A stretch of 64,000 nucleotides of DNA from Lacrimispora xylanolytica (GTDB taxonomy: Bacteria > Bacillota > Clostridia > Lachnospirales > Lachnospiraceae). Under the pieces are notes generated by a model that had not been told where the DNA came from, searched no databases, and was given only the letters and a program-made list of their open reading frames with translations. Numbering within the stretch: position 1 is the first letter of the stretch; each line of letters begins with the position of its first letter. Positions 1 to 64,000 of the stretch are shown here, one piece after another. Location: contig NZ_CP113524.1 of NCBI RefSeq assembly GCF_026723765.1, forward strand, positions 434,001-498,000, given 5' to 3'. The position numbers were made by a program, and so were the translations under genes.

Positions 1-881
1 AGGATATTCAGATTGAGGCAATTACAACTGTTTGTGGGAATGTGCCCCTTGAATTAGCGACAAAGAATGCTTTAATGACGATCCAGGTTACCAATGGGCA
101 GAAGCCACCATTATATGCAGGTGCTTCTAAGCCGCTGATGAGGGAATTAGTAACCGCTGTGAATGTCCACGGGAATGATGGAATGGGAGATTTAGACCTA
201 ATCCACCCTTTGTTAATGCCAGAAAACATGCATGCAGTGGATGCCATTTTAAATATGGTGGAACGTTATCCAAGTGAAATTGAAATCGTTGCTATCGGCC
301 CTGTTACCAATATTGCTTTAGCGATTATGAAGGAGCCCTCCATCATGAAAAAGGTAAAGCATATCTATTCCATGGGGACCGCTGGCTTTGGAAGAGGTAA
401 TACAACACCGGTTGCCGAATTTAATGTTTACGTTGACGCAGAAGCTTATGACATCATGCTAAGATCGGAAATCCCAATCACCATTATAGGCTTTGACATT
501 TGTCTTGGAGACGCTGCACTGAATAAAAATGATATGGAACTGCTGATGGAGAGTGGGAAGGAAGAAGCCGTTTTTGCAGTTAAATGCAATCAGTCTTTGC
601 TGGAGTACAATCTAAAACGCAGCGGTGAGCATATCGTGGATCTGCCGGATGCAGTGGCCATGGGGGTAGTTCTCTGGCCTGAGATCGTTACGAATTCAGC
701 AGAGTGCTTTTCTAAGACATGTATCATGGACCCAATCACCTATGGACAAGTGATTATAGATGACGGGGCCGTACTGGCAGTCTCAGATGGGTTTACGGTT
801 CAGAAGCCAAATTCAACGGTGTGTAAAGCAATTGATAATCAAGCATTTAAAACAAAGATGTTTCAAAGTCTGCTTCAATAA
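1..881 (+). CDS. Nucleoside hydrolase (inosine-uridine preferring family), 5'-truncated by the window edge
   Basis: The protein hydrolyses the N-glycosidic bond of ribonucleosides to a free base and ribose (family knowledge). The reading frame is open from base 3, and its first residues (DIQIEAITTVCGN) match the family segment just after the N-terminal Asp-rich calcium-binding loop, so the start and that loop lie outside the window. A later motif reading NDGMGD and the stretch EIVAIGPVTNIALA are typical of the family, as is the C-terminal Asp in MDPITY. About 293 residues are visible, close to a full-length protein of roughly 310. It is followed by a structured terminator-like element, so it ends its transcription unit. 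Exact base preference cannot be read from sequence. Confidence 0.92.
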   Translation, partial: DIQIEAITTVCGNVPLELATKNALMTIQVTNGQKPPLYAGASKPLMRELVTAVNVHGNDGMGDLDLIHPLLMPENMHAVDAILNMVERYPSEIEIVAIGPVTNIALAIMKEPSIMKKVKHIYSMGTAGFGRGNTTPVAEFNVYVDAEAYDIMLRSEIPITIIGFDICLGDAALNKNDMELLMESGKEEAVFAVKCNQSLLEYNLKRSGEHIVDLPDAVAMGVVLWPEIVTNSAECFSKTCIMDPITYGQVIIDDGAVLAVSDGFTVQKPNSTVCKAIDNQAFKTKMFQSLLQ

Positions 882-929
882 ACTATAAATCAAAATCAAT
901 CTCAATATTTTATAAGAGGCTGGCAGTCA

Positions 930-1031
930 GGAGCGACTGTAACTATACGGCATTTCACCAAGACAGAATGGTGTTTTATAAGAATCTGTCAGATAAGTAT
1001 GATAAGGTGATAGGTCAGGTCGCTCCTTTTT
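930..1031 (+). terminator. Structured terminator-like element after the nucleoside hydrolase gene
   Basis: The arms GGAGCGACTG (930-939) and CAGGTCGCTCC (1016-1026) pair and are followed by five Ts. The roughly 75-nt interval between them is large for a simple terminator. It contains smaller inverted repeats, CACCA/TGGTG (956-960, 969-973) and GACAGA/TCTGTC (962-967, 985-990), which partly exclude each other. It probably ends the upstream transcript. A small RNA or attenuator is also possible. No known riboswitch class was recognised. Confidence 0.55.
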
Positions 1032-1129
1032 GCTGGTTGCAATTTATATTCATTCAAAGATTTAGATATCAGTAATTCATTGTGCATATTGTATAAAAAA
1101 CCATCTGCATTTTGATGAAAGTTCACACG

Positions 1130-1158
1130 TTGACATAATATTGGTTATCCGCTATACT
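1130..1158 (+). promoter_or_regulatory. SigA-type promoter of the antiterminator gene
   Basis: TTGACA (1130-1135) and TATACT (1153-1158) are separated by 17 bp, close to consensus. The expected start site near 1165 lies a few bases before the RAT sequence at 1173, so the transcript would carry the antiterminator-controlled leader. Confidence 0.8.
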
Positions 1159-1172
1159 AATCATAGACGTAA

Positions 1173-1231
1173 GGTTTGTTACTCTTTGAGGCATCACCTG
1201 ATTTATTTGGTGTGCATTCAAGGAGTTTTTT
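1173..1231 (+). promoter_or_regulatory. RAT/terminator switch in the leader of the antiterminator gene
   Basis: The sequence from 1173 (GGTTTGTTACTCTTTGAGGC) matches the ribonucleic antiterminator (RAT) consensus bound by LicT/BglG proteins. It overlaps the left arm of an imperfect hairpin (about 1182-1199 with 1209-1223) that ends in a run of six Ts at 1226-1231. Binding of the antiterminator should prevent this terminator from forming. Because the gene it precedes encodes such an antiterminator, autoregulation is the natural inference. Confidence 0.75.
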
Positions 1232-1263
1232 GTTATCTAAAAATACGGATGAAAGGAATAATC

Positions 1264-2097
1264 ATGAAGGCGATTAAGAAGATCAACAACAATGTGGCAA
1301 TATGTGTAGATGATAATAATAAAGAATTGATTGCCTTTGGAAAAGGGATTGGATTTCCCTCTATGCCCTACCAGATAACAGACCTTGGTTCCATTTCTAT
1401 GACATTCTATCGGATGGATAAGAGCTACTATAAGCTCTTAGAAGAAATTCCGGAGGAAGTCTTCGAGGTGTCAGCCCTGATTGTAAAAAGGGCCCAGAAT
1501 ACCTTGGACTGCAGGCTGAATCCCAACCTGTTGCCGGGACTGGCTGATCATATTAATTTTGCATTGATTCGTTTAAAGAAATTTAAGAAGATGAAGATGT
1601 TGTTTTCCTACGATGTGGAACAGCTTTATCCGGCTGAAACAGAGCTTGGAAGGTATGCAGTGAACCTGATTCAAAAAAAGCTTCTGGTTAAATTACCGGA
1701 GAGTGAGATTACCAACATTGCAATGCATTTTGTCAATGCAGAAGAAGAGAACATAAACGATTCCTCAAAATGGGATGTGGAGTTGTTAATTGATGGGATC
1801 ACCAATGAAATCGAGAAATGGTTCGGAGTATCCATTGATCGGAAAGGGTTCAATTACAATCGGTTTGTGATGCACCTTAGATATAGCCTGAAGCGGATTG
1901 AGGAGAAGAAGCAATTTGAGGATGATAACGGCAAACTTTTTGAAATCATGAAAGAAGAAAGCCCGGAAATCTATAAATGCTCTTTAAAGATAAGTTCCAT
2001 CATAGGAGATAAGCTCCAGGAACAAATTACACAGGATGAGATTTTGTACCTGATGATACACATCAGCCGAATCTTGAAAAATAATACAGCGAATTAA
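1264..2097 (+). CDS. BglG/LicT-family transcription antiterminator with CAT and two PRD domains
   Basis: An RNA-binding antiterminator that lets polymerase pass RAT-associated terminators when the PTS sugar is present. The protein is 277 aa. The N-terminal co-antiterminator domain (about 1-55) begins MKAIKKINNNVAICVDDNN as in LicT. PRD1 and PRD2 follow, and the four phosphorylatable histidines are recognisable in LADHINFA, AMHFVNAE, MHLRYSL and MIHISRI. The ATG at 1264 is chosen because it matches the family start and follows GAAAGGAAT. An upstream in-frame start at 1141 would read through the promoter -10 region and the RAT. It lies just upstream of a beta-glucoside PTS operon that carries a second RAT, so that operon is its likely target. 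Family members are controlled by HPr and EII phosphorylation of the PRDs. Confidence 0.92.
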   Translation: MKAIKKINNNVAICVDDNNKELIAFGKGIGFPSMPYQITDLGSISMTFYRMDKSYYKLLEEIPEEVFEVSALIVKRAQNTLDCRLNPNLLPGLADHINFALIRLKKFKKMKMLFSYDVEQLYPAETELGRYAVNLIQKKLLVKLPESEITNIAMHFVNAEEENINDSSKWDVELLIDGITNEIEKWFGVSIDRKGFNYNRFVMHLRYSLKRIEEKKQFEDDNGKLFEIMKEESPEIYKCSLKISSIIGDKLQEQITQDEILYLMIHISRILKNNTAN

Positions 2098-2167
2098 GGA
2101 TTGTTACTCTTAGGGAGGCATGACCGGAGCTGACGCAATAAAATCATTGCGTCTCTTCGGTTTTTTT
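2098..2167 (+). promoter_or_regulatory. RAT/terminator switch ahead of the PTS operon
   Basis: A second RAT-like sequence starts at 2098 (GGATTGTTACTCTTAGGGAG), directly after the antiterminator stop codon. Its 3' end overlaps a terminator: arm 2124-2138 pairs with 2147-2160 and is followed by seven Ts (2161-2167). Readthrough into the PTS and glucosidase genes should therefore need the active antiterminator. The two RATs in this locus share the TTGTTACTCTT core. Confidence 0.8.
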
Positions 2168-2208
2168 ATTTCAATAAGAACATTTTAAACAAGAGAGGGA
2201 GAAAAGCC

Positions 2209-3591
2209 ATGGCAAAAAAAGAAAGATATGAAGAGCTTTCAGAAAAAGTACTGGAGCTCATCGGCGGTAAAGATAATATCAGTTACTTTGGTCATTGCAT
2301 GACACGTTTAAGATTTAATTTAAAGGACACCAGCATTGCCCATATAGACGAAATTAAGAAAATAGACGGAGTCATAGGAGCTCAATGGTCCAACGAACAA
2401 TTACAGATTATCATCGGACAATCTGTTGGTGATGCGTATAAGCTGATCTGTAAAAAGGCAGGTCTGGCTTCTGAAAAAACAGTAGAGGAAAATTTAGATG
2501 ACAATAAGAAAAAGTTTAGTATAAGTGCAGTTTTAGACGGCATTTCAGGAAGCTTAATGCCGTTGATACCAGCCCTCATTGGCGCAGGTATGTTAAAGGT
2601 GGTTATCATACTGGGCGAACTTCTTGGATTTTTGACCCCGGATATGCCGACACACGCGGTTCTATCCTTTGCATCAGATGCAGGATTTTATTTCCTTCCA
2701 GTCTTTTTAGGTGCTACCGCAGCCAATAAGTTTAAGGCCAATATGGGGCTTGGTATGCTGCTTGGAGCAATTTTAATTCACCCCAAAATGGTTTCCAATG
2801 TAGCAGAAGGGGTAGGAATGTCCATCTTTGGTCTTCCGGTTTACGCTGCCTCCTATGCAAGCACTATTTTCCCGGTCATCATGGCAGTATTTGTTATGTC
2901 CTATGTGGAAAAGTTTTTTAGAAAGATTTCAAGTGACTCCGTAAAGACGATTGTAGTGCCGCTGGGTACCATTATAGTTATGCTTCCATTGACCTTATGT
3001 CTCATTGGACCAGCAGGTTCCTTTTTAGGAGTTTATTTAGCAAAGGGAATTATGTTCTTATATAATACCACTGGTTTCTTTGGTGTGGCATTGCTGGCGG
3101 CTGTATATCCGCTGTTAGTAATTACAGGTATGCACGGAGCCTTATTCCCATATATGATGCAGTCCTTTGCGTCCTTTGGATACGAGCCGATTGTCTGTGC
3201 AGCAGCTGTTATCGCTAATATCAATCAGGGGGCAGCAGCCGCAGCCGTAGCAATAAGATGTAAAGACAAAAGGACTAAATCAACGGCAGCCTCCAGTACC
3301 ATCACAGCCATCATCGGCGGAGTGACAGAGCCGGCCATGTTTGGTGTGAACTTAAGACTAAAGAAGCCACTGTATGCCGTTATCATTGGAAACTTCTGCG
3401 GAGCTGCTTTTGCAGGACTTATGAAGGTATATGCCTATGCGTTATCCGGAAGTGCAGGAATCTTTGGCGTTCCAGGGTTCATAGGACCCAATGCCTTAAA
3501 TGTTGTCTATATGGGCATCAGCCTTTTAATCGGCGTTGTGGTAACATTTATAGTAACACTGTTTCTGTACAAAGGCGAAAGTATTTACTAA
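2209..3591 (+). CDS. PTS beta-glucoside-type EIIBC permease
   Basis: A membrane transporter that imports and phosphorylates a beta-glucoside. The EIIB domain (about 1-85) carries the phosphorylated cysteine C30 in the motif GHCMTRLRF. The EIIC domain (about 105-455) has multiple hydrophobic helices and the conserved GMHGALFP and GVTEPAMFGVN segments. Length is 460 aa, shorter than BglF/BglP because the EIIA domain is missing. A separate EIIA gene closes the operon. The start follows AGAGGGAGAAAAGCC. It is preceded by a RAT/terminator switch and followed after 20 nt by a GH1 gene, so the substrate is probably cellobiose, salicin/arbutin or a related glucoside. The exact sugar is not readable from sequence. 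Confidence 0.92.
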   Translation: MAKKERYEELSEKVLELIGGKDNISYFGHCMTRLRFNLKDTSIAHIDEIKKIDGVIGAQWSNEQLQIIIGQSVGDAYKLICKKAGLASEKTVEENLDDNKKKFSISAVLDGISGSLMPLIPALIGAGMLKVVIILGELLGFLTPDMPTHAVLSFASDAGFYFLPVFLGATAANKFKANMGLGMLLGAILIHPKMVSNVAEGVGMSIFGLPVYAASYASTIFPVIMAVFVMSYVEKFFRKISSDSVKTIVVPLGTIIVMLPLTLCLIGPAGSFLGVYLAKGIMFLYNTTGFFGVALLAAVYPLLVITGMHGALFPYMMQSFASFGYEPIVCAAAVIANINQGAAAAAVAIRCKDKRTKSTAASSTITAIIGGVTEPAMFGVNLRLKKPLYAVIIGNFCGAAFAGLMKVYAYALSGSAGIFGVPGFIGPNALNVVYMGISLLIGVVVTFIVTLFLYKGESIY

Positions 3592-3605
3592 ATGAATGGA
3601 GGTAA

Positions 3606-5054
<1,449 letters not shown>

Positions 5055-5086
5055 TATTACCTTATAAAAAAGACAAAGGAGATACG

Positions 5087-5575
5087 ATGGGATTATTTGA
5101 TAAACTAACAAAGAAATTTTCCAATACCACAACCGTTTACACTCCTGTTCACGGGGAAGTGATCTCTCTTAAAGATATCGCAGACGGCATATTTTCGGAA
5201 GGGATTCTGGGGCAAGGGGTTGGCATTAAACCGTTGGAAGGCGTTGTATATGCACCCTTTGATGGAAAGGTAGTTCAGATCGCAGACACCAAGCATGCCA
5301 TCTGCATCGAGAATCATGCTGGCGTACAGCTCATGATCCATGTAGGACTGGACACGGTCAATATGGAAGGGAATGGATTTGAGCAGCAGGTAAAGGTTGG
5401 CGATACGGTAACCGGTGGTCAGCAGATCATGACATTTTCCATAGATGAGATTCAGAAAGCAGGATACCCTACAACTGCAGTGGTGGTGATTTTAAATTCC
5501 AATGATTACAGCTCCATTGAAATATTAGGGGAAGGTCATATGACCAAGGCAGACAAGCTAATTCAGATTTCATAA
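5087..5575 (+). CDS. PTS glucose-family EIIA component (Crr-like)
   Basis: A cytoplasmic phosphocarrier that passes phosphate from HPr to EIIB. The protein is 162 aa. The paired histidines are H70 (TKHAICIENH) and H85 (LMIHVGLDTV), 15 residues apart as in EIIA-Glc, and H85 is the expected phosphorylation site. The family motifs VVYAPFDGKV and GDTVTGGQ are present. Because the EIIBC encoded earlier in the operon lacks an EIIA domain, this protein very probably completes the transporter. It might also serve other EIIA-less permeases such as MurP in this window. That cross-use is inference. Confidence 0.93.
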   Translation: MGLFDKLTKKFSNTTTVYTPVHGEVISLKDIADGIFSEGILGQGVGIKPLEGVVYAPFDGKVVQIADTKHAICIENHAGVQLMIHVGLDTVNMEGNGFEQQVKVGDTVTGGQQIMTFSIDEIQKAGYPTTAVVVILNSNDYSSIEILGEGHMTKADKLIQIS

Positions 5576-5590
5576 GAGAATATATTTTTT

Positions 5591-5630
5591 AAGGCCAGGG
5601 AAGCAAAGGAATGTTTCCCTGGCCTTTCTT
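5591..5630 (+). terminator. Rho-independent terminator of the beta-glucoside operon
   Basis: A perfect 12-bp stem pairs AAGGCCAGGGAA (5591-5602) with TTCCCTGGCCTT (5615-5626). It is followed by a T-rich tail. Confidence 0.9.
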
Positions 5631-5681
5631 TAGGCAATCTCATAATGCGATGGTACGTCGAATCAGGGAGAAAGTTCGCTA

Positions 5682-5710
5682 TTGACATGGGACAGGTTAA
5701 CAGATAGGAT
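5682..5710 (+). promoter_or_regulatory. Promoter of the aldehyde dehydrogenase gene
   Basis: TTGACA (5682-5687) and TAGGAT (5705-5710) lie 17 bp apart, about 115 bp before the start codon. The leader between them and the gene shows no recognised riboswitch. Confidence 0.65.
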
Positions 5711-5825
5711 AAAAGCAATAAAGAGTCATGACAGCATGAGTGTTATACCACAATCAAATACATATTTTTCAGTTTTTGACTGATACTGGCTTATAAAGCG
5801 ATTACTGTGAAAAAGGAGAACGAAT

Positions 5826-7217
5826 ATGGAAACATTTGATTCAAAAAGCTTAAATGAGCTCTTGCGCATGCAAAAAGAGTTCTATCATAAGGGCCATACC
5901 CATAGCATTTCCTTCCGAATCAAGCAGCTGATAAAGCTGAGAGCGGCCCTTCACCGATATGAGGATGCCATTAAAGAGGCATTGTATCAGGATTTGGGAA
6001 AAGGGGAGTTTGAAGCCTATGTAACGGAAATCGGATTTATTTACCACAGCATCGGCTATATGATGAAGAACCTTCGTAAATGGGCCAGGCCAGAAGCCGT
6101 AAAAACGCCCCTCCACCTTCAGCCTTCCAAAAGCTATATTTTAAATGAGCCATATGGAACCGTACTGATTATTGGACCATTTAACTATCCGTTTCAGCTC
6201 CTGATCGAACCGTTAATCGGCGCCATAGCAGGGGGAAACTGTGTTATCTTAAAGCCATCGGAGCATACCCCTCACCTGTCTTCCGTCATAGAAAAGCTTC
6301 TTGGTGAAACATTTCACAAGTCATACATTCGTGTGGTCCAGGGAGGCGTAGAGGAGACCTCACTACTCATTCATGCGCCTATGGATTATATCTTTTTTAC
6401 CGGCAGCCCAGGCGTGGGGAAAATTGTCATGGAAGCGGCAGCTAAAAATCTGGTTCCAGTAACCCTGGAGCTTGGAGGAAAAAGTCCTGTCATTGTGGAT
6501 TCCACGGCCAACTTAGACCTGGCTGCGAAACGAATTATCTGGGGGAAATTCTTAAACGCGGGACAGACCTGCATTGCGCCGGATTACGTTTTGGTAGAGG
6601 AAGGGGTAAGGGATGAGCTGGTTCAGAAGATGAAAGCCGTCCTTTTGAATTTCTTTGGCAGCTCCCCTTTAAGATCCAAAGATTTTGGCAGAATCGTAAA
6701 TGAAAAGCAGTTTGACCGTCTTGTCTCCATTCTTAATAAGGACAGGGTCCATATTCTTCATGGGGGACATTATAAGAGGGAAAAGCTGTTTATTGAACCG
6801 ACCCTGACAGAGGCGGTTTCCTGGGACAACGCTGTGATGAAGGACGAGCTATTCGGGCCGATTCTTCCCATTATGACCTACAAATCTCTGGATAAGGCAA
6901 TCAGAATGATACTTGAACACCAAAAGCCATTAGCCCTTTATCTCTTTACCAGAAATAAACGGGTGGAACGGAAGGTATTTGCCCAGGTTTCCTTTGGCGG
7001 AGGTTGTGTCAATGATACCATTTCCCATGTGGCGAATCATCATCTTCCTTTTGGAGGAGTAGGAAATTCGGGAATGGGAGCTTATCATGGAAAATACAGC
7101 TTTGATTTATTTACCCATAAGAAAAGTATCATGAAGAAAAGCACTCTTCTGGAAACTGGTCTTACCTTTCCGCCGTATAGGAATAGGCTGAATCTGATTA
7201 AAAGGATATTAAAATAA
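5826..7217 (+). CDS. Aldehyde dehydrogenase, class 3-like (YwdH type)
   Basis: An NAD(P)-dependent enzyme that oxidises aldehydes to carboxylates. The protein is 463 aa. The catalytic cysteine is C249 in NAGQTCIAPDYVL, and the general-base glutamate is E215 in TLELGGKSPVIV, with the usual 34-residue spacing. The coenzyme-binding motif FFTGSPGVGK and the C-terminal PFGGVGNSGMGAYHGKYSF are typical of the shorter class-3 family. The start follows AAAAGGAG. It is separated from the next gene by 35 nt and may be cotranscribed with it. The substrate is unknown. Fatty or aromatic aldehydes are usual for the family. Confidence 0.92.
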   Translation: METFDSKSLNELLRMQKEFYHKGHTHSISFRIKQLIKLRAALHRYEDAIKEALYQDLGKGEFEAYVTEIGFIYHSIGYMMKNLRKWARPEAVKTPLHLQPSKSYILNEPYGTVLIIGPFNYPFQLLIEPLIGAIAGGNCVILKPSEHTPHLSSVIEKLLGETFHKSYIRVVQGGVEETSLLIHAPMDYIFFTGSPGVGKIVMEAAAKNLVPVTLELGGKSPVIVDSTANLDLAAKRIIWGKFLNAGQTCIAPDYVLVEEGVRDELVQKMKAVLLNFFGSSPLRSKDFGRIVNEKQFDRLVSILNKDRVHILHGGHYKREKLFIEPTLTEAVSWDNAVMKDELFGPILPIMTYKSLDKAIRMILEHQKPLALYLFTRNKRVERKVFAQVSFGGGCVNDTISHVANHHLPFGGVGNSGMGAYHGKYSFDLFTHKKSIMKKSTLLETGLTFPPYRNRLNLIKRILK

Positions 7218-7252
7218 CAGGAAAATAATTACGAATGCGGGAGGTCAAGCTT

Positions 7253-8017
7253 ATGCTTACGATTTATGACTGGTTTGGCTATGAATTACCAATTAAAGAA
7301 CGGTATCGGCTCATCAAGGAGGCTGGTTTTGACGGCGTTCTTTTATGGTGGAGTGAAGACTTTGGCAGGAATTATTACCTTGACGCACCAGAGATGGCCC
7401 GGGAAGCCGGTCTCTTTATAGAGAACATCCACACCCCGGTCCAAAATCAGGATCACATCTGGCTTGATAATCTGGACGGGGAAGCGTTGACGGACTGTTA
7501 TTTAAAATGCATTTCAGATTGTGCAGAATTTAAGATTCCCACCATGGTGGTGCATCTGCCCGATGAGAATAAACCTTATAATCAGCTGGGACTGGGCCGG
7601 ATTAGGAGAATGGCTGAGAAGGCAGAAAGGCTGGAGGTCAATGTGGCCCTTGAGAATTTACGGAACCTTTCGAATCTATCCTATATTCTAAAACAGGTGG
7701 ATTCTCCCCGCATCGGATTTTGCTATGACTGCGGCCATCACTACCATTACTATCCGGATGTGGACTTGTTGTCCATGTATGGGCCGCGGTTAATGGCTCT
7801 TCATTTACATGACGATAATGGAAGCCATGGCATGCATGGGATACCCTTTGATGGCTCCATTGACTGGGCAGTTGCCATGAAAAATATAGAAAAGACCGGG
7901 TATCAAGGCCCCACAGCCATTGAGTCCATGGGTTGGGATTACGAACATTTAACCGCCAGAGAATATTTACATAGGGCTTATGAAAGCGGAAAACGGCTGG
8001 AGGCGTTCAGAGAATAA
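7253..8017 (+). CDS. Sugar phosphate isomerase/epimerase-like TIM barrel (AP endonuclease 2 fold)
   Basis: A 254-aa protein of the xylose isomerase-like TIM barrel family. It shows the metal-site pattern of the family: a glutamate in VALENLRNLS, Asp/His in FCYDCGHHYHY, LMALHLHDDNGSHGMH and a terminal glutamate in PTAIESMGWDY. The ATG at 7253 is preferred over 7235 because GGGAGGT at 7239-7245 is correctly spaced for it. Members act on sugars, inositols or hydroxypyruvate, and the exact reaction cannot be assigned. It follows the aldehyde dehydrogenase gene and precedes the Rrf2 promoter. Confidence 0.85.
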   Translation: MLTIYDWFGYELPIKERYRLIKEAGFDGVLLWWSEDFGRNYYLDAPEMAREAGLFIENIHTPVQNQDHIWLDNLDGEALTDCYLKCISDCAEFKIPTMVVHLPDENKPYNQLGLGRIRRMAEKAERLEVNVALENLRNLSNLSYILKQVDSPRIGFCYDCGHHYHYYPDVDLLSMYGPRLMALHLHDDNGSHGMHGIPFDGSIDWAVAMKNIEKTGYQGPTAIESMGWDYEHLTAREYLHRAYESGKRLEAFRE

Positions 8018-8047
8018 AATTTTAAAAATAAAAATTTAATCTGGTAC

Positions 8048-8085
8048 TTGACAAAAAAAGTAGTTGTAACTATAATGGTTACATG
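8048..8085 (+). promoter_or_regulatory. Consensus promoter of the Rrf2 gene with an overlapping operator
   Basis: TTGACA (8048-8053), 17 bp, TATAAT (8071-8076): a fully consensus promoter. A 23-bp imperfect palindrome at 8063-8085 (left arm GTTGTAACT, right arm GGTTACATG) covers the spacer and the -10 box. The left arm is identical to that of a perfect palindrome before the next gene. Repressor binding here would block the promoter, which suggests autoregulation by the Rrf2 protein. Confidence 0.78.
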
Positions 8086-8096
8086 AGGTGGTGCAA

Positions 8097-8528
8097 ATGA
8101 AAATCAGTAGCCGGTTCACAGTAGCGGTTCATATATTGTCTCTCATTTCCATTCAAAAGAATGTGTTATGCACTTCTGAATGGATTGCCGGAAGCGTGAA
8201 TACCAATCCGGTGGTAATCCGAAGGATTATGGGAATGCTGAAAAAGGCAGGCATGGTCAGTGTTACCTCTGGAACGGGAGGAGCCTCTTTGATCAGGAAT
8301 TTAAATGAGATCACCCTCCTTGATGTTTACAAAGCTGTGGAGGTCGTAGAGGAAGGGGAGCTGTTTCAGTTTCAGGAGAACCCCAACCCCGATTGCCCGG
8401 TAGGAGCAAATATCCAGGGAGTTTTAGAACTGATACTAATCAGTGCCCAGGAAGCCATGGAGCGGGTTCTAAAAGAAGTGACCATGGAAGAGCTTGTGAA
8501 TCATTTAAGTAAGAAAATTGAATCTTAA
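8097..8528 (+). CDS. Rrf2-family transcriptional regulator (YwnA/HypR-like)
   Basis: A winged-helix DNA-binding regulator of 143 aa starting MKISSRFTVAVHILSLI, the usual family N-terminus. The ATG at 8097 is chosen because GAGGTGG at 8085-8091 fits it. The wing region VTSGTGGASLIRN is clear. There is no three-cysteine Fe-S cluster loop. Instead one cysteine sits in the motif NPDCPVG and another at residue 22 (LCTSEW). In known relatives such as HypR a cysteine in this region senses oxidants (family knowledge, from memory). Its own promoter and the promoter region of the next two genes carry matching palindromes, so it probably represses itself and the dsbA-like/epimerase pair. Confidence 0.88.
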   Translation: MKISSRFTVAVHILSLISIQKNVLCTSEWIAGSVNTNPVVIRRIMGMLKKAGMVSVTSGTGGASLIRNLNEITLLDVYKAVEVVEEGELFQFQENPNPDCPVGANIQGVLELILISAQEAMERVLKEVTMEELVNHLSKKIES

Positions 8529-8553
8529 AAAGTTCAATTTTTTTTAACTCATA

Positions 8554-8576
8554 GTTGTAACTGCGTAAGTTACAAC
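8554..8576 (+). promoter_or_regulatory. Perfect 23-bp palindromic operator before the DsbA-like gene
   Basis: GTTGTAACT, a 5-bp spacer (GCGTA), then AGTTACAAC: 9-bp perfect arms. It has the same architecture and identical left arm as the operator inside the Rrf2 promoter. It lies 49 bp before the DsbA-like start, where a repressor site is expected. Confidence 0.75.
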
Positions 8577-8624
8577 GAAACAACAGATATGTTAATTGCT
8601 TCATTTATAATAGATAGGAGATGA

Positions 8625-9239
8625 ATGGATATGAAGCTGAAAGTAAAGGTGTACTCAGATTACGTCTGCCCCTTTTGCTATTTAGGGAAAGACCAATTTG
8701 AAAAAGCAATAAAAGGAAAAGAAGTGGATGTGGAGTGGCTGCCTTACGAACTGCGCCCAAGACCCTCTGAGCAGCTGGACCCGGCAAATGAACCAGATAA
8801 ATTACAATTATGGGACAATGCCATAACCCCCAGAGCAAAGGCCTGGAACATTGACATGAAGCTTCCCAATGTTTCCCCTCATCCTTACACAGACCTTGCA
8901 CATCAGGGATTTCTATATGCCAGGGACATGGGAAAGGGAGCAGATTACAATCAACGGGTATTTAATGCCTTTTACCAGGAAGATAAAAATATTGGTGAGA
9001 TAGATGTTTTGGCAAAGCTTGCAGCAGAGACAGGACTTGATGAGGCAGAGTTTAAGGAAGCATTGCTATCAGGAAAGTACCAAAAGGCCCATAAGCAGGC
9101 ATTGAAACATGCTTATGAAGAGGCCCAGATCACAAGCATTCCTACATTTTTGATTGGGGAAGAGCGGATAGAAGGTGCTGCCAGCAAAGAGGTTTTTGAA
9201 CAGGTAATAGAGAGTGAATTAAAGAAAATAAAATTTTAG
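8625..9239 (+). CDS. DsbA-family thioredoxin-fold oxidoreductase (FrnE-like)
   Basis: A cytoplasmic thiol-disulfide oxidoreductase-like protein of 204 aa with no signal peptide. The redox motif C15-P-F-C18 follows VKVYSDYV, and a cis-proline loop is seen in TSIPTFLIG. An all-alpha insertion separates these, as in FrnE-type DsbA proteins. GGAG at 8617-8620 precedes the ATG, and an in-frame ATG at 8631 is an alternative start. It sits 12 nt before the epimerase gene and downstream of the Rrf2 palindrome. Together these suggest an oxidative or electrophile stress operon, although the physiological substrate is not known. Confidence 0.9.
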   Translation: MDMKLKVKVYSDYVCPFCYLGKDQFEKAIKGKEVDVEWLPYELRPRPSEQLDPANEPDKLQLWDNAITPRAKAWNIDMKLPNVSPHPYTDLAHQGFLYARDMGKGADYNQRVFNAFYQEDKNIGEIDVLAKLAAETGLDEAEFKEALLSGKYQKAHKQALKHAYEEAQITSIPTFLIGEERIEGAASKEVFEQVIESELKKIKF

Positions 9240-9251
9240 GAGGTAATTATT

Positions 9252-9890
9252 ATGAAAATAGGAATCATTGGTGCTACAGGTAAAGCAGGAAACCTTATTA
9301 CAAAAGAAGCGTTGGGCCGAGGCCATGACGTGACCGCAATTGTAAGAAATGCTTCAAAGGTGAAAGATACTACGATACATGTTCTGGAGAAAGATGTTTT
9401 TGATTTGGAGAAAAGTGATTTAGAGGGCTTTGATGTTGTTGTGAATGCATTTAATGCAGCGCCCGGAGAAGAGAACCTTCATATCACAGCTGGGAAAAAG
9501 CTTATCAGCATATTTGAGAATGCAGGAGATACCAGATTAATCGTAGTGGGCGGAGCAGGAAGTCTGTTTGTAGATGAGGATAAGACCCTTCGTCTTATTG
9601 AGACTCCTGATTTCCCGGAAGCATACGTTCCAACGGCGAAGAATATGTTAAGCAATTTATTGGATTTACAAAATACCAAGGGACTGGATTGGACTTATAT
9701 CAGCCCATCTGCATTCTTTGATTTTCAGGGCCCGAGAACTGGAAAATATGTAGCTGGAAAAGATAATCTTCTGGCCAATTCCAAGGGAGACAGCTATATA
9801 AGCTATGCAGATTATGCCATTGCGGTAGTAGATGAAATAGAACAGCCAAAGCATAGGAGAGAACGTTTTACAGTTGGATCAGCAGACTGA
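9252..9890 (+). CDS. NAD(P)-dependent oxidoreductase, atypical SDR (YwnB-like)
   Basis: A 212-aa Rossmann-fold protein with the N-terminal dinucleotide motif IGIIGATGKAGNLI and the NmrA-like sequence GRGHDVTAIVRN. A later segment, WTYISPSAFFDFQGPRTGKY, is typical of this SDR group. It follows AGGAGGTAATTATT, 12 nt after the DsbA-like gene, and is probably cotranscribed with it. In Bacillus subtilis ywnA (Rrf2) and ywnB (this family) are also neighbours, from memory, which supports a conserved regulator-target pair. The natural substrate is unknown, and a quinone or carbonyl reductase role is a guess. Confidence 0.87.
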   Translation: MKIGIIGATGKAGNLITKEALGRGHDVTAIVRNASKVKDTTIHVLEKDVFDLEKSDLEGFDVVVNAFNAAPGEENLHITAGKKLISIFENAGDTRLIVVGGAGSLFVDEDKTLRLIETPDFPEAYVPTAKNMLSNLLDLQNTKGLDWTYISPSAFFDFQGPRTGKYVAGKDNLLANSKGDSYISYADYAIAVVDEIEQPKHRRERFTVGSAD

Positions 9891-9951
9891 TCGGCAGCAG
9901 ATATGCGGTGATGTTTTTAGAAGCTTCTCATAGTAATTTCTGAAAAATAAT

Positions 9952-10007
9952 AAAAGCAGTCTTCTTTGAGGTTTACGATATGTGAACTGAATCGGGAGGC
10001 TGCTTTT
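9952..10007 (+). terminator. Terminator of the Rrf2-controlled operon
   Basis: AAAAGCAG (9952-9959) pairs with CTGCTTTT (10000-10007). The stem extends inward through wobble pairs (AGTCTTC with GGGAGGCT), and the 3' arm itself supplies the T run. From here to 10261 I see only a possible short reading frame at 10083. Confidence 0.7.
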
Positions 10008-10082
10008 ACATCCCTATGAGCAGATAGGGAATCTGGTAAGCTTACTTTTGGGTTAATTTAAGAGTGAGAATAAGGAGGCAAT

Positions 10083-10154
10083 ATGATAAAATCATGGATA
10101 ATAGTACAAACTAAATGGTATATTGCTGAAGCTATTTATTTAGGCATGATATAA
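10083..10154 (+). CDS. Possible 23-residue small ORF with a strong ribosome binding site
   Basis: AAGGAGG at 10074-10080 is placed close before ATG 10083, and a 23-codon frame follows (MIKSWIIVQTKWYIAEAIYL, then GMI). The encoded peptide is hydrophobic with two tryptophans. It could be a small membrane peptide or the leftover start of a deleted gene. I recognise no family. Evidence is only the ribosome binding site. Confidence 0.25.
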   Translation: MIKSWIIVQTKWYIAEAIYLGMI

Positions 10155-10261
10155 GCTTTGGCATAAATTATGGAAAATGTGAACAACTAGATGTGAATGA
10201 TAAATAAATGTGGAAGAATTTCTTTTGCAAATTTCTTTCGTCATTCTATGGAGGAATTATT

Positions 10262-10813
10262 ATGGAGCTATCACCAGAGCAGTGTAAGGAGCTGCTAAAA
10301 ACATTAAAAGCCAGATTTGAAAAAAATATAGCTTATCATAAAGGGATCGCATGGGAGCTGGTACAGGAAAAGCTGGAAGCAAAATCAGATAAACTCTGGT
10401 CACTATATGAGATGGAAAGAACCGGTGGTGAACCGGATGTTGTAGGTTATGATGATGCTACTGGAGAATACACATTTATAGACTGCTCGTCAGAAAGTCC
10501 GAAAGGCCGCCGAAGTGTATGCTACGACAGGGAGGCCTTAGAATCAAGGAAAGAACATAAACCGGAGACCAGCGCCGTTGATATGGCAAATTCCATGGGC
10601 ATAGAGCTTTTAACGGAGGCTCAATATCGGGAACTTCAAACACTTGGAAGCTTTGATTTAAAAACCAGCAGCTGGGTGAAAACCCCGGATTCCATAAGGA
10701 AACTGGGAGGTGCTGTTTTTTGTGACCGCCGCTATGATACCGTGTTTTTATATCATAATGGGGCAGATTCATATTATGGTGTCAGAGGCTTTCGAGGTAT
10801 TTTAAGGGTTTAA
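10262..10813 (+). CDS. DUF4256 domain protein
   Basis: A 183-aa soluble protein recognised as the DUF4256 family by the segments MERTGGEPDVV, FIDCSSESPKGRRSVCYD, ESRKEHKPE and GLITEAQYR-like GIELLTEAQYR. Its function is unknown. The ATG at 10262 is taken because TGGAGG at 10249-10254 fits it. An in-frame ATG at 10208 has no such site. It is monocistronic, ending at a bidirectional terminator shared with the convergent EFR1 gene. Confidence 0.85.
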   Translation: MELSPEQCKELLKTLKARFEKNIAYHKGIAWELVQEKLEAKSDKLWSLYEMERTGGEPDVVGYDDATGEYTFIDCSSESPKGRRSVCYDREALESRKEHKPETSAVDMANSMGIELLTEAQYRELQTLGSFDLKTSSWVKTPDSIRKLGGAVFCDRRYDTVFLYHNGADSYYGVRGFRGILRV

Positions 10814-10857
10814 TGAAAGAGTTTCTGAAAAAAAGATGGTCAAAATAAGATGCGATT

Positions 10858-10890
10858 GAAAAGCAGGCACCTAAGAATGCCTGCTTTTTC
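10858..10890. terminator. Bidirectional terminator between convergent genes
   Basis: GAAAAGCAGGCA (10858-10869) pairs with TGCCTGCTTTTTC (10878-10890). T runs occur on both strands, so it can serve the DUF4256 gene and the EFR1 gene read from the other side. Confidence 0.85.
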
Positions 10891-10917
10891 TTTTATCAAA
10901 TGATGCCTTTATCACAC

Positions 10918-11685
10918 TTAAACATTTGGGTTATAATACTGACCTCTCTTTTCCGTTTTATTTCCATATTGAATGGCCCCAACCGGGCAGCGGTGTAAGC
11001 ATGCCATGCATTTTGTGCAGTCTTTTCCCCATGTAGGATATTTATTTTTTAGCAGAATGTTTTTGGTTGGACAAATTCTTTCGCATAAACCGCAGGAGAT
11101 ACAATTACTTTTAACATGAAATTTTTTGGTTCCTAAACAAAAGCGATTAAAATAAGGATTAAAGATATAAGTTCTAAACCAGGGAAGGCTGCCGCTATAG
11201 CAGTCGAATGTATCCTTTGTTTTGTTGGTGATAAGACTGCTGATATCTTCGACTCTCTGTTTTGCCTGCTCCAGCTTTTTATCTTTCAACTCTTTTCTAT
11301 CTAAATCATAATCAATAACATAATTATTGGGCATAAAGACAGAAAAGCCACTGTTTAGCTTGATATTTCTTTTTAGCAGGTTTGCTGACAATACGTTCAT
11401 GGTCAGGCCTGCATGGTCTCCGCACGTACAGACGGAATATGTATAGTAGTCATTACGATTGGTGATTACAAGATTATTTATAAACTCCGATACTATTTTA
11501 GGAGGTGCCCAGGCATAGACTGGAAATACAAAGCCAAGCATTTCATCCTGCTTTAAGGTATATGAGAACGGCCCACGCTTTTCTTCCATAAGCTTGGGAA
11601 TAAACAATATTTGATCGTCTTGAAGTTCAGCCAGCTTCTTTGCCACCCATAAGCTGTTCCCAGTACCAGAAAAATAAAATATCAT
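10918..11685 (-). CDS. EFR1 family flavodoxin-ferredoxin protein
   Basis: An electron-transfer protein of 255 aa. The N-terminal half is flavodoxin-like and starts MIFYFSGTGNSLWVAKKL (FMN phosphate loop SGTGNS). The C-terminal part has two [4Fe-4S] motifs, CISCGLCERICP and CTKCMACLHRCP. The ATG at 11685 is used because AAAGGAGAG precedes it and it matches the family N-terminus. It is divergent from an HxlR-type regulator, which is the likely controller. A second member of the same family is encoded at 33553-34308. The redox partner is unknown. Confidence 0.92.
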   Translation of the reverse strand: MIFYFSGTGNSLWVAKKLAELQDDQILFIPKLMEEKRGPFSYTLKQDEMLGFVFPVYAWAPPKIVSEFINNLVITNRNDYYTYSVCTCGDHAGLTMNVLSANLLKRNIKLNSGFSVFMPNNYVIDYDLDRKELKDKKLEQAKQRVEDISSLITNKTKDTFDCYSGSLPWFRTYIFNPYFNRFCLGTKKFHVKSNCISCGLCERICPTKNILLKNKYPTWGKDCTKCMACLHRCPVGAIQYGNKTEKRGQYYNPNV

Positions 11686-11779
11686 ACTTCTCTCTCCTTT
11701 AAATATCCATGTTTTAGTGTTACTATAATTGAGAGGCCCTGACATAATATTATATATTAAAGCTGCATGTTACAAGTAC

Positions 11780-11793
11780 GCACATTTTTGTGC
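11780..11793. promoter_or_regulatory. Inverted repeat in the EFR1/HxlR divergent spacer
   Basis: GCACA/TGTGC arms with a 4-bp spacer lie 30 bp before the HxlR start, inside the 137-bp divergent intergenic region. It is a candidate operator for the HxlR protein. The support is position and symmetry only. Confidence 0.35.
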
Positions 11794-11822
11794 CCGCAAA
11801 ATATTATATTGAGGTGGTTAAA

Positions 11823-12164
11823 ATGGATACCAGTGATTGGTACGATGGCTCATGTGAGCTGGTTAATGCTTTTAATTATATTTGCAAGAAATGGAGACTC
11901 CCCATTCTGTGGTATTTATCTCAAGGGAATTTTCGGTATTATGAGCTAAAGAGGCAGCTTTGCGGTATTACTAATATTATGTTAACCCGCTCTTTGCAGG
12001 ATTTAGAGAGCCATGGAATGATCTGGAGAAAACAGTACTCTGAAAATCCACCGCACGTGGAATATGGATTAACAGACCAGGGGAATAAAATTATTCCGGT
12101 GCTGAAAGTCCTGGAAGAATGGGGAGAAATGCAAGTGGAATTTGAAAAAAGAGTTAGTTCATAG
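11823..12164 (+). CDS. HxlR-family winged-helix regulator
   Basis: A 113-aa helix-turn-helix protein with the family core ICKKWRLPILWYLSQGNFRYYELKRQL, here read as KKWRLPILWYL then FRYYELKRQLCGITNIMLTRSLQDLE. The final part EYGLTDQGNKIIPVL is typical. The ATG at 11823 follows GAGGTGG at 11811-11817. Cysteine C11 lies near the start (YDGSCELV), a position where some family members sense reactive electrophiles. It is divergent from the EFR1 gene, its likely target, and lies 38 nt before a two-component system that may be cotranscribed. Confidence 0.88.
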   Translation: MDTSDWYDGSCELVNAFNYICKKWRLPILWYLSQGNFRYYELKRQLCGITNIMLTRSLQDLESHGMIWRKQYSENPPHVEYGLTDQGNKIIPVLKVLEEWGEMQVEFEKRVSS

Positions 12165-12202
12165 ACTTAATATACCATTCGTGCTCAAAGGAAGCTGTGA
12201 TA

Positions 12203-12901
12203 ATGAAAAAAATACTTGTAATTGACGATGAGGCTGCAATCAGAGATTTGATAGAACTTATTTTAAAAAGAGAAAACTACCAGGTGAAAACAGCAGAAAA
12301 TGGCACCTTGGGACTGAAGGAGCTTGGCACCTTTCAGCCAGACCTGGTGATTCTTGATTTAATGCTGCCGGACTATTCCGGCTACGATTTATGCCGGGAA
12401 ATTGTAAAGACCTCTACCATTCCAGTCATCATGTTATCGGCAAAGAATGAAATCATTGACAAGGTGCTTGGTCTTGAGCTTGGGGCGGAAGATTATATGA
12501 CAAAACCCTTTGATAACAGGGAACTTATCGCTAGAATCAAGGTGGTACTAAGAAGGTATGACACAAGCGACCAGAACTTAAATAACTCTATGAGTCCAGT
12601 TCGACATAAAAATCTGGAGATTGATTTTGATACGAAACGAGTATTAAAAGGGGAAAGTCAGATTGCTCTCACTGCGAAAGAATATAAAATACTTGAAACC
12701 CTATCCAAAAGACCGAAGAAGATATTCACCAGAGACGAGCTGTTAGAAATCGTATGGGGATATGATTTTTCCGGTGACAGCCGTAGTGTGGATATGACAA
12801 TTATGCGCCTTAGAAAGAAGCTGGAAGATGATACGGAGAACCCAAGATATGTGAAGACCGTCTACGGATTCGGTTATCAGTTTGGAGGTGAAGCCGATTG
12901 A
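12203..12901 (+). CDS. OmpR/PhoB-family response regulator
   Basis: A two-component response regulator of 232 aa. The receiver domain contains the acidic pair D8-D9 and the phospho-acceptor D52 (LVILDLMLP), with conserved threonine/serine (MLSAK) and lysine (MTKPFD). A C-terminal winged helix follows (about 130-230). The ATG at 12203 is preferred over GTG 12197 because AAAGGAAG is then 8 nt away. Its stop codon overlaps the kinase start by 4 nt, so the pair is translationally coupled. No transporter or other obvious target lies next to it. Confidence 0.93.
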   Translation: MKKILVIDDEAAIRDLIELILKRENYQVKTAENGTLGLKELGTFQPDLVILDLMLPDYSGYDLCREIVKTSTIPVIMLSAKNEIIDKVLGLELGAEDYMTKPFDNRELIARIKVVLRRYDTSDQNLNNSMSPVRHKNLEIDFDTKRVLKGESQIALTAKEYKILETLSKRPKKIFTRDELLEIVWGYDFSGDSRSVDMTIMRLRKKLEDDTENPRYVKTVYGFGYQFGGEAD

Positions 12902-14295
12902 AATATGCAACCAGGCTTCTCCTGAGTATTTTGTTTTTCTCTATTCTATCCTTCTCCATTATTATTTATTGGGTAAATAAAGCCATTGACCATTATAGCT
13001 TTGTCACCATAGAAAAGCAGCTTATGGAAAAGGCAGATATGTGTGAGCTCTCGTTTCGAGAAGTACTTACAAGGTATGATAAAACTGCAAACGAGCCTGA
13101 TTCTTCCCAGGTAGCAAAAGATGTCTTACAGGTTTTAAAGGCTTCTGGAAGAGAGGTAAGAATCTATGATAGCAACCAGAAGCTTCTTGGGCTGGCTGAA
13201 AATGGAACGCCAGTCTATAACGGTTCTCCTAAGATTTTTGAGGAAAATATCAGTAAGGCCCTAAAAGGGAATTACTCTTACACGGTCACGGATCAGGGAT
13301 TAATATATTTTGCAATCCCTATTCAAAATAAATACTATGAGAATGCTTATGTATTTGAAATCGTTGAGGATATCTCATATTTTTACGAAATTATGGAGAA
13401 AATCCGCTCCATCTTAATCTTCGGAGCCGTCGGTTTTATTATTCTTATGACAGGTTCAAGCGTATTCATTGCCCGAAGGACCACAAAGCCCATCAAGTAC
13501 CTTCTTGGGGCAACCGAGAAGTTCTCCAGGCAGCAATTTGACCAGGTATCGTTAAACCGAAAGGACGAGCTTGGAAATCTGGCAGAAGGACTGAATCAGA
13601 TGGGAATGAAATTAAATGACTATATTCAGTACCAGAAGCAATTTGTTTCCAATGTATCCCATGAGTTAAAGACCCCTCTTGCTGCAATCCGCGGATTCTC
13701 CCAATATTTATATGAAGGAGAACAGGAAGATGAAGAATTAAAAAAGGTTTATTCTCATCTATTAAATGAATCAGACCGCTTGACAAAGCTAATCCAGGAA
13801 CTGCTCATTCTCTCCAAGTTTGACAAGGCTGCTCCGGAGCTTCAAATAGAAAAGGAAGATGTATCCCAATTAACGTTACAGGTAATAGAAGATATGAAAT
13901 CAAAAGCGGTGAAAAAAGACGTACTGATAAAATGGAAGTTAGACAGGGAAATTTATGTGAATGGTAATAAAACACTTATTACACATGCAATCGCAAATGT
14001 TGTGGATAATGCAATAAAATATTCGAATGCCGGTGGACAGGTGATAGCAGAGACATTTATTTCAGATAATAAAGCAGTCATAAAAATCAGCGACCAGGGA
14101 ATCGGAATTCATCAACATGAAATTGCACTGGTACAGGAACGTTTTTACCGGGCAGGAAATTCTAACTTTGCGAATGGTTCCGGGCTTGGACTTTCTCTTT
14201 GTAAGGAGATTGTGGAAAAATTTAATGGGCAGCTTATGATTGAGAGTGAGATTGGTGTGGGGACCAGTGTTTCCATTGTGCTGCCTTTGGCATAG
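12898..14295 (+). CDS. Sensor histidine kinase
   Basis: A membrane sensor kinase of 465 aa. It has TM1 (about 5-24), an extracytoplasmic domain of about 150 residues, TM2 (about 170-190), a HAMP region (ARRTTKPIKYL), and a dimerisation domain with H255 in NVSHELKTPLAAI. The ATPase domain has an N box (NVVDNAIKYS), G1 (DQGIGI) and G2 (GSGLGLSL). It starts with TTG at 12898, preceded by GGAGGTG at proper spacing and overlapping the regulator stop by 4 nt. The signal is unknown. Confidence 0.92.
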   Translation: MKYATRLLLSILFFSILSFSIIIYWVNKAIDHYSFVTIEKQLMEKADMCELSFREVLTRYDKTANEPDSSQVAKDVLQVLKASGREVRIYDSNQKLLGLAENGTPVYNGSPKIFEENISKALKGNYSYTVTDQGLIYFAIPIQNKYYENAYVFEIVEDISYFYEIMEKIRSILIFGAVGFIILMTGSSVFIARRTTKPIKYLLGATEKFSRQQFDQVSLNRKDELGNLAEGLNQMGMKLNDYIQYQKQFVSNVSHELKTPLAAIRGFSQYLYEGEQEDEELKKVYSHLLNESDRLTKLIQELLILSKFDKAAPELQIEKEDVSQLTLQVIEDMKSKAVKKDVLIKWKLDREIYVNGNKTLITHAIANVVDNAIKYSNAGGQVIAETFISDNKAVIKISDQGIGIHQHEIALVQERFYRAGNSNFANGSGLGLSLCKEIVEKFNGQLMIESEIGVGTSVSIVLPLA

Positions 14296-14302
14296 TGGGA
14301 TA

Positions 14303-14395
14303 ATGAAAGACGTTAGAATTATGGTATATCTTAATCGTTACGGTCAGACCGATTGGAATTTGCCAGTTAGGAGGAACAATATTACCGTAGTCTAA
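14303..14395 (+). pseudogene. Remnant of a histidine phosphatase (phosphoglycerate mutase-like) gene
   Basis: A 30-codon frame reads MKDVRIMVYLNRYGQTDWNL and continues with VRRNNI. It resembles the N-terminus of histidine phosphatases, which have the pattern IYLVRHGQTDWNL, but here the catalytic RHG is RYG and the frame stops after 30 codons. Family members are about 200 aa, so this is probably a broken 5' piece. The similarity was seen by eye only. Confidence 0.5.
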
Positions 14396-14403
14396 TAACT
14401 TTA

Positions 14404-14601
14404 TCACTCATTTTCTTTATAATATATCATAATTACCTCAACTATCATGCCTATAGCAATTACTAAAACGATGTCCCAGGCTTCGGATTTAATGACGTTC
14501 CACCAGGTATCGTGAGTGGCATGTTTTTCTGCAAGCAACAATGACACGATGATAGAAAAATAAATCCAAAAACTAATAAACTTATCACTTATTTTTTTCA
14601 T
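14404..14601 (-). CDS. Small membrane protein, unrecognised
   Basis: A 65-aa hydrophobic protein with two predicted membrane segments (about 8-24 and 40-59) and a short charged tail (YYKENE). The start at 14601 (MKKISDKFISFWIYF) has AGGAG 12 nt upstream. An in-frame ATG at 14655 would add a charged N-terminus. It follows the similar small membrane gene at 14679-15002 on the same strand and may form a two-gene unit with it. No family is recognised. Confidence 0.5.
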   Translation of the reverse strand: MKKISDKFISFWIYFSIIVSLLLAEKHATHDTWWNVIKSEAWDIVLVIAIGMIVEVIMIYYKENE

Positions 14602-14678
14602 ATAATTATAATTCTCCTGTGCGTTGCGTTTAATGAAAGCTTTATGCAGCTGCATAACTTCTGTTATTAATTAAATTG

Positions 14679-15002
14679 TTATTTGCCAGTATTTTTATTT
14701 TTCTTGAAATAGATTAGTGATACTGTGATATTAATAACAGATGTAACACAGATCAACCACAAAGAGATTATCGCTATCTCTTGAGATGTATCTATCAGAG
14801 CGGGCCAATCTTTTAATTTTACTAAACAGCTAGTGCTAAAAAGCTGTGCGCAAATCGAAGTGGTACAGGATACAAAACTAGACACTGTAATAACGGTATA
14901 AATCGGATAGTTGATTTTTTTCCATAAAAGTAGGATTATTAATGGGAACAGCAATGCAGAGAACCCTGAAATAATACTTATTAAGTTATATATTTCTATC
15001 AC
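14679..15002 (-). CDS. Small integral membrane protein, unrecognised
   Basis: A 107-aa protein with three hydrophobic segments (about 5-27, 35-55 and 75-98) and a lysine-rich C-terminus (YFKKNKNTGK). The start is GTG at 15002 with GAGGAGG 7 nt upstream, a strong site that supports real translation. The next gene in the same direction is another small membrane protein. No family or function is recognised. It could be an immunity-like or accessory membrane protein, but nothing in the sequence decides this. Confidence 0.55.
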   Translation of the reverse strand: MIEIYNLISIISGFSALLFPLIILLLWKKINYPIYTVITVSSFVSCTTSICAQLFSTSCLVKLKDWPALIDTSQEIAIISLWLICVTSVINITVSLIYFKKNKNTGK

Positions 15003-15214
15003 TGCAAATCCTCCTCTCTAAGCTAAAAAGGTTAGTATTATTATAGCTGACACTTAAGGGAATGTCATTAAAGAATAAATGATGGCTGGTAATTGAGGTG
15101 GTACAATGTATCTGGAACAGAAATGAATCTTATCAATATAGTGATTAATCAATAACCATTATATCATGAAATGGAATTGGTTAATATAATCATGAAAATG
15201 GGGGCGTAACTAAT

Positions 15215-15739
15215 ATGAAAAGAATATCAATATTAGCAGAGACAGACAGGTTAATCTTGAGAAGGTATGAGGAAGACGATTTACAGGATTTATATGAATA
15301 TTTGTCAAATCCTAAGGTTGTAGAATATGAACCATATAAGACCAAGACTTTAAAAGAGACCGAAGATAATTTAAAGTGGAGAGTCTCATCAGATGAAATG
15401 ATAGCTGTAGAGTTAAAGTCTGCTGGTAAGATGATTGGTAATGTATATTTAGGGAAACGTGATTTTGAATCATTGGAAATAGGGTATGTTTTTAATGAGG
15501 ATTATTGGAACAAGGGATATGCAAAGGAAAGCTGTCAAAAGCTTATGGAACTGGTATTTCAAAAAGGGGTACATAGAATTTACGCGGAATGCGATCCTGA
15601 CAACCAAGCATCGTGGAGATTATTGGAGAGTATGGACTTTACCCGGGAAGGGTATTTGAAGAAAAATGTGTATTTTTGGAAGGATGGCGATGGTAAGCCA
15701 ATATGGAAAGATACTTTTATCTATTCAAAACTAAAGTAA
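15215..15739 (+). CDS. GNAT-family N-acetyltransferase (RimJ/RimL-like)
   Basis: A 174-aa acetyltransferase starting with the RimJ-type sequence ETDRLILRRYEEDDLQDLYEYLSNP, seen here as LILRRYEEDDLQDLYEYL. The acetyl-CoA region is EIGYVFNEDYWNKGYAKES, followed by RIYAECDPDNQASWRLLESM. The substrate, a protein N-terminus or small amine, is not predictable. Upstream, GGGGGCG serves as a modest ribosome binding site. It is an isolated gene in an accessory stretch. Confidence 0.9.
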   Translation: MKRISILAETDRLILRRYEEDDLQDLYEYLSNPKVVEYEPYKTKTLKETEDNLKWRVSSDEMIAVELKSAGKMIGNVYLGKRDFESLEIGYVFNEDYWNKGYAKESCQKLMELVFQKGVHRIYAECDPDNQASWRLLESMDFTREGYLKKNVYFWKDGDGKPIWKDTFIYSKLK

Positions 15740-15901
15740 GAGGATTAAGTGAGTCTGGTTTACATAAGCATATACCCGTAAGATGCTAATACAAAAAATA
15801 ATATTGACAGCTAGTACAATTATCTATATCCTTTAAATAAAGTAGCTTTCAGGGAAAAAAGACAGAGTTCAAATGGCATGAGACATACGGAGGTAAACGA
15901 T

Positions 15902-16444
15902 ATGGTTTTACTGGTTGTTGATACACAAAAATTACTTGTTAATGATCAATTATATAATTTTAATGCCTTTACGAAAAATATTGAAAATTTAATAAGTGCT
16001 GCAAGAAAAAACAATATGGAAGTCGTTTACGTGGTACACGATAATGGAAAAGGAAGCAGTCTGACCAAGGGCGAGGAAGGATTTGAGGTTTATGAAGATT
16101 TCAAACCCCTGGAACAGGAAAAAATATTTACGAAAGAAGTTAATAGCTCCTTTAGAGGAACCGGTCTCTTAGAATATTTAAAAGATAAAAATGAGAAAGA
16201 AATTATTGTGGTAGGGCTTCAAACCGATAAATGTATTGATGCCACGGTCAAATGTGGTTTTGAGCATGGATTCCATATGATAGTGCCGGCTTACGCTAAT
16301 TCCACCATTGATAATGAATATTTAAGTGGGGAAAATAGTTATAAGTATCATAATGAATTCATGTGGAATGAGAGATATGCAGAATGCATTTCCTTAGATG
16401 AAGTAATTAAGAAAATAAAGAATCATAACACAATCGAATCATAG
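15902..16444 (+). CDS. Isochorismatase-family cysteine hydrolase
   Basis: A 180-aa hydrolase of the isochorismatase/nicotinamidase fold. The likely triad is D7 (VVDTQK), K78 (FTKEVNS) and C111 (TDKCIDATVKCGFEHGF). The ATG at 15902 is used because CGGAGG sits just upstream. The more upstream ATG at 15878 would place that site inside the gene. Substrates of this fold include isochorismate, nicotinamide and carbamoyl compounds, and the one here is unknown. It ends at a terminator. Confidence 0.87.
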   Translation: MVLLVVDTQKLLVNDQLYNFNAFTKNIENLISAARKNNMEVVYVVHDNGKGSSLTKGEEGFEVYEDFKPLEQEKIFTKEVNSSFRGTGLLEYLKDKNEKEIIVVGLQTDKCIDATVKCGFEHGFHMIVPAYANSTIDNEYLSGENSYKYHNEFMWNERYAECISLDEVIKKIKNHNTIES

Positions 16445-16453
16445 CAAACATAG

Positions 16454-16487
16454 ACTACTAGCTGCCTAAATAAGTTAGTAGTTTTTT
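16454..16487 (+). terminator. Terminator after the isochorismatase-like gene
   Basis: ACTACTA (16454-16460) pairs with TAGTAGT (16476-16482), followed by a T run. Its right half (TTAGTAGTTTTTTAT) is identical to a terminator at 20351-20366. Confidence 0.75.
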
Positions 16488-16611
16488 ATTAATCAAAGCA
16501 GTAAATGAATAGGATTATAATGCTATATAATAACAGAGGGTAATTATGATTCTGACAGTGAGGATGAAATGAGCCAATGGCATAACAATTTTAAAAATGG
16601 AGCTGTTTAAC

Positions 16612-17358
16612 ATGGTATTTAAAGAGTTCGGAACTATCAATGCACCCACAATTATTTTACTTCATGGCGGTGGTCTGTCCTATTGGTCCTGGGAAAGTGT
16701 TATATCTTTATTAACGCCTGAATTTCATGTTGTTACTCCTATTCTTGACGGATACGGCGAAAATGCCAATAAGACATTTTTAAGTATAGAAAATTCCGCA
16801 GACCAAGTGATAAACTATGTGAAAGAACAATGCAACGGACATGTATTTGCAATCGGCGGATTATCCATTGGTGCACAAATTGTTACTGAAGTTCTATCCC
16901 AAAATGCAAATATCTCAGATTTTGCCGTCATAGAAAGCGCCTTGGTCTGTCCCATAAGGGGAACCAGATTATTAGCAGTTCCCATATGCAAGCTTAGCTA
17001 TAAGCTGATTACAAAGCGTTGGTTTTCAAAACTACAGGCAAAGCAGCTATGTGTTCCCAATGCGCTGTTTGAACGATATTATACCGAAAGTATAGTAATA
17101 TCAAAACAGACCTTAGTAAATACAATACTAAGCAATGGGACATACAAAATGAAAGAAGAAATCAAGAAAACATCAGCAAAAGTTCTTGTTATCGTTGGAG
17201 AAAAAGAAATTACCGTCATGCAAAAATCAGCGCTAATGCTACACCGGGCAATACCAAACAGTCATCGATACATTGCACCAAGCATGAAACATGGTGAATT
17301 AAGCCTTACGCAGCCGAAACAATACGTCGAGCAGCTGAGGCAATTGTTTTCTCAATGA
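16612..17358 (+). CDS. Alpha/beta hydrolase
   Basis: A 248-aa alpha/beta hydrolase with an oxyanion-region motif (IILLHGGGLSYWSWE), a nucleophile elbow GGLSIGAQ and a C-terminal histidine in PSMKHGELSL. The ATG at 16612 has GGAG 9 nt upstream. The ATG at 16597 overlaps that site. The next gene starts in the 4-nt overlap ATGA or at a following TTG, so the two are coupled. The substrate is unknown. Confidence 0.87.
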   Translation: MVFKEFGTINAPTIILLHGGGLSYWSWESVISLLTPEFHVVTPILDGYGENANKTFLSIENSADQVINYVKEQCNGHVFAIGGLSIGAQIVTEVLSQNANISDFAVIESALVCPIRGTRLLAVPICKLSYKLITKRWFSKLQAKQLCVPNALFERYYTESIVISKQTLVNTILSNGTYKMKEEIKKTSAKVLVIVGEKEITVMQKSALMLHRAIPNSHRYIAPSMKHGELSLTQPKQYVEQLRQLFSQ

Positions 17359-17381
17359 CTGGCCGTATAAAGGAGGTTAAT

Positions 17382-17951
17382 TTGAAATCGTTCCATGACT
17401 ATTTTGATTGTGTCCCCTATTTAGAGTCCCAACGATTGATTCTTCGCCCATTTTCACGCCTCGACATGGCGGAATATTTTGATATCTTAAGGGATGATCA
17501 AGTGCAAAAATATCTTGGAGGCGGAGTACCTCTTTTTGATAAGGAGCCTCATATATCAAATTGGTTAAATAATATAAATGGCAGGCTGTTAAAAAGTAAG
17601 ACCGTTTTTACCTGGTGTGTGGAAGAAAAAAGTACAGGAAAAATAGCTGGAAGAGTGGACTTGGGAGGATTTCAAAAGAAGACCATGGCAGAAATATCGT
17701 ATCATTTCGGTAGAAGCTTTTGGGGATATGGAGTTGCTACAGAGGTAGTAGAAAAAGTCACATCATTTGGCCTTGAGAATCTAAACTTACAGCGTATACA
17801 AGGTTTAGTCCGGGTAGAGAATACAGCTTCAATTCATGTACTTGAAAAGAATGGTTATAAAAAGGAAGGGGTATTGCATTGCTACCCATTTGGCAAGGAA
17901 TTTCATACGGTTGTAATGATGGCGATAGTTTCTCCCAAACTCGATGAATAG
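17382..17951 (+). CDS. GNAT-family N-acetyltransferase
   Basis: A RimJ/RimL-type acetyltransferase of about 189 aa: ESQRLILRPFSRLDMAEYFDIL at the N-terminus, EISYHFGRSFWGYGVATEVV for acetyl-CoA binding and VENTASIHVLEKNGY near the end. TTG 17382 is chosen because AAGGAGG lies 5 nt upstream. An alternative ATG at 17355 overlaps the hydrolase stop and would rely on coupling alone. From its stop to 18197 I see only a short unremarkable reading frame at 17982. Confidence 0.86.
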   Translation: MKSFHDYFDCVPYLESQRLILRPFSRLDMAEYFDILRDDQVQKYLGGGVPLFDKEPHISNWLNNINGRLLKSKTVFTWCVEEKSTGKIAGRVDLGGFQKKTMAEISYHFGRSFWGYGVATEVVEKVTSFGLENLNLQRIQGLVRVENTASIHVLEKNGYKKEGVLHCYPFGKEFHTVVMMAIVSPKLDE

Positions 17952-18197
17952 AAAATAAAAGGAGGATACTACAAGTGAATGTATATGAGTGAACACCAGC
18001 CGGAAAAGAACTTTAACTACATGAAATGCCATTTAATAATGTTAATTGTGAGCTGCAAGATTTTAAGGGATTTCAAATTACACAGGAAATTCGAATTTGA
18101 CTAAGTATAATGTACATTGAGAACTTAATATTGATAGTTAGTAACATTTATGGTATTCTTTTCAAAAATATAAATTGAACGATAGGAGGTATCATTC

Positions 18198-18929
18198 GTG
18201 AAATGGAACAGTACCTTATATGATAAGTCGCATTCTTTTGTATCGGAGTATGGATATGATTTAATTACCTATCTTCCTTCTGATAAGAACCAATGTATAC
18301 TGGATCTTGGCTGTGGAACAGGGGATTTAACAAAGAAACTCAGTGAAATTTGTAATGAGGTTATTGGAATTGATGGTTCAGAAGAAATGATTGAAGCCGC
18401 AAAAATAAAGTACCCTCATCTGAATTTCCAAGTCATGAATGCTTGTTTAATACCATGGGAAAGTAAATTTGATATTATTTTTTCAAACGCCGTATTTCAT
18501 TGGATTCCGGATCAAGAAATACTTCTGAAAAGAATTTATAGTGCCCTTAAGGACGGAGGAAGTCTTATTAGTGAATTTGGAGCGTATGGAAATATATCAG
18601 CGATTGAATCGGCCTATAGTTCTGTTGTACCATCATATAAAAGTCCTTTTTATTTTCCAACGGTTGAATCATATTCTGTTGTACTAAAGAAAGCAGGCTT
18701 TAGTATACAAAAAATTTATGACTATGATAGACCCACGCCATTGTCTGATGGAAAGTATGGTTTACGAAAATGGATGAAACAATTTTTTTCAAATGACTTA
18801 TCATCTTATAATAACCTGGAACAAGAGAATATTCTTAAAGACGTTGAAAGTTTATTGGAAAACCAACTGTTTGATGGAGAAAAATGGGTGGCAGATTACA
18901 GGAGAATTCGGGTAATTGTATCAAAATAA
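18198..18929 (+). CDS. SAM-dependent class I methyltransferase (trans-aconitate methyltransferase-like)
   Basis: A 243-aa methyltransferase. Motif I is ILDLGCGTGDLTKKL, followed by the acidic loop IGIDGSEEMIEAA and then FDIIFSNAVFHWIPDQ, which resembles trans-aconitate 2-methyltransferase-type enzymes. It starts at GTG 18198 with AGGAGG 9 nt upstream. It is isolated, with a gap of about 600 nt of decayed sequence downstream. The methyl acceptor cannot be predicted. Confidence 0.9.
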   Translation: MKWNSTLYDKSHSFVSEYGYDLITYLPSDKNQCILDLGCGTGDLTKKLSEICNEVIGIDGSEEMIEAAKIKYPHLNFQVMNACLIPWESKFDIIFSNAVFHWIPDQEILLKRIYSALKDGGSLISEFGAYGNISAIESAYSSVVPSYKSPFYFPTVESYSVVLKKAGFSIQKIYDYDRPTPLSDGKYGLRKWMKQFFSNDLSSYNNLEQENILKDVESLLENQLFDGEKWVADYRRIRVIVSK

Positions 18930-19023
18930 GGTGTTCCAAGTTACACGTAGTCTTTGCCTTAAATGGGTTTTGTCTTTATAAATATAGTAAGATACCCACA
19001 AAATCAAATATGTAAAGAAACGA

Positions 19024-19047
19024 CTAACTATCAGTATAAAGCTGGTA
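19024..19047 (+). repeat. 24-bp direct repeat, copy 1
   Basis: The 24 bases starting CTAACTATCAGTATAAAG and ending CTGGTA recur exactly at 19422-19445. The two copies flank the pair of gene remnants, about 375 bp apart. Confidence 0.75.
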
Positions 19048-19163
19048 ATTATTAGAATTAATCTGATCGGTTTATTGCATTTTATTAAAATATTCTAGAG
19101 TGTTACATAAGTAATGCAGATGCTAAATGACTTTTTGAAAATCAATCATCATCTTCACTATAA

Positions 19164-19286
19164 TTAAAATAATTTTTTATATATTAATACTGGTAATTCT
19201 TTTTCAAAGAAAGAAAGTTGTTCAACTAAGGTGATGAAATGTGGTGTCCTAGTATGACGCTGTAAAGCTTCCATATCTTTGTAGCA
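19164..19286 (-). pseudogene. C-terminal remnant of an antibiotic biosynthesis monooxygenase-like (ABM) protein
   Basis: Read from right to left, this stretch encodes YKDMEALQRHTRTPHF, then EKELPVLIYKKLF. This matches the end of ABM-domain proteins, where a WxDxEALxxHxxTPHF segment precedes the last strand. The 5' half is missing: upstream of about 19286 the frame becomes the antisense of another remnant. It is most likely a deletion product. Recognition is by eye. Confidence 0.5.
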
Positions 19287-19418
19287 AGTCATAATGCAAA
19301 TCTTACTGTAATGAAGGACGGCGAACATTGGTTTCATACGAATGAACAAATTGCCTTTTTAGACAATTGGATGAAAAAAGCAATCAATCATGAATATACT
19401 CGGTTGATATCTCTTTAA
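19287..19418 (+). pseudogene. C-terminal remnant of an alpha/beta hydrolase
   Basis: The frame reads SHNANLTVMKDGEHWFHT, then EQIAFLDNWMKKAI, and stops at 19418. This resembles the last 40 residues of alpha/beta hydrolases, with the catalytic histidine in GEHWFH. The upstream frame is closed at 19263-19265, so the first four fifths of the gene are gone. It lies back to back with the ABM remnant. Confidence 0.5.
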
Positions 19419-19421
19419 CAT

Positions 19422-19445
19422 CTAACTATCAGTATAAAGCTGGTA
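19422..19445 (+). repeat. 24-bp direct repeat, copy 2
   Basis: Exact copy of 19024-19047, beginning 3 bp after the hydrolase remnant stop codon. Confidence 0.75.
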
Positions 19446-19531
19446 TTTTTATTATTCTCAGAATGAAGTGAGCAAGTTGAATGGTGTTCTATTCAAGGAG
19501 ACTATTCAAAATAAAAGGTTGAGGTGTAAAT

Positions 19532-19843
19532 ATGACTGGACCCCAAAAAATTGGTTTCTGGAGCAATCTCAAGGCTGTAAATATAGGAAAACAAAGACAA
19601 TTCTTAAAAGAGGGGTCTAAATATCGTGTGATTAAAAATTTTACTGATTATGATGGTACAACACATAATATCGGTGAAATATGGACGTTCTTGGCATACT
19701 CATTTAATTGTTATGATAATGGTGTGCAGTGGTTTATTACTTTTGATGATACCCAGGAATGGTCTATCCCTTTGTGGTTAGATGATAACCAGCAAAAAGA
19801 AGTGGATTGCTACCCAGAAACATATATAGAATTATATGATTAG
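19532..19843 (+). CDS. DUF3601-like small protein
   Basis: A 103-aa soluble protein. The central pattern FLKEGSKYRVIKNFTDYDG, then HNIGEIWTFLAYSFNCYDNG, fits what I recall of the DUF3601 family, whose function is unknown. The start has GAGGTG 7 nt upstream. It is rich in aromatic residues (ten Trp and Tyr residues after position 60). It stands alone in the accessory stretch. The family assignment is from memory and moderately sure. Confidence 0.65.
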   Translation: MTGPQKIGFWSNLKAVNIGKQRQFLKEGSKYRVIKNFTDYDGTTHNIGEIWTFLAYSFNCYDNGVQWFITFDDTQEWSIPLWLDDNQQKEVDCYPETYIELYD

Positions 19844-19901
19844 AATTAATCCTTAATATATAAATCGGAATTTTCTTAGCATATGAGCTATGGAGGTGAC
19901 T

Positions 19902-20279
19902 ATGAGTTTGAATGAAAAAGAGGCTGTTATTAAAGAATATTTTGAAATGTGGGTATTACGTGACTTTAAGAATATTGATAATATTTTTGATAGTGATATC
20001 TATTATAGCGAATGTTATGGGCCAGAGTATCAGGGTATTTCTGAAATACATCAATGGATTGACAAAATGTTAAAAGAGCAAGTAGTATTTGAATGGACTA
20101 TAAAACGTTTCATTCATCAAGCCGACTCCGTTGTTGTAGAATGGTTTTTTAAGCATAAAATGCAAGATAAGATAAGTGGTTTTGATGGCGTTTCAATTAT
20201 TGAATTTACTGAAAATGGAACAATCAATTCAATTAAAGAATTTGCTTCGGAGGCAATACACACAACACCATTTAGATAG
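19902..20279 (+). CDS. SnoaL-like / NTF2-fold protein
   Basis: A 125-aa protein of the nuclear transport factor 2 fold: an N-terminal helix (EKEAVIKEYFEMWVLRDFKNID), then YYSECYGPEYQGISEIHQWIDKM and terminal strands (VVVEWFFKHKM, GVSIIEFTENGTINSIKEF). Members include ketosteroid isomerase-like enzymes and binding proteins of varied role, so no reaction is assigned. The ATG at 19902 is used because GGAGGTG at 19892-19898 fits it. Confidence 0.82.
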   Translation: MSLNEKEAVIKEYFEMWVLRDFKNIDNIFDSDIYYSECYGPEYQGISEIHQWIDKMLKEQVVFEWTIKRFIHQADSVVVEWFFKHKMQDKISGFDGVSIIEFTENGTINSIKEFASEAIHTTPFR

Positions 20280-20327
20280 GTTTTAGATTTGCTGCATTTC
20301 AAGTTAATACTATAAGTGATGAAATGA

Positions 20328-20364
20328 ACTACTAACGATTGAGCTATTAAGTTAGTAGTTTTTT
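20328..20364 (+). terminator. Terminator after the SnoaL-like gene
   Basis: A perfect 9-bp stem pairs ACTACTAAC (20328-20336) with GTTAGTAGT (20351-20359) and runs into six Ts. Confidence 0.85.
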
Positions 20365-20403
20365 ATAAAGCAAAATTATTTGAAATTATGGGAGGTAAAA
20401 TTG

Positions 20404-21174
20404 ATGTTTTATCAAAGAGAATTTCCAATCTTGGAGTTTGATTCCAATACAAAAGCAAAAATAGAACCCTCAAATATAATTACAAAAATAGATGCTCCCG
20501 AATACTGCGTGATAACTTATTTTGGTGATGTTATCAATGATTTGCTCCAATCAGATAAACTAAAACAAATTGCTACGTTCTACACTGCGACTGTCAATCT
20601 GCCAATCTATGAGACTGTATATAACGGGACTCCTATTGCAATCATGCAAGGTTTCCTTGGAGCCGCTGGCGCAGCTGCGCAATTAGAGGAACTTATTGCA
20701 ATGGGATTTTCGAAGTTTATTGTTTGTGGAGCCGCGGGAGTCCTGCAAAAGGGTATCCAGGTAGGTCACTTAATTGTTCCCGATAAAGCGGTTAGAGATG
20801 AAGGCGTTTCATACCACTATGTAGAACCATCAAAAGAAATAGAATGTAATCAACATGCTATTAATATAATTGAAAAAGTCTTACAAGTAGATAATATTCC
20901 ATATATAAAAGCAAAAACATGGACGACGGATGCATTTTACAGAGAAACAGAAGAGAAAATAGCACTGCGGGTTTTAGAGGGTTGTGTTACGGTTGAAATG
21001 GAAGCTGCCGCATTTTTCGCAGTATCAAAATTCCGCAACGTAATCTTAGGTCAAATATTGTTTGGTGGTGATGACTTAAGCGGTGTTGAATGGAACTCAC
21101 GTAAGTGGTGTAATCGTGAGCAAATAAGAAAAAGTCTTGTTGAATTATCATTTAAGGTATGCTTACAATTATAA
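20404..21174 (+). CDS. Nucleoside phosphorylase (purine/uridine phosphorylase family)
   Basis: A 256-aa phosphorylase-fold protein. It has GFLGAAGAAAQLEELIAMG, then FIVCGAAGVLQKGIQVGHLIVP for phosphate and ribose contacts. TVEMEAAAFFAVS carries the Met-Glu pair that binds ribose, and FGGDDLSGVEWN supplies the catalytic Asp region. These are uridine/purine nucleoside phosphorylase features. The ATG at 20404 has GGGAGG 8 nt upstream. It is a nucleoside salvage enzyme that stands alone here, and base specificity is undecided. Confidence 0.87.
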   Translation: MFYQREFPILEFDSNTKAKIEPSNIITKIDAPEYCVITYFGDVINDLLQSDKLKQIATFYTATVNLPIYETVYNGTPIAIMQGFLGAAGAAAQLEELIAMGFSKFIVCGAAGVLQKGIQVGHLIVPDKAVRDEGVSYHYVEPSKEIECNQHAINIIEKVLQVDNIPYIKAKTWTTDAFYRETEEKIALRVLEGCVTVEMEAAAFFAVSKFRNVILGQILFGGDDLSGVEWNSRKWCNREQIRKSLVELSFKVCLQL

Positions 21175-21272
21175 ATTTTGACTCCACATATGGATTGAAA
21201 TCAGGCCAATTGCCCCAGATAGAGCTGTTAGAGTTGATTGTTAATGAAGTAGATGATACCCTATTAATATGA
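21159..21272 (+). CDS. Possible 37-residue small ORF overlapping the phosphorylase 3' end
   Basis: In another frame an ATG at 21159, overlapping the end of the phosphorylase gene, opens 37 codons that read like soluble protein: GLKSGQLPQIELLELIVNEV. AAGG lies just upstream. It could be a coupled small protein, the remnant of a lost gene, or chance. No family is recognised. Confidence 0.2.
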   Translation: MLTIINFDSTYGLKSGQLPQIELLELIVNEVDDTLLI

Positions 21273-21330
21273 TTAAATGAAATATGGGGGGTAAATAGAC
21301 TATGGAATCTTAATCTGAAAGGAGAAAACT

Positions 21331-21774
21331 ATGGATTATTACAATAAAATAGAGGCACTAATGAACAAGACTTGCTATGTCATTGATATACTGCCAAAGA
21401 GGGTGGAAAAAGAGAATGGGGGACAGTATTTTGCAGTAGAAGATTATTACCAACGAAAGACAGAGTCGATTAAAATTTTTCAAAAGTTTAAAGATATTTT
21501 GCTGAAGCTAAATTGTTACTATGATTTTCAAGTGTGCTATCAAGACAGGTGTAGTGTAAATCCATCACCTGATAAATTAACCGAGTGGATTATGCAGTGC
21601 AGTATAAGCAGGAAAAAACATTTAAGTATTTATATTGAAAAAGAGGATGCTTTGATTGCAGTTAATAATGGGGACCTGTATATGGTACTATATAATCCTA
21701 ATGAGGAGTTAATAACTCTGGCAAAGGAACTAGCCAGGTCAGAAGGACTTTATGTCTGGAAAACGCAGAATTGA
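21331..21774 (+). CDS. Hypothetical protein, unrecognised
   Basis: A 147-aa soluble protein with a good ribosome binding site (GAAAGGAG, 7 nt before the ATG). It is mixed alpha/beta in appearance, with several cysteines (TCYVID, CYYDFQVCYQDRC, QCSISRKK) and a C-terminal segment VLYNPNEELITLAKELARSE that looks like a final helix. No signal peptide or membrane segment is visible. I do not recognise a family. It precedes the YkgJ/pentapeptide gene by 60 nt on the same strand. Confidence 0.6.
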   Translation: MDYYNKIEALMNKTCYVIDILPKRVEKENGGQYFAVEDYYQRKTESIKIFQKFKDILLKLNCYYDFQVCYQDRCSVNPSPDKLTEWIMQCSISRKKHLSIYIEKEDALIAVNNGDLYMVLYNPNEELITLAKELARSEGLYVWKTQN

Positions 21775-21834
21775 AAAAACTGTAATATAAAAGCAGGTAC
21801 TAGGAGTATAGAACGAATCAAATGGAGTAAATTC

Positions 21835-22662
21835 ATGATAAAAATACATAACGAAACAACAATATCATTACAATCAATGAAATCGGATTGCTCAAAATGT
21901 AGTGGATTATGTTGCATAGCATTGTTTTTTTCTAAAATGGATGGATTTCCAGAAAACAAACCGGCGGGAAAGCCGTGTAAGAATCTTCAGAAAAATTTTC
22001 AATGTGATATCCATGAGGATCTGGTTAACAAAAAACTGAAAGGCTGTATCGGATATGACTGCTTTGGTGCCGGGCAGCAGGTGACACAAGCCATTTATAT
22101 GGGCCAGACCTGGCAGGATACAGCTTGTAACACGAAGGAAATATTTGATGTGTTTTTAAGAACGTTTCAACTGTATCAAATGCGTTACTACTTAATGGAA
22201 TCCATGACGATTACACCAGCAAAAGAGATACAGGAAAACATCATTGCTCTGATCAATGAAAATGAAATCATATGCAATTCTAATCCTGAATCCATTCTTT
22301 CCTTTGATACAGAAGCATATAGAAACAGGGTAAATATCATTTTAAAACAGGTTTGCAGCTTATTAACAAAGAGCCTAAACAGTGAAAATAAAAAATCTCC
22401 CTCGGATTATCTGGGGAGGAGTTTTAAACATAAAGATCTAAGCGGATTGGATTTGAGCTCAAAGCTTTTAATCGCAGCCAATTTCAACCATTGCTCGTTC
22501 CATGGCACTATCTTTTTAGGCGCCGATACGCGGGATGCAGATTTTAGTCACGCGGATTTAAGTGATACCGTATTTTTATCACAAGGACAAGTAAACGCTG
22601 CCAAAGGGAACCAAAATACAAAACTGCCAAAACATCTTGATTACCCTGTTACATGGAAATAA
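21835..22662 (+). CDS. YkgJ-like cysteine-cluster protein with C-terminal pentapeptide repeats
   Basis: A 275-aa protein with two recognisable parts. Residues 19-27 carry CSKCSGLCC, and further cysteines follow (GKPCKNL, QCDIHED, KGCIGYDCFG). This matches the CxxCxxxCC pattern of YkgJ-type putative zinc/iron-chelating proteins. The last part (about 190-255) contains pentapeptide-like units: LSGLDLSSKLLIAANFNHC, FLGADTRDADFSHADLSDT. The middle is helical. GGAG lies 8 nt before the start. Neither half gives a precise function. The combination suggests a metal-binding, protein-interacting factor, which is inference. Confidence 0.8.
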   Translation: MIKIHNETTISLQSMKSDCSKCSGLCCIALFFSKMDGFPENKPAGKPCKNLQKNFQCDIHEDLVNKKLKGCIGYDCFGAGQQVTQAIYMGQTWQDTACNTKEIFDVFLRTFQLYQMRYYLMESMTITPAKEIQENIIALINENEIICNSNPESILSFDTEAYRNRVNIILKQVCSLLTKSLNSENKKSPSDYLGRSFKHKDLSGLDLSSKLLIAANFNHCSFHGTIFLGADTRDADFSHADLSDTVFLSQGQVNAAKGNQNTKLPKHLDYPVTWK

Positions 22663-22813
22663 GAGTCCCTTAGCCAAAGGGTATGTATATAATTGCCACT
22701 CCGCATAATGTTACAAGAATGATACAAGTTTGTTATGACTCTAATAATATTACCAATTATAATGACCTTGTAAAGAAGAAAACCAGATACAATCTTTGTA
22801 AGGAGGAATGACA

Positions 22814-23506
22814 ATGAACGTAATTAAAAAATATGTGATGATAACCGGATTTCTGGCAATGAGTGCCATGGCCCTTAGCGGCTGTACAAAAAGCCAGGAG
22901 AAAACAGGGGAGCCGATCACTGCCAGTACGCCTTTAGACACTTCCAAAGACTCCTCAAAAGCGACTGAGACACAGCCGTCCTCAGATTCCACTGATAAGG
23001 TTATAAAGGAAGGTTCCATAGAAAAAGAGGGAAATGTTATTTTAAAACAGCTTGCCTTTGTATACCAGGATAAGACCATCTCCCTTTCCGACATTGTAGA
23101 CGATCAGAAGATGGAAAGCCTGCTAGGTAAAGCAACTGAAATCAAATCCCACACCTATTCTCCTGATGACGGCAAAAATATGGATCCGTTGAATGGTAAG
23201 ACAGAAAAACAGTATCTTTACCCTGGTCTTGTGATTAAAACCATAGATGGGGCTGAGAATAATAATTCATTTATATTCAACATCGAAATTACCGATCCCA
23301 AGTATCCGACGGTAAGGAATATTAAAGTTGGCGATAGCTATGAGCTTTTGAAAGAGACATACCCGGAAGGAACCTTATTGGGAGGAGAAATAAGTAACGA
23401 AGAAGATGATTTTCGGTATGAGCCTGCAAACTATGTTGACGTTATGAAGTTTCATATCAAAGATAAAAAGGTGGAAAGCATTCAAATCTATACTTTGATT
23501 GATTAA
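22814..23506 (+). CDS. Putative lipoprotein
   Basis: A 230-aa exported protein: a positively charged N-terminus (MNVIKKYVM), a hydrophobic core, then the lipobox LSGC with the lipid-modified cysteine at about residue 24. It is followed by a serine/threonine-rich linker and a globular domain of about 160 residues containing RNIKVGDSYELLKETYPEG. The ATG at 22814 lies 7 nt after GGAGG, while ATG 22808 is too close to it. It is anchored to the outer face of the membrane. The function is unknown. A hairpin follows the stop codon. Confidence 0.8.
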   Translation: MNVIKKYVMITGFLAMSAMALSGCTKSQEKTGEPITASTPLDTSKDSSKATETQPSSDSTDKVIKEGSIEKEGNVILKQLAFVYQDKTISLSDIVDDQKMESLLGKATEIKSHTYSPDDGKNMDPLNGKTEKQYLYPGLVIKTIDGAENNNSFIFNIEITDPKYPTVRNIKVGDSYELLKETYPEGTLLGGEISNEEDDFRYEPANYVDVMKFHIKDKKVESIQIYTLID

Positions 23507-23518
23507 GCCAAATAATGA

Positions 23519-23543
23519 GTCCCCTGATCCTGGATCAGGGGAC
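23519..23543 (+). terminator. Hairpin after the lipoprotein gene, probable terminator
   Basis: GTCCCCTGATCC and GGATCAGGGGAC form a perfect inverted repeat with a tiny loop. The following T tract is interrupted (ATTTCACATTTTTT), so termination may be moderate. Confidence 0.6.
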
Positions 23544-23656
23544 ATTTCACATTTTTTCCCCTATGCGGAAACGTTGTGCTATAATAGCATAGCAAATGGA
23601 GATAGTAAGGATGCAGGCATAATAGCATTCAGTCAAATGGAATGAGAGGCATTAGA

Positions 23657-25108
23657 ATGGTTCAAAAAGGTTTTGGTATTTTTTCTTTAAGCGAGGACAT
23701 TATTAAGGCACTAAAAGTATTAGAGTATGAGATACCAACTGAAGTTCAGGAACGTGTCATTCCATTGGTGTTAGATAAAGCAGATCTAATGGCAAAAGCC
23801 CAGACAGGCAGCGGTAAAACGGCGGCATATGCAATACCAATCTGTGAAATGGCAGAATGGCTTGAAAATAAGCCACAGGCTCTTATTCTGACTCCCACAA
23901 GAGAGCTTGCCGTTCAGGTAAAAGAAACATTTACCCACATTGGAAGATATAAACGAATCAAGGCGGCTGCAATCTATGGCAGACACCCTTTTTCCATAGA
24001 GAAAACGGAGTTGAAACAAATGACTCATGTGGTAGCAGGTACTCCAGGGCGGGTTCTGGATCACATCGAAAAAGGGACACTTCCTCTCAATAAGATCAGC
24101 TATCTGGTCGTTGATGAGGCGGACCGGATGCTGGATATGGGATTTTTAGATCAGGTGGAGTCCATTATCCATGCGCTTCCTAAAGAACGGGTGACCATGT
24201 TGTTTTCCGCTACCATGCCTGATGAGATAAAAAAGATAGCAGTGCAATCCATGAGAACACCAGTTTTCATTGATGTAAATGAGGAAAATCTAACCACAGG
24301 GGATATTGAACATTCCCTTTATAGGACGAAAGAGGAAGAGAAATTGGATCTCCTCATGGATGTGACCATTATGGAAAATCCCGATAGCTGCATCATTTTC
24401 TGCGGCACAAAGGACCGGGTGGATGCCGTTTGTGACCAGTTAAATCGTAATGGTTATCAGGCCAGAAAACTACACGGTGGCATGGAACAGGACGATAGAC
24501 TCCTTACCATGCGGCGGTTCAAGCGTGGAGAATTCCGGTATCTGGTAGCCACCGATGTGGCAGCAAGAGGGATTGATGTAGAAGATATATCCCTGGTCAT
24601 TAATTATGATATTCCTTTGGAAGGAGAAACCTATGTCCATCGCACGGGAAGAACCGGGCGTGCCGGACAAAAGGGGAATGCGGTGTCTTTTGTGACAGCG
24701 ACCCAATCCCGATTTTTAGAGCAAATCGAAGCGCTCATTGGTTTTCAGATTCAGGAAATGCCGAAGCCGGATAAGGTACAGGTATCCCAAAGAAAGCCAT
24801 TTTTTGAAGATAAGATCAATACAATCCCTGAAATCAGGAAGGCAAAGAGCGATCAACTCAATCAGGGAATTATGAAGCTGCGATTTAACGGGGGAAAGAA
24901 AAAGAAGCTGCGGGCAACGAATTTTGTTGGAGTGCTTTCGAATCTGGAGGGTATGACAGCAGAAGATATTGGAATTATAACCTTACAGGATACTCTGACC
25001 TATGTGGAAATTTTAAATGGAAAAGGACCTCTTGTATTAAAAGCAATGAAGGATACAAAAATTAACGGAAAGCAATTAAAGGTAATGAAAGCATTGGAGA
25101 AATATTAA
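23657..25108 (+). CDS. dbpA: DEAD-box RNA helicase, DbpA/YxiN type
   Basis: An ATP-dependent RNA helicase of 483 aa. The helicase core has motif [13 protein letters not shown], motif [12 protein letters not shown], motif III SAT and motif [13 protein letters not shown]. The C-terminal 75 residues ([21 protein letters not shown] and onward) match the DbpA/YxiN RNA-binding domain, which targets hairpin 92 of 23S rRNA, so a role in 50S ribosome assembly is likely. ATG 23657 has AGAGG 7 nt upstream, and ATG 23642 is a weaker alternative. It is followed by a DUF1456 gene and a second DEAD-box gene. Confidence 0.9.
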
Positions 25109-25160
25109 TTGCATGATATAGTAGTGATACAGATTAAATTAGAATGCAAAAGGGGATTTC

Positions 25161-25685
25161 ATGGAAAATATCGATATTTTAAAGAGATTAAGGTATGCTT
25201 TGGATATTAAAGATGCTGATATGGTTGAGATATTCCGACTGGGCGGAGAAGCAGTCACAAAGGAAGAGGTAAAAAAGATGCTGTTAGGCCAAAACGCCAG
25301 TGACAGTGCCTCAGAAGGGACAGCCGGAAAAGAAACTTCCGATGATAATAGTAAATGGGATAACCATATGCTGGAGTCCTTTTTAAATGGTTTTATCACC
25401 TTTAAAAGAGGAAAAAAGGAAGCAAAACCAGGAGAATCCGAAAAACAGCCTTTCATGATAAATGACGACAAAGACGTAAATAATGTTTTACTGAAAAAGT
25501 TGAAAATCGCACTTTCCCTTACGGGAGAGGACATGCTGGCTGTGTTTAAAGCCGGTGGAGTTGAGCTGTCCAATGGTGAATTAAGTGCCGTGCTCAGAAG
25601 ACAGGGACAGCGCAATTACAAAATATGTGGTGACCGGTATGCAAGAACCTTTTTAAAAGGTCTTGCCCTCAAATACAGAAGATAG
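25161..25685 (+). CDS. DUF1456 family protein (YehS-like)
   Basis: A 174-aa protein made of two related helical halves: NIDILKRLRYALDIKDADMVEIFRLGG (about 3-29), continuing VTKEEVKKMLL, and VLLKKLKIALSLTGEDMLAVFKAGG (about 107-131), continuing LSNGELSAVLRRQ. These are the two DUF1456 repeats, joined by an acidic/basic linker. The C-terminal RNYKICGDRYARTFLKGLA is also typical. Function is unknown. It lies between two DEAD-box helicase genes on the same strand, with 52- and 50-nt gaps, which hints at an RNA-related role. Confidence 0.85.
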   Translation: MENIDILKRLRYALDIKDADMVEIFRLGGEAVTKEEVKKMLLGQNASDSASEGTAGKETSDDNSKWDNHMLESFLNGFITFKRGKKEAKPGESEKQPFMINDDKDVNNVLLKKLKIALSLTGEDMLAVFKAGGVELSNGELSAVLRRQGQRNYKICGDRYARTFLKGLALKYRR

Positions 25686-25735
25686 CAATGATAGGACTCA
25701 TAATTTTACAAAATAAATAAGAGCAAGGAGCAACT

Positions 25736-27223
25736 ATGCAATTTAAAGAACTAAATGTGATACCTGAGATATTAAAGGCTTTGGAGAAGGAAAACTATTC
25801 CGTTCCGACACCAATACAGGAAAAGGCAATCCCAATTGTTTTAAGCGGCAGAGATTTACTAGGATGCGCCCAGACCGGTACAGGTAAAACGGCTGCATTT
25901 GCTATCCCCACATTACAGCTGCTAAATGAAGAAAAGGCGTCCAAAAAGGCAAACCGCAATATTAGGGCCCTGGTCGTAACGCCAACCAGAGAGCTTGCCA
26001 TACAAATATATGAAAATTTCTGCATCTATGGTACTTATACAGATTTGAAATCCTGTGTCATTTTTGGAGGTGTATCACAAAAGTCACAGGAGGATAAATT
26101 AAAACAGGGCGTGGATGTTTTAATCGCCACACCTGGAAGATTAAATGACTTAATCAATCAAGGCCTGGTGGATTTAAGACATTTAAAGATATTTATCTTA
26201 GACGAAGCAGACCGGATGCTGGATATGGGCTTTATCCATGACGTGAAAAAAATCATAGCCAGGACCCCGGCAGAAAAACAGACCTTATTCTTTTCCGCTA
26301 CCATGCCGGCAGATGTGGCAAAGCTTTCCGCTACCATGCTTAAAAATCCGGCTAAGGTAGAGATAACGCCGGAATCATCCACTGCTAATACCATAGATCA
26401 GTATTTATATTATGTAGATAAACATAATAAAAAGGATCTTCTGCTTCATATCCTCAAGGATGAAAGCATAGAATCCGTTCTTGTTTTCACCCGGACAAAG
26501 CATGGAGCTGACCGGCTGGTAAGACAGTTAGCAAAAAGTAAAGTAACAGCAAAAGCCATTCACGCTGATAAATCTCAGGGAGCACGCCAAAGTGCATTAA
26601 GCAGCTTCAAGGAACGAAAAATCCGAGTACTCATTGCAACAGATATCGCTGCAAGAGGAATTGATATCGATGAGCTGTCTCATGTAATCAATTTTGATTT
26701 ACCTGATACTCCGGAGACCTATGTGCACCGCATTGGACGAACAGGACGTGCGGGATTGAATGGAATTGCCATTGCATTTTGCGATTTCGATGAGAAGGAA
26801 AATCTCGGGAATATTGAGAAGTTAATCAGAAAACATTTAAAAGAGGTAAAAGAACATCCTTACCCATTAATGAACAATTTCCCAGCGGTAAAAACCACAC
26901 AGCCAAGGAAAGATTCCTCAAAAGCAAAGAATTCTTCCTCAGAAAAAGCTTCCAATTCAGGGAAGGCCTCATTTACAAGAAAGGAGTCTTATTCAGGGAA
27001 AGCTTCATCTACAAGAAAGGATTCCTATACAGCAAAGGCTTCTTCCACAGCAAAAACTTCTTTCGCAGGCTCTACGAGAGAGGAAAAGGTAAAAGCAGCC
27101 ATTGATCCAAGCAAGAAATACAGAATGGCGGCAGATGGTACGCTGAAAGAAAAAAAGAGTTATTTTAAAACCCCAAGAAGAAATAATAAAGGCGGGGACC
27201 AAGCCAGAAGAATAGCAAAATAA
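25736..27223 (+). CDS. DEAD-box RNA helicase, RhlE-like, with a repetitive basic tail
   Basis: An ATP-dependent RNA helicase of 495 aa. The Q motif region is VPTPIQEKAIP, motif I AQTGTGKTAAFA, motif [15 protein letters not shown], motif III SAT and motif VI HRIGRTGRAG. Residues about 395-445 are Ser/Lys/Thr-rich and contain a 12-residue tandem repeat (SGKASFTRKESY, SGKASSTRKDSY, TAKASSTAKTSF), a disordered basic tail that probably binds RNA. The final segment is also basic. AAGGAG is 8 nt before the start. It is likely a cold-adaptation or ribosome-assembly helicase, from family knowledge. Confidence 0.9.
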   Translation: MQFKELNVIPEILKALEKENYSVPTPIQEKAIPIVLSGRDLLGCAQTGTGKTAAFAIPTLQLLNEEKASKKANRNIRALVVTPTRELAIQIYENFCIYGTYTDLKSCVIFGGVSQKSQEDKLKQGVDVLIATPGRLNDLINQGLVDLRHLKIFILDEADRMLDMGFIHDVKKIIARTPAEKQTLFFSATMPADVAKLSATMLKNPAKVEITPESSTANTIDQYLYYVDKHNKKDLLLHILKDESIESVLVFTRTKHGADRLVRQLAKSKVTAKAIHADKSQGARQSALSSFKERKIRVLIATDIAARGIDIDELSHVINFDLPDTPETYVHRIGRTGRAGLNGIAIAFCDFDEKENLGNIEKLIRKHLKEVKEHPYPLMNNFPAVKTTQPRKDSSKAKNSSSEKASNSGKASFTRKESYSGKASSTRKDSYTAKASSTAKTSFAGSTREEKVKAAIDPSKKYRMAADGTLKEKKSYFKTPRRNNKGGDQARRIAK

Positions 27224-27302
27224 ACAGGAAACCAACAGATTACAAGCGGTTTCGAATGCGTATATCATCGCTCAAGTAAACTAAAACATATATATCTATC
27301 TT

Positions 27303-27334
27303 AAACGCCAGGATTCATGACTCCTGGCGTTTTT
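27303..27334 (+). terminator. Terminator after the RhlE-like helicase gene
   Basis: AAACGCCAGGA (27303-27313) pairs with TCCTGGCGTTT (27322-27332), followed by more Ts. Confidence 0.9.
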
Positions 27335-27484
27335 GTTTCTATAAAACATGTAATATTTACAAACTCCAACAAAATATCTGCTGTCCAATGCTTTTTATAG
27401 TATGTACATTATATACAAAACAGGTGTGCATCATATAAAAAAGTAACATTTGTACATATATATTTCACAAAAAACCATACAAAA

Positions 27485-27500
27485 TCACTAAAGATAGTGA
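27485..27500. promoter_or_regulatory. Inverted repeat upstream of the secreted glycoside hydrolase gene
   Basis: TCACTA, 4 bp, TAGTGA: a perfect small palindrome about 185 bp before the start. Nearby AT-rich TGTACAT motifs also occur. The 27335-27683 interval holds no gene. A clear consensus promoter was not found, so this is only a candidate operator region. Confidence 0.3.
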
Positions 27501-27683
27501 TACACTAAATCAACGAACAATGTAGAACGGAATATGGGGGGAATGAAATTAGTTCTGCTTTTGGAGGCAAACAGGGAAAGGAGGTTTCGGGGTATCTGTG
27601 ATAGGAAAGGGAGCGGAGCGAGATTTTCATATAACAACTAAGATGAGGGGATTCAATCAAACAAAAGTTGAGGAGGTATTAGT

Positions 27684-29426
27684 ATGATTAAGTTGAAACG
27701 ATTAACGGCCTTAATGCTCTGTGTCATGGTGATGTTATCCATGATACCGGAGATACCGGCTATGGCTGCAAATTCATTTACCGTGGATTGTTCCAGTGTG
27801 CTAAGGGATGTGACCCACTGTGCCAATGGTTCTCTCTATGGTATCACGGAAAGCATACCGGCTGATGTCAATGGCCTCGTGGCACCACTTAAGCCTTATG
27901 TCATGAGAAATCCTGCCAGAGGCGGAAGCCAGAATCAGCACCCATATGGTGATGCCATTCTGGTATCCAAACGACTGGAGTCCATTCCCAGTGCAAAGGT
28001 TTCCATTGACTTGGCGGACATGCTTCCAAACTGGCCCTATAAGTGGCCGGGCATGACCAGCTGGCTGAACCAGGTAAAATCATTTATCAATGATAAGAAA
28101 GCCTCAGGACGTGATAATTATTATGGCTATGAAATCTGGAATGAGCCTGGCGGAACCTGGAATAATGCCAACGGAAGCTTTAATGATATGTGGAAACAGA
28201 CCTACGATGTGATCCGTGCCAACGATCCGGGAGCAAAGATCATCGGACCTTGTGAAAGCTACTACAACAATAGCCGTATGAAAGAATTTCTTACCTTCTG
28301 TAAGGCCAATAACTGCGTGCCTGATATTATGAGCTGGCATGAACTTTCAGGCGGCCCCCAGACAATTGCTCCCAATATTAAAGCTTACAGGTCTTTAGAG
28401 GCTTCTCTGGGAATCAGTCCATTGCCCTTAAGTATCAATGAATACTGTGATCCAGACCATAATCTGGAAGGACAGCCTGGTTCATCTGCTCGTTTCATTG
28501 CAAAATTTGAGCGTTACATGGTAGAGAGTGCCTGTATTACATGGTGGTTCGTACCAACTCCCGGAAGACTTGGAAGCCTTCTTGCAACCAATTCCCAAAA
28601 GGGAGCGGGCTGGTTCTTCTACAAATGGTACGGGGATATGAGCGGAAAGATGGTGAATGTCACTCCTCCAAACGATAACAGCAATCTGGTAGATGGAGCC
28701 GCATGCGTGGATTCCAGTGGTAAATACATCAGCTTCATTTTCGGAGGACCTAATGATGGTACTATCAATACTACTTTTAAGAACCTTCCTTCCTTTATCG
28801 GTTCCACTGCTTCTGTAAAAGTGGAAAAGGTAGACTGGGTAAGCAAGGATACGGTATCCAATGGACCGGTGGTTCTTTCCAATACCAATTATAATGTGGT
28901 TAACGGACAGATATCAGTCAGCTTATCCGGCTGTAACGCAAGCTCTGGTTACCGGATCTATATTACCCCAGGTTCCGGAACTGTTCCAGGTAATGGAATC
29001 GTATCAGGAGGAACTTACAAGCTGGTGAACCGGGCCAGCGGCAAAGCCCTTGATGTTAATAACAGCTCCACCGCAGACGGTGCCGATGTCATCCAGTGGG
29101 GGTACAGCGGTGGCAATAATCAGAAATGGGTGCTTACCGATACTGGCAATGGATATAAGATTATCAATGCCAACAGCGGAAAAGCTCTTGATGTCTACAA
29201 AAGCTCCTTAGAGGACGGCGCCGATGTCATCCAGTGGACAGACAAGGGACAGACCAACCAGAGATGGAACCTGGTAGACCTTGGAAACGGCTATTATCAG
29301 GTGGTGAATGTAAACAGCGGCAAGATGCTTGATGTTGAAAAAGGCTCCACAGCCGATGGTGGAAATGTAATTCAGTGGACCAGCAACAACGGTTACAATC
29401 AGCAGTGGCAGATTACCGCACCTTAA
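27684..29426 (+). CDS. Secreted clan GH-A glycoside hydrolase (GH39-like) with ricin-type CBM13 module
   Basis: An exported polysaccharide hydrolase of 580 aa. A signal peptide (about 1-29, MIKLKRLTALMLCVMVMLSM then AMAA) is clear. The catalytic (beta/alpha)8 domain (about 30-370) has acid/base E154 in YEIWNEPGG and a probable nucleophile E253 in SINEYC, the clan GH-A pattern and most like GH39. The C-terminal beta-trefoil (about 445-580) has three QxW repeats (NQKWVL, NQRWNL, NQQWQI) typical of xylan- or galactan-binding CBM13. GAGGAGG precedes the start. It is monocistronic. The exact substrate is not known, and a plant cell wall polysaccharide is likely. Confidence 0.82.
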   Translation: MIKLKRLTALMLCVMVMLSMIPEIPAMAANSFTVDCSSVLRDVTHCANGSLYGITESIPADVNGLVAPLKPYVMRNPARGGSQNQHPYGDAILVSKRLESIPSAKVSIDLADMLPNWPYKWPGMTSWLNQVKSFINDKKASGRDNYYGYEIWNEPGGTWNNANGSFNDMWKQTYDVIRANDPGAKIIGPCESYYNNSRMKEFLTFCKANNCVPDIMSWHELSGGPQTIAPNIKAYRSLEASLGISPLPLSINEYCDPDHNLEGQPGSSARFIAKFERYMVESACITWWFVPTPGRLGSLLATNSQKGAGWFFYKWYGDMSGKMVNVTPPNDNSNLVDGAACVDSSGKYISFIFGGPNDGTINTTFKNLPSFIGSTASVKVEKVDWVSKDTVSNGPVVLSNTNYNVVNGQISVSLSGCNASSGYRIYITPGSGTVPGNGIVSGGTYKLVNRASGKALDVNNSSTADGADVIQWGYSGGNNQKWVLTDTGNGYKIINANSGKALDVYKSSLEDGADVIQWTDKGQTNQRWNLVDLGNGYYQVVNVNSGKMLDVEKGSTADGGNVIQWTSNNGYNQQWQITAP

Positions 29427-29506
29427 ATCAGGGAAACGGTGTTCAACTTATTCCTGGGATGTAATTTATTATTCTTATCATAGTTCTTATTAAGATGTTT
29501 TTTAGT

Positions 29507-29549
29507 AATGGCAGGATTTTAACGAAAGTTATCATCCTGCCATTGCTGT
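29507..29549 (+). terminator. Terminator after the secreted glycoside hydrolase gene
   Basis: AATGGCAGGAT (29507-29517) pairs perfectly with ATCCTGCCATT (29534-29544), then a T-rich tail. Confidence 0.8.
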
Positions 29550-29884
29550 TTTATTGGAGCCTTAGATACAGACAGGTGCGTATGGGTACGCAGGAAAGGA
29601 TTCCCTGTTTTGCTAACAGTTATATTTTATTTCATAGAAATATTATAATTGCTCAATTGTATTTTATGATTGCTATAGTGTATAATGCAGATACAATAAG
29701 CTTTCGTAACACTTAACGTTGACATGCCTCATAGTATAATAAATACAATGAACATAAGTGGTACAAGGTCTTTATGATGATTTTCTATCATGGAACCTTT
29801 TATTAAAATGCTATAGGCTGTTTTTCAGTCTCTTATATTCATCGCTTAAATTTTATGTATTGCCGTAAAGAAAAGAGGAGAACT
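29550..29884. other. Intergenic stretch without a recognised gene
   Basis: An AT-rich spacer containing TTGACA at 29719 and TATAAT at 29735, but only 10 bp apart, so they do not form one promoter. No convincing coding sequence or known RNA motif is visible. Confidence 0.4.
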
Positions 29885-30499
29885 ATGAAAAAAGAATTAC
29901 CCTATTTTAGAATAGAAAATGCCTTTGGCGGTAACCAGGATTGGTTTCGTGATCCCATGATGCATCTTGGAGGCTGCGGAGCAGCGGCCGCCTGTGATGT
30001 CTGCATCAGCGAAGCCCTTCATGGAAGCAAGAACCACCTGTACCCCTATGATGTTCATAAGCTTGAAAAAGAAGACTATATAAGCTTTTCCATGAAGATG
30101 AAGCCTTATTTAAGGCCACGGATGCATGGAATTGATACTCTGGAAATATTTATCAACGGGTTTCAAAAATACTTAAAAGAAGCAGGTGAAGAGGAGATGA
30201 AGCTTTCAGGCTGTCATGGAGATACTTCTGTGAAACAGGCTGTTATGGAAGCGAAACATCAAATCGACCAGGGAATGCCAATCCCATATTTGCTGCTTCG
30301 CCATAAGAACGTGAATTTTAAGGATCTGGTATGGCACTGGTTCATGCTTGTAGGATATGAAGAACTGGAAGATGAGTTCTATGTAAAAATAGCAACCTAT
30401 GGCGGATATCGCTGGCTTAATTTTAAAGAGCTTTGGGAAACTGGCTTCCGTAAAAAAGGCGGAATGATACTGGTACAAGTTCCTGATAAGCTACAGTAG
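29885..30499 (+). CDS. C39-like (papain-fold) cysteine peptidase-like protein
   Basis: A 204-aa cytoplasmic-looking protein. The segment MMHLGGCGAAAACDVC carries a likely active-site cysteine, and the segment LVWHWFMLVGYEE carries a histidine in the position typical of C39/papain-like folds, followed by FYVKIATYGGYRWLNFKELWE. This pattern suggests a peptidase or transglutaminase-like fold, but I recognise no exact family. The ATG at 29885 follows AGAGGAG. It is monocistronic, with a terminator downstream. Confidence 0.6.
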   Translation: MKKELPYFRIENAFGGNQDWFRDPMMHLGGCGAAAACDVCISEALHGSKNHLYPYDVHKLEKEDYISFSMKMKPYLRPRMHGIDTLEIFINGFQKYLKEAGEEEMKLSGCHGDTSVKQAVMEAKHQIDQGMPIPYLLLRHKNVNFKDLVWHWFMLVGYEELEDEFYVKIATYGGYRWLNFKELWETGFRKKGGMILVQVPDKLQ

Positions 30500-30529
30500 G
30501 AATACAGTTTAAAACAATCATTTGATAGA

Positions 30530-30570
30530 ACGGGCAGGCAGACCAATCATTCGGTCACCTGTCCGTTTTC
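30530..30570 (+). terminator. Terminator after the C39-like gene
   Basis: ACGGGCAGGCAGACC (30530-30544) pairs imperfectly with GGTCACCTGTCCGT (30553-30566), followed by TTTC. Confidence 0.7.
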
Positions 30571-30589
30571 GTTAAAGCTAATTTTTTTC

Positions 30590-30755
30590 CTATAAGCAGG
30601 CTGGAGGTATGCTTTGGGGATAGCGAAAGATATTCTCCGGGTCGTATTTTGCCTTAACCTGGGTCAGTCTTTGATAATTGCTGCCATAATAGGCCTTAGG
30701 CCAGTTGCTTGTCATCCTGGAAAATGGTCTGAATTTATCATTCCATAGAAAAAGT
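30590..30755 (-). pseudogene. C-terminal remnant of a berberine-bridge (BBE) FAD-linked oxidoreductase
   Basis: On the minus strand the frame ending at 30590 encodes [20 protein letters not shown], continuing [15 protein letters not shown]. This is the characteristic C-terminus of BBE-type FAD oxidases (YxGxNYxRLxxVKxxYDPxNxF). Only about the last 55 codons are present and no start is available, so the rest of the gene has been lost. Typical members are over 440 aa. Confidence 0.7.
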
Positions 30756-30859
30756 TGTGTTAAAGATAATGTAACATGTGGTATGATTGAAAAAATATTT
30801 GCTATTCATTTCTGAGAAAACCATTGGTAAAAAAATGTAGCGGAAAAGGAGTTTACATT

Positions 30860-31141
30860 ATGGTGTATGTTTACTTAATGAAGAATCAAAAGCCTCTCAA
30901 TGAGGAGGTCGTAAAAGGGCATGTGGAGCATTTAAAGGAATTAAAGAGACAGGGAAAACTTGTCCTTTGCGGACCATTTACCGATTATCCGGGAGGCATG
31001 GTGGTATTTACTGCAGAAGATCTGGAGGAAGCTAAAAAGATCGCTGAATCAGATCCATTTATGGCATTGGGCTATAAGACCTGTGAGGTCAGGACCTTAG
31101 AACTGGCCAATGAAGAAAATAATTATCTCTTAGGGGACTAG
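30860..31141 (+). CDS. YciI family protein
   Basis: A 93-aa small protein of the YciI-like dimeric alpha-beta barrel fold: VYVYLMKNQKPLNEEVVKGH, then HLKELKRQGKLVLCGPFTDYPGG and EAKKIAESDPFMALGY, with the usual histidine and aspartate positions. The biochemical role is generally unknown. The ATG at 30860 has AAAGGAG 8 nt upstream, and an upstream in-frame start at 30824 has no support. It lies 96 nt before an AraC/GyrI-type regulator. Confidence 0.85.
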   Translation: MVYVYLMKNQKPLNEEVVKGHVEHLKELKRQGKLVLCGPFTDYPGGMVVFTAEDLEEAKKIAESDPFMALGYKTCEVRTLELANEENNYLLGD

Positions 31142-31237
31142 AGGGAAACGAAACCCTTCCTTGTGCAGAAGTTGTACAAAGAAAGGAAAGTAATTTTTAA
31201 GCGCCTGTGACATAATCATCTGGGAGGGGGGAAACCA

Positions 31238-32158
31238 ATGGAAGTACTCAATCAGACTCAAAAAGTCATTGATCTGTTGGAAGAGGATATCAAAAATGTG
31301 GATTACAGTAAAATAGCAAAGCTCACAGGAATTCCCATTGGGCTTTATCAGCGGATTTTTACGTATATCTGCAATATTTCACTCTCGTCATATGTACGCA
31401 GGCGGAGATTAACATTATCAGCGGAGATGCTTCTAAGAAAAGAAGAAAGCATAACCCAGGTGGCAATGGAGTGGGGGTATGAAAACAGTTCTGCCTTTAC
31501 AAGGGCATTTAAAGAGCAGTTTACAGTACCGCCTGCCTGCATTACCCGGGAGATTTATTTGAAGCATGCTACATTTCCTCTCTCCATGACCAATCGTGAT
31601 ACGTATTACGTTCTGGAGGGAAAACGAGTGATGGCGGATATTAAAAGACTGGAATATGAAGAAACCGAAGATGTGCTCCTCATTGGAATCAGCAGCAGGG
31701 ATTATAAGGTGACTACGAAAGAGCTGTGGGGGATTTTCTGGGAGCAGGGCTTTGATAAGGTCCTTCATGAGTTAAGGGATAACTATATTGGCATGGAGGA
31801 CTGTATTGGGCTTGGGTATATGACTGATTTTGCAGACGATACCGGGCTTGGAAAGACGTATATCGTTGGGAAGTATTTTAAAGTGGGGACACCCATTCCC
31901 AAAGGTATGATGGGAAAAATCATAAAGGGCGGGACCATTGCAAAAGCACAAATTGCTGCAAAGAGTCTGGATGAAATCATTAATAACGCATATATTCTCA
32001 TTGCCAGTATGGTACAGAAAAATGGATACAGCCTTCTGTATGACGATTTCTACTGGTTGGAGTTTTATACGGTCAGCCGGTTTTGTGAGCGGTTAGAACA
32101 AGGGGCAGATGAGTTAATTCTTGATTTTCATATGCCTTGTATGAAACAAAAGATTTGA
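31238..32158 (+). CDS. AraC-family regulator with GyrI-like effector-binding domain
   Basis: A 306-aa regulator. The N-terminal AraC double helix-turn-helix (about 10-105) includes ITQVAMEWGYENSSAFTRAFKEQF. It is followed by a Rob/GyrI-type ligand-binding domain (about 130-300) beginning MADIKRLEYEETEDVLLIGI. Proteins with this layout respond to drugs or small hydrophobic molecules. GGGAGGGG precedes the start. A GNAT gene starts 14 nt after the stop and is probably cotranscribed, making it a candidate target or partner. Confidence 0.88.
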   Translation: MEVLNQTQKVIDLLEEDIKNVDYSKIAKLTGIPIGLYQRIFTYICNISLSSYVRRRRLTLSAEMLLRKEESITQVAMEWGYENSSAFTRAFKEQFTVPPACITREIYLKHATFPLSMTNRDTYYVLEGKRVMADIKRLEYEETEDVLLIGISSRDYKVTTKELWGIFWEQGFDKVLHELRDNYIGMEDCIGLGYMTDFADDTGLGKTYIVGKYFKVGTPIPKGMMGKIIKGGTIAKAQIAAKSLDEIINNAYILIASMVQKNGYSLLYDDFYWLEFYTVSRFCERLEQGADELILDFHMPCMKQKI

Positions 32159-32172
32159 CAGGGAGAGGTAAA

Positions 32173-32727
32173 ATGGGAAATCCTTATGAGAAGTTTCCCC
32201 ATATCGTTTTAGATGGGGTGGTACTTCGTAAAATCGAAGAACCGGATTTAGATGGGTTGTTTGAAATCTATAACAATGAAAATGTATTTACTTATATTCC
32301 AGGAGATGTAAAAAAGAACAAAGCAACGGTTCTGAATATGATCGGCCATTTTCAACGGGATTTTGGGAAGAAAAAAGTGATATTTTTAGGAATCTGCCTT
32401 AGGGAAGCACCTGAAAGGATCGTTGGAGTGGCAGAAATGTTTGATTATGATGAGAAGGTCAATATGATTACCGTGGGGTATCGTTTAAATGAAGCTTACT
32501 GGGGGAAAGGCATTGCAACCCAGGCAGTAAATGCCATGGCGGACTATTTGTTCCACACCATAGGAATCAACCGGATTCAGGCCTTTGTAATGCCAGCCAA
32601 TGAAAAATCAAAGAGGGTCTTGTTAAAAAGCCAATTCAGGAAAGAAGGAGTTTTAAGACAAGCGCAATACTGGAAGGGCATTGGCGTTGTTGATCTGGAA
32701 GTGTATTCCAGGCTGAGTACTGATTAA
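32173..32727 (+). CDS. GNAT-family N-acetyltransferase
   Basis: A 184-aa RimJ/RimL-type acetyltransferase: HIVLDGVVLRKIEEPDLDGLFEIYN, then TVGYRLNEAYWGKGIATQAVNAM for acetyl-CoA binding and FVMPANEKSKRVLLKSQFRKEG. The ATG at 32173 follows GGGAGAGG. It is 14 nt downstream of the AraC/GyrI gene and followed by a terminator. The substrate is unknown. Confidence 0.88.
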   Translation: MGNPYEKFPHIVLDGVVLRKIEEPDLDGLFEIYNNENVFTYIPGDVKKNKATVLNMIGHFQRDFGKKKVIFLGICLREAPERIVGVAEMFDYDEKVNMITVGYRLNEAYWGKGIATQAVNAMADYLFHTIGINRIQAFVMPANEKSKRVLLKSQFRKEGVLRQAQYWKGIGVVDLEVYSRLSTD

Positions 32728-32742
32728 GAAAAGAGATGATAG

Positions 32743-32770
32743 AAAACGTGCTATTGACAGCACGTTTTTC
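32743..32770 (+). terminator. Terminator after the AraC-GNAT pair
   Basis: AAAACGTGCT (32743-32752) pairs with AGCACGTTTT (32759-32768), followed by T and C. Confidence 0.85.
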
Positions 32771-32791
32771 TTATGGTAATTTAGTTAAATA

Positions 32792-32805
32792 AATTTAATT
32801 AAATT
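32792..32805. promoter_or_regulatory. Perfect 14-bp palindrome upstream of the MarR gene
   Basis: AATTTAATTAAATT lies 35 bp before the MarR start in an AT-rich promoter region. The flanks TTAGTTAA and CTAATTAA extend the symmetry. It is a plausible autoregulatory site, although AT-only palindromes arise easily by chance. Confidence 0.4.
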
Positions 32806-32839
32806 ATTCTAATTAATATACCGGTGATTGGAGAAGAGA

Positions 32840-33295
32840 ATGCAAGAAAAGCTATCTGCTTTAGTAAATATGTTATGGCAGGAATGTATCCGGAATCTAA
32901 ATACAGTAATGAAGGAAGATGAAATCAATAAGTTTTCCAATAACGACTATTATTATTTAATGGTGATTCATTCCCTTCAAATGCCCAACCTTACCCAGAT
33001 TGCAGAAGCTTTGTCATTAACAAAGCCTGCAGTTTCTGTCATCATCAGAAAGCTTTTGAATCTGGATTTAATTAAGAAAATGCAGTCGGAAGAAGACAAG
33101 AGAGTCTTTTATGTTGAGCTTTCGAAAAAGGGAAAAAGCATTTTACAGGGAGATCAGGCTGTTTATCAATGGGTATCAGATACCATGGAAGAGATAGCAG
33201 AAGATGAAAAGGAACTGGAAGTTATGGACCGCATGATATCAAAGTTAGTGAAAAAGCTGGAGGAGAGAGCCGTTGGATCTAAGGAAATTAATTAA
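32840..33295 (+). CDS. MarR-family transcriptional regulator
   Basis: A 151-aa winged-helix regulator. The core LTQIAEALSLTKPAVSVIIRKLLNLDLIKKMQS, here read as TQIAEALSLTKPAVS and IIRKLLNLDLI, with the wing EDKRVFYVELSKKGKSIL, is typical. The ATG at 32840 follows GGAGA at 6 nt. The next two genes (small membrane protein and EFR1 protein) overlap or follow closely, so an operon controlled by this regulator is likely. Confidence 0.88.
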   Translation: MQEKLSALVNMLWQECIRNLNTVMKEDEINKFSNNDYYYLMVIHSLQMPNLTQIAEALSLTKPAVSVIIRKLLNLDLIKKMQSEEDKRVFYVELSKKGKSILQGDQAVYQWVSDTMEEIAEDEKELEVMDRMISKLVKKLEERAVGSKEIN

Positions 33296-33551
33296 GAAAA
33301 AGAGAGATAAAATCGCTATCAGTTTAATTATTATGTCCTTTGTTCTATATTTCATCATGCCATTTAATCTTTGCCTTCCATGTTCGCCTGCATTAAAAGC
33401 AGCGGTCACTGGAACTATGATGGTGGTCAGCGAAATCTTTTTCTGGATAGGCGGCTTGATGATAGGCCGGGAGGTGGCTTTGAAAATAAAAAAATCTTTT
33501 CATATTAAGAGCCTAATCACATGCATAAAGGGTGGCAGGAAGGAAAATTAG
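33273..33551 (+). CDS. Small membrane protein with a transporter-suffix-like domain
   Basis: A 92-aa protein with two membrane helices (about 14-33 and 46-68), the second followed by a basic segment: VVSEIFFWIGGLMIGREVAL. This pattern is what I recall of the transporter suffix domain, normally found at the end of MFS transporters or as small proteins. It starts at TTG 33273 with GGAGAG upstream and overlaps the MarR gene by 23 nt. It ends 1 nt before the EFR1 start, showing tight coupling. Confidence 0.7.
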   Translation: MDLRKLIKKKRDKIAISLIIMSFVLYFIMPFNLCLPCSPALKAAVTGTMMVVSEIFFWIGGLMIGREVALKIKKSFHIKSLITCIKGGRKEN

Positions 33552-33552
33552 G

Positions 33553-34308
33553 ATGATATTTTATTTTAGTGGGACAGGTAATTCTAAACATATAGCGGAG
33601 AAAGTGTCAAAAGAAACAGGGGACAGCCTGGTTTTCATGAGTAAATCCAGGTTAAAGGAGGACATAACCTATGAAATTGGGGAGCAGGAGTCCATTGGAT
33701 TTGTATTTCCTGTTTATTGGTACACGCTTCCTACGATGGTGGAACGCTTTATAAAACACCTTCGTCTATCTGGTTATAGGGGTCAATATGTATATGCCAT
33801 CGCTTCCTATGGTTTCTCCGCAGGAGGTATCATGGACCGGCTTAAAAATATGTTGGAAGAAAAACAGTTAAAGCTGGATGCAGCGTTTGGCGTCAAGATG
33901 GTAGATAATTACGTGGTTGGATATGACATCGTAAGCAGAGAAAAGCAAATTAGTCTTTTAAAGAATGCCGAAGCTGAGATTGAAAACGTCTTATCTTTGA
34001 TTGTAAAGAAAGAACATATCCAGAAGATAAATAAAGGAAGTCTGGCGTTTGTATCTCCACTTACGGGATACGCTTATCGAAGGACTGATCACACGAAAAA
34101 ATTCTTCGTGACTCAGTCATGCAACGGATGCAGACAATGCGAACGGAACTGCCCCTGCAATACCATTAAAATGGTAGATGGAAAGCCTGTATGGAAAGAA
34201 GACTGTACCTTTTGCCTAAGCTGCCTGCACGGATGCAGGCAGAAGGCTGTTCAGTACGGAAGATTTACAGAGAAAAGGGAGAGATATCAGTACAGACAGC
34301 AGGCTTAA
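33553..34308 (+). CDS. EFR1 family flavodoxin-ferredoxin protein (second copy)
   Basis: A 251-aa electron-transfer protein. It has an N-terminal flavodoxin-like domain (MIFYFSGTGNSKHIAEKV, with FMN loop SGTGNS), a central region, and two C-terminal [4Fe-4S] motifs, CNGCRQCERNCPC and CTFCLSCLHGCRQ. The last site deviates, with CR where most members have CP. It begins 1 nt after the membrane gene. It is paralogous to the protein encoded at 10918-11685, and both stand next to a DNA-binding regulator gene. The physiological electron donor is unknown. Confidence 0.9.
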   Translation: MIFYFSGTGNSKHIAEKVSKETGDSLVFMSKSRLKEDITYEIGEQESIGFVFPVYWYTLPTMVERFIKHLRLSGYRGQYVYAIASYGFSAGGIMDRLKNMLEEKQLKLDAAFGVKMVDNYVVGYDIVSREKQISLLKNAEAEIENVLSLIVKKEHIQKINKGSLAFVSPLTGYAYRRTDHTKKFFVTQSCNGCRQCERNCPCNTIKMVDGKPVWKEDCTFCLSCLHGCRQKAVQYGRFTEKRERYQYRQQA

Positions 34309-34341
34309 GATGGCAAAAGGATTAATCATTCATTAAACCAA

Positions 34342-35007
34342 TCAATCCAACCATGTTAGAGGCTCATTCATCAAAGCCTGCAGCTCCTCTAAAAAGCATT
34401 TTACATGCCAGCCATCTGTTGTGGCATGATGTACCGATATGGAAATCGGCATAGAAACTTTGTCTCCATTGGCGGTAAATTTACCTCCTTCAATGGTTGG
34501 GAAATAATATGGCTTGTTTTCATAGCTGTGGAGGGAAAAATGTTGAAAATCGATCCATGGCAGACAAGACACGGAATAGCAGTTCGCTGGAAGAGATGAA
34601 ACCGGCTGAGCCAGTACTCCACGATGATTGCCGTACTCTTTTTCATTGTCCAGGTATCCGGAATAAAAATCTTTAAATACGTTGGAATAAGGTGTCCATA
34701 TCTGAGAAATGGTTTTATTATCTTCATGAAAGGTTGGATACAGAGGGGTAAGAGTATCCCAGTAGCCAAGCATCTCTTCTTTAATTGCAATCTTAAATTC
34801 CATGTGCTGATTTAATATTGTGGTTACTGCCCATACAAAGGCAGGAAAGAATTTGAACTGACGCTCTTCCAATGCTTTTTTCATAATCGTGATATCTAAA
34901 GTAGCTGTCAGTGAAAACCCGGTAAGCGTCATCTGGGTAAAATAATAAAACATCTGGCCTCTTGACCAGGATTGTAAATCCAAAGGGGTAAATTTGTTAT
35001 TTTCCAT
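34342..35007 (-). CDS. Chloramphenicol acetyltransferase (CAT)-family protein
   Basis: A 221-aa acyl-CoA-dependent acetyltransferase of the CAT fold. The catalytic histidine motif is SVHHATTDGWHV (HHxxxDG). Other CAT features are FTPLDLQSWSRGQMFYYFT at the N-terminus and PWIDFQHFSL in the middle. The start at 35007 has GAGGAG 9 nt upstream. Many clostridial CAT-like proteins exist that are not proven to give resistance, so chloramphenicol itself is not assured as a substrate. Confidence 0.88.
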   Translation of the reverse strand: MENNKFTPLDLQSWSRGQMFYYFTQMTLTGFSLTATLDITIMKKALEERQFKFFPAFVWAVTTILNQHMEFKIAIKEEMLGYWDTLTPLYPTFHEDNKTISQIWTPYSNVFKDFYSGYLDNEKEYGNHRGVLAQPVSSLPANCYSVSCLPWIDFQHFSLHSYENKPYYFPTIEGGKFTANGDKVSMPISISVHHATTDGWHVKCFLEELQALMNEPLTWLD

Positions 35008-35212
35008 TGCTTTTATCTCCTCATAAGCATTACGTAGAATCGAATGGCTTCGTTCCAATTATAATGCCCCCCAAAAGTGCTGACAATAAACGCTTCGTAG
35101 AGTCCGATGTTCATAGCCCGCCTGATTCTTATATAAGTCTGTAAACACAAGACAAAAAAGATATGATATAATGAATAAGATATATAACAAATATGTTTTA
35201 GGGGGCAACAGA

Positions 35213-35872
35213 ATGAAAAGGAAAGCAGTTTTATTGGTAACAGCAGTAGTAAGCTTGTGTCTGATCTCAGGTTGTCAGAAAGCACAATCGGAAGCAGTCA
35301 CAGAGGCAGCAAAAAGTTCAAGTCAGGGTTCAATCAAGATAGAGTCCACGACTCAGCAGAATGAGGAAAGTGAAACTCAAAAAGAATCTAAAGATTCTTC
35401 AGAAGCTGTTCTAAATGTAACTTTGGCTGAAGATCGTATCGTTAAAGATCAAACCTTCCCGGTGGACTTAAATGACTGGGGAAATGTCACTTTTGTAACG
35501 TATGGGCCAGATCCAGGTGCTGATTTTGAAGATGTCACCTTTTATTTGATGAAGGATAAAAAGGTAGTATATGAGTTTCCGTTTTTAGGAGAAAATAACA
35601 AAACCGATGAATTTGGAGGCCTTTTTGACAGCGTAGCGTCCGTGGGATTTCGTGACGTGAATCATGACAATCTAAAGGATGTAATTGTTATTATAAACTA
35701 CATTACAGGTGCGGGGCCTCAGGGCATGGAACCTCGTCCAAGGGTTAGAATTTTTCTGGCAGATGGAAAGAAATTTATTCTTGCTAAAGATCTGATGCAG
35801 GATATCACTGACCATATGGAGGAAAACAACTTAACAATTAACAATGTTTATGAATATCTGAAAAATAAGTAA
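35213..35872 (+). CDS. Putative lipoprotein
   Basis: A 219-aa surface lipoprotein. The signal peptide MKRKAVLLVTAVVSLCL ends in the lipobox ISGC (cysteine about residue 21). A Ser/Glu/Thr-rich linker follows, then a globular domain with VGFRDVNHDNLKDVIVII, which resembles an FG-GAP/VCBS-like calcium-loop repeat. The ATG at 35213 follows AGGGGGC. TATAAT at 35167-35172 may be its -10 box, but no good -35 is seen. The function is unknown. Confidence 0.8.
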   Translation: MKRKAVLLVTAVVSLCLISGCQKAQSEAVTEAAKSSSQGSIKIESTTQQNEESETQKESKDSSEAVLNVTLAEDRIVKDQTFPVDLNDWGNVTFVTYGPDPGADFEDVTFYLMKDKKVVYEFPFLGENNKTDEFGGLFDSVASVGFRDVNHDNLKDVIVIINYITGAGPQGMEPRPRVRIFLADGKKFILAKDLMQDITDHMEENNLTINNVYEYLKNK

Positions 35873-35916
35873 CTGTATCGCATAGAGAATCTGCGATTGG
35901 AATTTATTAATATTGG

Positions 35917-35964
35917 AAGCACACAAAAACACGCCTTGAAGAGAAGGCGTGTTTTTGTGTGCTT
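35917..35964. terminator. Exceptionally long bidirectional terminator
   Basis: A perfect 21-bp stem (35917-35937 with 35944-35964) closes a 6-nt loop (GAAGAG). It contains T/A runs on both strands and lies between the convergent lipoprotein and muramidase genes, so it can serve both. Confidence 0.85.
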
Positions 35965-36026
35965 AATTTTAACAGAGTCAGATAGCACCTAAGTCTTTAA
36001 ATCCCTCGCGGTCTGCCTTAGCCAGG

Positions 36027-36911
36027 TTATGCCTTTGCATAATCAGCTGCGTTAGCCTTTAACTTAGGTCCGTAAGTGCTTCCATCCCCATTGTAGATCT
36101 GTCCCATTTTTGTGAAATCACGTGACTGGCAGGCTTTTAATAGACTTCCACTGCTGTAATTTACAATAAAGGTGCAAAAGCCTTCCATCTGTTTGTCTTC
36201 ACTTTTGCTAAATCCAGTAAACATAGCCTTTGGTGTATCATAGCCTGTAACTTTATGATTGAAGCCCATAATCTGAGGAAGTCCCATGCTGATGGAATAA
36301 TATGCATAATTTTCACTTATATTTTTAGCAAGGTTAAATGCCTCATACTCGCTGGTCTGCTTACCGGTATGTGTCTTGTACCACTTACCATTCTTTTTAT
36401 AGTAATGAACTTTATCCTCAACCTTAAAGGTAGTGGAAGCACTGGGAACTGCTTTTAAGAAAATATGATTTTCAAACCGTATTTTCAGTGCTCCATCTAC
36501 AAAACCAGATCCTGAGGATTCCGTAAGAATAAAACCGCCCAATACATCCTCGCCAATGGAATTTTTGGAGGCAAAAGAAGAAATGATAGATCCGAATTTT
36601 TTCTTTAAATTCTTTGCTTCTGCACTTGCATTTCCTCCACCGCTTGCTGTCTTATCAAGTTCGGTTAGGGTGGCCTTTCCTGCCTTTCCATCTACGGTTA
36701 AACTTTTAGCTCGTTGAAAGCTTTTTACTGCTGTATCGGTACCGCCACCGAATTTTCCATCAGGAGTACCGCTATCGTAACCAGCAGTATTTAATTTTGT
36801 CTGCATGGTCTTAACACCTGCGCTGTATCGAAGCTTATCATCCTTCATGTAATAGCCGGTACCTGCCAGTACCTGGGCATATGTATACCTTGAGTTATCA
36901 TAATCTGCCAT
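36027..36911 (-). CDS. N-acetylmuramidase-domain protein (DUF3380) with a peptidoglycan-binding domain
   Basis: A 294-aa predicted lysozyme-like enzyme. The N-terminal part (about 25-90) is a PG_binding_1 domain (MQTKLNTAGYDSGTPDGKFG). The C-terminal part (about 105-290) matches the N-acetylmuramidase domain of phage endolysins: the ILTESSGSGF segment carries a likely catalytic Glu, then KIRFENHIF, GLPQIMGFNH and GQIYNGDG. No signal peptide or membrane segment is visible, which is odd for a cell-wall enzyme outside a prophage. AAAGGAG lies 8 nt before the ATG at 36911. Confidence 0.85.
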   Translation of the reverse strand: MADYDNSRYTYAQVLAGTGYYMKDDKLRYSAGVKTMQTKLNTAGYDSGTPDGKFGGGTDTAVKSFQRAKSLTVDGKAGKATLTELDKTASGGGNASAEAKNLKKKFGSIISSFASKNSIGEDVLGGFILTESSGSGFVDGALKIRFENHIFLKAVPSASTTFKVEDKVHYYKKNGKWYKTHTGKQTSEYEAFNLAKNISENYAYYSISMGLPQIMGFNHKVTGYDTPKAMFTGFSKSEDKQMEGFCTFIVNYSSGSLLKACQSRDFTKMGQIYNGDGSTYGPKLKANAADYAKA

Positions 36912-37100
36912 AATCGTATCTCCTTTTATATTTTATTGAATTTGCAAACTCATTCAATACAAAGAAGATTTTTTCCAAATTGTAAACTAAAATGTGTTTC
37001 CCATCAAGATTCTAAAGTTTGACCGGATTACTTCTATATTAAAGAATCTTGTAATATAAATGGAAACGCCTATGATTAATACTAGAGTCTGAAATAGCAT

Positions 37101-37182
37101 TTAAGAGAGATTCTACGGTTCTTAAAATAGATTTAAATTATTTTATTTTCCCGTTTACAAATCTCTCTTAATTATCTTTATA
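37101..37182 (+). promoter_or_regulatory. Candidate promoter and long-range inverted-repeat operator of the xylan cluster
   Basis: TTAAGAGAGATT (37101-37112) and AATCTCTCTTAA (37160-37171) are perfect 12-bp inverted repeats 47 bp apart. The right copy fills the spacer of a possible promoter TTTACA (37154-37159), 17 bp, TTTATA (37177-37182). A repressor bridging the two half-sites, or an RNA stem, would fit. The promoter call is moderate. Confidence 0.5.
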
Positions 37183-37250
37183 TAGTATAGACTTGCAAAT
37201 CTAAAAAGTAAAAGGTAACCGAAGCTAAAACAATGGCATATAAAAGTATA

Positions 37251-37279
37251 GGTTCTCTTTCGAGCCGGCAGGGAGAACC
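37251..37279 (+). promoter_or_regulatory. Inverted repeat in the leader of the xylan cluster
   Basis: GGTTCTC (37251-37257) and GAGAACC (37273-37279) are separated by 15 bp. It could be an operator or an mRNA hairpin downstream of the presumed start site. Otherwise the interval from 36912 to 37386 holds no gene. Confidence 0.4.
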
Positions 37280-37386
37280 AAAATGCCGCCTATCACCAAA
37301 AGAAGCGATGAAAAATAACACGTTTCCGGTGAACAAAAAAATGAAAAAAATCAAATGGAGAAGAAAAAACAGGAGGTAATTATTTT

Positions 37387-38868
37387 ATGGGTAATGAAAA
37401 AGCTATGCTTGCTGCAAAATCAACAATTGCAAAATCAGTGGGGAATTCTAACCCACTCATTGACCATCATTTGGGAGCTGATCCCTATGCACTGACTTAC
37501 AACGGCAGGGTTTACATCTACATGTCCAGCGACAATTATGAGTACAACAGCAATGGTACGATTAAGGACAATAGCTTTGCAAATTTAAAGAGTATTTTTG
37601 TCATATCTTCTGAGGACATGGTAAACTGGACCGATCATGGAGCAATTCCTGTAGCTGGGGCAAACGGCTTAAATGGGGGACAAGGTATAGCGAAATGGGC
37701 AGGTAATTCCTGGGCACCTGCGGCGGCAGTAAAAAATATCAACGGTAAGGATAAGTTCTTCCTTTACTTTGCAAACGGAGGCGCTGGAATTGGTGTACTC
37801 ACTGCAGACAGCCCCATCGGACCGTGGAGCGATCCTTTAGGCAGAGCTCTGGTAACAACCAACACACCTGGTATGCCTGGAGTTGTATGGCTGTTTGATC
37901 CTGCGGTATTCATTGACAACGATGGAACCGGATACTTATACTGCGGCGGCGGAATTCCTGGAGATCCAAGGCCAACACAGGCACAGCAGGCAAATCCCAA
38001 AACGGCCAGAGTGCTTCGTTTAGGCGGTGATATGATCAGCGTTGTGGGAAGTGCCTCTACCATTGATGCACCCTTTATGTTTGAAGATTCGGGAATGCAT
38101 AAGTATAACGGGGTTTACTACTACTCCTACTGTATCAACTTCTCCGGCACTCACCCGTCAGACAAGCCTGCAGGTGAAATCGGATATATGACCAGCAAAA
38201 GCCCAATGGGACCATTTACCTACGCAGGCCATTTCCTGAAAAATCCGGGCGTATTCTTCCGGTCAGGAGGCAATAACCACCACTGCGTATTCCAGTTTAA
38301 GAACCAATGGTATGTGGTTTACCATGCACAGACTGTGAGCCAGGCCTTATACGGCTCTGGAAAAGGATACCGTTCCCCTCACATTAACAAGCTGATTCAT
38401 AACAGCGATGGAAGCATTCGTGAGGTAGCAGCCGATTATGCTGGCGTGGCACAGCTTTCCAACTTAAACCCATATCAGAGGGTGGAAGCAGAGACCATTG
38501 GCTGGAACGGAGGAATTTTAACTGAACGATGCTATGCATCTGGCGGTCCTTCCTACAACCAGAACGTAACCGGAATTAATAACGGGGACTGGATTGGATT
38601 AGGAAACGTTGATTTTGGCTCCCAGGGAGCAAGAAGCTTTAAGGCCAATGTGGCCTCCACTTCCGGCGGCAAGATTGAAGTACGCCTTGACAGCACAAGC
38701 GGCACCCTTGTAGGAACCCTTACGGTGCCGAACACAGGCGGTGCACAAAACTGGAGAGAGGTAGAAACTTCCATAAGCGGTGCCACTGGTGTGCATAAAT
38801 TATTCTTTGTATTTACGGGAAATGGAAGCGGAGACTTATTTAAGTTCGACTACTGGAAATTCTCGTAA
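37387..38868 (+). CDS. GH43 arabinoxylan-active glycosidase with CBM6, lacking a signal peptide
   Basis: An alpha-L-arabinofuranosidase/beta-xylosidase-type hydrolase of 493 aa. The five-bladed propeller has a general base D32 (HLGADPYAL), pKa modulator D171 (WLFDPAVFID) and acid E264 (PAGEIGYMTS). The C-terminal domain (about 360-493) is CBM6-like (YQRVEAETIGWNGG, GDLFKFDYWKFS). Arabinoxylan arabinofuranohydrolase is the best guess. The N-terminus (MGNEKAMLAAKSTIAKSVGN) has no signal peptide, although CBM6 enzymes are usually secreted. It is first in a xylan cluster with a GH43 and a GH30 gene. GGAGG precedes the ATG. Confidence 0.88.
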   Translation: MGNEKAMLAAKSTIAKSVGNSNPLIDHHLGADPYALTYNGRVYIYMSSDNYEYNSNGTIKDNSFANLKSIFVISSEDMVNWTDHGAIPVAGANGLNGGQGIAKWAGNSWAPAAAVKNINGKDKFFLYFANGGAGIGVLTADSPIGPWSDPLGRALVTTNTPGMPGVVWLFDPAVFIDNDGTGYLYCGGGIPGDPRPTQAQQANPKTARVLRLGGDMISVVGSASTIDAPFMFEDSGMHKYNGVYYYSYCINFSGTHPSDKPAGEIGYMTSKSPMGPFTYAGHFLKNPGVFFRSGGNNHHCVFQFKNQWYVVYHAQTVSQALYGSGKGYRSPHINKLIHNSDGSIREVAADYAGVAQLSNLNPYQRVEAETIGWNGGILTERCYASGGPSYNQNVTGINNGDWIGLGNVDFGSQGARSFKANVASTSGGKIEVRLDSTSGTLVGTLTVPNTGGAQNWREVETSISGATGVHKLFFVFTGNGSGDLFKFDYWKFS

Positions 38869-38894
38869 AGCAGTGTGAAATAGAATTGAGTTTT

Positions 38895-38946
38895 GGTTAC
38901 AGCGTGCGGCTGAAATAGAGTATATAACCAGCTGCCGTCTGTAACC
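38895..38946 (+). other. Long intergenic hairpin between the two GH43 genes
   Basis: GGTTACAG (38895-38902) pairs with CTGTAACC (38939-38946), and inside it CGGC (38907-38910) pairs with GCCG (38934-38937). There is no T run directly after it. It could stabilise or mark processing of the polycistronic mRNA. Confidence 0.5.
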
Positions 38947-38950
38947 GTCC

Positions 38951-38973
38951 AAAAAGACAGAAAGGTCTTTTTT
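38951..38973 (+). terminator. Possible partial terminator before the second GH43 gene
   Basis: AAAAAGAC (38951-38958) pairs with GTCTTTTT (38965-38972). It is a weak stem with a T run, 20 nt before the next start codon, so it may attenuate rather than stop transcription. Confidence 0.5.
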
Positions 38974-38991
38974 GTAGAAGGGGGTTTACCT

Positions 38992-40575
38992 ATGAGCAAT
39001 CAAATTAATGAAGCAGAAGTGAAATTAGCATGGCAGTCAGATAATGGTGACGGTACGTATACCAATCCAATTTTAAACGCAGATTATCCTGACATCGCAG
39101 CGGTACGGGTGGGAAATGATTTTTATATGGTCAGTTCTACCTTTGTATCCTTTCCATCGATTCCTATCATGCACTCCAAGGATCTTGTGAACTGGGAAAT
39201 CATTGGATACGTGACCCAGGATTTAAACGGAACCGGGAAATCCTACAATTTAACAGATAACTTTGAGGACTATGGTCATGGTTGCTGGGCGCCTACCATC
39301 GCTTATCGTAACGGTGTATTTTATGTGGGCATCTATCAGGCACAGGGCAGATTTATCCTGTGTACTGCTACCAATCCAGCCGGTCCTTATACCAAAAAAG
39401 TCTTTGACCGGGGCTTTCATGATCCGGCACTGTTTCTTGATGATGACGGAACGGGCTACATTATTTCAGAAGCAAACGATGTAAGAATCAGCAAGCTGAG
39501 CGGTGATTATAAGTCCGTGGTAAGCAGTACGGTCAGTACCCGGATTGAAGGGATCACCGGAAAGTATCTGGTGGAGGGAACCCATGTGATTAAGAAGAAC
39601 GGGTTTTATTATATCTTCCGTAATTCCACACCACCTGAATCCTACACCTATTGCCTGCGCTCCAGAAATATTTATGGACCCTATGAGATGAGAATCCTTT
39701 TAGATGGACCAAGAATCCCAGGAGGAAGCCAGATCCATCAGGGCGGCCCTATTGATACCCCTACAGGTGAGTGGTGGTTCTACGTGTTCCAGGATTGCAA
39801 CGGCGTTGGCCGGAGAGATATTTTAGTTCCCATGCAGTGGCAGAATGACTGGCCAGTCCTTGGCGTTCCGTCAACCGTAAAAAATGTAACCATAGGAGGA
39901 AAGAGCTATCCAATCGGCAGCGTGCCAATTACCTATAAAAAACCAAATGTAGGCGCTTCTTATCCAGCCGTATCCATTCCCACCAGTGATGAATTCCAAT
40001 CCAATACACTGGGCGTACAGTGGCAGTGGAATCATTACCCGGATAACAGCAAATGGTCCTTAAGCGAACGCTCTGGTTATTTAAGGCTTCGTGCAAAGAC
40101 GGCTAAGAATTTATGGAGGGCAAGCAACACCCTTACCCAGCGGGTCCAGGGACCTGACTGCCAGGGAACCATTGAGCTTGATACAGCCAATATGAAGGAT
40201 GGAGATCAGGCAGGACTTTGTCTCCTTAATATCCCTTACGGTTCCATTGGCGTTGTAAAATCCGGGGGAGTGAAGCGGATCGTAGCCAATATTAATGCAA
40301 AAGAAGACGGACAGGGCACTATTACGAGTGGGCCAGTGGTGCAAAGTAATATCATTTATTTGAGGGCAAATGCCAACCTGCTTACAGACAAAGCGACCTT
40401 TTCTTACAGCACCAACAATGTGAACTTTACTCAGCTCGGGGGCCAGCTTAACATGCCCTTTGACCTTGGCTTTTTCCAGGGAGATAAGTTTGGTATCTAC
40501 AATTTCACAACAGCCTCTTCCGGCGGTTATGTAGATGTCAGCTGGTTCCGTTTTGATAGCTTAGGCAAAAAATAA
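38992..40575 (+). CDS. GH43 beta-xylosidase-like enzyme, lacking a signal peptide
   Basis: A hydrolase of 527 aa acting on xylo-oligosaccharides or arabinoxylan. The GH43 propeller (about 20-310) has base D34 (NADYPDIAAVRV), D144 (FHDPALFLDDDG) and acid E195 (YLVEGTHVIKK). The C-terminal part (about 330-525) is the beta-sandwich commonly attached to GH43 xylosidases. The N-terminus MSNQINEAEVKLAWQSDNGD is hydrophilic with no export signal, so it may be cytoplasmic. AGGGGG precedes the ATG. It is followed after 26 nt by the GH30 gene. Confidence 0.9.
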   Translation: MSNQINEAEVKLAWQSDNGDGTYTNPILNADYPDIAAVRVGNDFYMVSSTFVSFPSIPIMHSKDLVNWEIIGYVTQDLNGTGKSYNLTDNFEDYGHGCWAPTIAYRNGVFYVGIYQAQGRFILCTATNPAGPYTKKVFDRGFHDPALFLDDDGTGYIISEANDVRISKLSGDYKSVVSSTVSTRIEGITGKYLVEGTHVIKKNGFYYIFRNSTPPESYTYCLRSRNIYGPYEMRILLDGPRIPGGSQIHQGGPIDTPTGEWWFYVFQDCNGVGRRDILVPMQWQNDWPVLGVPSTVKNVTIGGKSYPIGSVPITYKKPNVGASYPAVSIPTSDEFQSNTLGVQWQWNHYPDNSKWSLSERSGYLRLRAKTAKNLWRASNTLTQRVQGPDCQGTIELDTANMKDGDQAGLCLLNIPYGSIGVVKSGGVKRIVANINAKEDGQGTITSGPVVQSNIIYLRANANLLTDKATFSYSTNNVNFTQLGGQLNMPFDLGFFQGDKFGIYNFTTASSGGYVDVSWFRFDSLGKK

Positions 40576-40601
40576 AATTATAAAAAATGGAGGAAATATA
40601 A

Positions 40602-41870
40602 ATGGATCAGAAAATTTTAGATGGACAGAATGTAGATAGAATCGGGGAAGAAAACTTAAAAGAGGATATGTTAAGAACAAGCCTGGCAGCAGCGTCAAGT
40701 GATGCCTATATCAATCTATCCGCACAAAAACAGCTCATCCGCGGCTTTGGCGGTATGAACCACGTGGCCTGGATCGGAGATTTAACCGCAGCACAGAGAG
40801 AGACTGCCTTTGGTAATGGCAATAATCAGCTTGGATTTTCCGTTTTAAGAATCTTTATTGATGAGAATAAGAACAACTGGAGCAGAGAAGTGGCAACCGC
40901 AAAGAAGGCGATTGAGAAAGGCGCCATTGTATTTGCTTCCCCATGGAATCCGCCTAGTAATATGATAGAGACCTTTACCAGAAACGGCGTAGCCAATCAG
41001 AAGCGGCTTCGCTCCAATATGTACGGTGCCTATGCTCAGCATTTAAATGACTTTGTAACTTATATGAAGAACAACGGAGTTAATCTGTATGCCATTTCTG
41101 TTCAGAATGAGCCGGATTATGCTCAGGAATGGACCTGGTGGACACCAGCTGAAATGCTTAATTTCATGAAGAATTATGCAGGAAGCATCAACTGCAAGGT
41201 CATTGCACCAGAATCATTTTCTTACGTAAAAAATATGTCAGACCCTATTTTAAACGATTCCGCAGCACTTGCCAACATGGATATCCTTGGAGCCCATCTG
41301 TATGGTACTCCAGTCAGCAATTTCCCTTATTCCCTGTTTAAGCAAAAGGGAGCTGGAAAGGAGCTTTGGATGACAGAAGTGTATTATCCAAATAGCAACG
41401 CTAATTCAGCCGATTCATGGCCGGAGGCCCTGGAGGTTTCCGTTCATATGCACAATGCCATGGTAGAAGCAGAATTCCAGACCTATGTCTGGTGGTATAT
41501 CCGCAGAAACTATGGTCCTATGAAGGAAGACGGAACCATTAGTAAACGAGGCTATAACATGGCCCATTTCTCCAAATTCGTCAGACCAGGCTACGTGAGA
41601 GTAGATGCCACTAAGAGCCCAGGCAGCAACCTTTATGTATCTGCTTATAAGGGCGGTGGAAAAGCCGTTATCGTAGCAATCAATAAGAATACCTCTGCGG
41701 TCAGCCAGAAATTCACCATTCAGAACGGGAATGTAGGTTCCATTGCGTCCTGGATGACAGACGGAAGCAGAAATCTTTCTTACGGTTCCGGCTATCAGGT
41801 ATCCGGCGGTTCCTTTACTGCCCAGCTTCCTGCAAGAAGTGTTACTACCTTTGTGGCTGAGTTAAAGTAA
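40602..41870 (+). CDS. GH30 subfamily 8 glucuronoxylanase, lacking a signal peptide
   Basis: An endo-xylanase of 422 aa that cuts xylan relative to methylglucuronic acid side groups (GH30_8 knowledge). The acid/base is E170 in SVQNEPDYAQ and the nucleophile is E259 in LWMTEVYYP. The arginine-containing motif WWYIRRNYGPM is the subfamily determinant for glucuronic acid binding. The C-terminal beta domain (about 330-422) is present. GGAGG precedes the ATG. The first 40 residues (MDQKILDGQNVDRIGEENLK) are charged and carry no signal peptide, unlike the secreted XynC of bacilli. It closes the xylan cluster and is followed by a terminator. Confidence 0.92.
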   Translation: MDQKILDGQNVDRIGEENLKEDMLRTSLAAASSDAYINLSAQKQLIRGFGGMNHVAWIGDLTAAQRETAFGNGNNQLGFSVLRIFIDENKNNWSREVATAKKAIEKGAIVFASPWNPPSNMIETFTRNGVANQKRLRSNMYGAYAQHLNDFVTYMKNNGVNLYAISVQNEPDYAQEWTWWTPAEMLNFMKNYAGSINCKVIAPESFSYVKNMSDPILNDSAALANMDILGAHLYGTPVSNFPYSLFKQKGAGKELWMTEVYYPNSNANSADSWPEALEVSVHMHNAMVEAEFQTYVWWYIRRNYGPMKEDGTISKRGYNMAHFSKFVRPGYVRVDATKSPGSNLYVSAYKGGGKAVIVAINKNTSAVSQKFTIQNGNVGSIASWMTDGSRNLSYGSGYQVSGGSFTAQLPARSVTTFVAELK

Positions 41871-41907
41871 GATAAAATGATTAGACGATAAAGATAAGAA
41901 ATAAAGG

Positions 41908-41945
41908 TCCGGGTTGGAACAAGCGTGTTCCAATCCGGATTTTTC
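41908..41945 (+). terminator. Terminator of the xylan cluster
   Basis: TCCGGGTTGGAACA (41908-41921) pairs with TGTTCCAATCCGGA (41926-41939), one wobble, then five Ts. Confidence 0.9.
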
Positions 41946-42021
41946 TATTGCAATTTCTCCCTCATATGCTATGATTTCATGTAAATAAAGGCGCATACAA
42001 AACAATCTTAGGAGGGATATC

Positions 42022-42813
42022 ATGAGCTACTTAAATGGAAATACAGGATACCGGAAGGATATATTAACCACTCGCTCTGTCATCAAAAAAGGCAATTATG
42101 CAGTCCTCGAACCAGACGGACTTGTGAAAAATACCATTCCAGGCTTTACACAATGCGAGATTACCATTCTTGCTTCTCCACTTCTTGGGGCCTCCTTTGT
42201 GGATTATTTAGTAAATGCAGCGCCTGGTGGTGGAAACAGACAGGGATTTGGGGTTTCCGGGGAAGAAATCTTTTTCTATGTATTTGAGGGAACGGTCAAG
42301 GTATGGAATGAGAAAGAGGAAGCTGTGGTTACAGGCGGTGGCTATATCTACTGTCCGGAGGGAACCAGGTTGCATTTTGAAAATACAGGAGACAGGGCGG
42401 CCAGATGCTTCCTTTATAAACGGCTGTATCAGAAAATCGAGGGGTATGAGGCCCATACGGTAATCGGAAATATCAATGATGTGGACTGGGTTCCTTATGA
42501 AGGCATGGAGGATGTGCTGGTAAAGGATTTTCTTCCTTCGGCAACCAACTTAGGCTTTGACATGAACTTTCATATCCTTGCATTTAAGCCAGGAGCCTGT
42601 CACGGATACATTGAGACTCATATCCAGGAGCATGGAGCCTACATCTACTCTGGGGAAGGCATGTACGTCCTTGACAATGATTGGATTCCTGTTAAAAAGG
42701 GAGACTACCTGTTCATGGGCGCCTATTGTCCCCAGGGGGCATATGGAGTAGGACGGGAAGATATGTTTGCTTATATTTATTCTAAGGATTGTAATCGGGA
42801 CGTAAGACTCTAG
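42022..42813 (+). CDS. allE: (S)-ureidoglycine aminohydrolase
   Basis: A bicupin enzyme of 263 aa that hydrolyses (S)-ureidoglycine to (S)-ureidoglycolate and ammonia in allantoin breakdown (family knowledge). It has the family segments LTTRSVIKKGNYAVLEPDGL, SGEEIFFYVFEGTVKV and, in the C-terminal cupin, IETHIQEHGAYIYSGEGMYVL, which carries the manganese ligands. AGGAGG is 8 nt before the ATG. It is monocistronic. No other allantoin genes are in the window, so the pathway context is missing and another role is possible. Confidence 0.9.
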   Translation: MSYLNGNTGYRKDILTTRSVIKKGNYAVLEPDGLVKNTIPGFTQCEITILASPLLGASFVDYLVNAAPGGGNRQGFGVSGEEIFFYVFEGTVKVWNEKEEAVVTGGGYIYCPEGTRLHFENTGDRAARCFLYKRLYQKIEGYEAHTVIGNINDVDWVPYEGMEDVLVKDFLPSATNLGFDMNFHILAFKPGACHGYIETHIQEHGAYIYSGEGMYVLDNDWIPVKKGDYLFMGAYCPQGAYGVGREDMFAYIYSKDCNRDVRL

Positions 42814-42814
42814 C

Positions 42815-44098
42815 CTATACAGTCTGAAACCATAGTTCCAGTACATAATTTTGATTGTTTTTGTTTACCAGGCATTTACAGCCCATTTCCTCCATCATAG
42901 TACAGATATTCTGAACGCCAACGCCTGTGCTGTCCATTCCTTTTTCTTTGTTTACAATCTCATTGGAGAACTGCAGCACCAGCCAGCCTTCTTGATGGAG
43001 AAGGCTGATGGTGACTGTTTTTTGTGCATCAGCATACTTGATGATGTTTGAACTCACGTTATCCAGTATTCGATTCACATAATCGAACATTAGGGAAACA
43101 TTGGCATTCGGCCACTGTATCTTTGTTTCCACATTAAAATCATGCTGTGTCAGATAGCATGACATATCGGATAACATGTCCTCGAAAAAAAAACGTGCCT
43201 TTTGAACTGGATCAGGGGGCAGTTTTTCTTCCTCTGACAATAAAAAGCGTTGAAAGAGCTGATCTGACATTCGTTTGATCTGGGTGGCTTTTGTACGGGC
43301 TTTTTCCAGATAGCTTATGTATTGTTCCCGATTGGAAAATGAACTTTTTTGCAGAACATCCAAATATAAAAGTAAAGCTGTCAGGGGAGTTCTCAGGTCA
43401 TGGGAGACGCTTACGACCAAATTGTTATTTGCCTGTGCGGCAGCCTCTTCTTTTTGCATGTTTTCCAATAAAGAGATGCGCATTTCATTCAGTCCTTGGG
43501 CTAGGGATGCCAGCTCATCACTGCCCTTTATGGTAATTTCATAGTCCAGGCAGCCTGTTTCCAGTATTTTAATTTCTTTTTCCAGTTGAATAATATAATC
43601 GATTTTTTTCTGAACAAATTTTACAAAGATACCAAGAAACAGAAGTATGGAGAGAATTGCTTCGACAACTGTAGTTTTTACATAATACTGATAATCAAAA
43701 TATCCAGATAAATATACCGTAGCAGATTCTCCGGAGAATGAAATGTTTCTGCTGGCACCGGTGCGGTAGAAGCTTGCCACCTCCTCCTCGGACTGGTCGT
43801 TTAGGGAGTCAAATAATATTTTCTCATGCTGACTTATGGCGAGTGCCACATAGCCCATTTTTTGTTTTTGAAGCCAAGACTTTATCTTTTCGGTATCGGT
43901 AAGTTTGATGCTTTCTTGTTTTACAAAGCTTTCAAACTTGTTTAAGCATTTTTCATTGGAGCGTGAGATGTAAGAAGAGTTTTGAAAGTACTCATCTAAC
44001 AGCGTGTTTCCTGCTGAATTTAGCATCAGGTAAAATACAGTGGCAAGAAAGCCTGCAAAAACCAGTACCAGAAGAGACTCTGTTTTTAAACGTTTCAT
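42815..44098 (-). CDS. Sensor histidine kinase of the CotH/VTC locus
   Basis: A membrane sensor kinase of 427 aa: TM1 (about 8-28), an extracytoplasmic domain (about 29-142), TM2 (about 145-163), a HAMP-like region and the phospho-histidine H233 in VVSVSHDLRTPLTALLL. The N box is ILDNVSSNIIKYAD. The G1 region (LQFSNEIVNKEKG) lacks a standard DxGxG, while the G2-like TGVGVQNI is present. This is seen in some VanS-like kinases. The start at 44098 lies 5 nt past the response regulator stop. It is the last gene of the locus. Confidence 0.9.
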   Translation of the reverse strand: MKRLKTESLLVLVFAGFLATVFYLMLNSAGNTLLDEYFQNSSYISRSNEKCLNKFESFVKQESIKLTDTEKIKSWLQKQKMGYVALAISQHEKILFDSLNDQSEEEVASFYRTGASRNISFSGESATVYLSGYFDYQYYVKTTVVEAILSILLFLGIFVKFVQKKIDYIIQLEKEIKILETGCLDYEITIKGSDELASLAQGLNEMRISLLENMQKEEAAAQANNNLVVSVSHDLRTPLTALLLYLDVLQKSSFSNREQYISYLEKARTKATQIKRMSDQLFQRFLLSEEEKLPPDPVQKARFFFEDMLSDMSCYLTQHDFNVETKIQWPNANVSLMFDYVNRILDNVSSNIIKYADAQKTVTISLLHQEGWLVLQFSNEIVNKEKGMDSTGVGVQNICTMMEEMGCKCLVNKNNQNYVLELWFQTV

Positions 44099-44102
44099 AC
44101 CT

Positions 44103-44810
44103 CTATTCAAATCGATATCCCTTTCCCCATATGGTTTTAATATGCGTTGGACTATCATGGACCTTCTCAATCTTAACTCTTAATTTACTGATATGAACCA
44201 TAACAGTTCCATTAGAGGAATGAAAATACGGTTCTTTCCAGACACTTTCATATATATTTTGTGCAGAAAATACTTTTCTTGGATGCTGCATCATTAATAG
44301 AAGAATCCTGTATTCCAATTCTGATAATTCTACCTCTTTGTCGTCCACCCAAACTTCATTAAAATCTTTGTTTATACGGATATTGCCAATTTCCAGGAGT
44401 TTATGTTCCGGTAGGTCCAGTCCGTTTTTTTCCTTTCCCCGATAAATTTGATAACGTCTGATTTGTGCTTTTACTCTGCCAAGAAGCTCAGAGTAAGAAA
44501 AGGGCTTTGCCAGATAATCATCGCCGCCAGCCATAAGTCCGATGAGCTTGTCGGAATCGCTTGATTTTGCAGTCAGGAATATGATTGGCACGAAAGAAAA
44601 TTTCCTGATTTCTTCGCAAGTCCTGATTCCAGACATTCCAGGCATCATGACATCCAGTATTACAAGGTCAACGTATTCATTTAACAATGAAATACCTGTT
44701 TCCCCATTCTCTGCCTCAAAAACTTTATAATGCTCGCTTTCCAATAAAATCCGAATTCCCTCACGGATATCAGCATCATCTTCAATAATTATAATCGTAG
44801 CTTTTTTCAT
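44103..44810 (-). CDS. OmpR-family response regulator of the CotH/VTC locus
   Basis: A 235-aa response regulator. The receiver has E10-D11-D12 (IIIIEDDADI), phospho-acceptor D53 (LVILDVMMPG) and lysine K103 region YLAKPFS. The C-terminal winged helix ends HIKTIWGKGYRFE. It lies 78 nt downstream of the CotH gene and immediately before the kinase gene. Direct repeats at the VTC promoter are its plausible binding site, so the two-component system would control its own operon. That link is inference. Confidence 0.92.
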   Translation of the reverse strand: MKKATIIIIEDDADIREGIRILLESEHYKVFEAENGETGISLLNEYVDLVILDVMMPGMSGIRTCEEIRKFSFVPIIFLTAKSSDSDKLIGLMAGGDDYLAKPFSYSELLGRVKAQIRRYQIYRGKEKNGLDLPEHKLLEIGNIRINKDFNEVWVDDKEVELSELEYRILLLMMQHPRKVFSAQNIYESVWKEPYFHSSNGTVMVHISKLRVKIEKVHDSPTHIKTIWGKGYRFE

Positions 44811-44888
44811 TTCAGCCCTCTTCTTAACTCTTTGTTACATGCATTTTATCATATTTCCATGGAGAATAAAATTATTGTTACGCCATAA

Positions 44889-46283
44889 TTAGTTCATTAA
44901 TTTCTTATTTTTCATATCATTGATATGAATGTCTGATGCATCAATCAAAGCTGCTTTGTTCGCAGCCTGATCGCTGATGGTTGAAGGTATAGTTCCGTTT
45001 AACTGTCCCCTGATGCTTTCTGTCCGTAATTGACAGAAGCGGTTTAATGTATTGACGGCCTTTTGATATTCTTCATAGGTGCAGAATTTACTTGGGTCTT
45101 TCTCAACATGAGGGGAGATGAGCAATGCGGTTTGTTGGATTCGTTTGGCAATATCAGAAGAATCAAGAAATTTCCTGTAATAGTCCTGATACATTTTTTG
45201 ATACTTACTATCTTTCATGATCCAGCTTTGCATGGGGCGGTCTTTTAAGGCTTCGTTGATTGGCACATTAACCGCCAGGGTGGAGTCTTCGTGAGAAAAT
45301 GTACCAAAGGACATATTGTAGTCCCATGGGATCATGGATAATCGGCCATCTTTCTCGTAGAGATAATAATTGTGGGCATCTTCGCCGGTGTAGCTGTCCC
45401 CATTTACCACGAAGTTGTGAACAACAAAATAACGTATTACCTTTTCTGTATCCAATACCTTATTAAAATGATTCCCCAAGTTCAGCTCTCTGATGGCTGA
45501 GATAAAACGCTTCTTATCCTTGGAAGATATCTTTGTTTTGGCATGATCAAAGAAGATGGAATAGCTCTTTGGATCGTCATTGATATATTGCAGATTCACA
45601 TCTGGAGTGAATCTCTCTTCCTGGTCATCTGGCTGGAGCTCTTCCTCTTTCCCATCGGCCTCTTCTTCTTTGCCCTCAGGTTTATATAAATTACCGTAGT
45701 TAATACCATAATTTCGTTTCAAAAAGGATTCTTCCAAGCCCTCAACCGCCAGATAAAAACCCCATTTTTCACCGTTTACCAGGATGTTGGTATAACTGCT
45801 TAAGGGACTGCTGACACCGAAGTCTCCCATCATCTGATAGGCTAAGTAATCCATCATATAAGTACTGTCATGAATCATGTTATTTAATGATATTTTATCA
45901 AGTCCATGATAGTTGATTGCCTTTTCATAATGGTCAAATTCAACCTTAAAGCTATATCTGGTACTGCCAGCGTCTGCTGCATCGGTCAGAGAGGATGAGC
46001 CTTTGGCGCGGATTCCCACGTTAGTAAACGTTTCTCCATCAATGATAATGGTACAGGCGGAATATTTTTTATCCTTAGCAGAAGCGATAAACTTATCCCA
46101 ATCGTCCATCACAATGTTAATGGTGTGAACGCGGGAATCGTCAAACAGGCGCTTTTCATATTCCATGGATTTATCCTGAGATTTCAGTCCCAGTTTATCA
46201 CCGTTATACAATGCGCCTGTAATAAGAAGGGCCAGAATTAGGAAGGTAAGGGATAGTTTCCCTAAATGCTTGTTTGTAGACAT
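44889..46283 (-). CDS. CotH-family protein kinase-like, membrane anchored and extracytoplasmic
   Basis: A 464-aa protein with one N-terminal hydrophobic segment (about 9-26, LSLTFLILALLITGALY) acting as an anchor or signal, so the rest should lie outside the membrane. The CotH fold is recognised from RAKGSSSLTD, KVEFDHYEKAINYHGLDKIS, LNNMIHDSTYMMDYLAY and the catalytic-metal stretch DGRLSMIPWDYNMSFG. Spore-coat CotH is an atypical protein kinase (family knowledge). The acidic insert near 205-225 (EGKEEEADGKEEE) is unusual. The start at 46283 has GGAGG 6 nt upstream. It follows the DUF4956 gene by 10 nt. Confidence 0.9.
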   Translation of the reverse strand: MSTNKHLGKLSLTFLILALLITGALYNGDKLGLKSQDKSMEYEKRLFDDSRVHTINIVMDDWDKFIASAKDKKYSACTIIIDGETFTNVGIRAKGSSSLTDAADAGSTRYSFKVEFDHYEKAINYHGLDKISLNNMIHDSTYMMDYLAYQMMGDFGVSSPLSSYTNILVNGEKWGFYLAVEGLEESFLKRNYGINYGNLYKPEGKEEEADGKEEELQPDDQEERFTPDVNLQYINDDPKSYSIFFDHAKTKISSKDKKRFISAIRELNLGNHFNKVLDTEKVIRYFVVHNFVVNGDSYTGEDAHNYYLYEKDGRLSMIPWDYNMSFGTFSHEDSTLAVNVPINEALKDRPMQSWIMKDSKYQKMYQDYYRKFLDSSDIAKRIQQTALLISPHVEKDPSKFCTYEEYQKAVNTLNRFCQLRTESIRGQLNGTIPSTISDQAANKAALIDASDIHINDMKNKKLMN

Positions 46284-46293
46284 TCTGTTCCTC

Positions 46294-46965
46294 CTATCCC
46301 ATATAATCTCCATTGTAGCTTACTAACACAGCGCTATGTACCCCTTCTATTTCCGATAATTCATTGACAAAATCCGTATTATTATCCTTTAAACGAACCT
46401 CTAAATTAACTTCAATGGCTCCTTTTCTTACGGTCTTACTTTTAACAACGCATTTCAATGTTTTTGTATTAAGGTATTCCTTGGCCTTTGCTTCTACATG
46501 GTAGCCGTCGCATTGGAGTACTACAATATATGGGTTGGTATAAATTTTCTTATTTACAAAAATAAGAAGTACGGAGCCGATAACAATGCTTCCAATCACA
46601 GCTAAAGGTATCAAACCGGCAGCCAGGATAATGCCTACTGCAATGGACCAGAATAAGAAGGCAATATCAAGTGGTTCCTTGATCGCCGTTCGAAATCTTA
46701 CGATTGAGAGTGCACCTACCATTCCCAGTGAAAGCACTACATTAGAGGTCACAGCCAGGATTACAATGGTTGTAATCATAGTTAAGGCCATTAAGGTGAC
46801 TGCAAAGCTGGAAGAGAACAGAACTCCGTTGTAGGTCAATTTGTATATGTAGCAGATAAATAATCCAATGCAAAAGGATAGCAGCAATGCCACTAGCATA
46901 TCCAATAAGCTAATACTCGTTACCTTGTCCACAAAGCTTGATTTAAAAACATCACTAAAATTCAT
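46294..46965 (-). CDS. DUF4956 membrane protein
   Basis: A 223-aa integral membrane protein with about four helices in residues 18-135, containing the family core SLGMVGALSIVRFRTAIKEP, continuing LDIAFLFWSIAVG. A cytoplasmic domain (about 145-223) follows with an ACT/ferredoxin-like look (TLKCVVKSKTVRKGAIEVNL). The function is unknown. It is regularly found beside VTC and CotH genes (from memory). The start at 46965 has AAAAGGGG 7 nt upstream. It sits between the VTC and CotH genes with very short gaps, so the three products probably act together at the membrane. Confidence 0.9.
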   Translation of the reverse strand: MNFSDVFKSSFVDKVTSISLLDMLVALLLSFCIGLFICYIYKLTYNGVLFSSSFAVTLMALTMITTIVILAVTSNVVLSLGMVGALSIVRFRTAIKEPLDIAFLFWSIAVGIILAAGLIPLAVIGSIVIGSVLLIFVNKKIYTNPYIVVLQCDGYHVEAKAKEYLNTKTLKCVVKSKTVRKGAIEVNLEVRLKDNNTDFVNELSEIEGVHSAVLVSYNGDYMG

Positions 46966-46988
46966 ACATATACCCCTTTTCATTATAA

Positions 46989-47660
46989 TTAGCCGTATAA
47001 ACGGCAGACTGCGTATTTAGAAAATGCAGAAACCCTCCGACCGGTAAGCTGAACGGTATCGCGTATGATGGAAGGGAGAAACTCATCCCATTTTACCTCC
47101 ATTACGATCCCGCTATCCCCTGCTGGAATCATGGGACAGTGGGGATTGAGAAAATCAATGGAGTGAAGGCCGGTACGAATATCGTAGTCCAGAGTAACCC
47201 GTACATTTCCCGGCTTAAAGATAAAGGGCTCTCTGATGTAATCTACAATTGTTTTTGGCCTCAGCCCACAGGTGGTCATTTTAAAATATAATTCCTGGAT
47301 TAAAGGTTCCTCCCTGGCTTTCATCCACTCAATCTGCCCATCCACCACATCCTGTGCCTCCTGCCTGGAAAGAGAAACGCTTTGTTTGTTTCCGAGTCCT
47401 CCGACCTTACTTTTCTTTTCAAGGTAAATGAAGTCCAGATTGTCATTGTAGTAGCGGATACGGAATTTTTCCCGTCTGCTTATGCCATCAATCTTATCCC
47501 GCAATGCCTGATCCTGAAAATCATCAAAATACAGGCTGCGGATTTTATAGGTTCCATTGATCGCATGGGAATCTAATGTTGCAACCGCAAGGAGACGTTG
47601 GCGGATTGCTATCATGTCACTATAAGATATTTCATGTTTCCATTCATGTCTAAACTTCAA
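46989..47660 (-). CDS. VTC-domain protein (polyphosphate polymerase-like)
   Basis: A 223-aa protein of the VTC/triphosphate-tunnel fold. Eukaryotic Vtc4 uses this domain to polymerise polyphosphate from ATP (family knowledge). Basic and acidic residues that would line the tunnel are visible in KIRSLYFDD, KFRIRYYND, YLEKKSKV, TLDYDIRTG and VMEVKWDEF. It begins with MKFRHEWKHEISYSD at TTG 47660, 7 nt after GGAGG. It is the first gene of the locus and lies behind a promoter with direct repeats. Enzyme activity in bacteria of this type is not established. Confidence 0.88.
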   Translation of the reverse strand: MKFRHEWKHEISYSDMIAIRQRLLAVATLDSHAINGTYKIRSLYFDDFQDQALRDKIDGISRREKFRIRYYNDNLDFIYLEKKSKVGGLGNKQSVSLSRQEAQDVVDGQIEWMKAREEPLIQELYFKMTTCGLRPKTIVDYIREPFIFKPGNVRVTLDYDIRTGLHSIDFLNPHCPMIPAGDSGIVMEVKWDEFLPSIIRDTVQLTGRRVSAFSKYAVCRLYG

Positions 47661-47698
47661 TAAACTTCCTCCTTTATTCTTATTTTAATGATAAGACT

Positions 47699-47741
47699 AT
47701 TTTAGTACATGGTTATTAATAGTTTCTAAATCGTTTCTAAA
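47699..47741 (-). promoter_or_regulatory. Response-regulator-type promoter of the VTC operon
   Basis: On the minus strand, TTTAGAAAC occurs twice with an 11-bp period (plus-strand GTTTCTAAA at 47722-47730 and 47733-47741). The proximal copy overlaps the -35 position, and TAAAAT (47699-47704) lies 17 bp downstream of it as the -10. Direct repeats one helical turn apart touching the -35 are typical of OmpR-family activated promoters. Confidence 0.6.
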
Positions 47742-47845
47742 AGACTCTTAACTGAATTTGGTAAGGTGATTGGAATGGACACGAAAATTTGCATCATTTA
47801 TAATAGTTAGTAACGGATATGGATTAGTACGGGCAAGAAAAATCA

Positions 47846-47867
47846 CTATGACATACAGGTGTCATAG
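47846..47867. promoter_or_regulatory. Palindromic operator candidate before the GNAT-WYL-DJ-1 operon
   Basis: CTATGACA (47846-47853) and TGTCATAG (47860-47867) are perfect 8-bp arms with a 6-bp spacer, 38 bp before the GNAT start. The WYL regulator encoded in the operon is the obvious candidate ligand. Confidence 0.55.
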
Positions 47868-47904
47868 ACGTTTTGATATATTAATCTGGAAGGAGGAGTT
47901 TACT

Positions 47905-48477
47905 ATGGAGGATGTATATAAAAGCTGTCCGGTTATGGAAAATAATCAGTATGTACTAACCCTTGTAACCATGAAGGACGCGCCTGATTTATTAAAGGTC
48001 TATGGGGATGAAAGGTCAGTCCCACTCTTTAACAGCGATAACTGCCACGGAGACTTGTTTTATTACAGCACCTTAGACCGTATGGAAGAGGCAATCCGGT
48101 TCTGGATTTCAGAGTATGAGAAAAAGCGGTTTGTCCGCTGGGGGATTTTTGTAAAGGAGAAAAAGGAAGTGGTGGGGACAATAGAACTGTTTCACCGGAA
48201 TTCTGTGGATTACTTTCATGATTGCGGCTTATTACGGCTGGATCTTCGGAGTGATTATGAAAGGAAAGAGGTGATTGAGGACATACTTTCCTTAGTGGTG
48301 CCAAACACCTGGGAGCTTTTTGATTGCAGCTTGATTGCCGCCAAGGCAGTTATAGAAGCCAAAGAAAGGATCCAGGCGCTTCTTGCACTGGGATTTTCAC
48401 CTACGGGCCATACGCTGATTGGCCATGATGGGACAGAATATGGAGATTATTTCGTTCTTACAAAAACACAGGAGTGA
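47905..48477 (+). CDS. GNAT-like acetyltransferase
   Basis: A 190-aa protein of the GNAT type: YVLTLVTMKDAPDLLKVYGDE, then WGIFVKEKKEVVGTIELFHR and a C-terminal ALLALGFSPTGHTL. The acetyl-CoA-binding region is less typical than in the other GNATs here (LLRLDLRSDYERKEV). The ATG at 47905 follows AAGGAGG. Upstream in-frame starts would read through the palindrome. A WYL regulator follows within 8 nt, then a DJ-1 protein, forming one operon. Confidence 0.78.
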   Translation: MEDVYKSCPVMENNQYVLTLVTMKDAPDLLKVYGDERSVPLFNSDNCHGDLFYYSTLDRMEEAIRFWISEYEKKRFVRWGIFVKEKKEVVGTIELFHRNSVDYFHDCGLLRLDLRSDYERKEVIEDILSLVVPNTWELFDCSLIAAKAVIEAKERIQALLALGFSPTGHTLIGHDGTEYGDYFVLTKTQE

Positions 48478-48484
48478 ATTGTAC

Positions 48485-49417
48485 ATGAAAATTGACCGAC
48501 TGTTGGGCATAACCATTTATTTATTGAACCATGGCAGAACAAAGGCATCTGTACTGGCAGAGCATTTTGAAGTTTCTATCAGGACTATTATGAGGGATAT
48601 GGATACCCTGTGTATGGCTGGCATTCCGGTCTCTTCTAATTTTGGGACTGACGGTGGTTTTGAAATCATGGAAACCTTTGAGATGCAGCGGCAGGTGGCA
48701 GGAGAGATGGATTACAGCTTTGTTGTCAGTGCCTTACAAAGCCTCTCTTCTGCTTATCATGATAAGGAGTTAAATGCTACCCTGGAAAAGTTAGAAAGCC
48801 TGACAACTTCCCCCAAATCCCCTATGATTCTGGACTTAAGCGTGGTTCACGAGAACAGGGACACCAATGAGCTTCTCTATCTTTTAAATCAGTGGATTCA
48901 GAAAAAGGTGAGAATTTCATTCTCTTATACCAACGCCAAAGATGAAAAAAGTCAGGTAGAGGTAGAACCTGTGTGTACGATTTATCAGTGGTACCATTGG
49001 TATCTCATAGGATTCAGCTTAAAGCATCAGGATTACCGGATGTATAAGGTGGTACGGATGGATCAACTGAAGGCTACGGGAGAAATCAATGGAAGAGAGC
49101 ATGATATCGATGAGGTAAAGGCATTTTTAAAAGGCAGAGAGGATAGCCGGAAACGAGTGAAGGTGCGCCTTTTGTGCCAGGACAGGCTCAGATCCAAATG
49201 CCGGGAATACTTAGGGGCTTCCATTACAAAGGAATATGAAACCGGTGAGTTTGAATGTGAAGTATTTACTCTGGAGGATGAGACCTTTTGGTATGGACTT
49301 CTTTTATCCTTTGGCGGGGCTGTTAGAGTATTGGAACCAAAGTCTTTGATTGAGCGGATCCAAAGGGATTGCGCGGATATCTTAAAGCATTATGAAAGAA
49401 TTGAGGAGAACAAATGA
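48485..49417 (+). CDS. WYL-domain transcriptional regulator (DeoR-type HTH)
   Basis: A 310-aa regulator. The N-terminal helix-turn-helix is DRLLGITIYLLNHGRTKASV, then LAEHFEVSIRTIMRDMDTL. The WYL domain (about 130-220) includes VRISFSYTNAKDEKSQVEVEP and the YQWYHWYLIGFS core, followed by a C-terminal extension. WYL domains bind ligands or nucleic acids. The start at 48485 has AGGAG 10 nt upstream. Its stop overlaps the DJ-1 gene start by 4 nt. The palindrome at 47846-47867 is a likely binding site (inference). Confidence 0.9.
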   Translation: MKIDRLLGITIYLLNHGRTKASVLAEHFEVSIRTIMRDMDTLCMAGIPVSSNFGTDGGFEIMETFEMQRQVAGEMDYSFVVSALQSLSSAYHDKELNATLEKLESLTTSPKSPMILDLSVVHENRDTNELLYLLNQWIQKKVRISFSYTNAKDEKSQVEVEPVCTIYQWYHWYLIGFSLKHQDYRMYKVVRMDQLKATGEINGREHDIDEVKAFLKGREDSRKRVKVRLLCQDRLRSKCREYLGASITKEYETGEFECEVFTLEDETFWYGLLLSFGGAVRVLEPKSLIERIQRDCADILKHYERIEENK

Positions 49418-50034
49418 AACATGTATATATTTATCTTTTAAATACAATGGCGGACTGGGAAACAGGCTATATTCTACAGGGCCTGACCGCCCAGACCATG
49501 GTAGGTGAGGTTAAGTACCAGGTAAAAACAGTGGGAATTACAAAGGAACCTATAAGGACTCTTGGAGGGATGACCATGGTACCTGACTGTTCCATTGAGG
49601 AAGTCAGCTTGGACTCTGTTGGGGCTTTATTACTTCCTGGAGGTGAGACCTGGAAGGAAGAGGTGCATCAGCCGGTTCTTGACCTGGCGCTTCTTTGTAT
49701 CGAACAGAAGATACCGGTTGCTGCCATCTGCGGAGCCACCCTTGCCCTGGCTGACTTAGGCGTTTTAAACAAGCGCACCCATACCAGCAATTCTTTAGAG
49801 TTCTTAACCGGACTTTCACCCACATACACGGGCAGCAGCTTTTATGTCAATGAAATGGCAGCCAGGGATGGAAACGTCATTACCGCCAGCTCCGCAGGAG
49901 GCCTGCTCTGGGCAAGGTATATTCTGGAGAGCTTAAATATCTATTCCAAGGAAGTAATTGATGCCTGGTACGGCTATTTTTCAACCGGCAGGATGGAATA
50001 TTTTATGGAATTAATGGAAGCATCTCAAAATTAA
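49414..50034 (+). CDS. DJ-1/PfpI family protein
   Basis: A 206-aa protein of the DJ-1/ThiJ/PfpI fold. The nucleophile elbow cysteine lies in VAAICGATLALADLG, and the glutamate side is LLLPGGETWKEE. Family roles include glyoxalase, chaperone and amidotransferase-like functions, and none can be chosen here. It begins in the ATGA overlap with the WYL gene, so the two are translationally coupled. Confidence 0.88.
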   Translation: MKHVYIYLLNTMADWETGYILQGLTAQTMVGEVKYQVKTVGITKEPIRTLGGMTMVPDCSIEEVSLDSVGALLLPGGETWKEEVHQPVLDLALLCIEQKIPVAAICGATLALADLGVLNKRTHTSNSLEFLTGLSPTYTGSSFYVNEMAARDGNVITASSAGGLLWARYILESLNIYSKEVIDAWYGYFSTGRMEYFMELMEASQN

Positions 50035-50151
50035 AAACAGACCAATTATGTAAACTTTTTCTGATTCCGCATCAGCGGGATGAGAGAAAGCTTTTTTCTG
50101 TCTTTCCGTAAGAAAATCAGCCCCTTTTTTCTTCTGAAAAAGTATCATATA

Positions 50152-50168
50152 ATGAAATTAAGTTTCAT
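50152..50168. promoter_or_regulatory. Palindromic operator candidate upstream of the MurNAc operon
   Basis: ATGAAA, 5 bp, TTTCAT lies 16 bp before the -35 box of the operon promoter. The promoter itself repeats ATTGAAAC. It is a plausible site for the RpiR-type regulator encoded first in the operon. Confidence 0.5.
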
Positions 50169-50183
50169 AGGTTTGGACAAATA

Positions 50184-50212
50184 TTGAAACTTTAATACAA
50201 AAAGGCTAGAAT
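50184..50212 (+). promoter_or_regulatory. Promoter of the MurNAc operon
   Basis: TTGAAA (50184-50189), 17 bp, TAGAAT (50207-50212), about 65 bp before the first start codon. Confidence 0.7.
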
Positions 50213-50277
50213 GAAAGTAACATAAATTGTGAGATAAGAACCATATTTCTTCTGGCTTTACAGAGAGGATGAGGCTT

Positions 50278-51126
50278 ATGAAAGGACTGCTTGTAAGAAT
50301 CGAAGACTATCTCCAGTATGCGGGAGAAGCAGAAAAGGAGCTGATGATCCGGCTTCAGAGAAATCCGGAGTCTGTGCTGAGAAAGAGCATTAAGGAGATT
50401 GCAAAGGAGACCTACACCTCCCCGGCCACCATTGTCAGGCTTTGTAAAAAGCTTGGCTGCAACGGGTATAAGGATTTTCAAAGTACCCTGGCCTATGAGG
50501 TAGCATTGTTTAGGGAGAGCAGGGATATTGCATTTCAAACCATTACACCACAGGACTCAGTGGAGGACATCATCTATAAGGTAACAAAGAAAAACATAGA
50601 GTCCCTGGAAACCACCAGAAAGCTTTTGGAGCCAAAGATTATAACCGAATGCGTAAAGCTTTTGGAATCCAGCAGAAGCGTTTGCTTATTCGGACTTGGC
50701 ACTTCGCTTTTAGTAGCAAAAGATTTGTACTTAAAGCTTCTTCGGGCTGATGTAATCTGCAATGTATGCGATGACTGGCATGCCCAGTTTTTAACTGCCA
50801 GGAACCTAAAGAAGAACGATCTTGCCATTGTCATCAGTTATTCGGGACTGACGGAAGAGATGCTGACCTGCGCGAAGGAGGCAAAAGCCAATGGAGCAAA
50901 GGTAATTGCCATCACCAGAGCTGTGGAATCAAAGCTGGCAGCAGAAGCTGACTTTGTGCTTCCCATAGCCGCAACAGAGCTGATTCACAGAAGCGGAGCC
51001 ATGTCATCAAGAATCTCCCAGTTAAATGTGGTCGATGTTCTTTTCACCGCTTATGTCAACCGAAATTACGAATTCTGTATGAAACAGTTTGGAAGAACTC
51101 ATATACAAAAGGACGGAGGAACGTAA
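50278..51126 (+). CDS. murR: RpiR-family regulator with SIS domain, MurR-like
   Basis: A 282-aa regulator: an N-terminal RpiR helix-turn-helix (SIKEIAKETYTSPATIVRLCKKL read as ETYTSPATIVRLCKKLG) and a C-terminal SIS domain (about 120-255) with SVCLFGLGTSLLVAKDLYLK that senses a phosphosugar. The ATG at 50278 has GAGAGG 9 nt upstream. It is followed after 2 nt by murQ, so it very probably controls MurNAc use in response to MurNAc-6-phosphate. The MurR name rests on context. Confidence 0.85.
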   Translation: MKGLLVRIEDYLQYAGEAEKELMIRLQRNPESVLRKSIKEIAKETYTSPATIVRLCKKLGCNGYKDFQSTLAYEVALFRESRDIAFQTITPQDSVEDIIYKVTKKNIESLETTRKLLEPKIITECVKLLESSRSVCLFGLGTSLLVAKDLYLKLLRADVICNVCDDWHAQFLTARNLKKNDLAIVISYSGLTEEMLTCAKEAKANGAKVIAITRAVESKLAAEADFVLPIAATELIHRSGAMSSRISQLNVVDVLFTAYVNRNYEFCMKQFGRTHIQKDGGT

Positions 51127-51128
51127 CC

Positions 51129-52022
51129 ATGATTGATTTATCAAAATTAACCACAGAGCTTCGAAACCCGGATACCATGAACCTGGATCAGATGACTCCT
51201 ATGGAGATTGCAGGCATTATGAACCAGGAGGATGGTAATGTGGTGGCAGCCATTAAGGAGGTTCTCCCTTCCGTTGCCATTGCCATAGAGTGGGCCACAG
51301 AAAGTCTGAAGTCAGGAGGCAGAATCATATACATTGGAGCCGGTACTTCAGGCCGCTTAGGTGTTTTAGATGCTGTGGAGTGTCCACCCACCTTTGGGGT
51401 TTCTAAGGATCTTGTGGTGGGCCTCATTGCAGGCGGGGAGAAGGCATTTGTAGAGGCAGTGGAAGGAGCAGAGGACAGTAAGACTCTTTGTGAAGAGGAG
51501 CTAAAGGAAATCGGCTTACAAAAAGAGGATATTGTCATAGGTCTGGCAGCTTCCGGCAGGACCCCTTATGTAATCTACGGTCTTAAGTATGCCGATTCCA
51601 TTGGCTGTAAGACTGTAGCAATAGCCTGTAACCGGGGTTCTGATATTGGCAGGGAAGCGAAGCTTGCCATTGAACCGGTAACGGGTCCTGAGGTGCTTAC
51701 CGGCTCTACGAGACTGAAAGCAGGAACCGCCCAGAAAATGATACTTAACATGATTTCAACCGGCAGCATGATTGGAGTTGGAAAGGTATATGAAAACCTT
51801 ATGGTTGATGTAAAGCAGAGCAATGAAAAGCTGGTGGTAAGATCCCAGAACATTGTTATGACAGCCACTGACTGCAGCAGGGAAAGAGCAAAGGAAGAAC
51901 TGGAGAAGGCAGACGGTCATGTTAAGACAGCCATTTTAATGATTCTTTCCGGGTGTGATGCTGCCACTGCCAGAGAAAAGATTGAAATAGCCGGAGGGAA
52001 TATCCGAAAGGCTTTAAAATAG
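51129..52022 (+). CDS. murQ: N-acetylmuramic acid 6-phosphate etherase
   Basis: MurQ splits the lactyl ether of MurNAc-6-phosphate to GlcNAc-6-phosphate and lactate in the cytoplasm (family knowledge). The protein is 297 aa, the family length. Signatures are LTTELRNPDTMNLDQM, YIGAGTSGRLGVLDAVECPP, IGLAASGRTPYVIYGL and a C-terminal small domain ILSGCDAATAREKIE. A glutamate in DAVECPPTFG is the expected catalytic residue region. It lies between the regulator and the MurP transporter gene. Confidence 0.95.
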   Translation: MIDLSKLTTELRNPDTMNLDQMTPMEIAGIMNQEDGNVVAAIKEVLPSVAIAIEWATESLKSGGRIIYIGAGTSGRLGVLDAVECPPTFGVSKDLVVGLIAGGEKAFVEAVEGAEDSKTLCEEELKEIGLQKEDIVIGLAASGRTPYVIYGLKYADSIGCKTVAIACNRGSDIGREAKLAIEPVTGPEVLTGSTRLKAGTAQKMILNMISTGSMIGVGKVYENLMVDVKQSNEKLVVRSQNIVMTATDCSRERAKEELEKADGHVKTAILMILSGCDAATAREKIEIAGGNIRKALK

Positions 52023-52060
52023 ATAGAAGAGCAAAGCAAAAATCTAGAGGAGGGTGAATT

Positions 52061-53494
52061 ATGGATTACAAAAAAATCAGTGAAGCGCTCATTGAGCTTT
52101 TAGGAGGAACGTCCAATATTACCTCCAACGCCGCCTGTATGACAAGGCTTCGCATTGGGTTAAAGGACACATCAAAGGTAGAGATTGAAAGGATTAAACA
52201 GGTGGAAGGTGTTCTTGGGGTGGTAGAGAGTGACACGCTTCAGATCGTCTTTGGTCCGGGAAAAGTAAACAAGGTTTTAGATGAATTCTATCAGCTGACA
52301 GGGCTTCCAAAGGGTCAGGCACAAGACGGGGGAGAGGTACAGAGCATTGATGATGTGGCAAAAGAGAATAAGGCCCTGCAAAAAGCAAAGTACGATAAAC
52401 CGGTCCAGCGTTTCTTAAAGAAGATCGCTAATATATTCGTGGCACTGTTACCCGGAATCATCGCAGCAGGTCTTATTAATGGAATCTGCAATGTAATCAA
52501 CGTATCCACAGGCGGATCTCTTTCCGGAGTCTGGTGGTATGCCTGCATCCGTACCATGGGCTGGGCACTGTTTGCCTATCTGCCCATTTTAGTAGGTTAT
52601 AATGCGGCAAGAGAATTTGGCGGTTCCGGTGCCCTGGGCGCCATCGCAGGAGCTATGTCCATTGTCAATCCTGCTATGCCTTTACTGGCAACGGTTAAGG
52701 ACGCTCAGATTATCCTGCCTATCACAAACACTGTATTTAACCCGGCTTCCGGCGGCCTTTTGGCAGCTCTCATCGCAGGTATGTTCTTTGCAGTCCTGGA
52801 GAAGAGGATCCGAAAGATTATGCCGGATCTCATTGATACCTTCATCAGTCCCCTTCTGGTGCTGATCATTGGTGGCATTGTGGCCCTTTTGGTGATACAG
52901 CCTTTAGGAGCAGGTCTTACAAAAGTGATCTTTGCTGTTTTAAGCTTTGCATATGAAAAGATGGGCGTAGTAGGCGGTTATATTTTATCCGCAGGATTTT
53001 TACCCTTAGTAGCCGTTGGGCTCCATCAGGCACTTACCCCCATCCACTCCATGTTAAATGATCCCGCCGGAGCCACCGCAGGTATCAACTATCTGCTTCC
53101 TATCCTTATGATGGCAGGCGGAGGCCAGGTAGGTGCAGGCTTAGCCTTATACTTAAAAACAAAGAATAAGAAGCTAAAACGCTATATTAAGGATTCCATT
53201 CCTGTAGGCATTCTTGGAATTGGAGAGCCTCTTATGTATGCGGTAACACTGCCTCTTGGACGGTCCTTTCTTACTGCCTGTATCGGCAGCGGTTTTGGCG
53301 GAGCACTGGCAGCCCTTCTTCATCTTGGCACCGTTTCTCAGGGCGTTTCCGGCCTGTTCGGACTCTTAATTGTACAGCCGGGACAGCAGCTTGGATTTAT
53401 CCTTTCCATGCTGACCGCTTATGCAGGTGGATTCCTTGTTACTTATTTCTTTGGTGTAGATGAAGACAGAATCAACGAAGTATACGGAGAATAA
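52061..53494 (+). CDS. murP: PTS N-acetylmuramic acid EIIBC transporter
   Basis: A membrane permease that imports MurNAc or MurNAc-GlcNAc with phosphorylation. The EIIB domain (about 1-85) has the phosphorylated C26 in NAACMTRLRIGL. The EIIC domain (about 115-470) is multi-helical with VGLHQALTPIHSML and GIGEPLMYAVTLPLG. The protein is 477 aa with no EIIA domain, so a separate Glc-type EIIA (for example the one at 5087-5575) must supply phosphate. GAGGAGGG precedes the ATG. Its position in the mur operon decides the substrate. Confidence 0.9.
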   Translation: MDYKKISEALIELLGGTSNITSNAACMTRLRIGLKDTSKVEIERIKQVEGVLGVVESDTLQIVFGPGKVNKVLDEFYQLTGLPKGQAQDGGEVQSIDDVAKENKALQKAKYDKPVQRFLKKIANIFVALLPGIIAAGLINGICNVINVSTGGSLSGVWWYACIRTMGWALFAYLPILVGYNAAREFGGSGALGAIAGAMSIVNPAMPLLATVKDAQIILPITNTVFNPASGGLLAALIAGMFFAVLEKRIRKIMPDLIDTFISPLLVLIIGGIVALLVIQPLGAGLTKVIFAVLSFAYEKMGVVGGYILSAGFLPLVAVGLHQALTPIHSMLNDPAGATAGINYLLPILMMAGGGQVGAGLALYLKTKNKKLKRYIKDSIPVGILGIGEPLMYAVTLPLGRSFLTACIGSGFGGALAALLHLGTVSQGVSGLFGLLIVQPGQQLGFILSMLTAYAGGFLVTYFFGVDEDRINEVYGE

Positions 53495-53497
53495 TTT

Positions 53498-54547
53498 ATG
53501 AAAACTGGAATCTCACTTTATTTCTCAAGCGGTATGGAGAAAAACAGGGGGATGATAAAAAAGGCGGGAGAGCATGGAGTACAGTATATTTTTACCTCCC
53601 TCCACATTCCTGAAGAAACTGGAGTCAACTACCGCCAGGATATTATATGTCTTTTAACTCTTTGCAAGGAACATCATTGCAACGTAATTGTAGACGTTGG
53701 CCCGGAAACCTTCAAAAAGCTAGGAGTAAATAGTCTCCATGAGTTAGGAGACCTTGGTATTACCCATGTAAGGCTGGACTATGGATTTACAGCCAGAGAT
53801 GTGGTAGATATTTCCAAACGGTTCCATGTCGTTTTTAATGCCTCTACCATTACCGAGGAGGAACTTCTAGAATGGAAGCAGTACGGGGCTGATTTTACAA
53901 AGTTTGCCGCTTGCCATAACTTTTATCCCAAGGAATTTACCGGACTGTCCCTGGAACGGGTGAAGGAAATCAATCAGCGGTTAAAGTATCTGGGATTTAT
54001 GACCATGGCATTTGTGCCAGGAAATTTAGAGCTTCGGGGACCACTGATGGAAGGACTTCCTACGGTAGAGGAACACAGAAGGCGTAAGGATGACGTTGTT
54101 TTCAATATGCTGGAGCTGTTTTTTAACGGGTGCTGCGATGTGGTGCTTATCGGTGATGTGGATATTAAGGGGAGTGAGTGGGAAGGCATCAAGAGCTTAA
54201 ACAATGGGTATGTAGAACTGGAAGCTGACCTTCTTCCCCCCTATGAGTTCGTGAAGAGTACCATACATCATGACAGACCGGATTCCAGCAGCTATTTATT
54301 CCGGTCTCAGGAATCGAGACAGTATGGGCAGGAGATCCTTCCGGATAAGAACCAGAAAAATAAAGTCAGGAAAGCAGGAAGCATCTGCATTTCCAACAAG
54401 GATTATTTAAGATATATGGGAGAGCTTGAAATCGCAAGGGTGGAGCTTCCCCTGGATCCCCGGCTGAACCTGATTGGTCAGATAAAGGAAAAGGATATGA
54501 AATATCTTCCCTACCTTCGAAATGGATTTGGTATCAAGTTTATTTAA
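53498..54547 (+). CDS. mupG: 6-phospho-N-acetylmuramidase (MupG, DUF871 family)
   Basis: A cytoplasmic hydrolase of 349 aa that cleaves MurNAc-6-phosphate-GlcNAc (6-phospho muropeptide disaccharide) to MurNAc-6-phosphate and GlcNAc, as described for Staphylococcus aureus MupG (family knowledge). It begins GISLYFSSGMEKNRGMI. The TIM barrel carries HVRLDYGF, VVFNASTIT and ACHNFYPKEFTGLS, and the C-terminal domain ends NLIGQIKEKDMKYLPY. It starts 4 nt after murP. The pair implies uptake of the disaccharide, not only free MurNAc. Confidence 0.9.
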   Translation: MKTGISLYFSSGMEKNRGMIKKAGEHGVQYIFTSLHIPEETGVNYRQDIICLLTLCKEHHCNVIVDVGPETFKKLGVNSLHELGDLGITHVRLDYGFTARDVVDISKRFHVVFNASTITEEELLEWKQYGADFTKFAACHNFYPKEFTGLSLERVKEINQRLKYLGFMTMAFVPGNLELRGPLMEGLPTVEEHRRRKDDVVFNMLELFFNGCCDVVLIGDVDIKGSEWEGIKSLNNGYVELEADLLPPYEFVKSTIHHDRPDSSSYLFRSQESRQYGQEILPDKNQKNKVRKAGSICISNKDYLRYMGELEIARVELPLDPRLNLIGQIKEKDMKYLPYLRNGFGIKFI

Positions 54548-54553
54548 TCCTGG

Positions 54554-54583
54554 AAAGAGAGTCTTAACTGACTCTCTTTTTTT
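54554..54583 (+). terminator. Terminator of the MurNAc operon
   Basis: AAAGAGAGTC (54554-54563) pairs with GACTCTCTTT (54570-54579), followed by further Ts. Confidence 0.9.
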
Positions 54584-54744
54584 GCATTCATGGTGGCTGC
54601 CTCTTTTCATTTTAAGAAAGGAATGATACTATTAAATTGTACAGAGGATTCATTGAACTATCCGTATGTTTCATTCCAATTCATTCATACTTATGATTAG
54701 ATGACAATAAGATTTGCATTGGCCAGAGAAAGGTGGTGCCAGCA

Positions 54745-55917
54745 ATGAATAAAAGTGATTTAAAAAGGGACCGATTTATGTTAACAGGTGCTCTTGGGAA
54801 AAAGGGATATGATTGGTGGTGGCATAATTTCACCGGATATCATCGGAAAACCGGTGAGGCGAAAGCGTTTTTTATAGAGTATTTCGTATGCAATCCAAAG
54901 CTGGGTCAGGATTATCCGGTGTTGGGGCAGCTGCCAGAACATCAGGCTGCCGGTGTCCGTCCCTCCTATGCCATGCTAAAGGCAGGGACCTGGGGAAAGG
55001 ATGCACGGCAGATTCATAATTTTTATCCCATCTCTCAGTTCTCATACTCAAACAAACAATTAAACATAAAAATAGGAGCCAGCCTCCTGACAGAACAGCG
55101 GATAAAAGGCAGAGTTAAGGTTACAAAAGAACAGGCAAAGGATCACCCGGAATACATGAGTGACGCCGGAGAAATGAGCTGGAACCTGGCGATTCATAAA
55201 AAAGTAGCCTATCATGCCGGGTACGGGGCAAGTGCACCATTTCGCTGGCTCCATGCCTTTGAAATGTTCTGGCACGCGGAAGGAATCAAAGCGGAGTATT
55301 CCGGAGAAGTCATACTGGACGGAGAAGCCTATGATGTAATTGAAGACAGATCTTATGGGTATGCAGACAAGAACTGGGGAGCTGATTTTACCTCTCCCTG
55401 GCTATGGATCAGCAGCAGTAACATGAAGAGTATGACAACCGGAAAGGCATTAACAAATTCCGCTGTGGAATTCGGAGGCGGAAAACCAAAAGTCTGGGGA
55501 TATTCTCTGAACCGGAAACTATTGGGAGGATTTTACTACGAAGGAAAGATGTATGATTATAACTTCTCCAAATTCTGGACCGGTTCCCGGGTGGATTTTA
55601 AGTTCCAGGAAGGAACCAGGTATCATACCTGGAAGATAAGAGCCCAGAACCATACCTCTCTACTGGAATTGACCCTGCGTTGCAAGGCAGATGAAATGCT
55701 TCTCATTAATTATGAAGCACCCAATGGGAAAAAACTTCATAACCGGCTTTGGAATGGTGGAACCGGATATGGGACCATTCGGTTGTATCACAAGAAAGGG
55801 AAGGAGAAAGTTCTCATCGACCATATTGAATTTAAGAACGCTGGATGTGAATATGGGGAATACGGCAACCATGATAAATATGGAGAGAATGAGGAAAACG
55901 GACAGTACGAGGCGTAA
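54745..55917 (+). CDS. Tocopherol cyclase-like / AttH-CrtC superfamily protein
   Basis: A 390-aa protein with no signal peptide that resembles bacterial members of the tocopherol cyclase/hydroxyneurosporene family (lipocalin-like double barrel): YDWWWHNFTGYHRKTGEAKA, then AYDVIEDRSYGYADKNWGAD, then SPWLWISSSN and NSAVEFGGGKPKVWGYS. The extreme C-terminus is rich in Gly, Glu, Asn and Tyr (GEYGNHDKYGENEENGQYEA). A tocopherol role is implausible in an anaerobe. A lipid- or hydrophobic-compound function is a guess. AAAGGTGG precedes the ATG. It is monocistronic. Confidence 0.75.
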   Translation: MNKSDLKRDRFMLTGALGKKGYDWWWHNFTGYHRKTGEAKAFFIEYFVCNPKLGQDYPVLGQLPEHQAAGVRPSYAMLKAGTWGKDARQIHNFYPISQFSYSNKQLNIKIGASLLTEQRIKGRVKVTKEQAKDHPEYMSDAGEMSWNLAIHKKVAYHAGYGASAPFRWLHAFEMFWHAEGIKAEYSGEVILDGEAYDVIEDRSYGYADKNWGADFTSPWLWISSSNMKSMTTGKALTNSAVEFGGGKPKVWGYSLNRKLLGGFYYEGKMYDYNFSKFWTGSRVDFKFQEGTRYHTWKIRAQNHTSLLELTLRCKADEMLLINYEAPNGKKLHNRLWNGGTGYGTIRLYHKKGKEKVLIDHIEFKNAGCEYGEYGNHDKYGENEENGQYEA

Positions 55918-56034
55918 GGGAGTTTCGTTGATAGGATGTCTCCCGGCTTTTTAATTAGTTTTTTTGGTTGATAAATAACACAATCTCCAGTTCCAAGTTT
56001 TTATTAAATTATATTTTATATTTATGTAAACATA

Positions 56035-56092
56035 AGAAGGTGCAGCTCTCATAGCCAATAATTATCTATGAAAGCTGCACCTTCTCTTTTTT
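56035..56092 (+). terminator. Strong terminator after the tocopherol cyclase-like gene
   Basis: A 20-bp stem (56035-56054 with 56066-56085, one mismatch) is followed by CTTTTTTT. It may also affect the convergent AraC gene, which ends at 56160. Confidence 0.9.
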
Positions 56093-56159
56093 TATGCGAT
56101 TTTTATATATTATTCGTTTGCAGTGAAACTGCTCCTCATCTTCCGGCCTATTCTAATCT

Positions 56160-57035
56160 TTATGACCTCTCAGCTATTTTATTATTCTTCCGGTAATTGG
56201 AAGGGGTAATCCCGTAATACTGTTTAAATGCGTAGGAAAAATGCTGAATCGAAGAGTAATTCAAGCGGTCAGCAATTTCCGAAATATTAATCGTATCATC
56301 ATTCAAATATATCTTAGCCATAGACATCTTAGCTTCTGTTTTCTTCTGAAGAAACGTCTTTCCGTAATACTCCTTTAAAAACCGCTCCGTCTGCCGGATG
56401 CTGAGTCCTAGCCGTTCGGAAAGTATCTCAAGGGTGATGGTCTCATATTCATAGAGGAAGCATTCCTCCACAATGATATACTTGCTGTCCACCAGATTGG
56501 AAGGAGAGAAATGGGACTTTGACTGGGTCCTGTTTTCATAATTTCTGACGATCTTCACCAGGCACTGCTGCAAGAGTGCCTCCACCTGAATCATGTAGCC
56601 CGTATACCGGTGCTCCAGTTCAAAAAAAATCTGCTGCATTAAGGGGTAAAGCTCCTGGGTATCCTGTCCGAACCAAAAGTGGGTCTTTTCAAATTTATAC
56701 GCCACCGTATCCACATCAGGAGCCGGGTGAGAGCTGTTCTTTTGAATTTTAAAATAGATACAATACTCGGTCATAGGATCATTCTTAACAGGAATCTGCT
56801 CGTGCTCGATGTGAGGGCCTGTCATGTAGAGAGTATTTGGAGTGATGTTATAAATCTGGTCGTCGATGCTTACCTTTCCATGTCCATAAGGAATGTAATG
56901 AAGCTCGTAGCTGTTATTACCATGGCTGTGTTTTGGCATGGACTTAAGGAAGCGTTCATACACAATATTCAGGACCAAAAAGGTAGTATCGTTAATGGTT
57001 GTCTTGATATTCAAATCCTTATAGCCTGTTCTCAT
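56160..57035 (-). CDS. AraC-family regulator of the sugar/polyol operon
   Basis: A 291-aa regulator: an N-terminal cupin-like sensing domain (MPKHSHGNNSYELHYIPYGHGK, given as HSHGNNSYELHYIPYGHG) and a C-terminal double helix-turn-helix (about 195-290) with LEILSERLGLSIRQTERFLK and ISEIADRLNYSSIQHFSYAF. The start at 57035 has GGGAGGA 6 nt upstream. It is divergent from the aldolase-led operon, about 198 bp away, so it is the likely activator responding to the substrate sugar. Confidence 0.9.
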   Translation of the reverse strand: MRTGYKDLNIKTTINDTTFLVLNIVYERFLKSMPKHSHGNNSYELHYIPYGHGKVSIDDQIYNITPNTLYMTGPHIEHEQIPVKNDPMTEYCIYFKIQKNSSHPAPDVDTVAYKFEKTHFWFGQDTQELYPLMQQIFFELEHRYTGYMIQVEALLQQCLVKIVRNYENRTQSKSHFSPSNLVDSKYIIVEECFLYEYETITLEILSERLGLSIRQTERFLKEYYGKTFLQKKTEAKMSMAKIYLNDDTINISEIADRLNYSSIQHFSYAFKQYYGITPSNYRKNNKIAERS

Positions 57036-57177
57036 GTCTTTCCTCCCTGTCTTGTTTTTCTCTTCATACAATCTTACTTTACCAGCAAAAAAAGCACAAG
57101 TCAAGGAATGTTCGATAACACGACATGCACCCAGTGTCTATGTCTGTTTATCCTCTAATTTTCTAATCTGGTTCCGG

Positions 57178-57183
57178 TATAAT
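57178..57183 (+). promoter_or_regulatory. Possible -10 box of the aldolase-led operon
   Basis: TATAAT with no matching -35 at 17 bp (CTAATT), 49 bp before the aldolase start. A weak -35 suits a promoter that needs an activator such as the divergent AraC protein. Confidence 0.4.
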
Positions 57184-57232
57184 GAACATATGAGGAACTT
57201 AACAATCACCTGATCTTAAGGAGGAAAAAGAT

Positions 57233-58084
57233 ATGCCATTGGTTACGTCAGAACAAATGTTACTGGATGCCCAAAAGGGCGGCTATGCCGTAGGGGCGTT
57301 TAATGTAGAAAATATGGAAATGTTAAAGGCTGTGGTGGCAGCGGCAGAAGAGCTTCGTGCCCCTGTGATGCTTCAGACCACTCCCTCAACCGTTCGGTAC
57401 GGCACGCTGGAAACCTTTAAGGCTATGGCTTCCGCAGAAGCCAAAAAGGCAACGGTTCCGGTTTGTCTTCACCTGGATCATGGCAGCAGCTATGAGCTGG
57501 TACTTAAGGCCATTCGTGCCGGATACACCTCCGTCATGTTCGATGGTTCCCACGAAACGTTTGAAGAGAATATCAGGCTGACCAAGCAGGCAGCTGACGC
57601 AGCTAAGGCCTGCGGAATTCCTGTAGAAGGAGAGCTTGGCAAGGTAGGCGGTAAGGAGGATGATTTAGAGGTCGAGGAAGATACCAATACCGACCCCATG
57701 CAGGCAAAGGAATTCGTAGAAAAGACAGGAGTCACCTCCCTTGCAGTTGCCATTGGAACGGCTCATGGTTTTTATGCCAATAAGCCAGTCCTTGATAAAG
57801 AGCGGATCACAGAGGTGAAAAAGCTGGTATCCATTCCTCTTGTTCTTCACGGAGCTTCCGGGTTAAGCGATGAGGATGTAAAGGAATGCGTACAAAGAGG
57901 AATGTGTAAGGTTAACTTTGCAACGGAGCTGAGAGTGGTATATACAGGAGCAGGAAAGAAGCTCTTAGCAGAAGACCCGGAGCTCTTTGATCCTAAAAAG
58001 CTTGGCATCGCCGGTATGGAAGCGGTAAAGGAATTTGTAAAGGGCCGCATGCTTGTTTGCGGCTGTGACCAGAAAGCCCGCTGA
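57233..58084 (+). CDS. Class II ketose-1,6-bisphosphate aldolase, GatY/KbaY-like
   Basis: A zinc-dependent aldolase of 283 aa that cleaves tagatose- or fructose-1,6-bisphosphate to DHAP and glyceraldehyde-3-phosphate. Metal and catalytic residues are visible in VCLHLDHGSSYE, VGGKEDDLEVEE, IGTAHGFYAN and LVLHGASGLSDED. The start MPLVTSEQMLLDAQKGGYAVG is typical. AAGGAGG precedes the ATG. It is first of a six-gene operon with a GatD-like dehydrogenase and a PfkB kinase, which makes tagatose-bisphosphate a likely but unproven substrate. Confidence 0.9.
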   Translation: MPLVTSEQMLLDAQKGGYAVGAFNVENMEMLKAVVAAAEELRAPVMLQTTPSTVRYGTLETFKAMASAEAKKATVPVCLHLDHGSSYELVLKAIRAGYTSVMFDGSHETFEENIRLTKQAADAAKACGIPVEGELGKVGGKEDDLEVEEDTNTDPMQAKEFVEKTGVTSLAVAIGTAHGFYANKPVLDKERITEVKKLVSIPLVLHGASGLSDEDVKECVQRGMCKVNFATELRVVYTGAGKKLLAEDPELFDPKKLGIAGMEAVKEFVKGRMLVCGCDQKAR

Positions 58085-58103
58085 TTGTTTGATGGAGGGG
58101 ATA

Positions 58104-59624
58104 ATGAAGCCATATTTATTGGGGATAGACATAGGCACAAGTGCCTGTAAGATCGCTGTATTTAACAGAGAAGGAACGGTCATTGATTCAGCAGCCGGGG
58201 AATATGAGGTCTATTATCCCCAGCCAGGCTGGGCGGAGCAGGACCCGGAGGAATGGTGGAGAGTCATCTGCAGTACCATGAAAGAGATGTTCGCAAAATC
58301 CATTGTGAATCCGGAGGACATTGCCGGAATCGGAATCGACGGACAGAGCTGGTCAGCCATTGCCGTAGATAAGAAAGGAAAGGTTCTCACAAACACTCCC
58401 ATCTGGATGGACACCAGAGCATTTTCCATCTGCAGGGACTTAAATGAAACGGTGGGAGCAGAACGAATCTTCCAGTTATCCGGAAACTCCTTACAGCCGT
58501 CTTACACCACAGCTAAGATACTCTGGTATAAAGAACATATGCCAGAGGTGTTTGAAAACATAGATAAGATTCTCCAGTCCAACAGCTACATTGGATTTAA
58601 GCTGACCGGCCATATGACCCAGGATATTTCCCAGGGGTATGGACTCCACTGTTTTGACATGCATACCGGGACCTGGAATAAGGAAATGTGTGAGGCCCTA
58701 GGAATTCCGTCTCATATCCTTCCTGACATTTATTCCTGTCATGATGTGATTGGAACCGTGACCGAAGAGGCGGCAAAGGAATCCGGTCTTTTGGCAGGAA
58801 TTCCGGTAGTGGCAGGCGGTCTTGATGCAGCCTGCGGAACCCTGGGGGCCGGAGTGATCCATACAGGAGAAACCCAGGAGCAGGGCGGTCAGGCCGGAGG
58901 CATGAGTATCTGCATTGACAGCTACAAGGCCGACGAAAGGCTGATCTTAAGCTATCATGTAGTTCCTGGGAAATGGCTGTTACAGGGCGGAACCACCGGA
59001 GGCGGCGGAGTCATGCGTTGGCTGGAAAAGGAATTTGCTGATTATGAGAGAGAAGAAGGCCGAAAAACCGGAAAAAGCTCGTTAGACCTTTTCAACCATC
59101 TGGCTCAGGCGGTGAATCCTGGAAGCGATGGATTGGTGTTCCTGCCTTATATGGCTGGTGAGCGCTCCCCCATCTGGGACCCGAATGCAAAGGGAGTCTT
59201 TTACGGGCTTGACTTTGGAAAGACAAAGGGTCATTTTATCCGGGCAGCTATGGAAGGGGTTGCCATGTCCTTAAAGCATAACTTAGATGTAGCAAAGGAA
59301 GCAGGCGCAGAGGTGGATGTGCTAAGAGCCATGGGCGGTTCTGCAAACTCCCTGTTATGGACCCAGATTAAGTCGGACATCACTGGAAAGCCCATTGTAG
59401 TTCCTTCCTCGGATACGGCAACCACACTGGGTGCCGCCATGTTAGCAGGAGTGGGCGTTGGTATGTATCTGGATTTTGAAGAGGCGGTTAAGATGACCGT
59501 GGAAAATAAACGGTATCACGTGCCCAATCAGGCAGACCGGGAGGTCTATGACAGGAATTATAAAATGTATCGCAGCTTATATGAAAACTTGAAAGATATG
59601 ATGAGTGAGGAAGGAGAGCAATAG
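58104..59624 (+). CDS. FGGY-family carbohydrate kinase (xylulokinase-like)
   Basis: A 506-aa sugar kinase. The ATP-binding motif is LLGIDIGTSACKIAVFN at the N-terminus. Substrate-region motifs include GIGIDGQSWSAIA and AGGLDAACGTLGAG, and the C-terminal ATPase part has AMGGSANSLLWTQIKSDITG. It resembles xylulokinases, but FGGY kinases act on many ketoses and polyols. The ATG at 58104 is the family start, and the upstream ATG 58092 lies in its ribosome binding site. The operon contains no PTS component, so this enzyme is likely to do the first phosphorylation. Confidence 0.9.
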   Translation: MKPYLLGIDIGTSACKIAVFNREGTVIDSAAGEYEVYYPQPGWAEQDPEEWWRVICSTMKEMFAKSIVNPEDIAGIGIDGQSWSAIAVDKKGKVLTNTPIWMDTRAFSICRDLNETVGAERIFQLSGNSLQPSYTTAKILWYKEHMPEVFENIDKILQSNSYIGFKLTGHMTQDISQGYGLHCFDMHTGTWNKEMCEALGIPSHILPDIYSCHDVIGTVTEEAAKESGLLAGIPVVAGGLDAACGTLGAGVIHTGETQEQGGQAGGMSICIDSYKADERLILSYHVVPGKWLLQGGTTGGGGVMRWLEKEFADYEREEGRKTGKSSLDLFNHLAQAVNPGSDGLVFLPYMAGERSPIWDPNAKGVFYGLDFGKTKGHFIRAAMEGVAMSLKHNLDVAKEAGAEVDVLRAMGGSANSLLWTQIKSDITGKPIVVPSSDTATTLGAAMLAGVGVGMYLDFEEAVKMTVENKRYHVPNQADREVYDRNYKMYRSLYENLKDMMSEEGEQ

Positions 59625-59627
59625 ACC

Positions 59628-60677
59628 ATGAAAGCAGCAGTTGTATGTGCCAATGAAGATGTAAAATACATGGATTACGAGGAACCACAGGTTTTACCGG
59701 GACTGGTAAAGATTAAAGTAAAGGCTTCTGGAATCTGCGGCTCTGATATACCAAGAGTGCTCCATCACGGAGTTCATTTTTACCCCATAGTTCTGGGCCA
59801 TGAATTTTCCGGTGATGTGGTGGAAGTAGGAGAAGGCGTTACATCAGTAAAGCCGGGAGACCGGGTTTCCGGAGCGCCCTTAATCCCCTGCATGAAATGC
59901 GATGACTGCCAGAACGGAAATTTCTCCCTTTGCAGACACTATAGCTTTATCGGCTCCAGACAGCAGGGAAGCAATGCGGAATACGTGGTAATCCCGGAGC
60001 AGAATGCGGTTGCCTTTGACAAAAGCATTTCCTATGAGCAGGGTGCCATGTTTGAGCCGTCTACCGTAGCCCTTCACGGCCTCTTTCAAAATGATTATAA
60101 AGGCGGAGAATACACCGCAGTCTTAGGCGGAGGTACCATCGGCATGTTCACCATGCAGTGGGCCAAGATTTTCGGAGCAAAAAAGGTGGTGGTATTCGAC
60201 ATCAGTGAAGAGCGTCTCTCTCTGGCAAAACGTCTTGGCGCAGATGAAGTCATTAACACCTCTTTGGAGGGCTATAAAGAAAAAGCCCTGGAGCTGACCG
60301 AAGGAAAAGGCTTTGCCTTTGTCTTTGAGACCGCAGGTCAGGTACCAACCATGCATATGGCCTTTGAGCTGGCTTCCAACAAAGCCAACGTATGCTTTAT
60401 CGGAACTCCTCATGTGGATTTATCCTTCACCCCTGCTATGTGGGAAAATATGAACCGCAAGGAATTTAAGCTGACCGGTTCCTGGATGTCCTACAGCTCT
60501 CCATTTCCGGGGAAGGAATGGAAGCTTACAGCACATTATTTTGCCACAGGCCAGTTAAAATTCGATCCTGGTTTCATCTTTAAAAAAATGCCCATGAGTC
60601 AGGCACAGGAGGCCTTCCAGATGTTTAAGACCCCAGGGCTTGTAAAGGGAAAAGTATTGCTGATGAACGAGGAATAG
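59628..60677 (+). CDS. Zinc-dependent polyol dehydrogenase, GatD-like (galactitol-1-phosphate 5-dehydrogenase type)
   Basis: A medium-chain dehydrogenase of 349 aa. The catalytic zinc motif is ASGICGSDIPRVL with YPIVLGHEFSG, structural zinc cysteines are CMKCDDCQNGNFSLC, and the nucleotide-binding fold is AVLGGGTIGMFTMQWAK. FEPSTVALHG and the overall order match GatD enzymes, which oxidise galactitol-1-phosphate to tagatose-6-phosphate. It starts 3 nt after the kinase gene. Other alditol-phosphate substrates are possible. Confidence 0.88.
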   Translation: MKAAVVCANEDVKYMDYEEPQVLPGLVKIKVKASGICGSDIPRVLHHGVHFYPIVLGHEFSGDVVEVGEGVTSVKPGDRVSGAPLIPCMKCDDCQNGNFSLCRHYSFIGSRQQGSNAEYVVIPEQNAVAFDKSISYEQGAMFEPSTVALHGLFQNDYKGGEYTAVLGGGTIGMFTMQWAKIFGAKKVVVFDISEERLSLAKRLGADEVINTSLEGYKEKALELTEGKGFAFVFETAGQVPTMHMAFELASNKANVCFIGTPHVDLSFTPAMWENMNRKEFKLTGSWMSYSSPFPGKEWKLTAHYFATGQLKFDPGFIFKKMPMSQAQEAFQMFKTPGLVKGKVLLMNEE

Positions 60678-60686
60678 GAGGCCCTT

Positions 60687-61622
60687 ATGATACTTACCGT
60701 TACATTAAACGCTGCCATTGACAAACGATATGTGGTCCATGGGTTTCAGGAGGGCGAGGTCAACCGTGTGGCAGAGTGTACCTATACACCAGGCGGCAAG
60801 GGCTTAAATGTCTCAAAGCCAGCCGTCATCGCAGGAGGTCAGGTGGTGGCAACGGGATTCCTCGGAGGTCATGCGGGACAGTATATTGAAACTGCCTTAA
60901 AGCCTCTTGGTATTACCAGTGCATTTTACCACCTGGAAAACGAAAGCCGCACCTGTATCAACATCTGGGATGGAAAAAAGGAGATACAGACTGAATTTTT
61001 AGAGCCTGGATTTTTAGTAAAGGAAGACGAGTTTCAGGGATTTTTAAAGCTGTTTCAGACATTAATAAACGATGCCGAGGTAGTTGCCATATCAGGAAGT
61101 GTTCCTAAGGGACTTGACGGAACCGCGTATCAGACTATGGTAAGGCTTGTAAAGGAAGCAGGGAAAAAGGTGATTTTAGATACCAGCGGAAATCTTCTTA
61201 AGATGGGAATTTTAGCATGCCCCACCATGATTAAGCCCAATCTGGATGAAATCCGTATGCTTACCGGAAACAACTGTGACAGCCTTGATGATATGGTGGA
61301 AGCAGCCAAAAAGATTCACAGCCAGGGGGTAGAGATCGTAGCCGTTTCCCTTGGGGCGGAAGGCTCCTTTGTGGTATGTGACTCAGGAGTCTACCGGGCC
61401 AGGGTGCCAAAGATTCATGCGGTGAATACGGTGGGCTGCGGCGATTCCATGATAGCCGGATTTGCTCTTGGCCTTAAAGAAAATCTTCCCATGGAAGAGA
61501 TTCTAAAGAAAGCCAGCGCAATCTCTGCCGCCTCCGCCTTACGGGAAGAGACCGGATATTTCCGAATGGAAGATATGGAAAAGCTTCTGCCGGAGATTAC
61601 AATCACAAGATTGGAGGAGTAG
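60687..61622 (+). CDS. PfkB-family phosphosugar kinase (1-phosphofructokinase / tagatose-6-phosphate kinase type)
   Basis: A 311-aa kinase. N-terminal LTVTLNAAIDKRYVVHGFQ, then YTPGGKGLNVSKPAVIAGG for substrate binding, and the C-terminal PfkB signature VNTVGCGDSMIAGFALG with the catalytic aspartate. This is the LacC/FruK group, which adds the second phosphate to tagatose-6-phosphate or fructose-1-phosphate. It lies between the GatD-like dehydrogenase and the epimerase gene, with AGGAGG before the ATG. In this operon it would supply the bisphosphate to the aldolase. Confidence 0.9.
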   Translation: MILTVTLNAAIDKRYVVHGFQEGEVNRVAECTYTPGGKGLNVSKPAVIAGGQVVATGFLGGHAGQYIETALKPLGITSAFYHLENESRTCINIWDGKKEIQTEFLEPGFLVKEDEFQGFLKLFQTLINDAEVVAISGSVPKGLDGTAYQTMVRLVKEAGKKVILDTSGNLLKMGILACPTMIKPNLDEIRMLTGNNCDSLDDMVEAAKKIHSQGVEIVAVSLGAEGSFVVCDSGVYRARVPKIHAVNTVGCGDSMIAGFALGLKENLPMEEILKKASAISAASALREETGYFRMEDMEKLLPEITITRLEE

Positions 61623-61624
61623 CC

Positions 61625-62506
61625 ATGGATTATGTATTAAAGAATCAGCACCTGACGGTTACCTTCACGAAAAAGGGAGGAGCACTCACCTCCATAAAGA
61701 ACGAAGCAGGCCTGGAATACTTATGGCAGGGGGACCCCAAATACTGGAGCGGTCAGGCCCCAGTACTGTTTCCCATCTGCGGGAGCTTAAGAGACGAAAG
61801 GGCAGTAACGAAAAGCGGAAAGGAAGTCCGGATGCCAAGGCACGGAATCGTCCGTAAGGAAGAATTTGAACTGGAATCCTTCACAGATGATGATATAACC
61901 TTTTCCATATCATCTACGCCCCATATGCTCGACCAATACCCATTTCCCTTTGTGCTGACCATAACCTACTTACTAAAGAACAACGAAGTTACCGTCCGGT
62001 ACGGCATTAAAAACACGGGAACAGAGGATATGCCATGTTTCATTGGAGGCCACCCTGCCTTTCGTTGTCCCCTGGAGCCGGGCGAAGCGTACGAAGAGTA
62101 TGAAATCCTGTTTGAAAAAGAGGAAGAAGCATCAAACCCCACACCAGATACGAGAACCGGACTTATTGATATGGAGAACCGGACCTTTCTTTCCTGGAAT
62201 AAGAGAAATCTTCCCTTAAGTCATCAGCTCTTTGAACAGGACTCTGTTATATTTGACCGGATATCTTCAAGAAAAGTAACCCTTCGTCACAAGGAAAAAA
62301 AGCAGGGAGTGGAGCTTTCCTTTGACGGCTTCCCCTACCTGGTTATATGGTCCTCAGCCAATCATGGCCCCTTTGTTGCCCTGGAGCCCTGGACCGGACT
62401 TTCCACGTGCAGTGACGAAGATGATGTATTGGAACATAAGAGAAATCACATGTCATTAAAACCTGGGGAAGAAAAACAGCTGGAATATAAGATTTCCATC
62501 ATTTAA
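61625..62506 (+). CDS. Aldose 1-epimerase family protein
   Basis: A 293-aa galactose mutarotase-fold protein: TVTFTKKGGALTSIKNEAGL, then LFPICGSLRDERAV, RMPRHGIVRKEEFEL with the catalytic-type histidine, MPCFIGGHPAFRCPLEPGE, and PFVALEPWTGLSTC with a glutamate. It interconverts anomers of an aldose. It starts 2 nt after the kinase stop with GGAGG upstream. Its presence implies that a free aldose, not only a polyol, enters the pathway. Confidence 0.88.
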   Translation: MDYVLKNQHLTVTFTKKGGALTSIKNEAGLEYLWQGDPKYWSGQAPVLFPICGSLRDERAVTKSGKEVRMPRHGIVRKEEFELESFTDDDITFSISSTPHMLDQYPFPFVLTITYLLKNNEVTVRYGIKNTGTEDMPCFIGGHPAFRCPLEPGEAYEEYEILFEKEEEASNPTPDTRTGLIDMENRTFLSWNKRNLPLSHQLFEQDSVIFDRISSRKVTLRHKEKKQGVELSFDGFPYLVIWSSANHGPFVALEPWTGLSTCSDEDDVLEHKRNHMSLKPGEEKQLEYKISII

Positions 62507-62527
62507 AAAGAGAAGGAGAACATAAAT

Positions 62528-63535
62528 ATGAAATCATTCATTGAACCATCTATCGTTCCAAAAGTAACACTGTATACTGGTGAGGAGATTCCCTGTGTGG
62601 GAATGGGAACCTTTGGTTCCGACCGGTTTACCCCGGAAGAAGTATCTGGCGCAGTGGCAGGAGCCATTCGCTGCGGCTACCGCATGTTTGACTGTGCCGC
62701 CTGCTATGGCAATGAAGACCAGATCGGAGAAGTATTTGCAGATGCTTTTAAAGAAGGCGTTGTGGAGCGTAAGGATTTATTCATCATGACGAAGGTCTGG
62801 AATGATATGCATGACAGAGTGGAGGAGTCCTGTAAAAAGAGTATCGTTGATTTACAGTGCGATTATATCGATATGTTCTTTATCCACTGGCCATTTCCAA
62901 ACTACCATGCACCACATTGTGACGTAGATTCCAGAAATCCTGATTCCAGACCATTCAGCCCGGAAGAGTTTTTAAAGACCTACCGCCAGTGTGAGGCACT
63001 GCTGGAGCAGGGCTTAATCCGCAATATCGGTATTTCCAACATGACCATACCAAAGCTGGAAGCCGTTCTTCCTCATATGAAGGTAATGCCGGCTGCCTGC
63101 GAGATGGAGCTTCACCCTTGCTTCCAGCAAAAAGAACTGTTTGATTATCTGGTTGCTCACAAGATTCAGCCCATCGGCTTTATGCCATTAGGCTCTCCTC
63201 AGAGACCAGAGCGTGATATGTGCCCAGAGGATGTGGCTGATTTACAGACACCGGAGATGAAGGAAATCGCAGCAGCTCATGGCGTTCACCCGGCAGTAAT
63301 CGCACTGAAATGGGCACGTCAGAGAGGCCAGATCCCCATTCCGTTCTCCATTCATGAGATGGAATACGTAAGTAACTTAAAGGCAATGACAGAAGACCCG
63401 CTGACAGAAGATGAGATGGCAAAGATAGCTACCTTAGAGCGGAATAACCGTCTGGTAAAAGGCCAGGTATTCCTTTGGGAAGGTGCCAATGACTGGCATG
63501 ACCTTTGGGATGAAGAAGGATTTATCGTAAAATAA
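62528..63535 (+). CDS. Aldo/keto reductase
   Basis: A 335-aa NADPH-dependent reductase. The catalytic tetrad is visible as D and Y in FDCAACYGNE, K in FIMTKVWND and H in FFIHWPF. IRNIGISNMTIPKLE and PIPFSIHEMEYVSNL complete the cofactor site. It can reduce an aldose to an alditol, as the first step before the kinase and dehydrogenase of the same operon. GAAGGAGAA precedes the ATG 22 nt after the epimerase gene. It is followed by a terminator. The real substrate is not proven. Confidence 0.9.
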   Translation: MKSFIEPSIVPKVTLYTGEEIPCVGMGTFGSDRFTPEEVSGAVAGAIRCGYRMFDCAACYGNEDQIGEVFADAFKEGVVERKDLFIMTKVWNDMHDRVEESCKKSIVDLQCDYIDMFFIHWPFPNYHAPHCDVDSRNPDSRPFSPEEFLKTYRQCEALLEQGLIRNIGISNMTIPKLEAVLPHMKVMPAACEMELHPCFQQKELFDYLVAHKIQPIGFMPLGSPQRPERDMCPEDVADLQTPEMKEIAAAHGVHPAVIALKWARQRGQIPIPFSIHEMEYVSNLKAMTEDPLTEDEMAKIATLERNNRLVKGQVFLWEGANDWHDLWDEEGFIVK

Positions 63536-63554
63536 CAGAACATATAAGAAAATC

Positions 63555-63593
63555 AAAATCCCTGAAGCGCCCTTTGGTAACTTCAGGGATTTT
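63555..63593 (+). terminator. Terminator of the sugar/polyol operon
   Basis: AAAATCCCTGAAG (63555-63567) pairs perfectly with CTTCAGGGATTTT (63581-63593). Confidence 0.9.
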
Positions 63594-63706
63594 GGAATAA
63601 ATACTATTTTCTTTTCTAAAAAACGTGTATAATTGTATAAAGTGCACAAATAACAGTAACGATGCAACGCGGACCAGCAGCATTCATTGGATTAGGGGAG
63701 ATAGTT

Positions 63707-64000
63707 ATGTATAAGGTATTGTTGGTAGATGATGAGATTCTGATCAGGGAGCGGATTTCTCAAAGAATACCGTGGGAATCTTTGGGGTACGAGCTTAAGG
63801 GGACTTGTGAGAATGGAAAAGAAGCCATCGAATTTATGGAGAGGCAGCCGGTGGATCTTGTGCTGACTGATATTTGTATGCCGTATGTGGATGGTCTGGA
63901 GCTTGCAAAATATCTTTATGAAAATGAGAAAAGAACAAAAGTAGTGATTATTACCGGCTACGATGAGTTTGAATATGCAAAGAAGGCGGTGGAATACCGC
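63707..64000 (+). CDS. YesN/AraC-type response regulator, truncated by the window end
   Basis: The visible 98 residues form a receiver domain: acidic pair D8-D9 in VLLVDDEILIRERI, phospho-acceptor D55 in LVLTDICMPYVDG, and YDEFEYAKKAVEYR, the typical end of YesN-type receivers that carry a C-terminal AraC domain. GGGGAG is 6 nt before the ATG. Such regulators normally sit with a HisK and an ABC sugar transporter, which may lie just beyond the window and supply the substrate for the preceding operon. Confidence 0.9.
   Translation, partial: MYKVLLVDDEILIRERISQRIPWESLGYELKGTCENGKEAIEFMERQPVDLVLTDICMPYVDGLELAKYLYENEKRTKVVIITGYDEFEYAKKAVEYR

Follow-up and report, generated by a model that had tools for sequence, protein, structure and literature searches.

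A VTC–DUF4956–CotH operon with an adjoining two-component system in Lacrimispora xylanolytica: a candidate envelope module

Introduction

We know of no role assigned to bacterial VTC-domain proteins, and the literature searched gave no test of one as a polymerase. To our knowledge, the source of phosphate for bacterial extracytoplasmic kinases is likewise an open question. The best described relatives of the genes considered here are the yeast VTC complex with its polymerase Vtc4, the Bacillus spore-coat kinase CotH, and, more distantly, the MgtC/SapB membrane proteins. Nearest in gene content are the accessory genes of Gram-positive Pel clusters, where the accessible text of one study reports cotH, a "poly-phosphate polymerase" gene and a DUF4956 gene together, with function unknown, and also describes cotH linked to genes for a VTC-type polymerase and DUF4956 in non-spore-forming streptococci (PMC7112168). 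For Clostridium perfringens, another report lists VTC and CotH genes as neighbors (PMC2879425). The original prediction for the locus described here, that of an "undescribed" system, was thus only partly right, as the trio had been reported among Pel accessory genes and the VTC–CotH pairing in C. perfringens.

Results

Organization of the locus

The window analyzed here is a stretch of 64,000 nt from L. xylanolytica (contig NZ_CP113524.1, positions 434,001 to 498,000). On its minus strand lie genes for a VTC-domain protein, a DUF4956 membrane protein, a CotH-family kinase, a response regulator and a sensor kinase, and both Pfam and reading of the sequence bear out the predicted order and gaps of 78 nt or less. 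The individual gaps are 23, 10, 78 and 4 nt because the starts of the DUF4956, CotH and sensor kinase genes were corrected. The VTC gene (46989..47660; PF09359) begins with TTG and encodes 223 aa. The DUF4956 gene (46294..46965; PF16316; about 223 aa) lies in an ORF that opens at 46983, but probably starts at 46965, since 223 aa is the length of most of the 120 relatives listed. For CotH (44889..46283; PF08757; ORF opening at 46313), the start at 46283 (MSTNK...), preceded by AGGAGG, was chosen by ribosome-binding site and homology. The OmpR-type response regulator (44103..44810) combines Response_reg and Trans_reg_C domains (PF00072 and PF00486), and the membrane sensor histidine kinase (42815..44098), whose ORF opens with TTG at 44170 and whose start was corrected to 44098 from the sequence, carries HisKA, HAMP and GHKL-type ATPase domains by Pfam and two predicted membrane helices separated by a loop by hydropathy. 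In profile searches VTC, DUF4956 and CotH each gave one match in the genome, all at this locus. As predicted, no spore-coat gene was seen nearby, among the ORFs of 37–52 kb, which were inspected visually and, for nine of them, with Pfam as well; cotB and cotG, the companions of cotH in the spore-coat module, were likewise not seen there.

The VTC and DUF4956 proteins

The VTC protein matches PF09359 with E 3.7e-39 (135.1 bits, cut-off 23), and its family profile matches the yeast Vtc4 structure 3g3q with E 6.2e-19. All ten mapped Vtc4 tunnel positions (8I6V numbering: K200, R264, R266, K281, K294, R361, R373, E426, K428 and K458) align with identical residues, which are conserved in 158–160 of 160 VTC relatives. 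Those other than K458 are basic tunnel residues or the metal-binding glutamate. In the polymerase K458 serves as the catalytic lysine, while substitution of the equivalent residue has little effect on a TTM hydrolase; a second-metal acidic patch is described in the same source as a feature of hydrolases and cyclases (PMC4641920). Alongside these likenesses, the bacterial protein differs from the yeast complex in several respects: PF09359 is the only domain found by Pfam in its 223 aa, with SPX and the Vtc membrane domain absent, hydropathy gives no membrane helix, and its neighbor is DUF4956. It also has an additional conserved glutamate, E6, found in 159 of 160 relatives in place of Vtc4 T198 (R4 aligns with R196 and K190 with K428). 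In bacterial VTCs, E6 may preserve a portion of an acidic patch like that of hydrolases, presumably corresponding to the AtTTM3 glutamates by motif rather than by alignment. Among the best VTC matches listed, identity is 100% in Clostridium sp. 12(A) and 94% in [Clostridium] aerotolerans.

The DUF4956 protein matches PF16316 with E 4.5e-13 (49.7 bits, cut-off 30.6) and has membrane helices followed by a C-terminal alpha-beta domain (AlphaFold2 pLDDT 73.5). Its conserved core is GALSIVRFR, and the charged residues R96, R98 and D106 of the membrane part are near-invariant. Solved structures gave only weak matches confined to the C-terminal domain (MgtC and ACT domains), the best in the PDB being the MgtC C-terminal domain at E 4e-3. 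Although this weakly recalls the MgtC/SapB plan of membrane helices followed by an ACT-like domain, the protein is classed as DUF4956 and scores below threshold against NCBIfam MgtC/SapB (25.4 bits, cut-off 214). Because of the weak MgtC likeness, DUF4956 could be a regulator rather than a channel. In P0241, a DUF4956 protein of 295 aa, there is an internal repeat and no fusion.

Both families travel together. Among 195 sampled genomes of the host's class, VTC occurs in 102, DUF4956 in 103 and both in 100, with one family alone in 3 and 2 genomes (Fisher 3e-49), and DUF4956 lies within 600 nt of the VTC gene in at least 126 of 134 cases, adjacency counts being lower bounds. This adjacency and co-occurrence, together with the regulator enrichment described below, led us to reject a chance neighborhood of genes.

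The third gene: CotH or Cthe_2159

CotH matches PF08757 with E 1.2e-56 (193 bits, cut-off 23.8) and the structure 5jd9 with E 2.8e-10; its model (pLDDT 85.6) gave a Foldseek match to 5jda with E 3.4e-18 and a TM-score of 0.82 by target length and 0.63 by query. D306 and D331 are invariant across 45 sequences and align with two aspartates of 5jd9 that, by motif and spacing, would be D228 and D251 of PMC7821199. Thus neither the VTC tunnel nor the CotH catalytic residues have degraded among relatives, a possibility raised with the original prediction. The fold and both aspartates are shared with the Bacillus spore-coat kinase, whereas the operon's CotH sits in a VTC–DUF4956 operon with no coat locus seen and has an N-terminal membrane helix by hydropathy, in agreement with its predicted anchoring. 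A spore-coat kinase with incidental neighbors, which the fold and the match to B. cereus CotH might suggest, is judged very improbable because of this helix and the distribution of the genes: linked cotH is described in non-spore-forming streptococci (PMC7112168, accessible text), and the control genomes of C. glutamicum and M. acetivorans contain matches to all three families. The B. subtilis control genome has CotH with no match to VTC or DUF4956.

The three genes co-occur across relatives, in contrast to a refuting outcome named with the prediction, but the core of the module is the VTC–DUF4956 pair, whose third gene encodes either CotH or, new here, a carbohydrate-binding Cthe_2159 protein. 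The latter is found with no CotH nearby at 55 or more of the 160 loci studied, a selected set made up of 60 of the 61 loci that have CotH close by, 20 hand-picked from the 66 that lack it, and the 80 top VTC matches. The Cthe_2159-only loci, and the 26 of 102 VTC genomes with no CotH match anywhere, mean that donating phosphate to CotH cannot be the general role of the pair. An iterated CotH profile drifts into Cthe_2159, with CotH motifs in 58 of the 136 loci it covers. These loci with their gene patterns, and a 134-sequence CotH alignment, mix the two families, and of the flank analysis of the loci we use the regulator counts alone. Binding of cellulose and polygalacturonate is reported for Cthe_2159 proteins (PMC6712302), as is a distant kinship to an adhesin cluster (PMC9210967).

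An N-terminal hydrophobic helix, either an anchor or a signal peptide, marks nearly all linked copies of both partners (CotH, 92 of 94; Cthe_2159, 54 of 56). In close relatives the N-termini of these otherwise unrelated proteins are 49% identical over 34 residues, against 16–19% in shuffles. Copies had first been picked by a motif over residues 1–5, so the count was repeated with those residues excluded, giving 45% over residues 6–34 against the same 16–19%; 2 CotH and 6 Cthe_2159 copies were dropped. A membrane anchor is therefore common to CotH and Cthe_2159 in close relatives, a feature also new here.

Regulators and operators

OmpR-type regulators stand next to the locus in 36 of 80 cases, where 3.1 would be expected. 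Because related genomes are not independent, the count was also made with a single locus for each genus, giving 21 of 46 against 1.9 expected, and the repeat analysis was dereplicated. The prediction of an own two-component system is upheld by this enrichment and by the operators described below, though it does not extend to every locus: among the 104 loci with complete flanks, 57 lack a nearby regulator. The operon's own regulator is seen in its own lineage only; the regulators beside VTC compared from other lineages are OmpR-type and at most 39% identical to it. In one genus only, a pyrophosphatase-like gene stands between the two-component genes and VTC, and we do not count it as support.

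Upstream of the operon the predicted direct repeat is present. The 11-bp repeat TTTAGAAACGA-TTTAGAAACTA (47711..47741, minus strand) is probably the operator of a response regulator and overlaps a -35-like hexamer, with a third, degenerate copy at 47711-47730. The putative sigma-70-like promoter (TAGAAA-18-TAAAAT, 47699..47728, minus strand), whose -10-like TAAAAT ends at 47699, is a weak consensus match (9 of 12 positions), of a quality no commoner in the region (17) than in shuffles (16.5). The exact 20-mer at 47722-47741 (0 mismatches) occurs once in the 4.5-Mb genome, and a regulon search found no second exact site genome-wide and 8 sites with up to 3 mismatches, fewer than with a reversed control (24). 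Both repeats are identical in the related loci L174 and L175.

Across dereplicated loci, 11-bp repeats are enriched upstream of two-component-linked VTC genes, relative to shuffles that preserve single-base content only. Where the regulator lies downstream or is divergent, 15 of 30 promoters carry TTCAG-N6-TTCAG repeats, against 1 of 125 in the rest, which includes loci whose regulator is farther off or inverted as well as L175 and L311 (one contig by length and gene content, with a short regulator frame). At loci with an upstream same-strand regulator the repeats occur in 0 of 19. L125 and L174 are one contig, counted twice in the regulator, third-gene and TTCAG counts. That the two-component genes are chance neighbors of the trio might be argued from the varying position of the regulator (upstream, downstream or divergent) and from the several distinct groups into which VTC-linked regulators fall, but the enrichment both per locus and per genus, and an operator type that tracks regulator type even within a genus, leave this very little probability.

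Discussion

The conserved gene set and order, the tunnel and kinase residues, the shared anchor and the regulator and operator enrichment lead us to favor, tentatively and at a probability of roughly 0.45, a two-component-controlled envelope module in which a VTC polymerase and DUF4956 pass a polymer to an anchored surface effector. VTC would act in the cytoplasm as a Vtc4-type phosphate-chain polymerase on its membrane partner DUF4956, making at the membrane a polymer that would most likely be polyphosphate from ATP, which DUF4956 would then pass to the outer face or present there. An effector on the co-evolved N-terminal membrane helix would use or hold the polymer: here CotH, putatively phosphorylating a wall, glycan or surface-protein target, and in sister lineages the Cthe_2159 carbohydrate-binding protein. 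The sensor kinase would read an envelope cue, and the regulator would switch the operon on, rather than repress it, at the 11-bp repeats. Counting against this explanation are the bacterial E6, the missing SPX and Vtc membrane domains, the MgtC-like domain of DUF4956, the 57 regulator-less loci, the lack of TTCAG repeats at the 19 loci with an upstream same-strand regulator, and PPK1, which can make polyphosphate without the module. A PPK1-type match lies elsewhere in the host genome, and the module therefore need not serve bulk polyphosphate.

The same PPK1 match would suit a different role for the pair as sensor-regulator instead of synthase and exporter, the VTC tunnel binding nucleotide or polyphosphate and an MgtC/ACT-like DUF4956 signaling energy or phosphate status to the effector. 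The weak matches of DUF4956 to MgtC and ACT domains and to NCBIfam MgtC/SapB point this way, as does conservation of the pair with two unrelated effectors; we nonetheless regard it as unlikely, as 158 or more of the 160 relatives retain each of the ten tunnel residues, seemingly more than simple binding needs, and the near-invariant R96, R98 and D106 would suit an anion path. Quite unlikely, in our estimate, is a role as an accessory to surface polysaccharide, with CotH phosphorylating a secreted glycan or anchor protein, Cthe_2159 binding it and VTC–DUF4956 feeding or gating the process. The reported Pel trio (PMC7112168) and the glycan binding and adhesin kinship of Cthe_2159 agree with such a role, as do two related loci: L112, with DUF2194, DUF3492 and PelG upstream, and L102, where the trio precedes a weak, below-cut-off GH72 match and a HEAT-repeat protein in an arrangement resembling the C. 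perfringens set (PMC2879425, accessible part). However, the operon described here has no glycan synthase, and although it shares with the Pel accessory set three contiguous gene kinds, it has its own two-component genes and forms its own operon. PelG has no match in the host genome, which led us to reject a link to Pel in this organism.

The favored envelope module also admits a more specific form, which we regard as doubtful: that VTC and DUF4956 are a two-protein bacterial equivalent of the VTC complex of yeast, making polyphosphate in the cytoplasm and threading it through the membrane, and that outside, where ATP is absent, CotH would draw phosphoryl groups from polyphosphate, with Cthe_2159 a polyanion- and glycan-binding holder.

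In conclusion, being present in one copy and with its catalytic residues intact, this locus makes both the phosphate source of an extracytoplasmic kinase and the role of a bacterial VTC protein testable, and it also offers a candidate operator and a surface partner that differs from one relative to another yet is carried on a common membrane helix. Should VTC turn out to be a polymerase, it would represent a second, membrane-coupled bacterial route to polyphosphate beside PPK, and if polyphosphate is indeed threaded to the outer face, the module would be a general, two-component-controlled means of delivering high-energy phosphate to the bacterial surface.

Organization of the locus and earlier descriptions

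With gene starts corrected using ribosome-binding sites and homologues, all five genes lie on the minus strand in the predicted order: VTC (47660-46989), DUF4956 (46965-46294), CotH (46283-44889), an OmpR-type response regulator (44810-44103), and a sensor kinase (44098-42815). The intergenic gaps are 23, 10, 78, and 4 nt, bearing out the original prediction that none exceeds 78 nt. The locus is bounded on the VTC side by a plus-strand acetyltransferase ORF (from 47770) and on the other by a convergent cupin gene (42022-42813) for an (S)-ureidoglycine aminohydrolase (TIGR03214, 326.9 bits, cut-off 200), which ends 1 nt from the end of the sensor kinase gene on the opposite strand. At 37387-41870, three glycoside-hydrolase-like ORFs were seen by eye in a row, the first without an obvious signal peptide at its start. 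VTC, DUF4956, and CotH each gave a single match in the 4.516-Mb genome; among named genomes, those of Clostridium sp. 12(A) and [Clostridium] aerotolerans are closest to it.

The description of this system as undescribed stands only in part. In the available text of PMC7112168, cotH, poly-phosphate polymerase, DUF4956, and DUF4832 are already listed beside Pel clusters, with a regulatory role suggested for CotH, and for C. perfringens the accessible portion of PMC2879425 records genes for VTC, "tubulin," and CotH. In the literature searched, most subscription papers falling outside it, DUF4956 is named in 3 papers, and neither Cthe_2159 as an alternative partner, nor an anchor shared by both, nor the two-component/operator link presented here was found described. 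Paired mentions of the module families or their Pfam numbers occurred there in 3 papers, each time only Cthe_2159 with its own number, and no paper was found to combine any three of VTC domain, CotH, Cthe_2159, and two-component system.

A conserved pair with recurrent regulators

The core of the module is the VTC-DUF4956 pair. Among 195 genomes of the class, DUF4956 occurs in 103, VTC in 102, and CotH in 82; VTC and DUF4956 coincide in 100 (Fisher 3e-49) and CotH and VTC in 76 (5e-24), so the expected co-occurrence of the three genes was recovered. DUF4956 lies within 600 nt of 126 of the 134 VTC genes in this sample, and CotH within 2.5 kb of at least 61. Counting against the module reading, many VTC loci are without CotH, and 26 of the 102 VTC genomes lack any CotH match.

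A nearby two-component partner proved common but not universal. OmpR-type regulators lie near VTC (-4.5 to +7 kb) at 36 of 80 class-sample loci vs 3.1 predicted from how many such regulators each genome has (in a few genomes a count of at least 27), and at 21 of 46 loci vs 1.9 when one locus was taken per genus, yet 57 of the 104 loci whose flanks were complete had no regulator nearby, which also counts against the module reading. Because VTC-linked regulators fall into several groups, the one in the window sharing no more than 39% identity with any from another lineage, two-component systems seem, from these comparisons, to have been recruited to the module more than once. Upstream of VTC, direct repeats of 11 bp with 9 of 10 matches occur at 10 of 45 dereplicated loci linked to a regulator, where shuffling predicts 0.38, vs 7 of 87 others (Fisher 0.03). 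The motif TTCAG-N6-TTCAG occurs in 8 of 14 promoters of loci with a downstream-type regulator, 7 of 16 with a divergent-type regulator, 0 of 19 whose regulator is encoded upstream in the same orientation, and 1 of 125 remaining loci (background 0.0014 per 170 nt); the window repeat differs from it, in step with the window's different regulator.

Several neighborhoods among the fetched VTC loci vary this arrangement. L306 and L308 carry a second regulator/kinase pair upstream besides the downstream one, and in the [Clostridium] aerotolerans locus (L175/L311) the response-regulator gene appears as two reading frames, of 145 and 81 aa. In L112, DUF2194, DUF3492, and PelG precede the module. One genus alone has a family-II pyrophosphatase-like protein (DHH, DHHA2, DRTGG, CBS) between the two-component genes and VTC, identified by Pfam in L108 and L142 and by similar length and position in L143 and L149; L108 also has a CNNM/CorC protein downstream. 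In L102, L105, L109, and L113, VTC-DUF4956-CotH is followed by ORFs of ~720, 380, and 460 aa. In L102 the first of these gives a weak GH72 match and the second matches HEAT repeats, an arrangement shared with the C. perfringens genes in the accessible portion of PMC2879425.

The encoded proteins

A profile of 41 VTC relatives found the yeast polyphosphate polymerase Vtc4 in the PDB (3g3q, E 6.2e-19), along with other Vtc chains. Ten tunnel positions are identical to Vtc4 (K8, R67, R69, K83, K92, R143, R154, E188, K190, K215) and are kept in 158-160 of 160 relatives. According to the available text of PMC4641920, Vtc4 is missing the acidic patch that binds a second metal in TTM hydrolases, and a hydrolase is barely affected by change at the counterpart of Lys458. 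The window VTC retains this lysine as K215, but where Vtc4 has Thr198 it carries E6, kept in 159 of 160. A polymerase is the more probable reading of VTC. A PPK1-type match elsewhere in the genome counts against the module reading, and no activity data for any bacterial VTC were found in the literature searched; the accessible portions of PMC10657179 and PMC7332688 present VTC as a eukaryotic enzyme and name PPK as the bacterial one.

The CotH model (pLDDT 85.6) matches B. cereus CotH (5jda, E 3.4e-18). D306 and D331, invariant in 45 relatives, fall on the aspartates of NFD and PWD in the alignment to 5jd9 and by motif and spacing probably correspond to D228 and D251, inactivating positions in B. 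subtilis CotH according to the available text of PMC7821199. Degradation of the VTC tunnel or CotH catalytic residues, named in the original prediction as refuting, therefore did not appear. Of 94 linked CotH copies, 92 begin with a hydrophobic helix that would serve as anchor or signal peptide, and the kinase should therefore face outward. ATP is expected to be scarce outside the cell.

DUF4956 has a near-invariant membrane core among 61 close relatives, and across 41 diverse ones G90, R98, G117, and G123 never vary. Its AlphaFold2 model (pLDDT 73.5) has six helices and a C-terminal alpha-beta domain, with a weak best PDB match to the MgtC C-terminal domain (E 4e-3).

Two alternative surface partners

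For 10 loci where the window CotH gave no phmmer match to the third gene, that gene encodes a Cthe_2159 (PF14262) protein in every case. A strict recount over the 160 fetched loci, a selected set, gave CotH in 91, Cthe_2159 in 55, both in 1, and neither in 13. Cthe_2159 occurs in 80 of the 195 class genomes, and 72 of these 80 also have VTC (7e-20); one or other partner is present in 100 of the 102 VTC genomes. In the genome of the window, Cthe_2159 gave no match. VTC is present in 16 of 25 genomes of the genus: 10 have Cthe_2159 and, within the stretch fetched, no regulator that was found; 3 combine CotH and a TTCAG-type regulator; and 3, including the window's, have the window's type. The Cthe_2159 gene of L301 appears as two reading frames (168 and 412 aa). 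In the available text of PMC6712302, domains of these same two partners both occur in anaerobic gut fungi and are absent from non-rumen chytrid relatives.

In close relatives both partners carry a common N-terminal anchor, roughly MSTHKxIDxIC...LFMNGExLGI. Over 34 residues, identity between 31 CotH and 38 Cthe_2159 copies is 48.6%, vs 51 and 52% within the respective groups; over residues 6-34 only it is 45.0%, vs 16-19% when shuffled sequences are scored at the best of eleven shifts. Beyond this clade the N-termini are different, limiting the shared anchor to it. Because two unrelated ectodomains sit on one conserved helix, the sequences suggest a membrane complex of these partners with DUF4956.

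In conclusion, this is a real, conserved, and often regulated envelope module. The most likely reading is that VTC carries out a putative Vtc4-type synthesis of polymer and that this is coupled to a surface effector.
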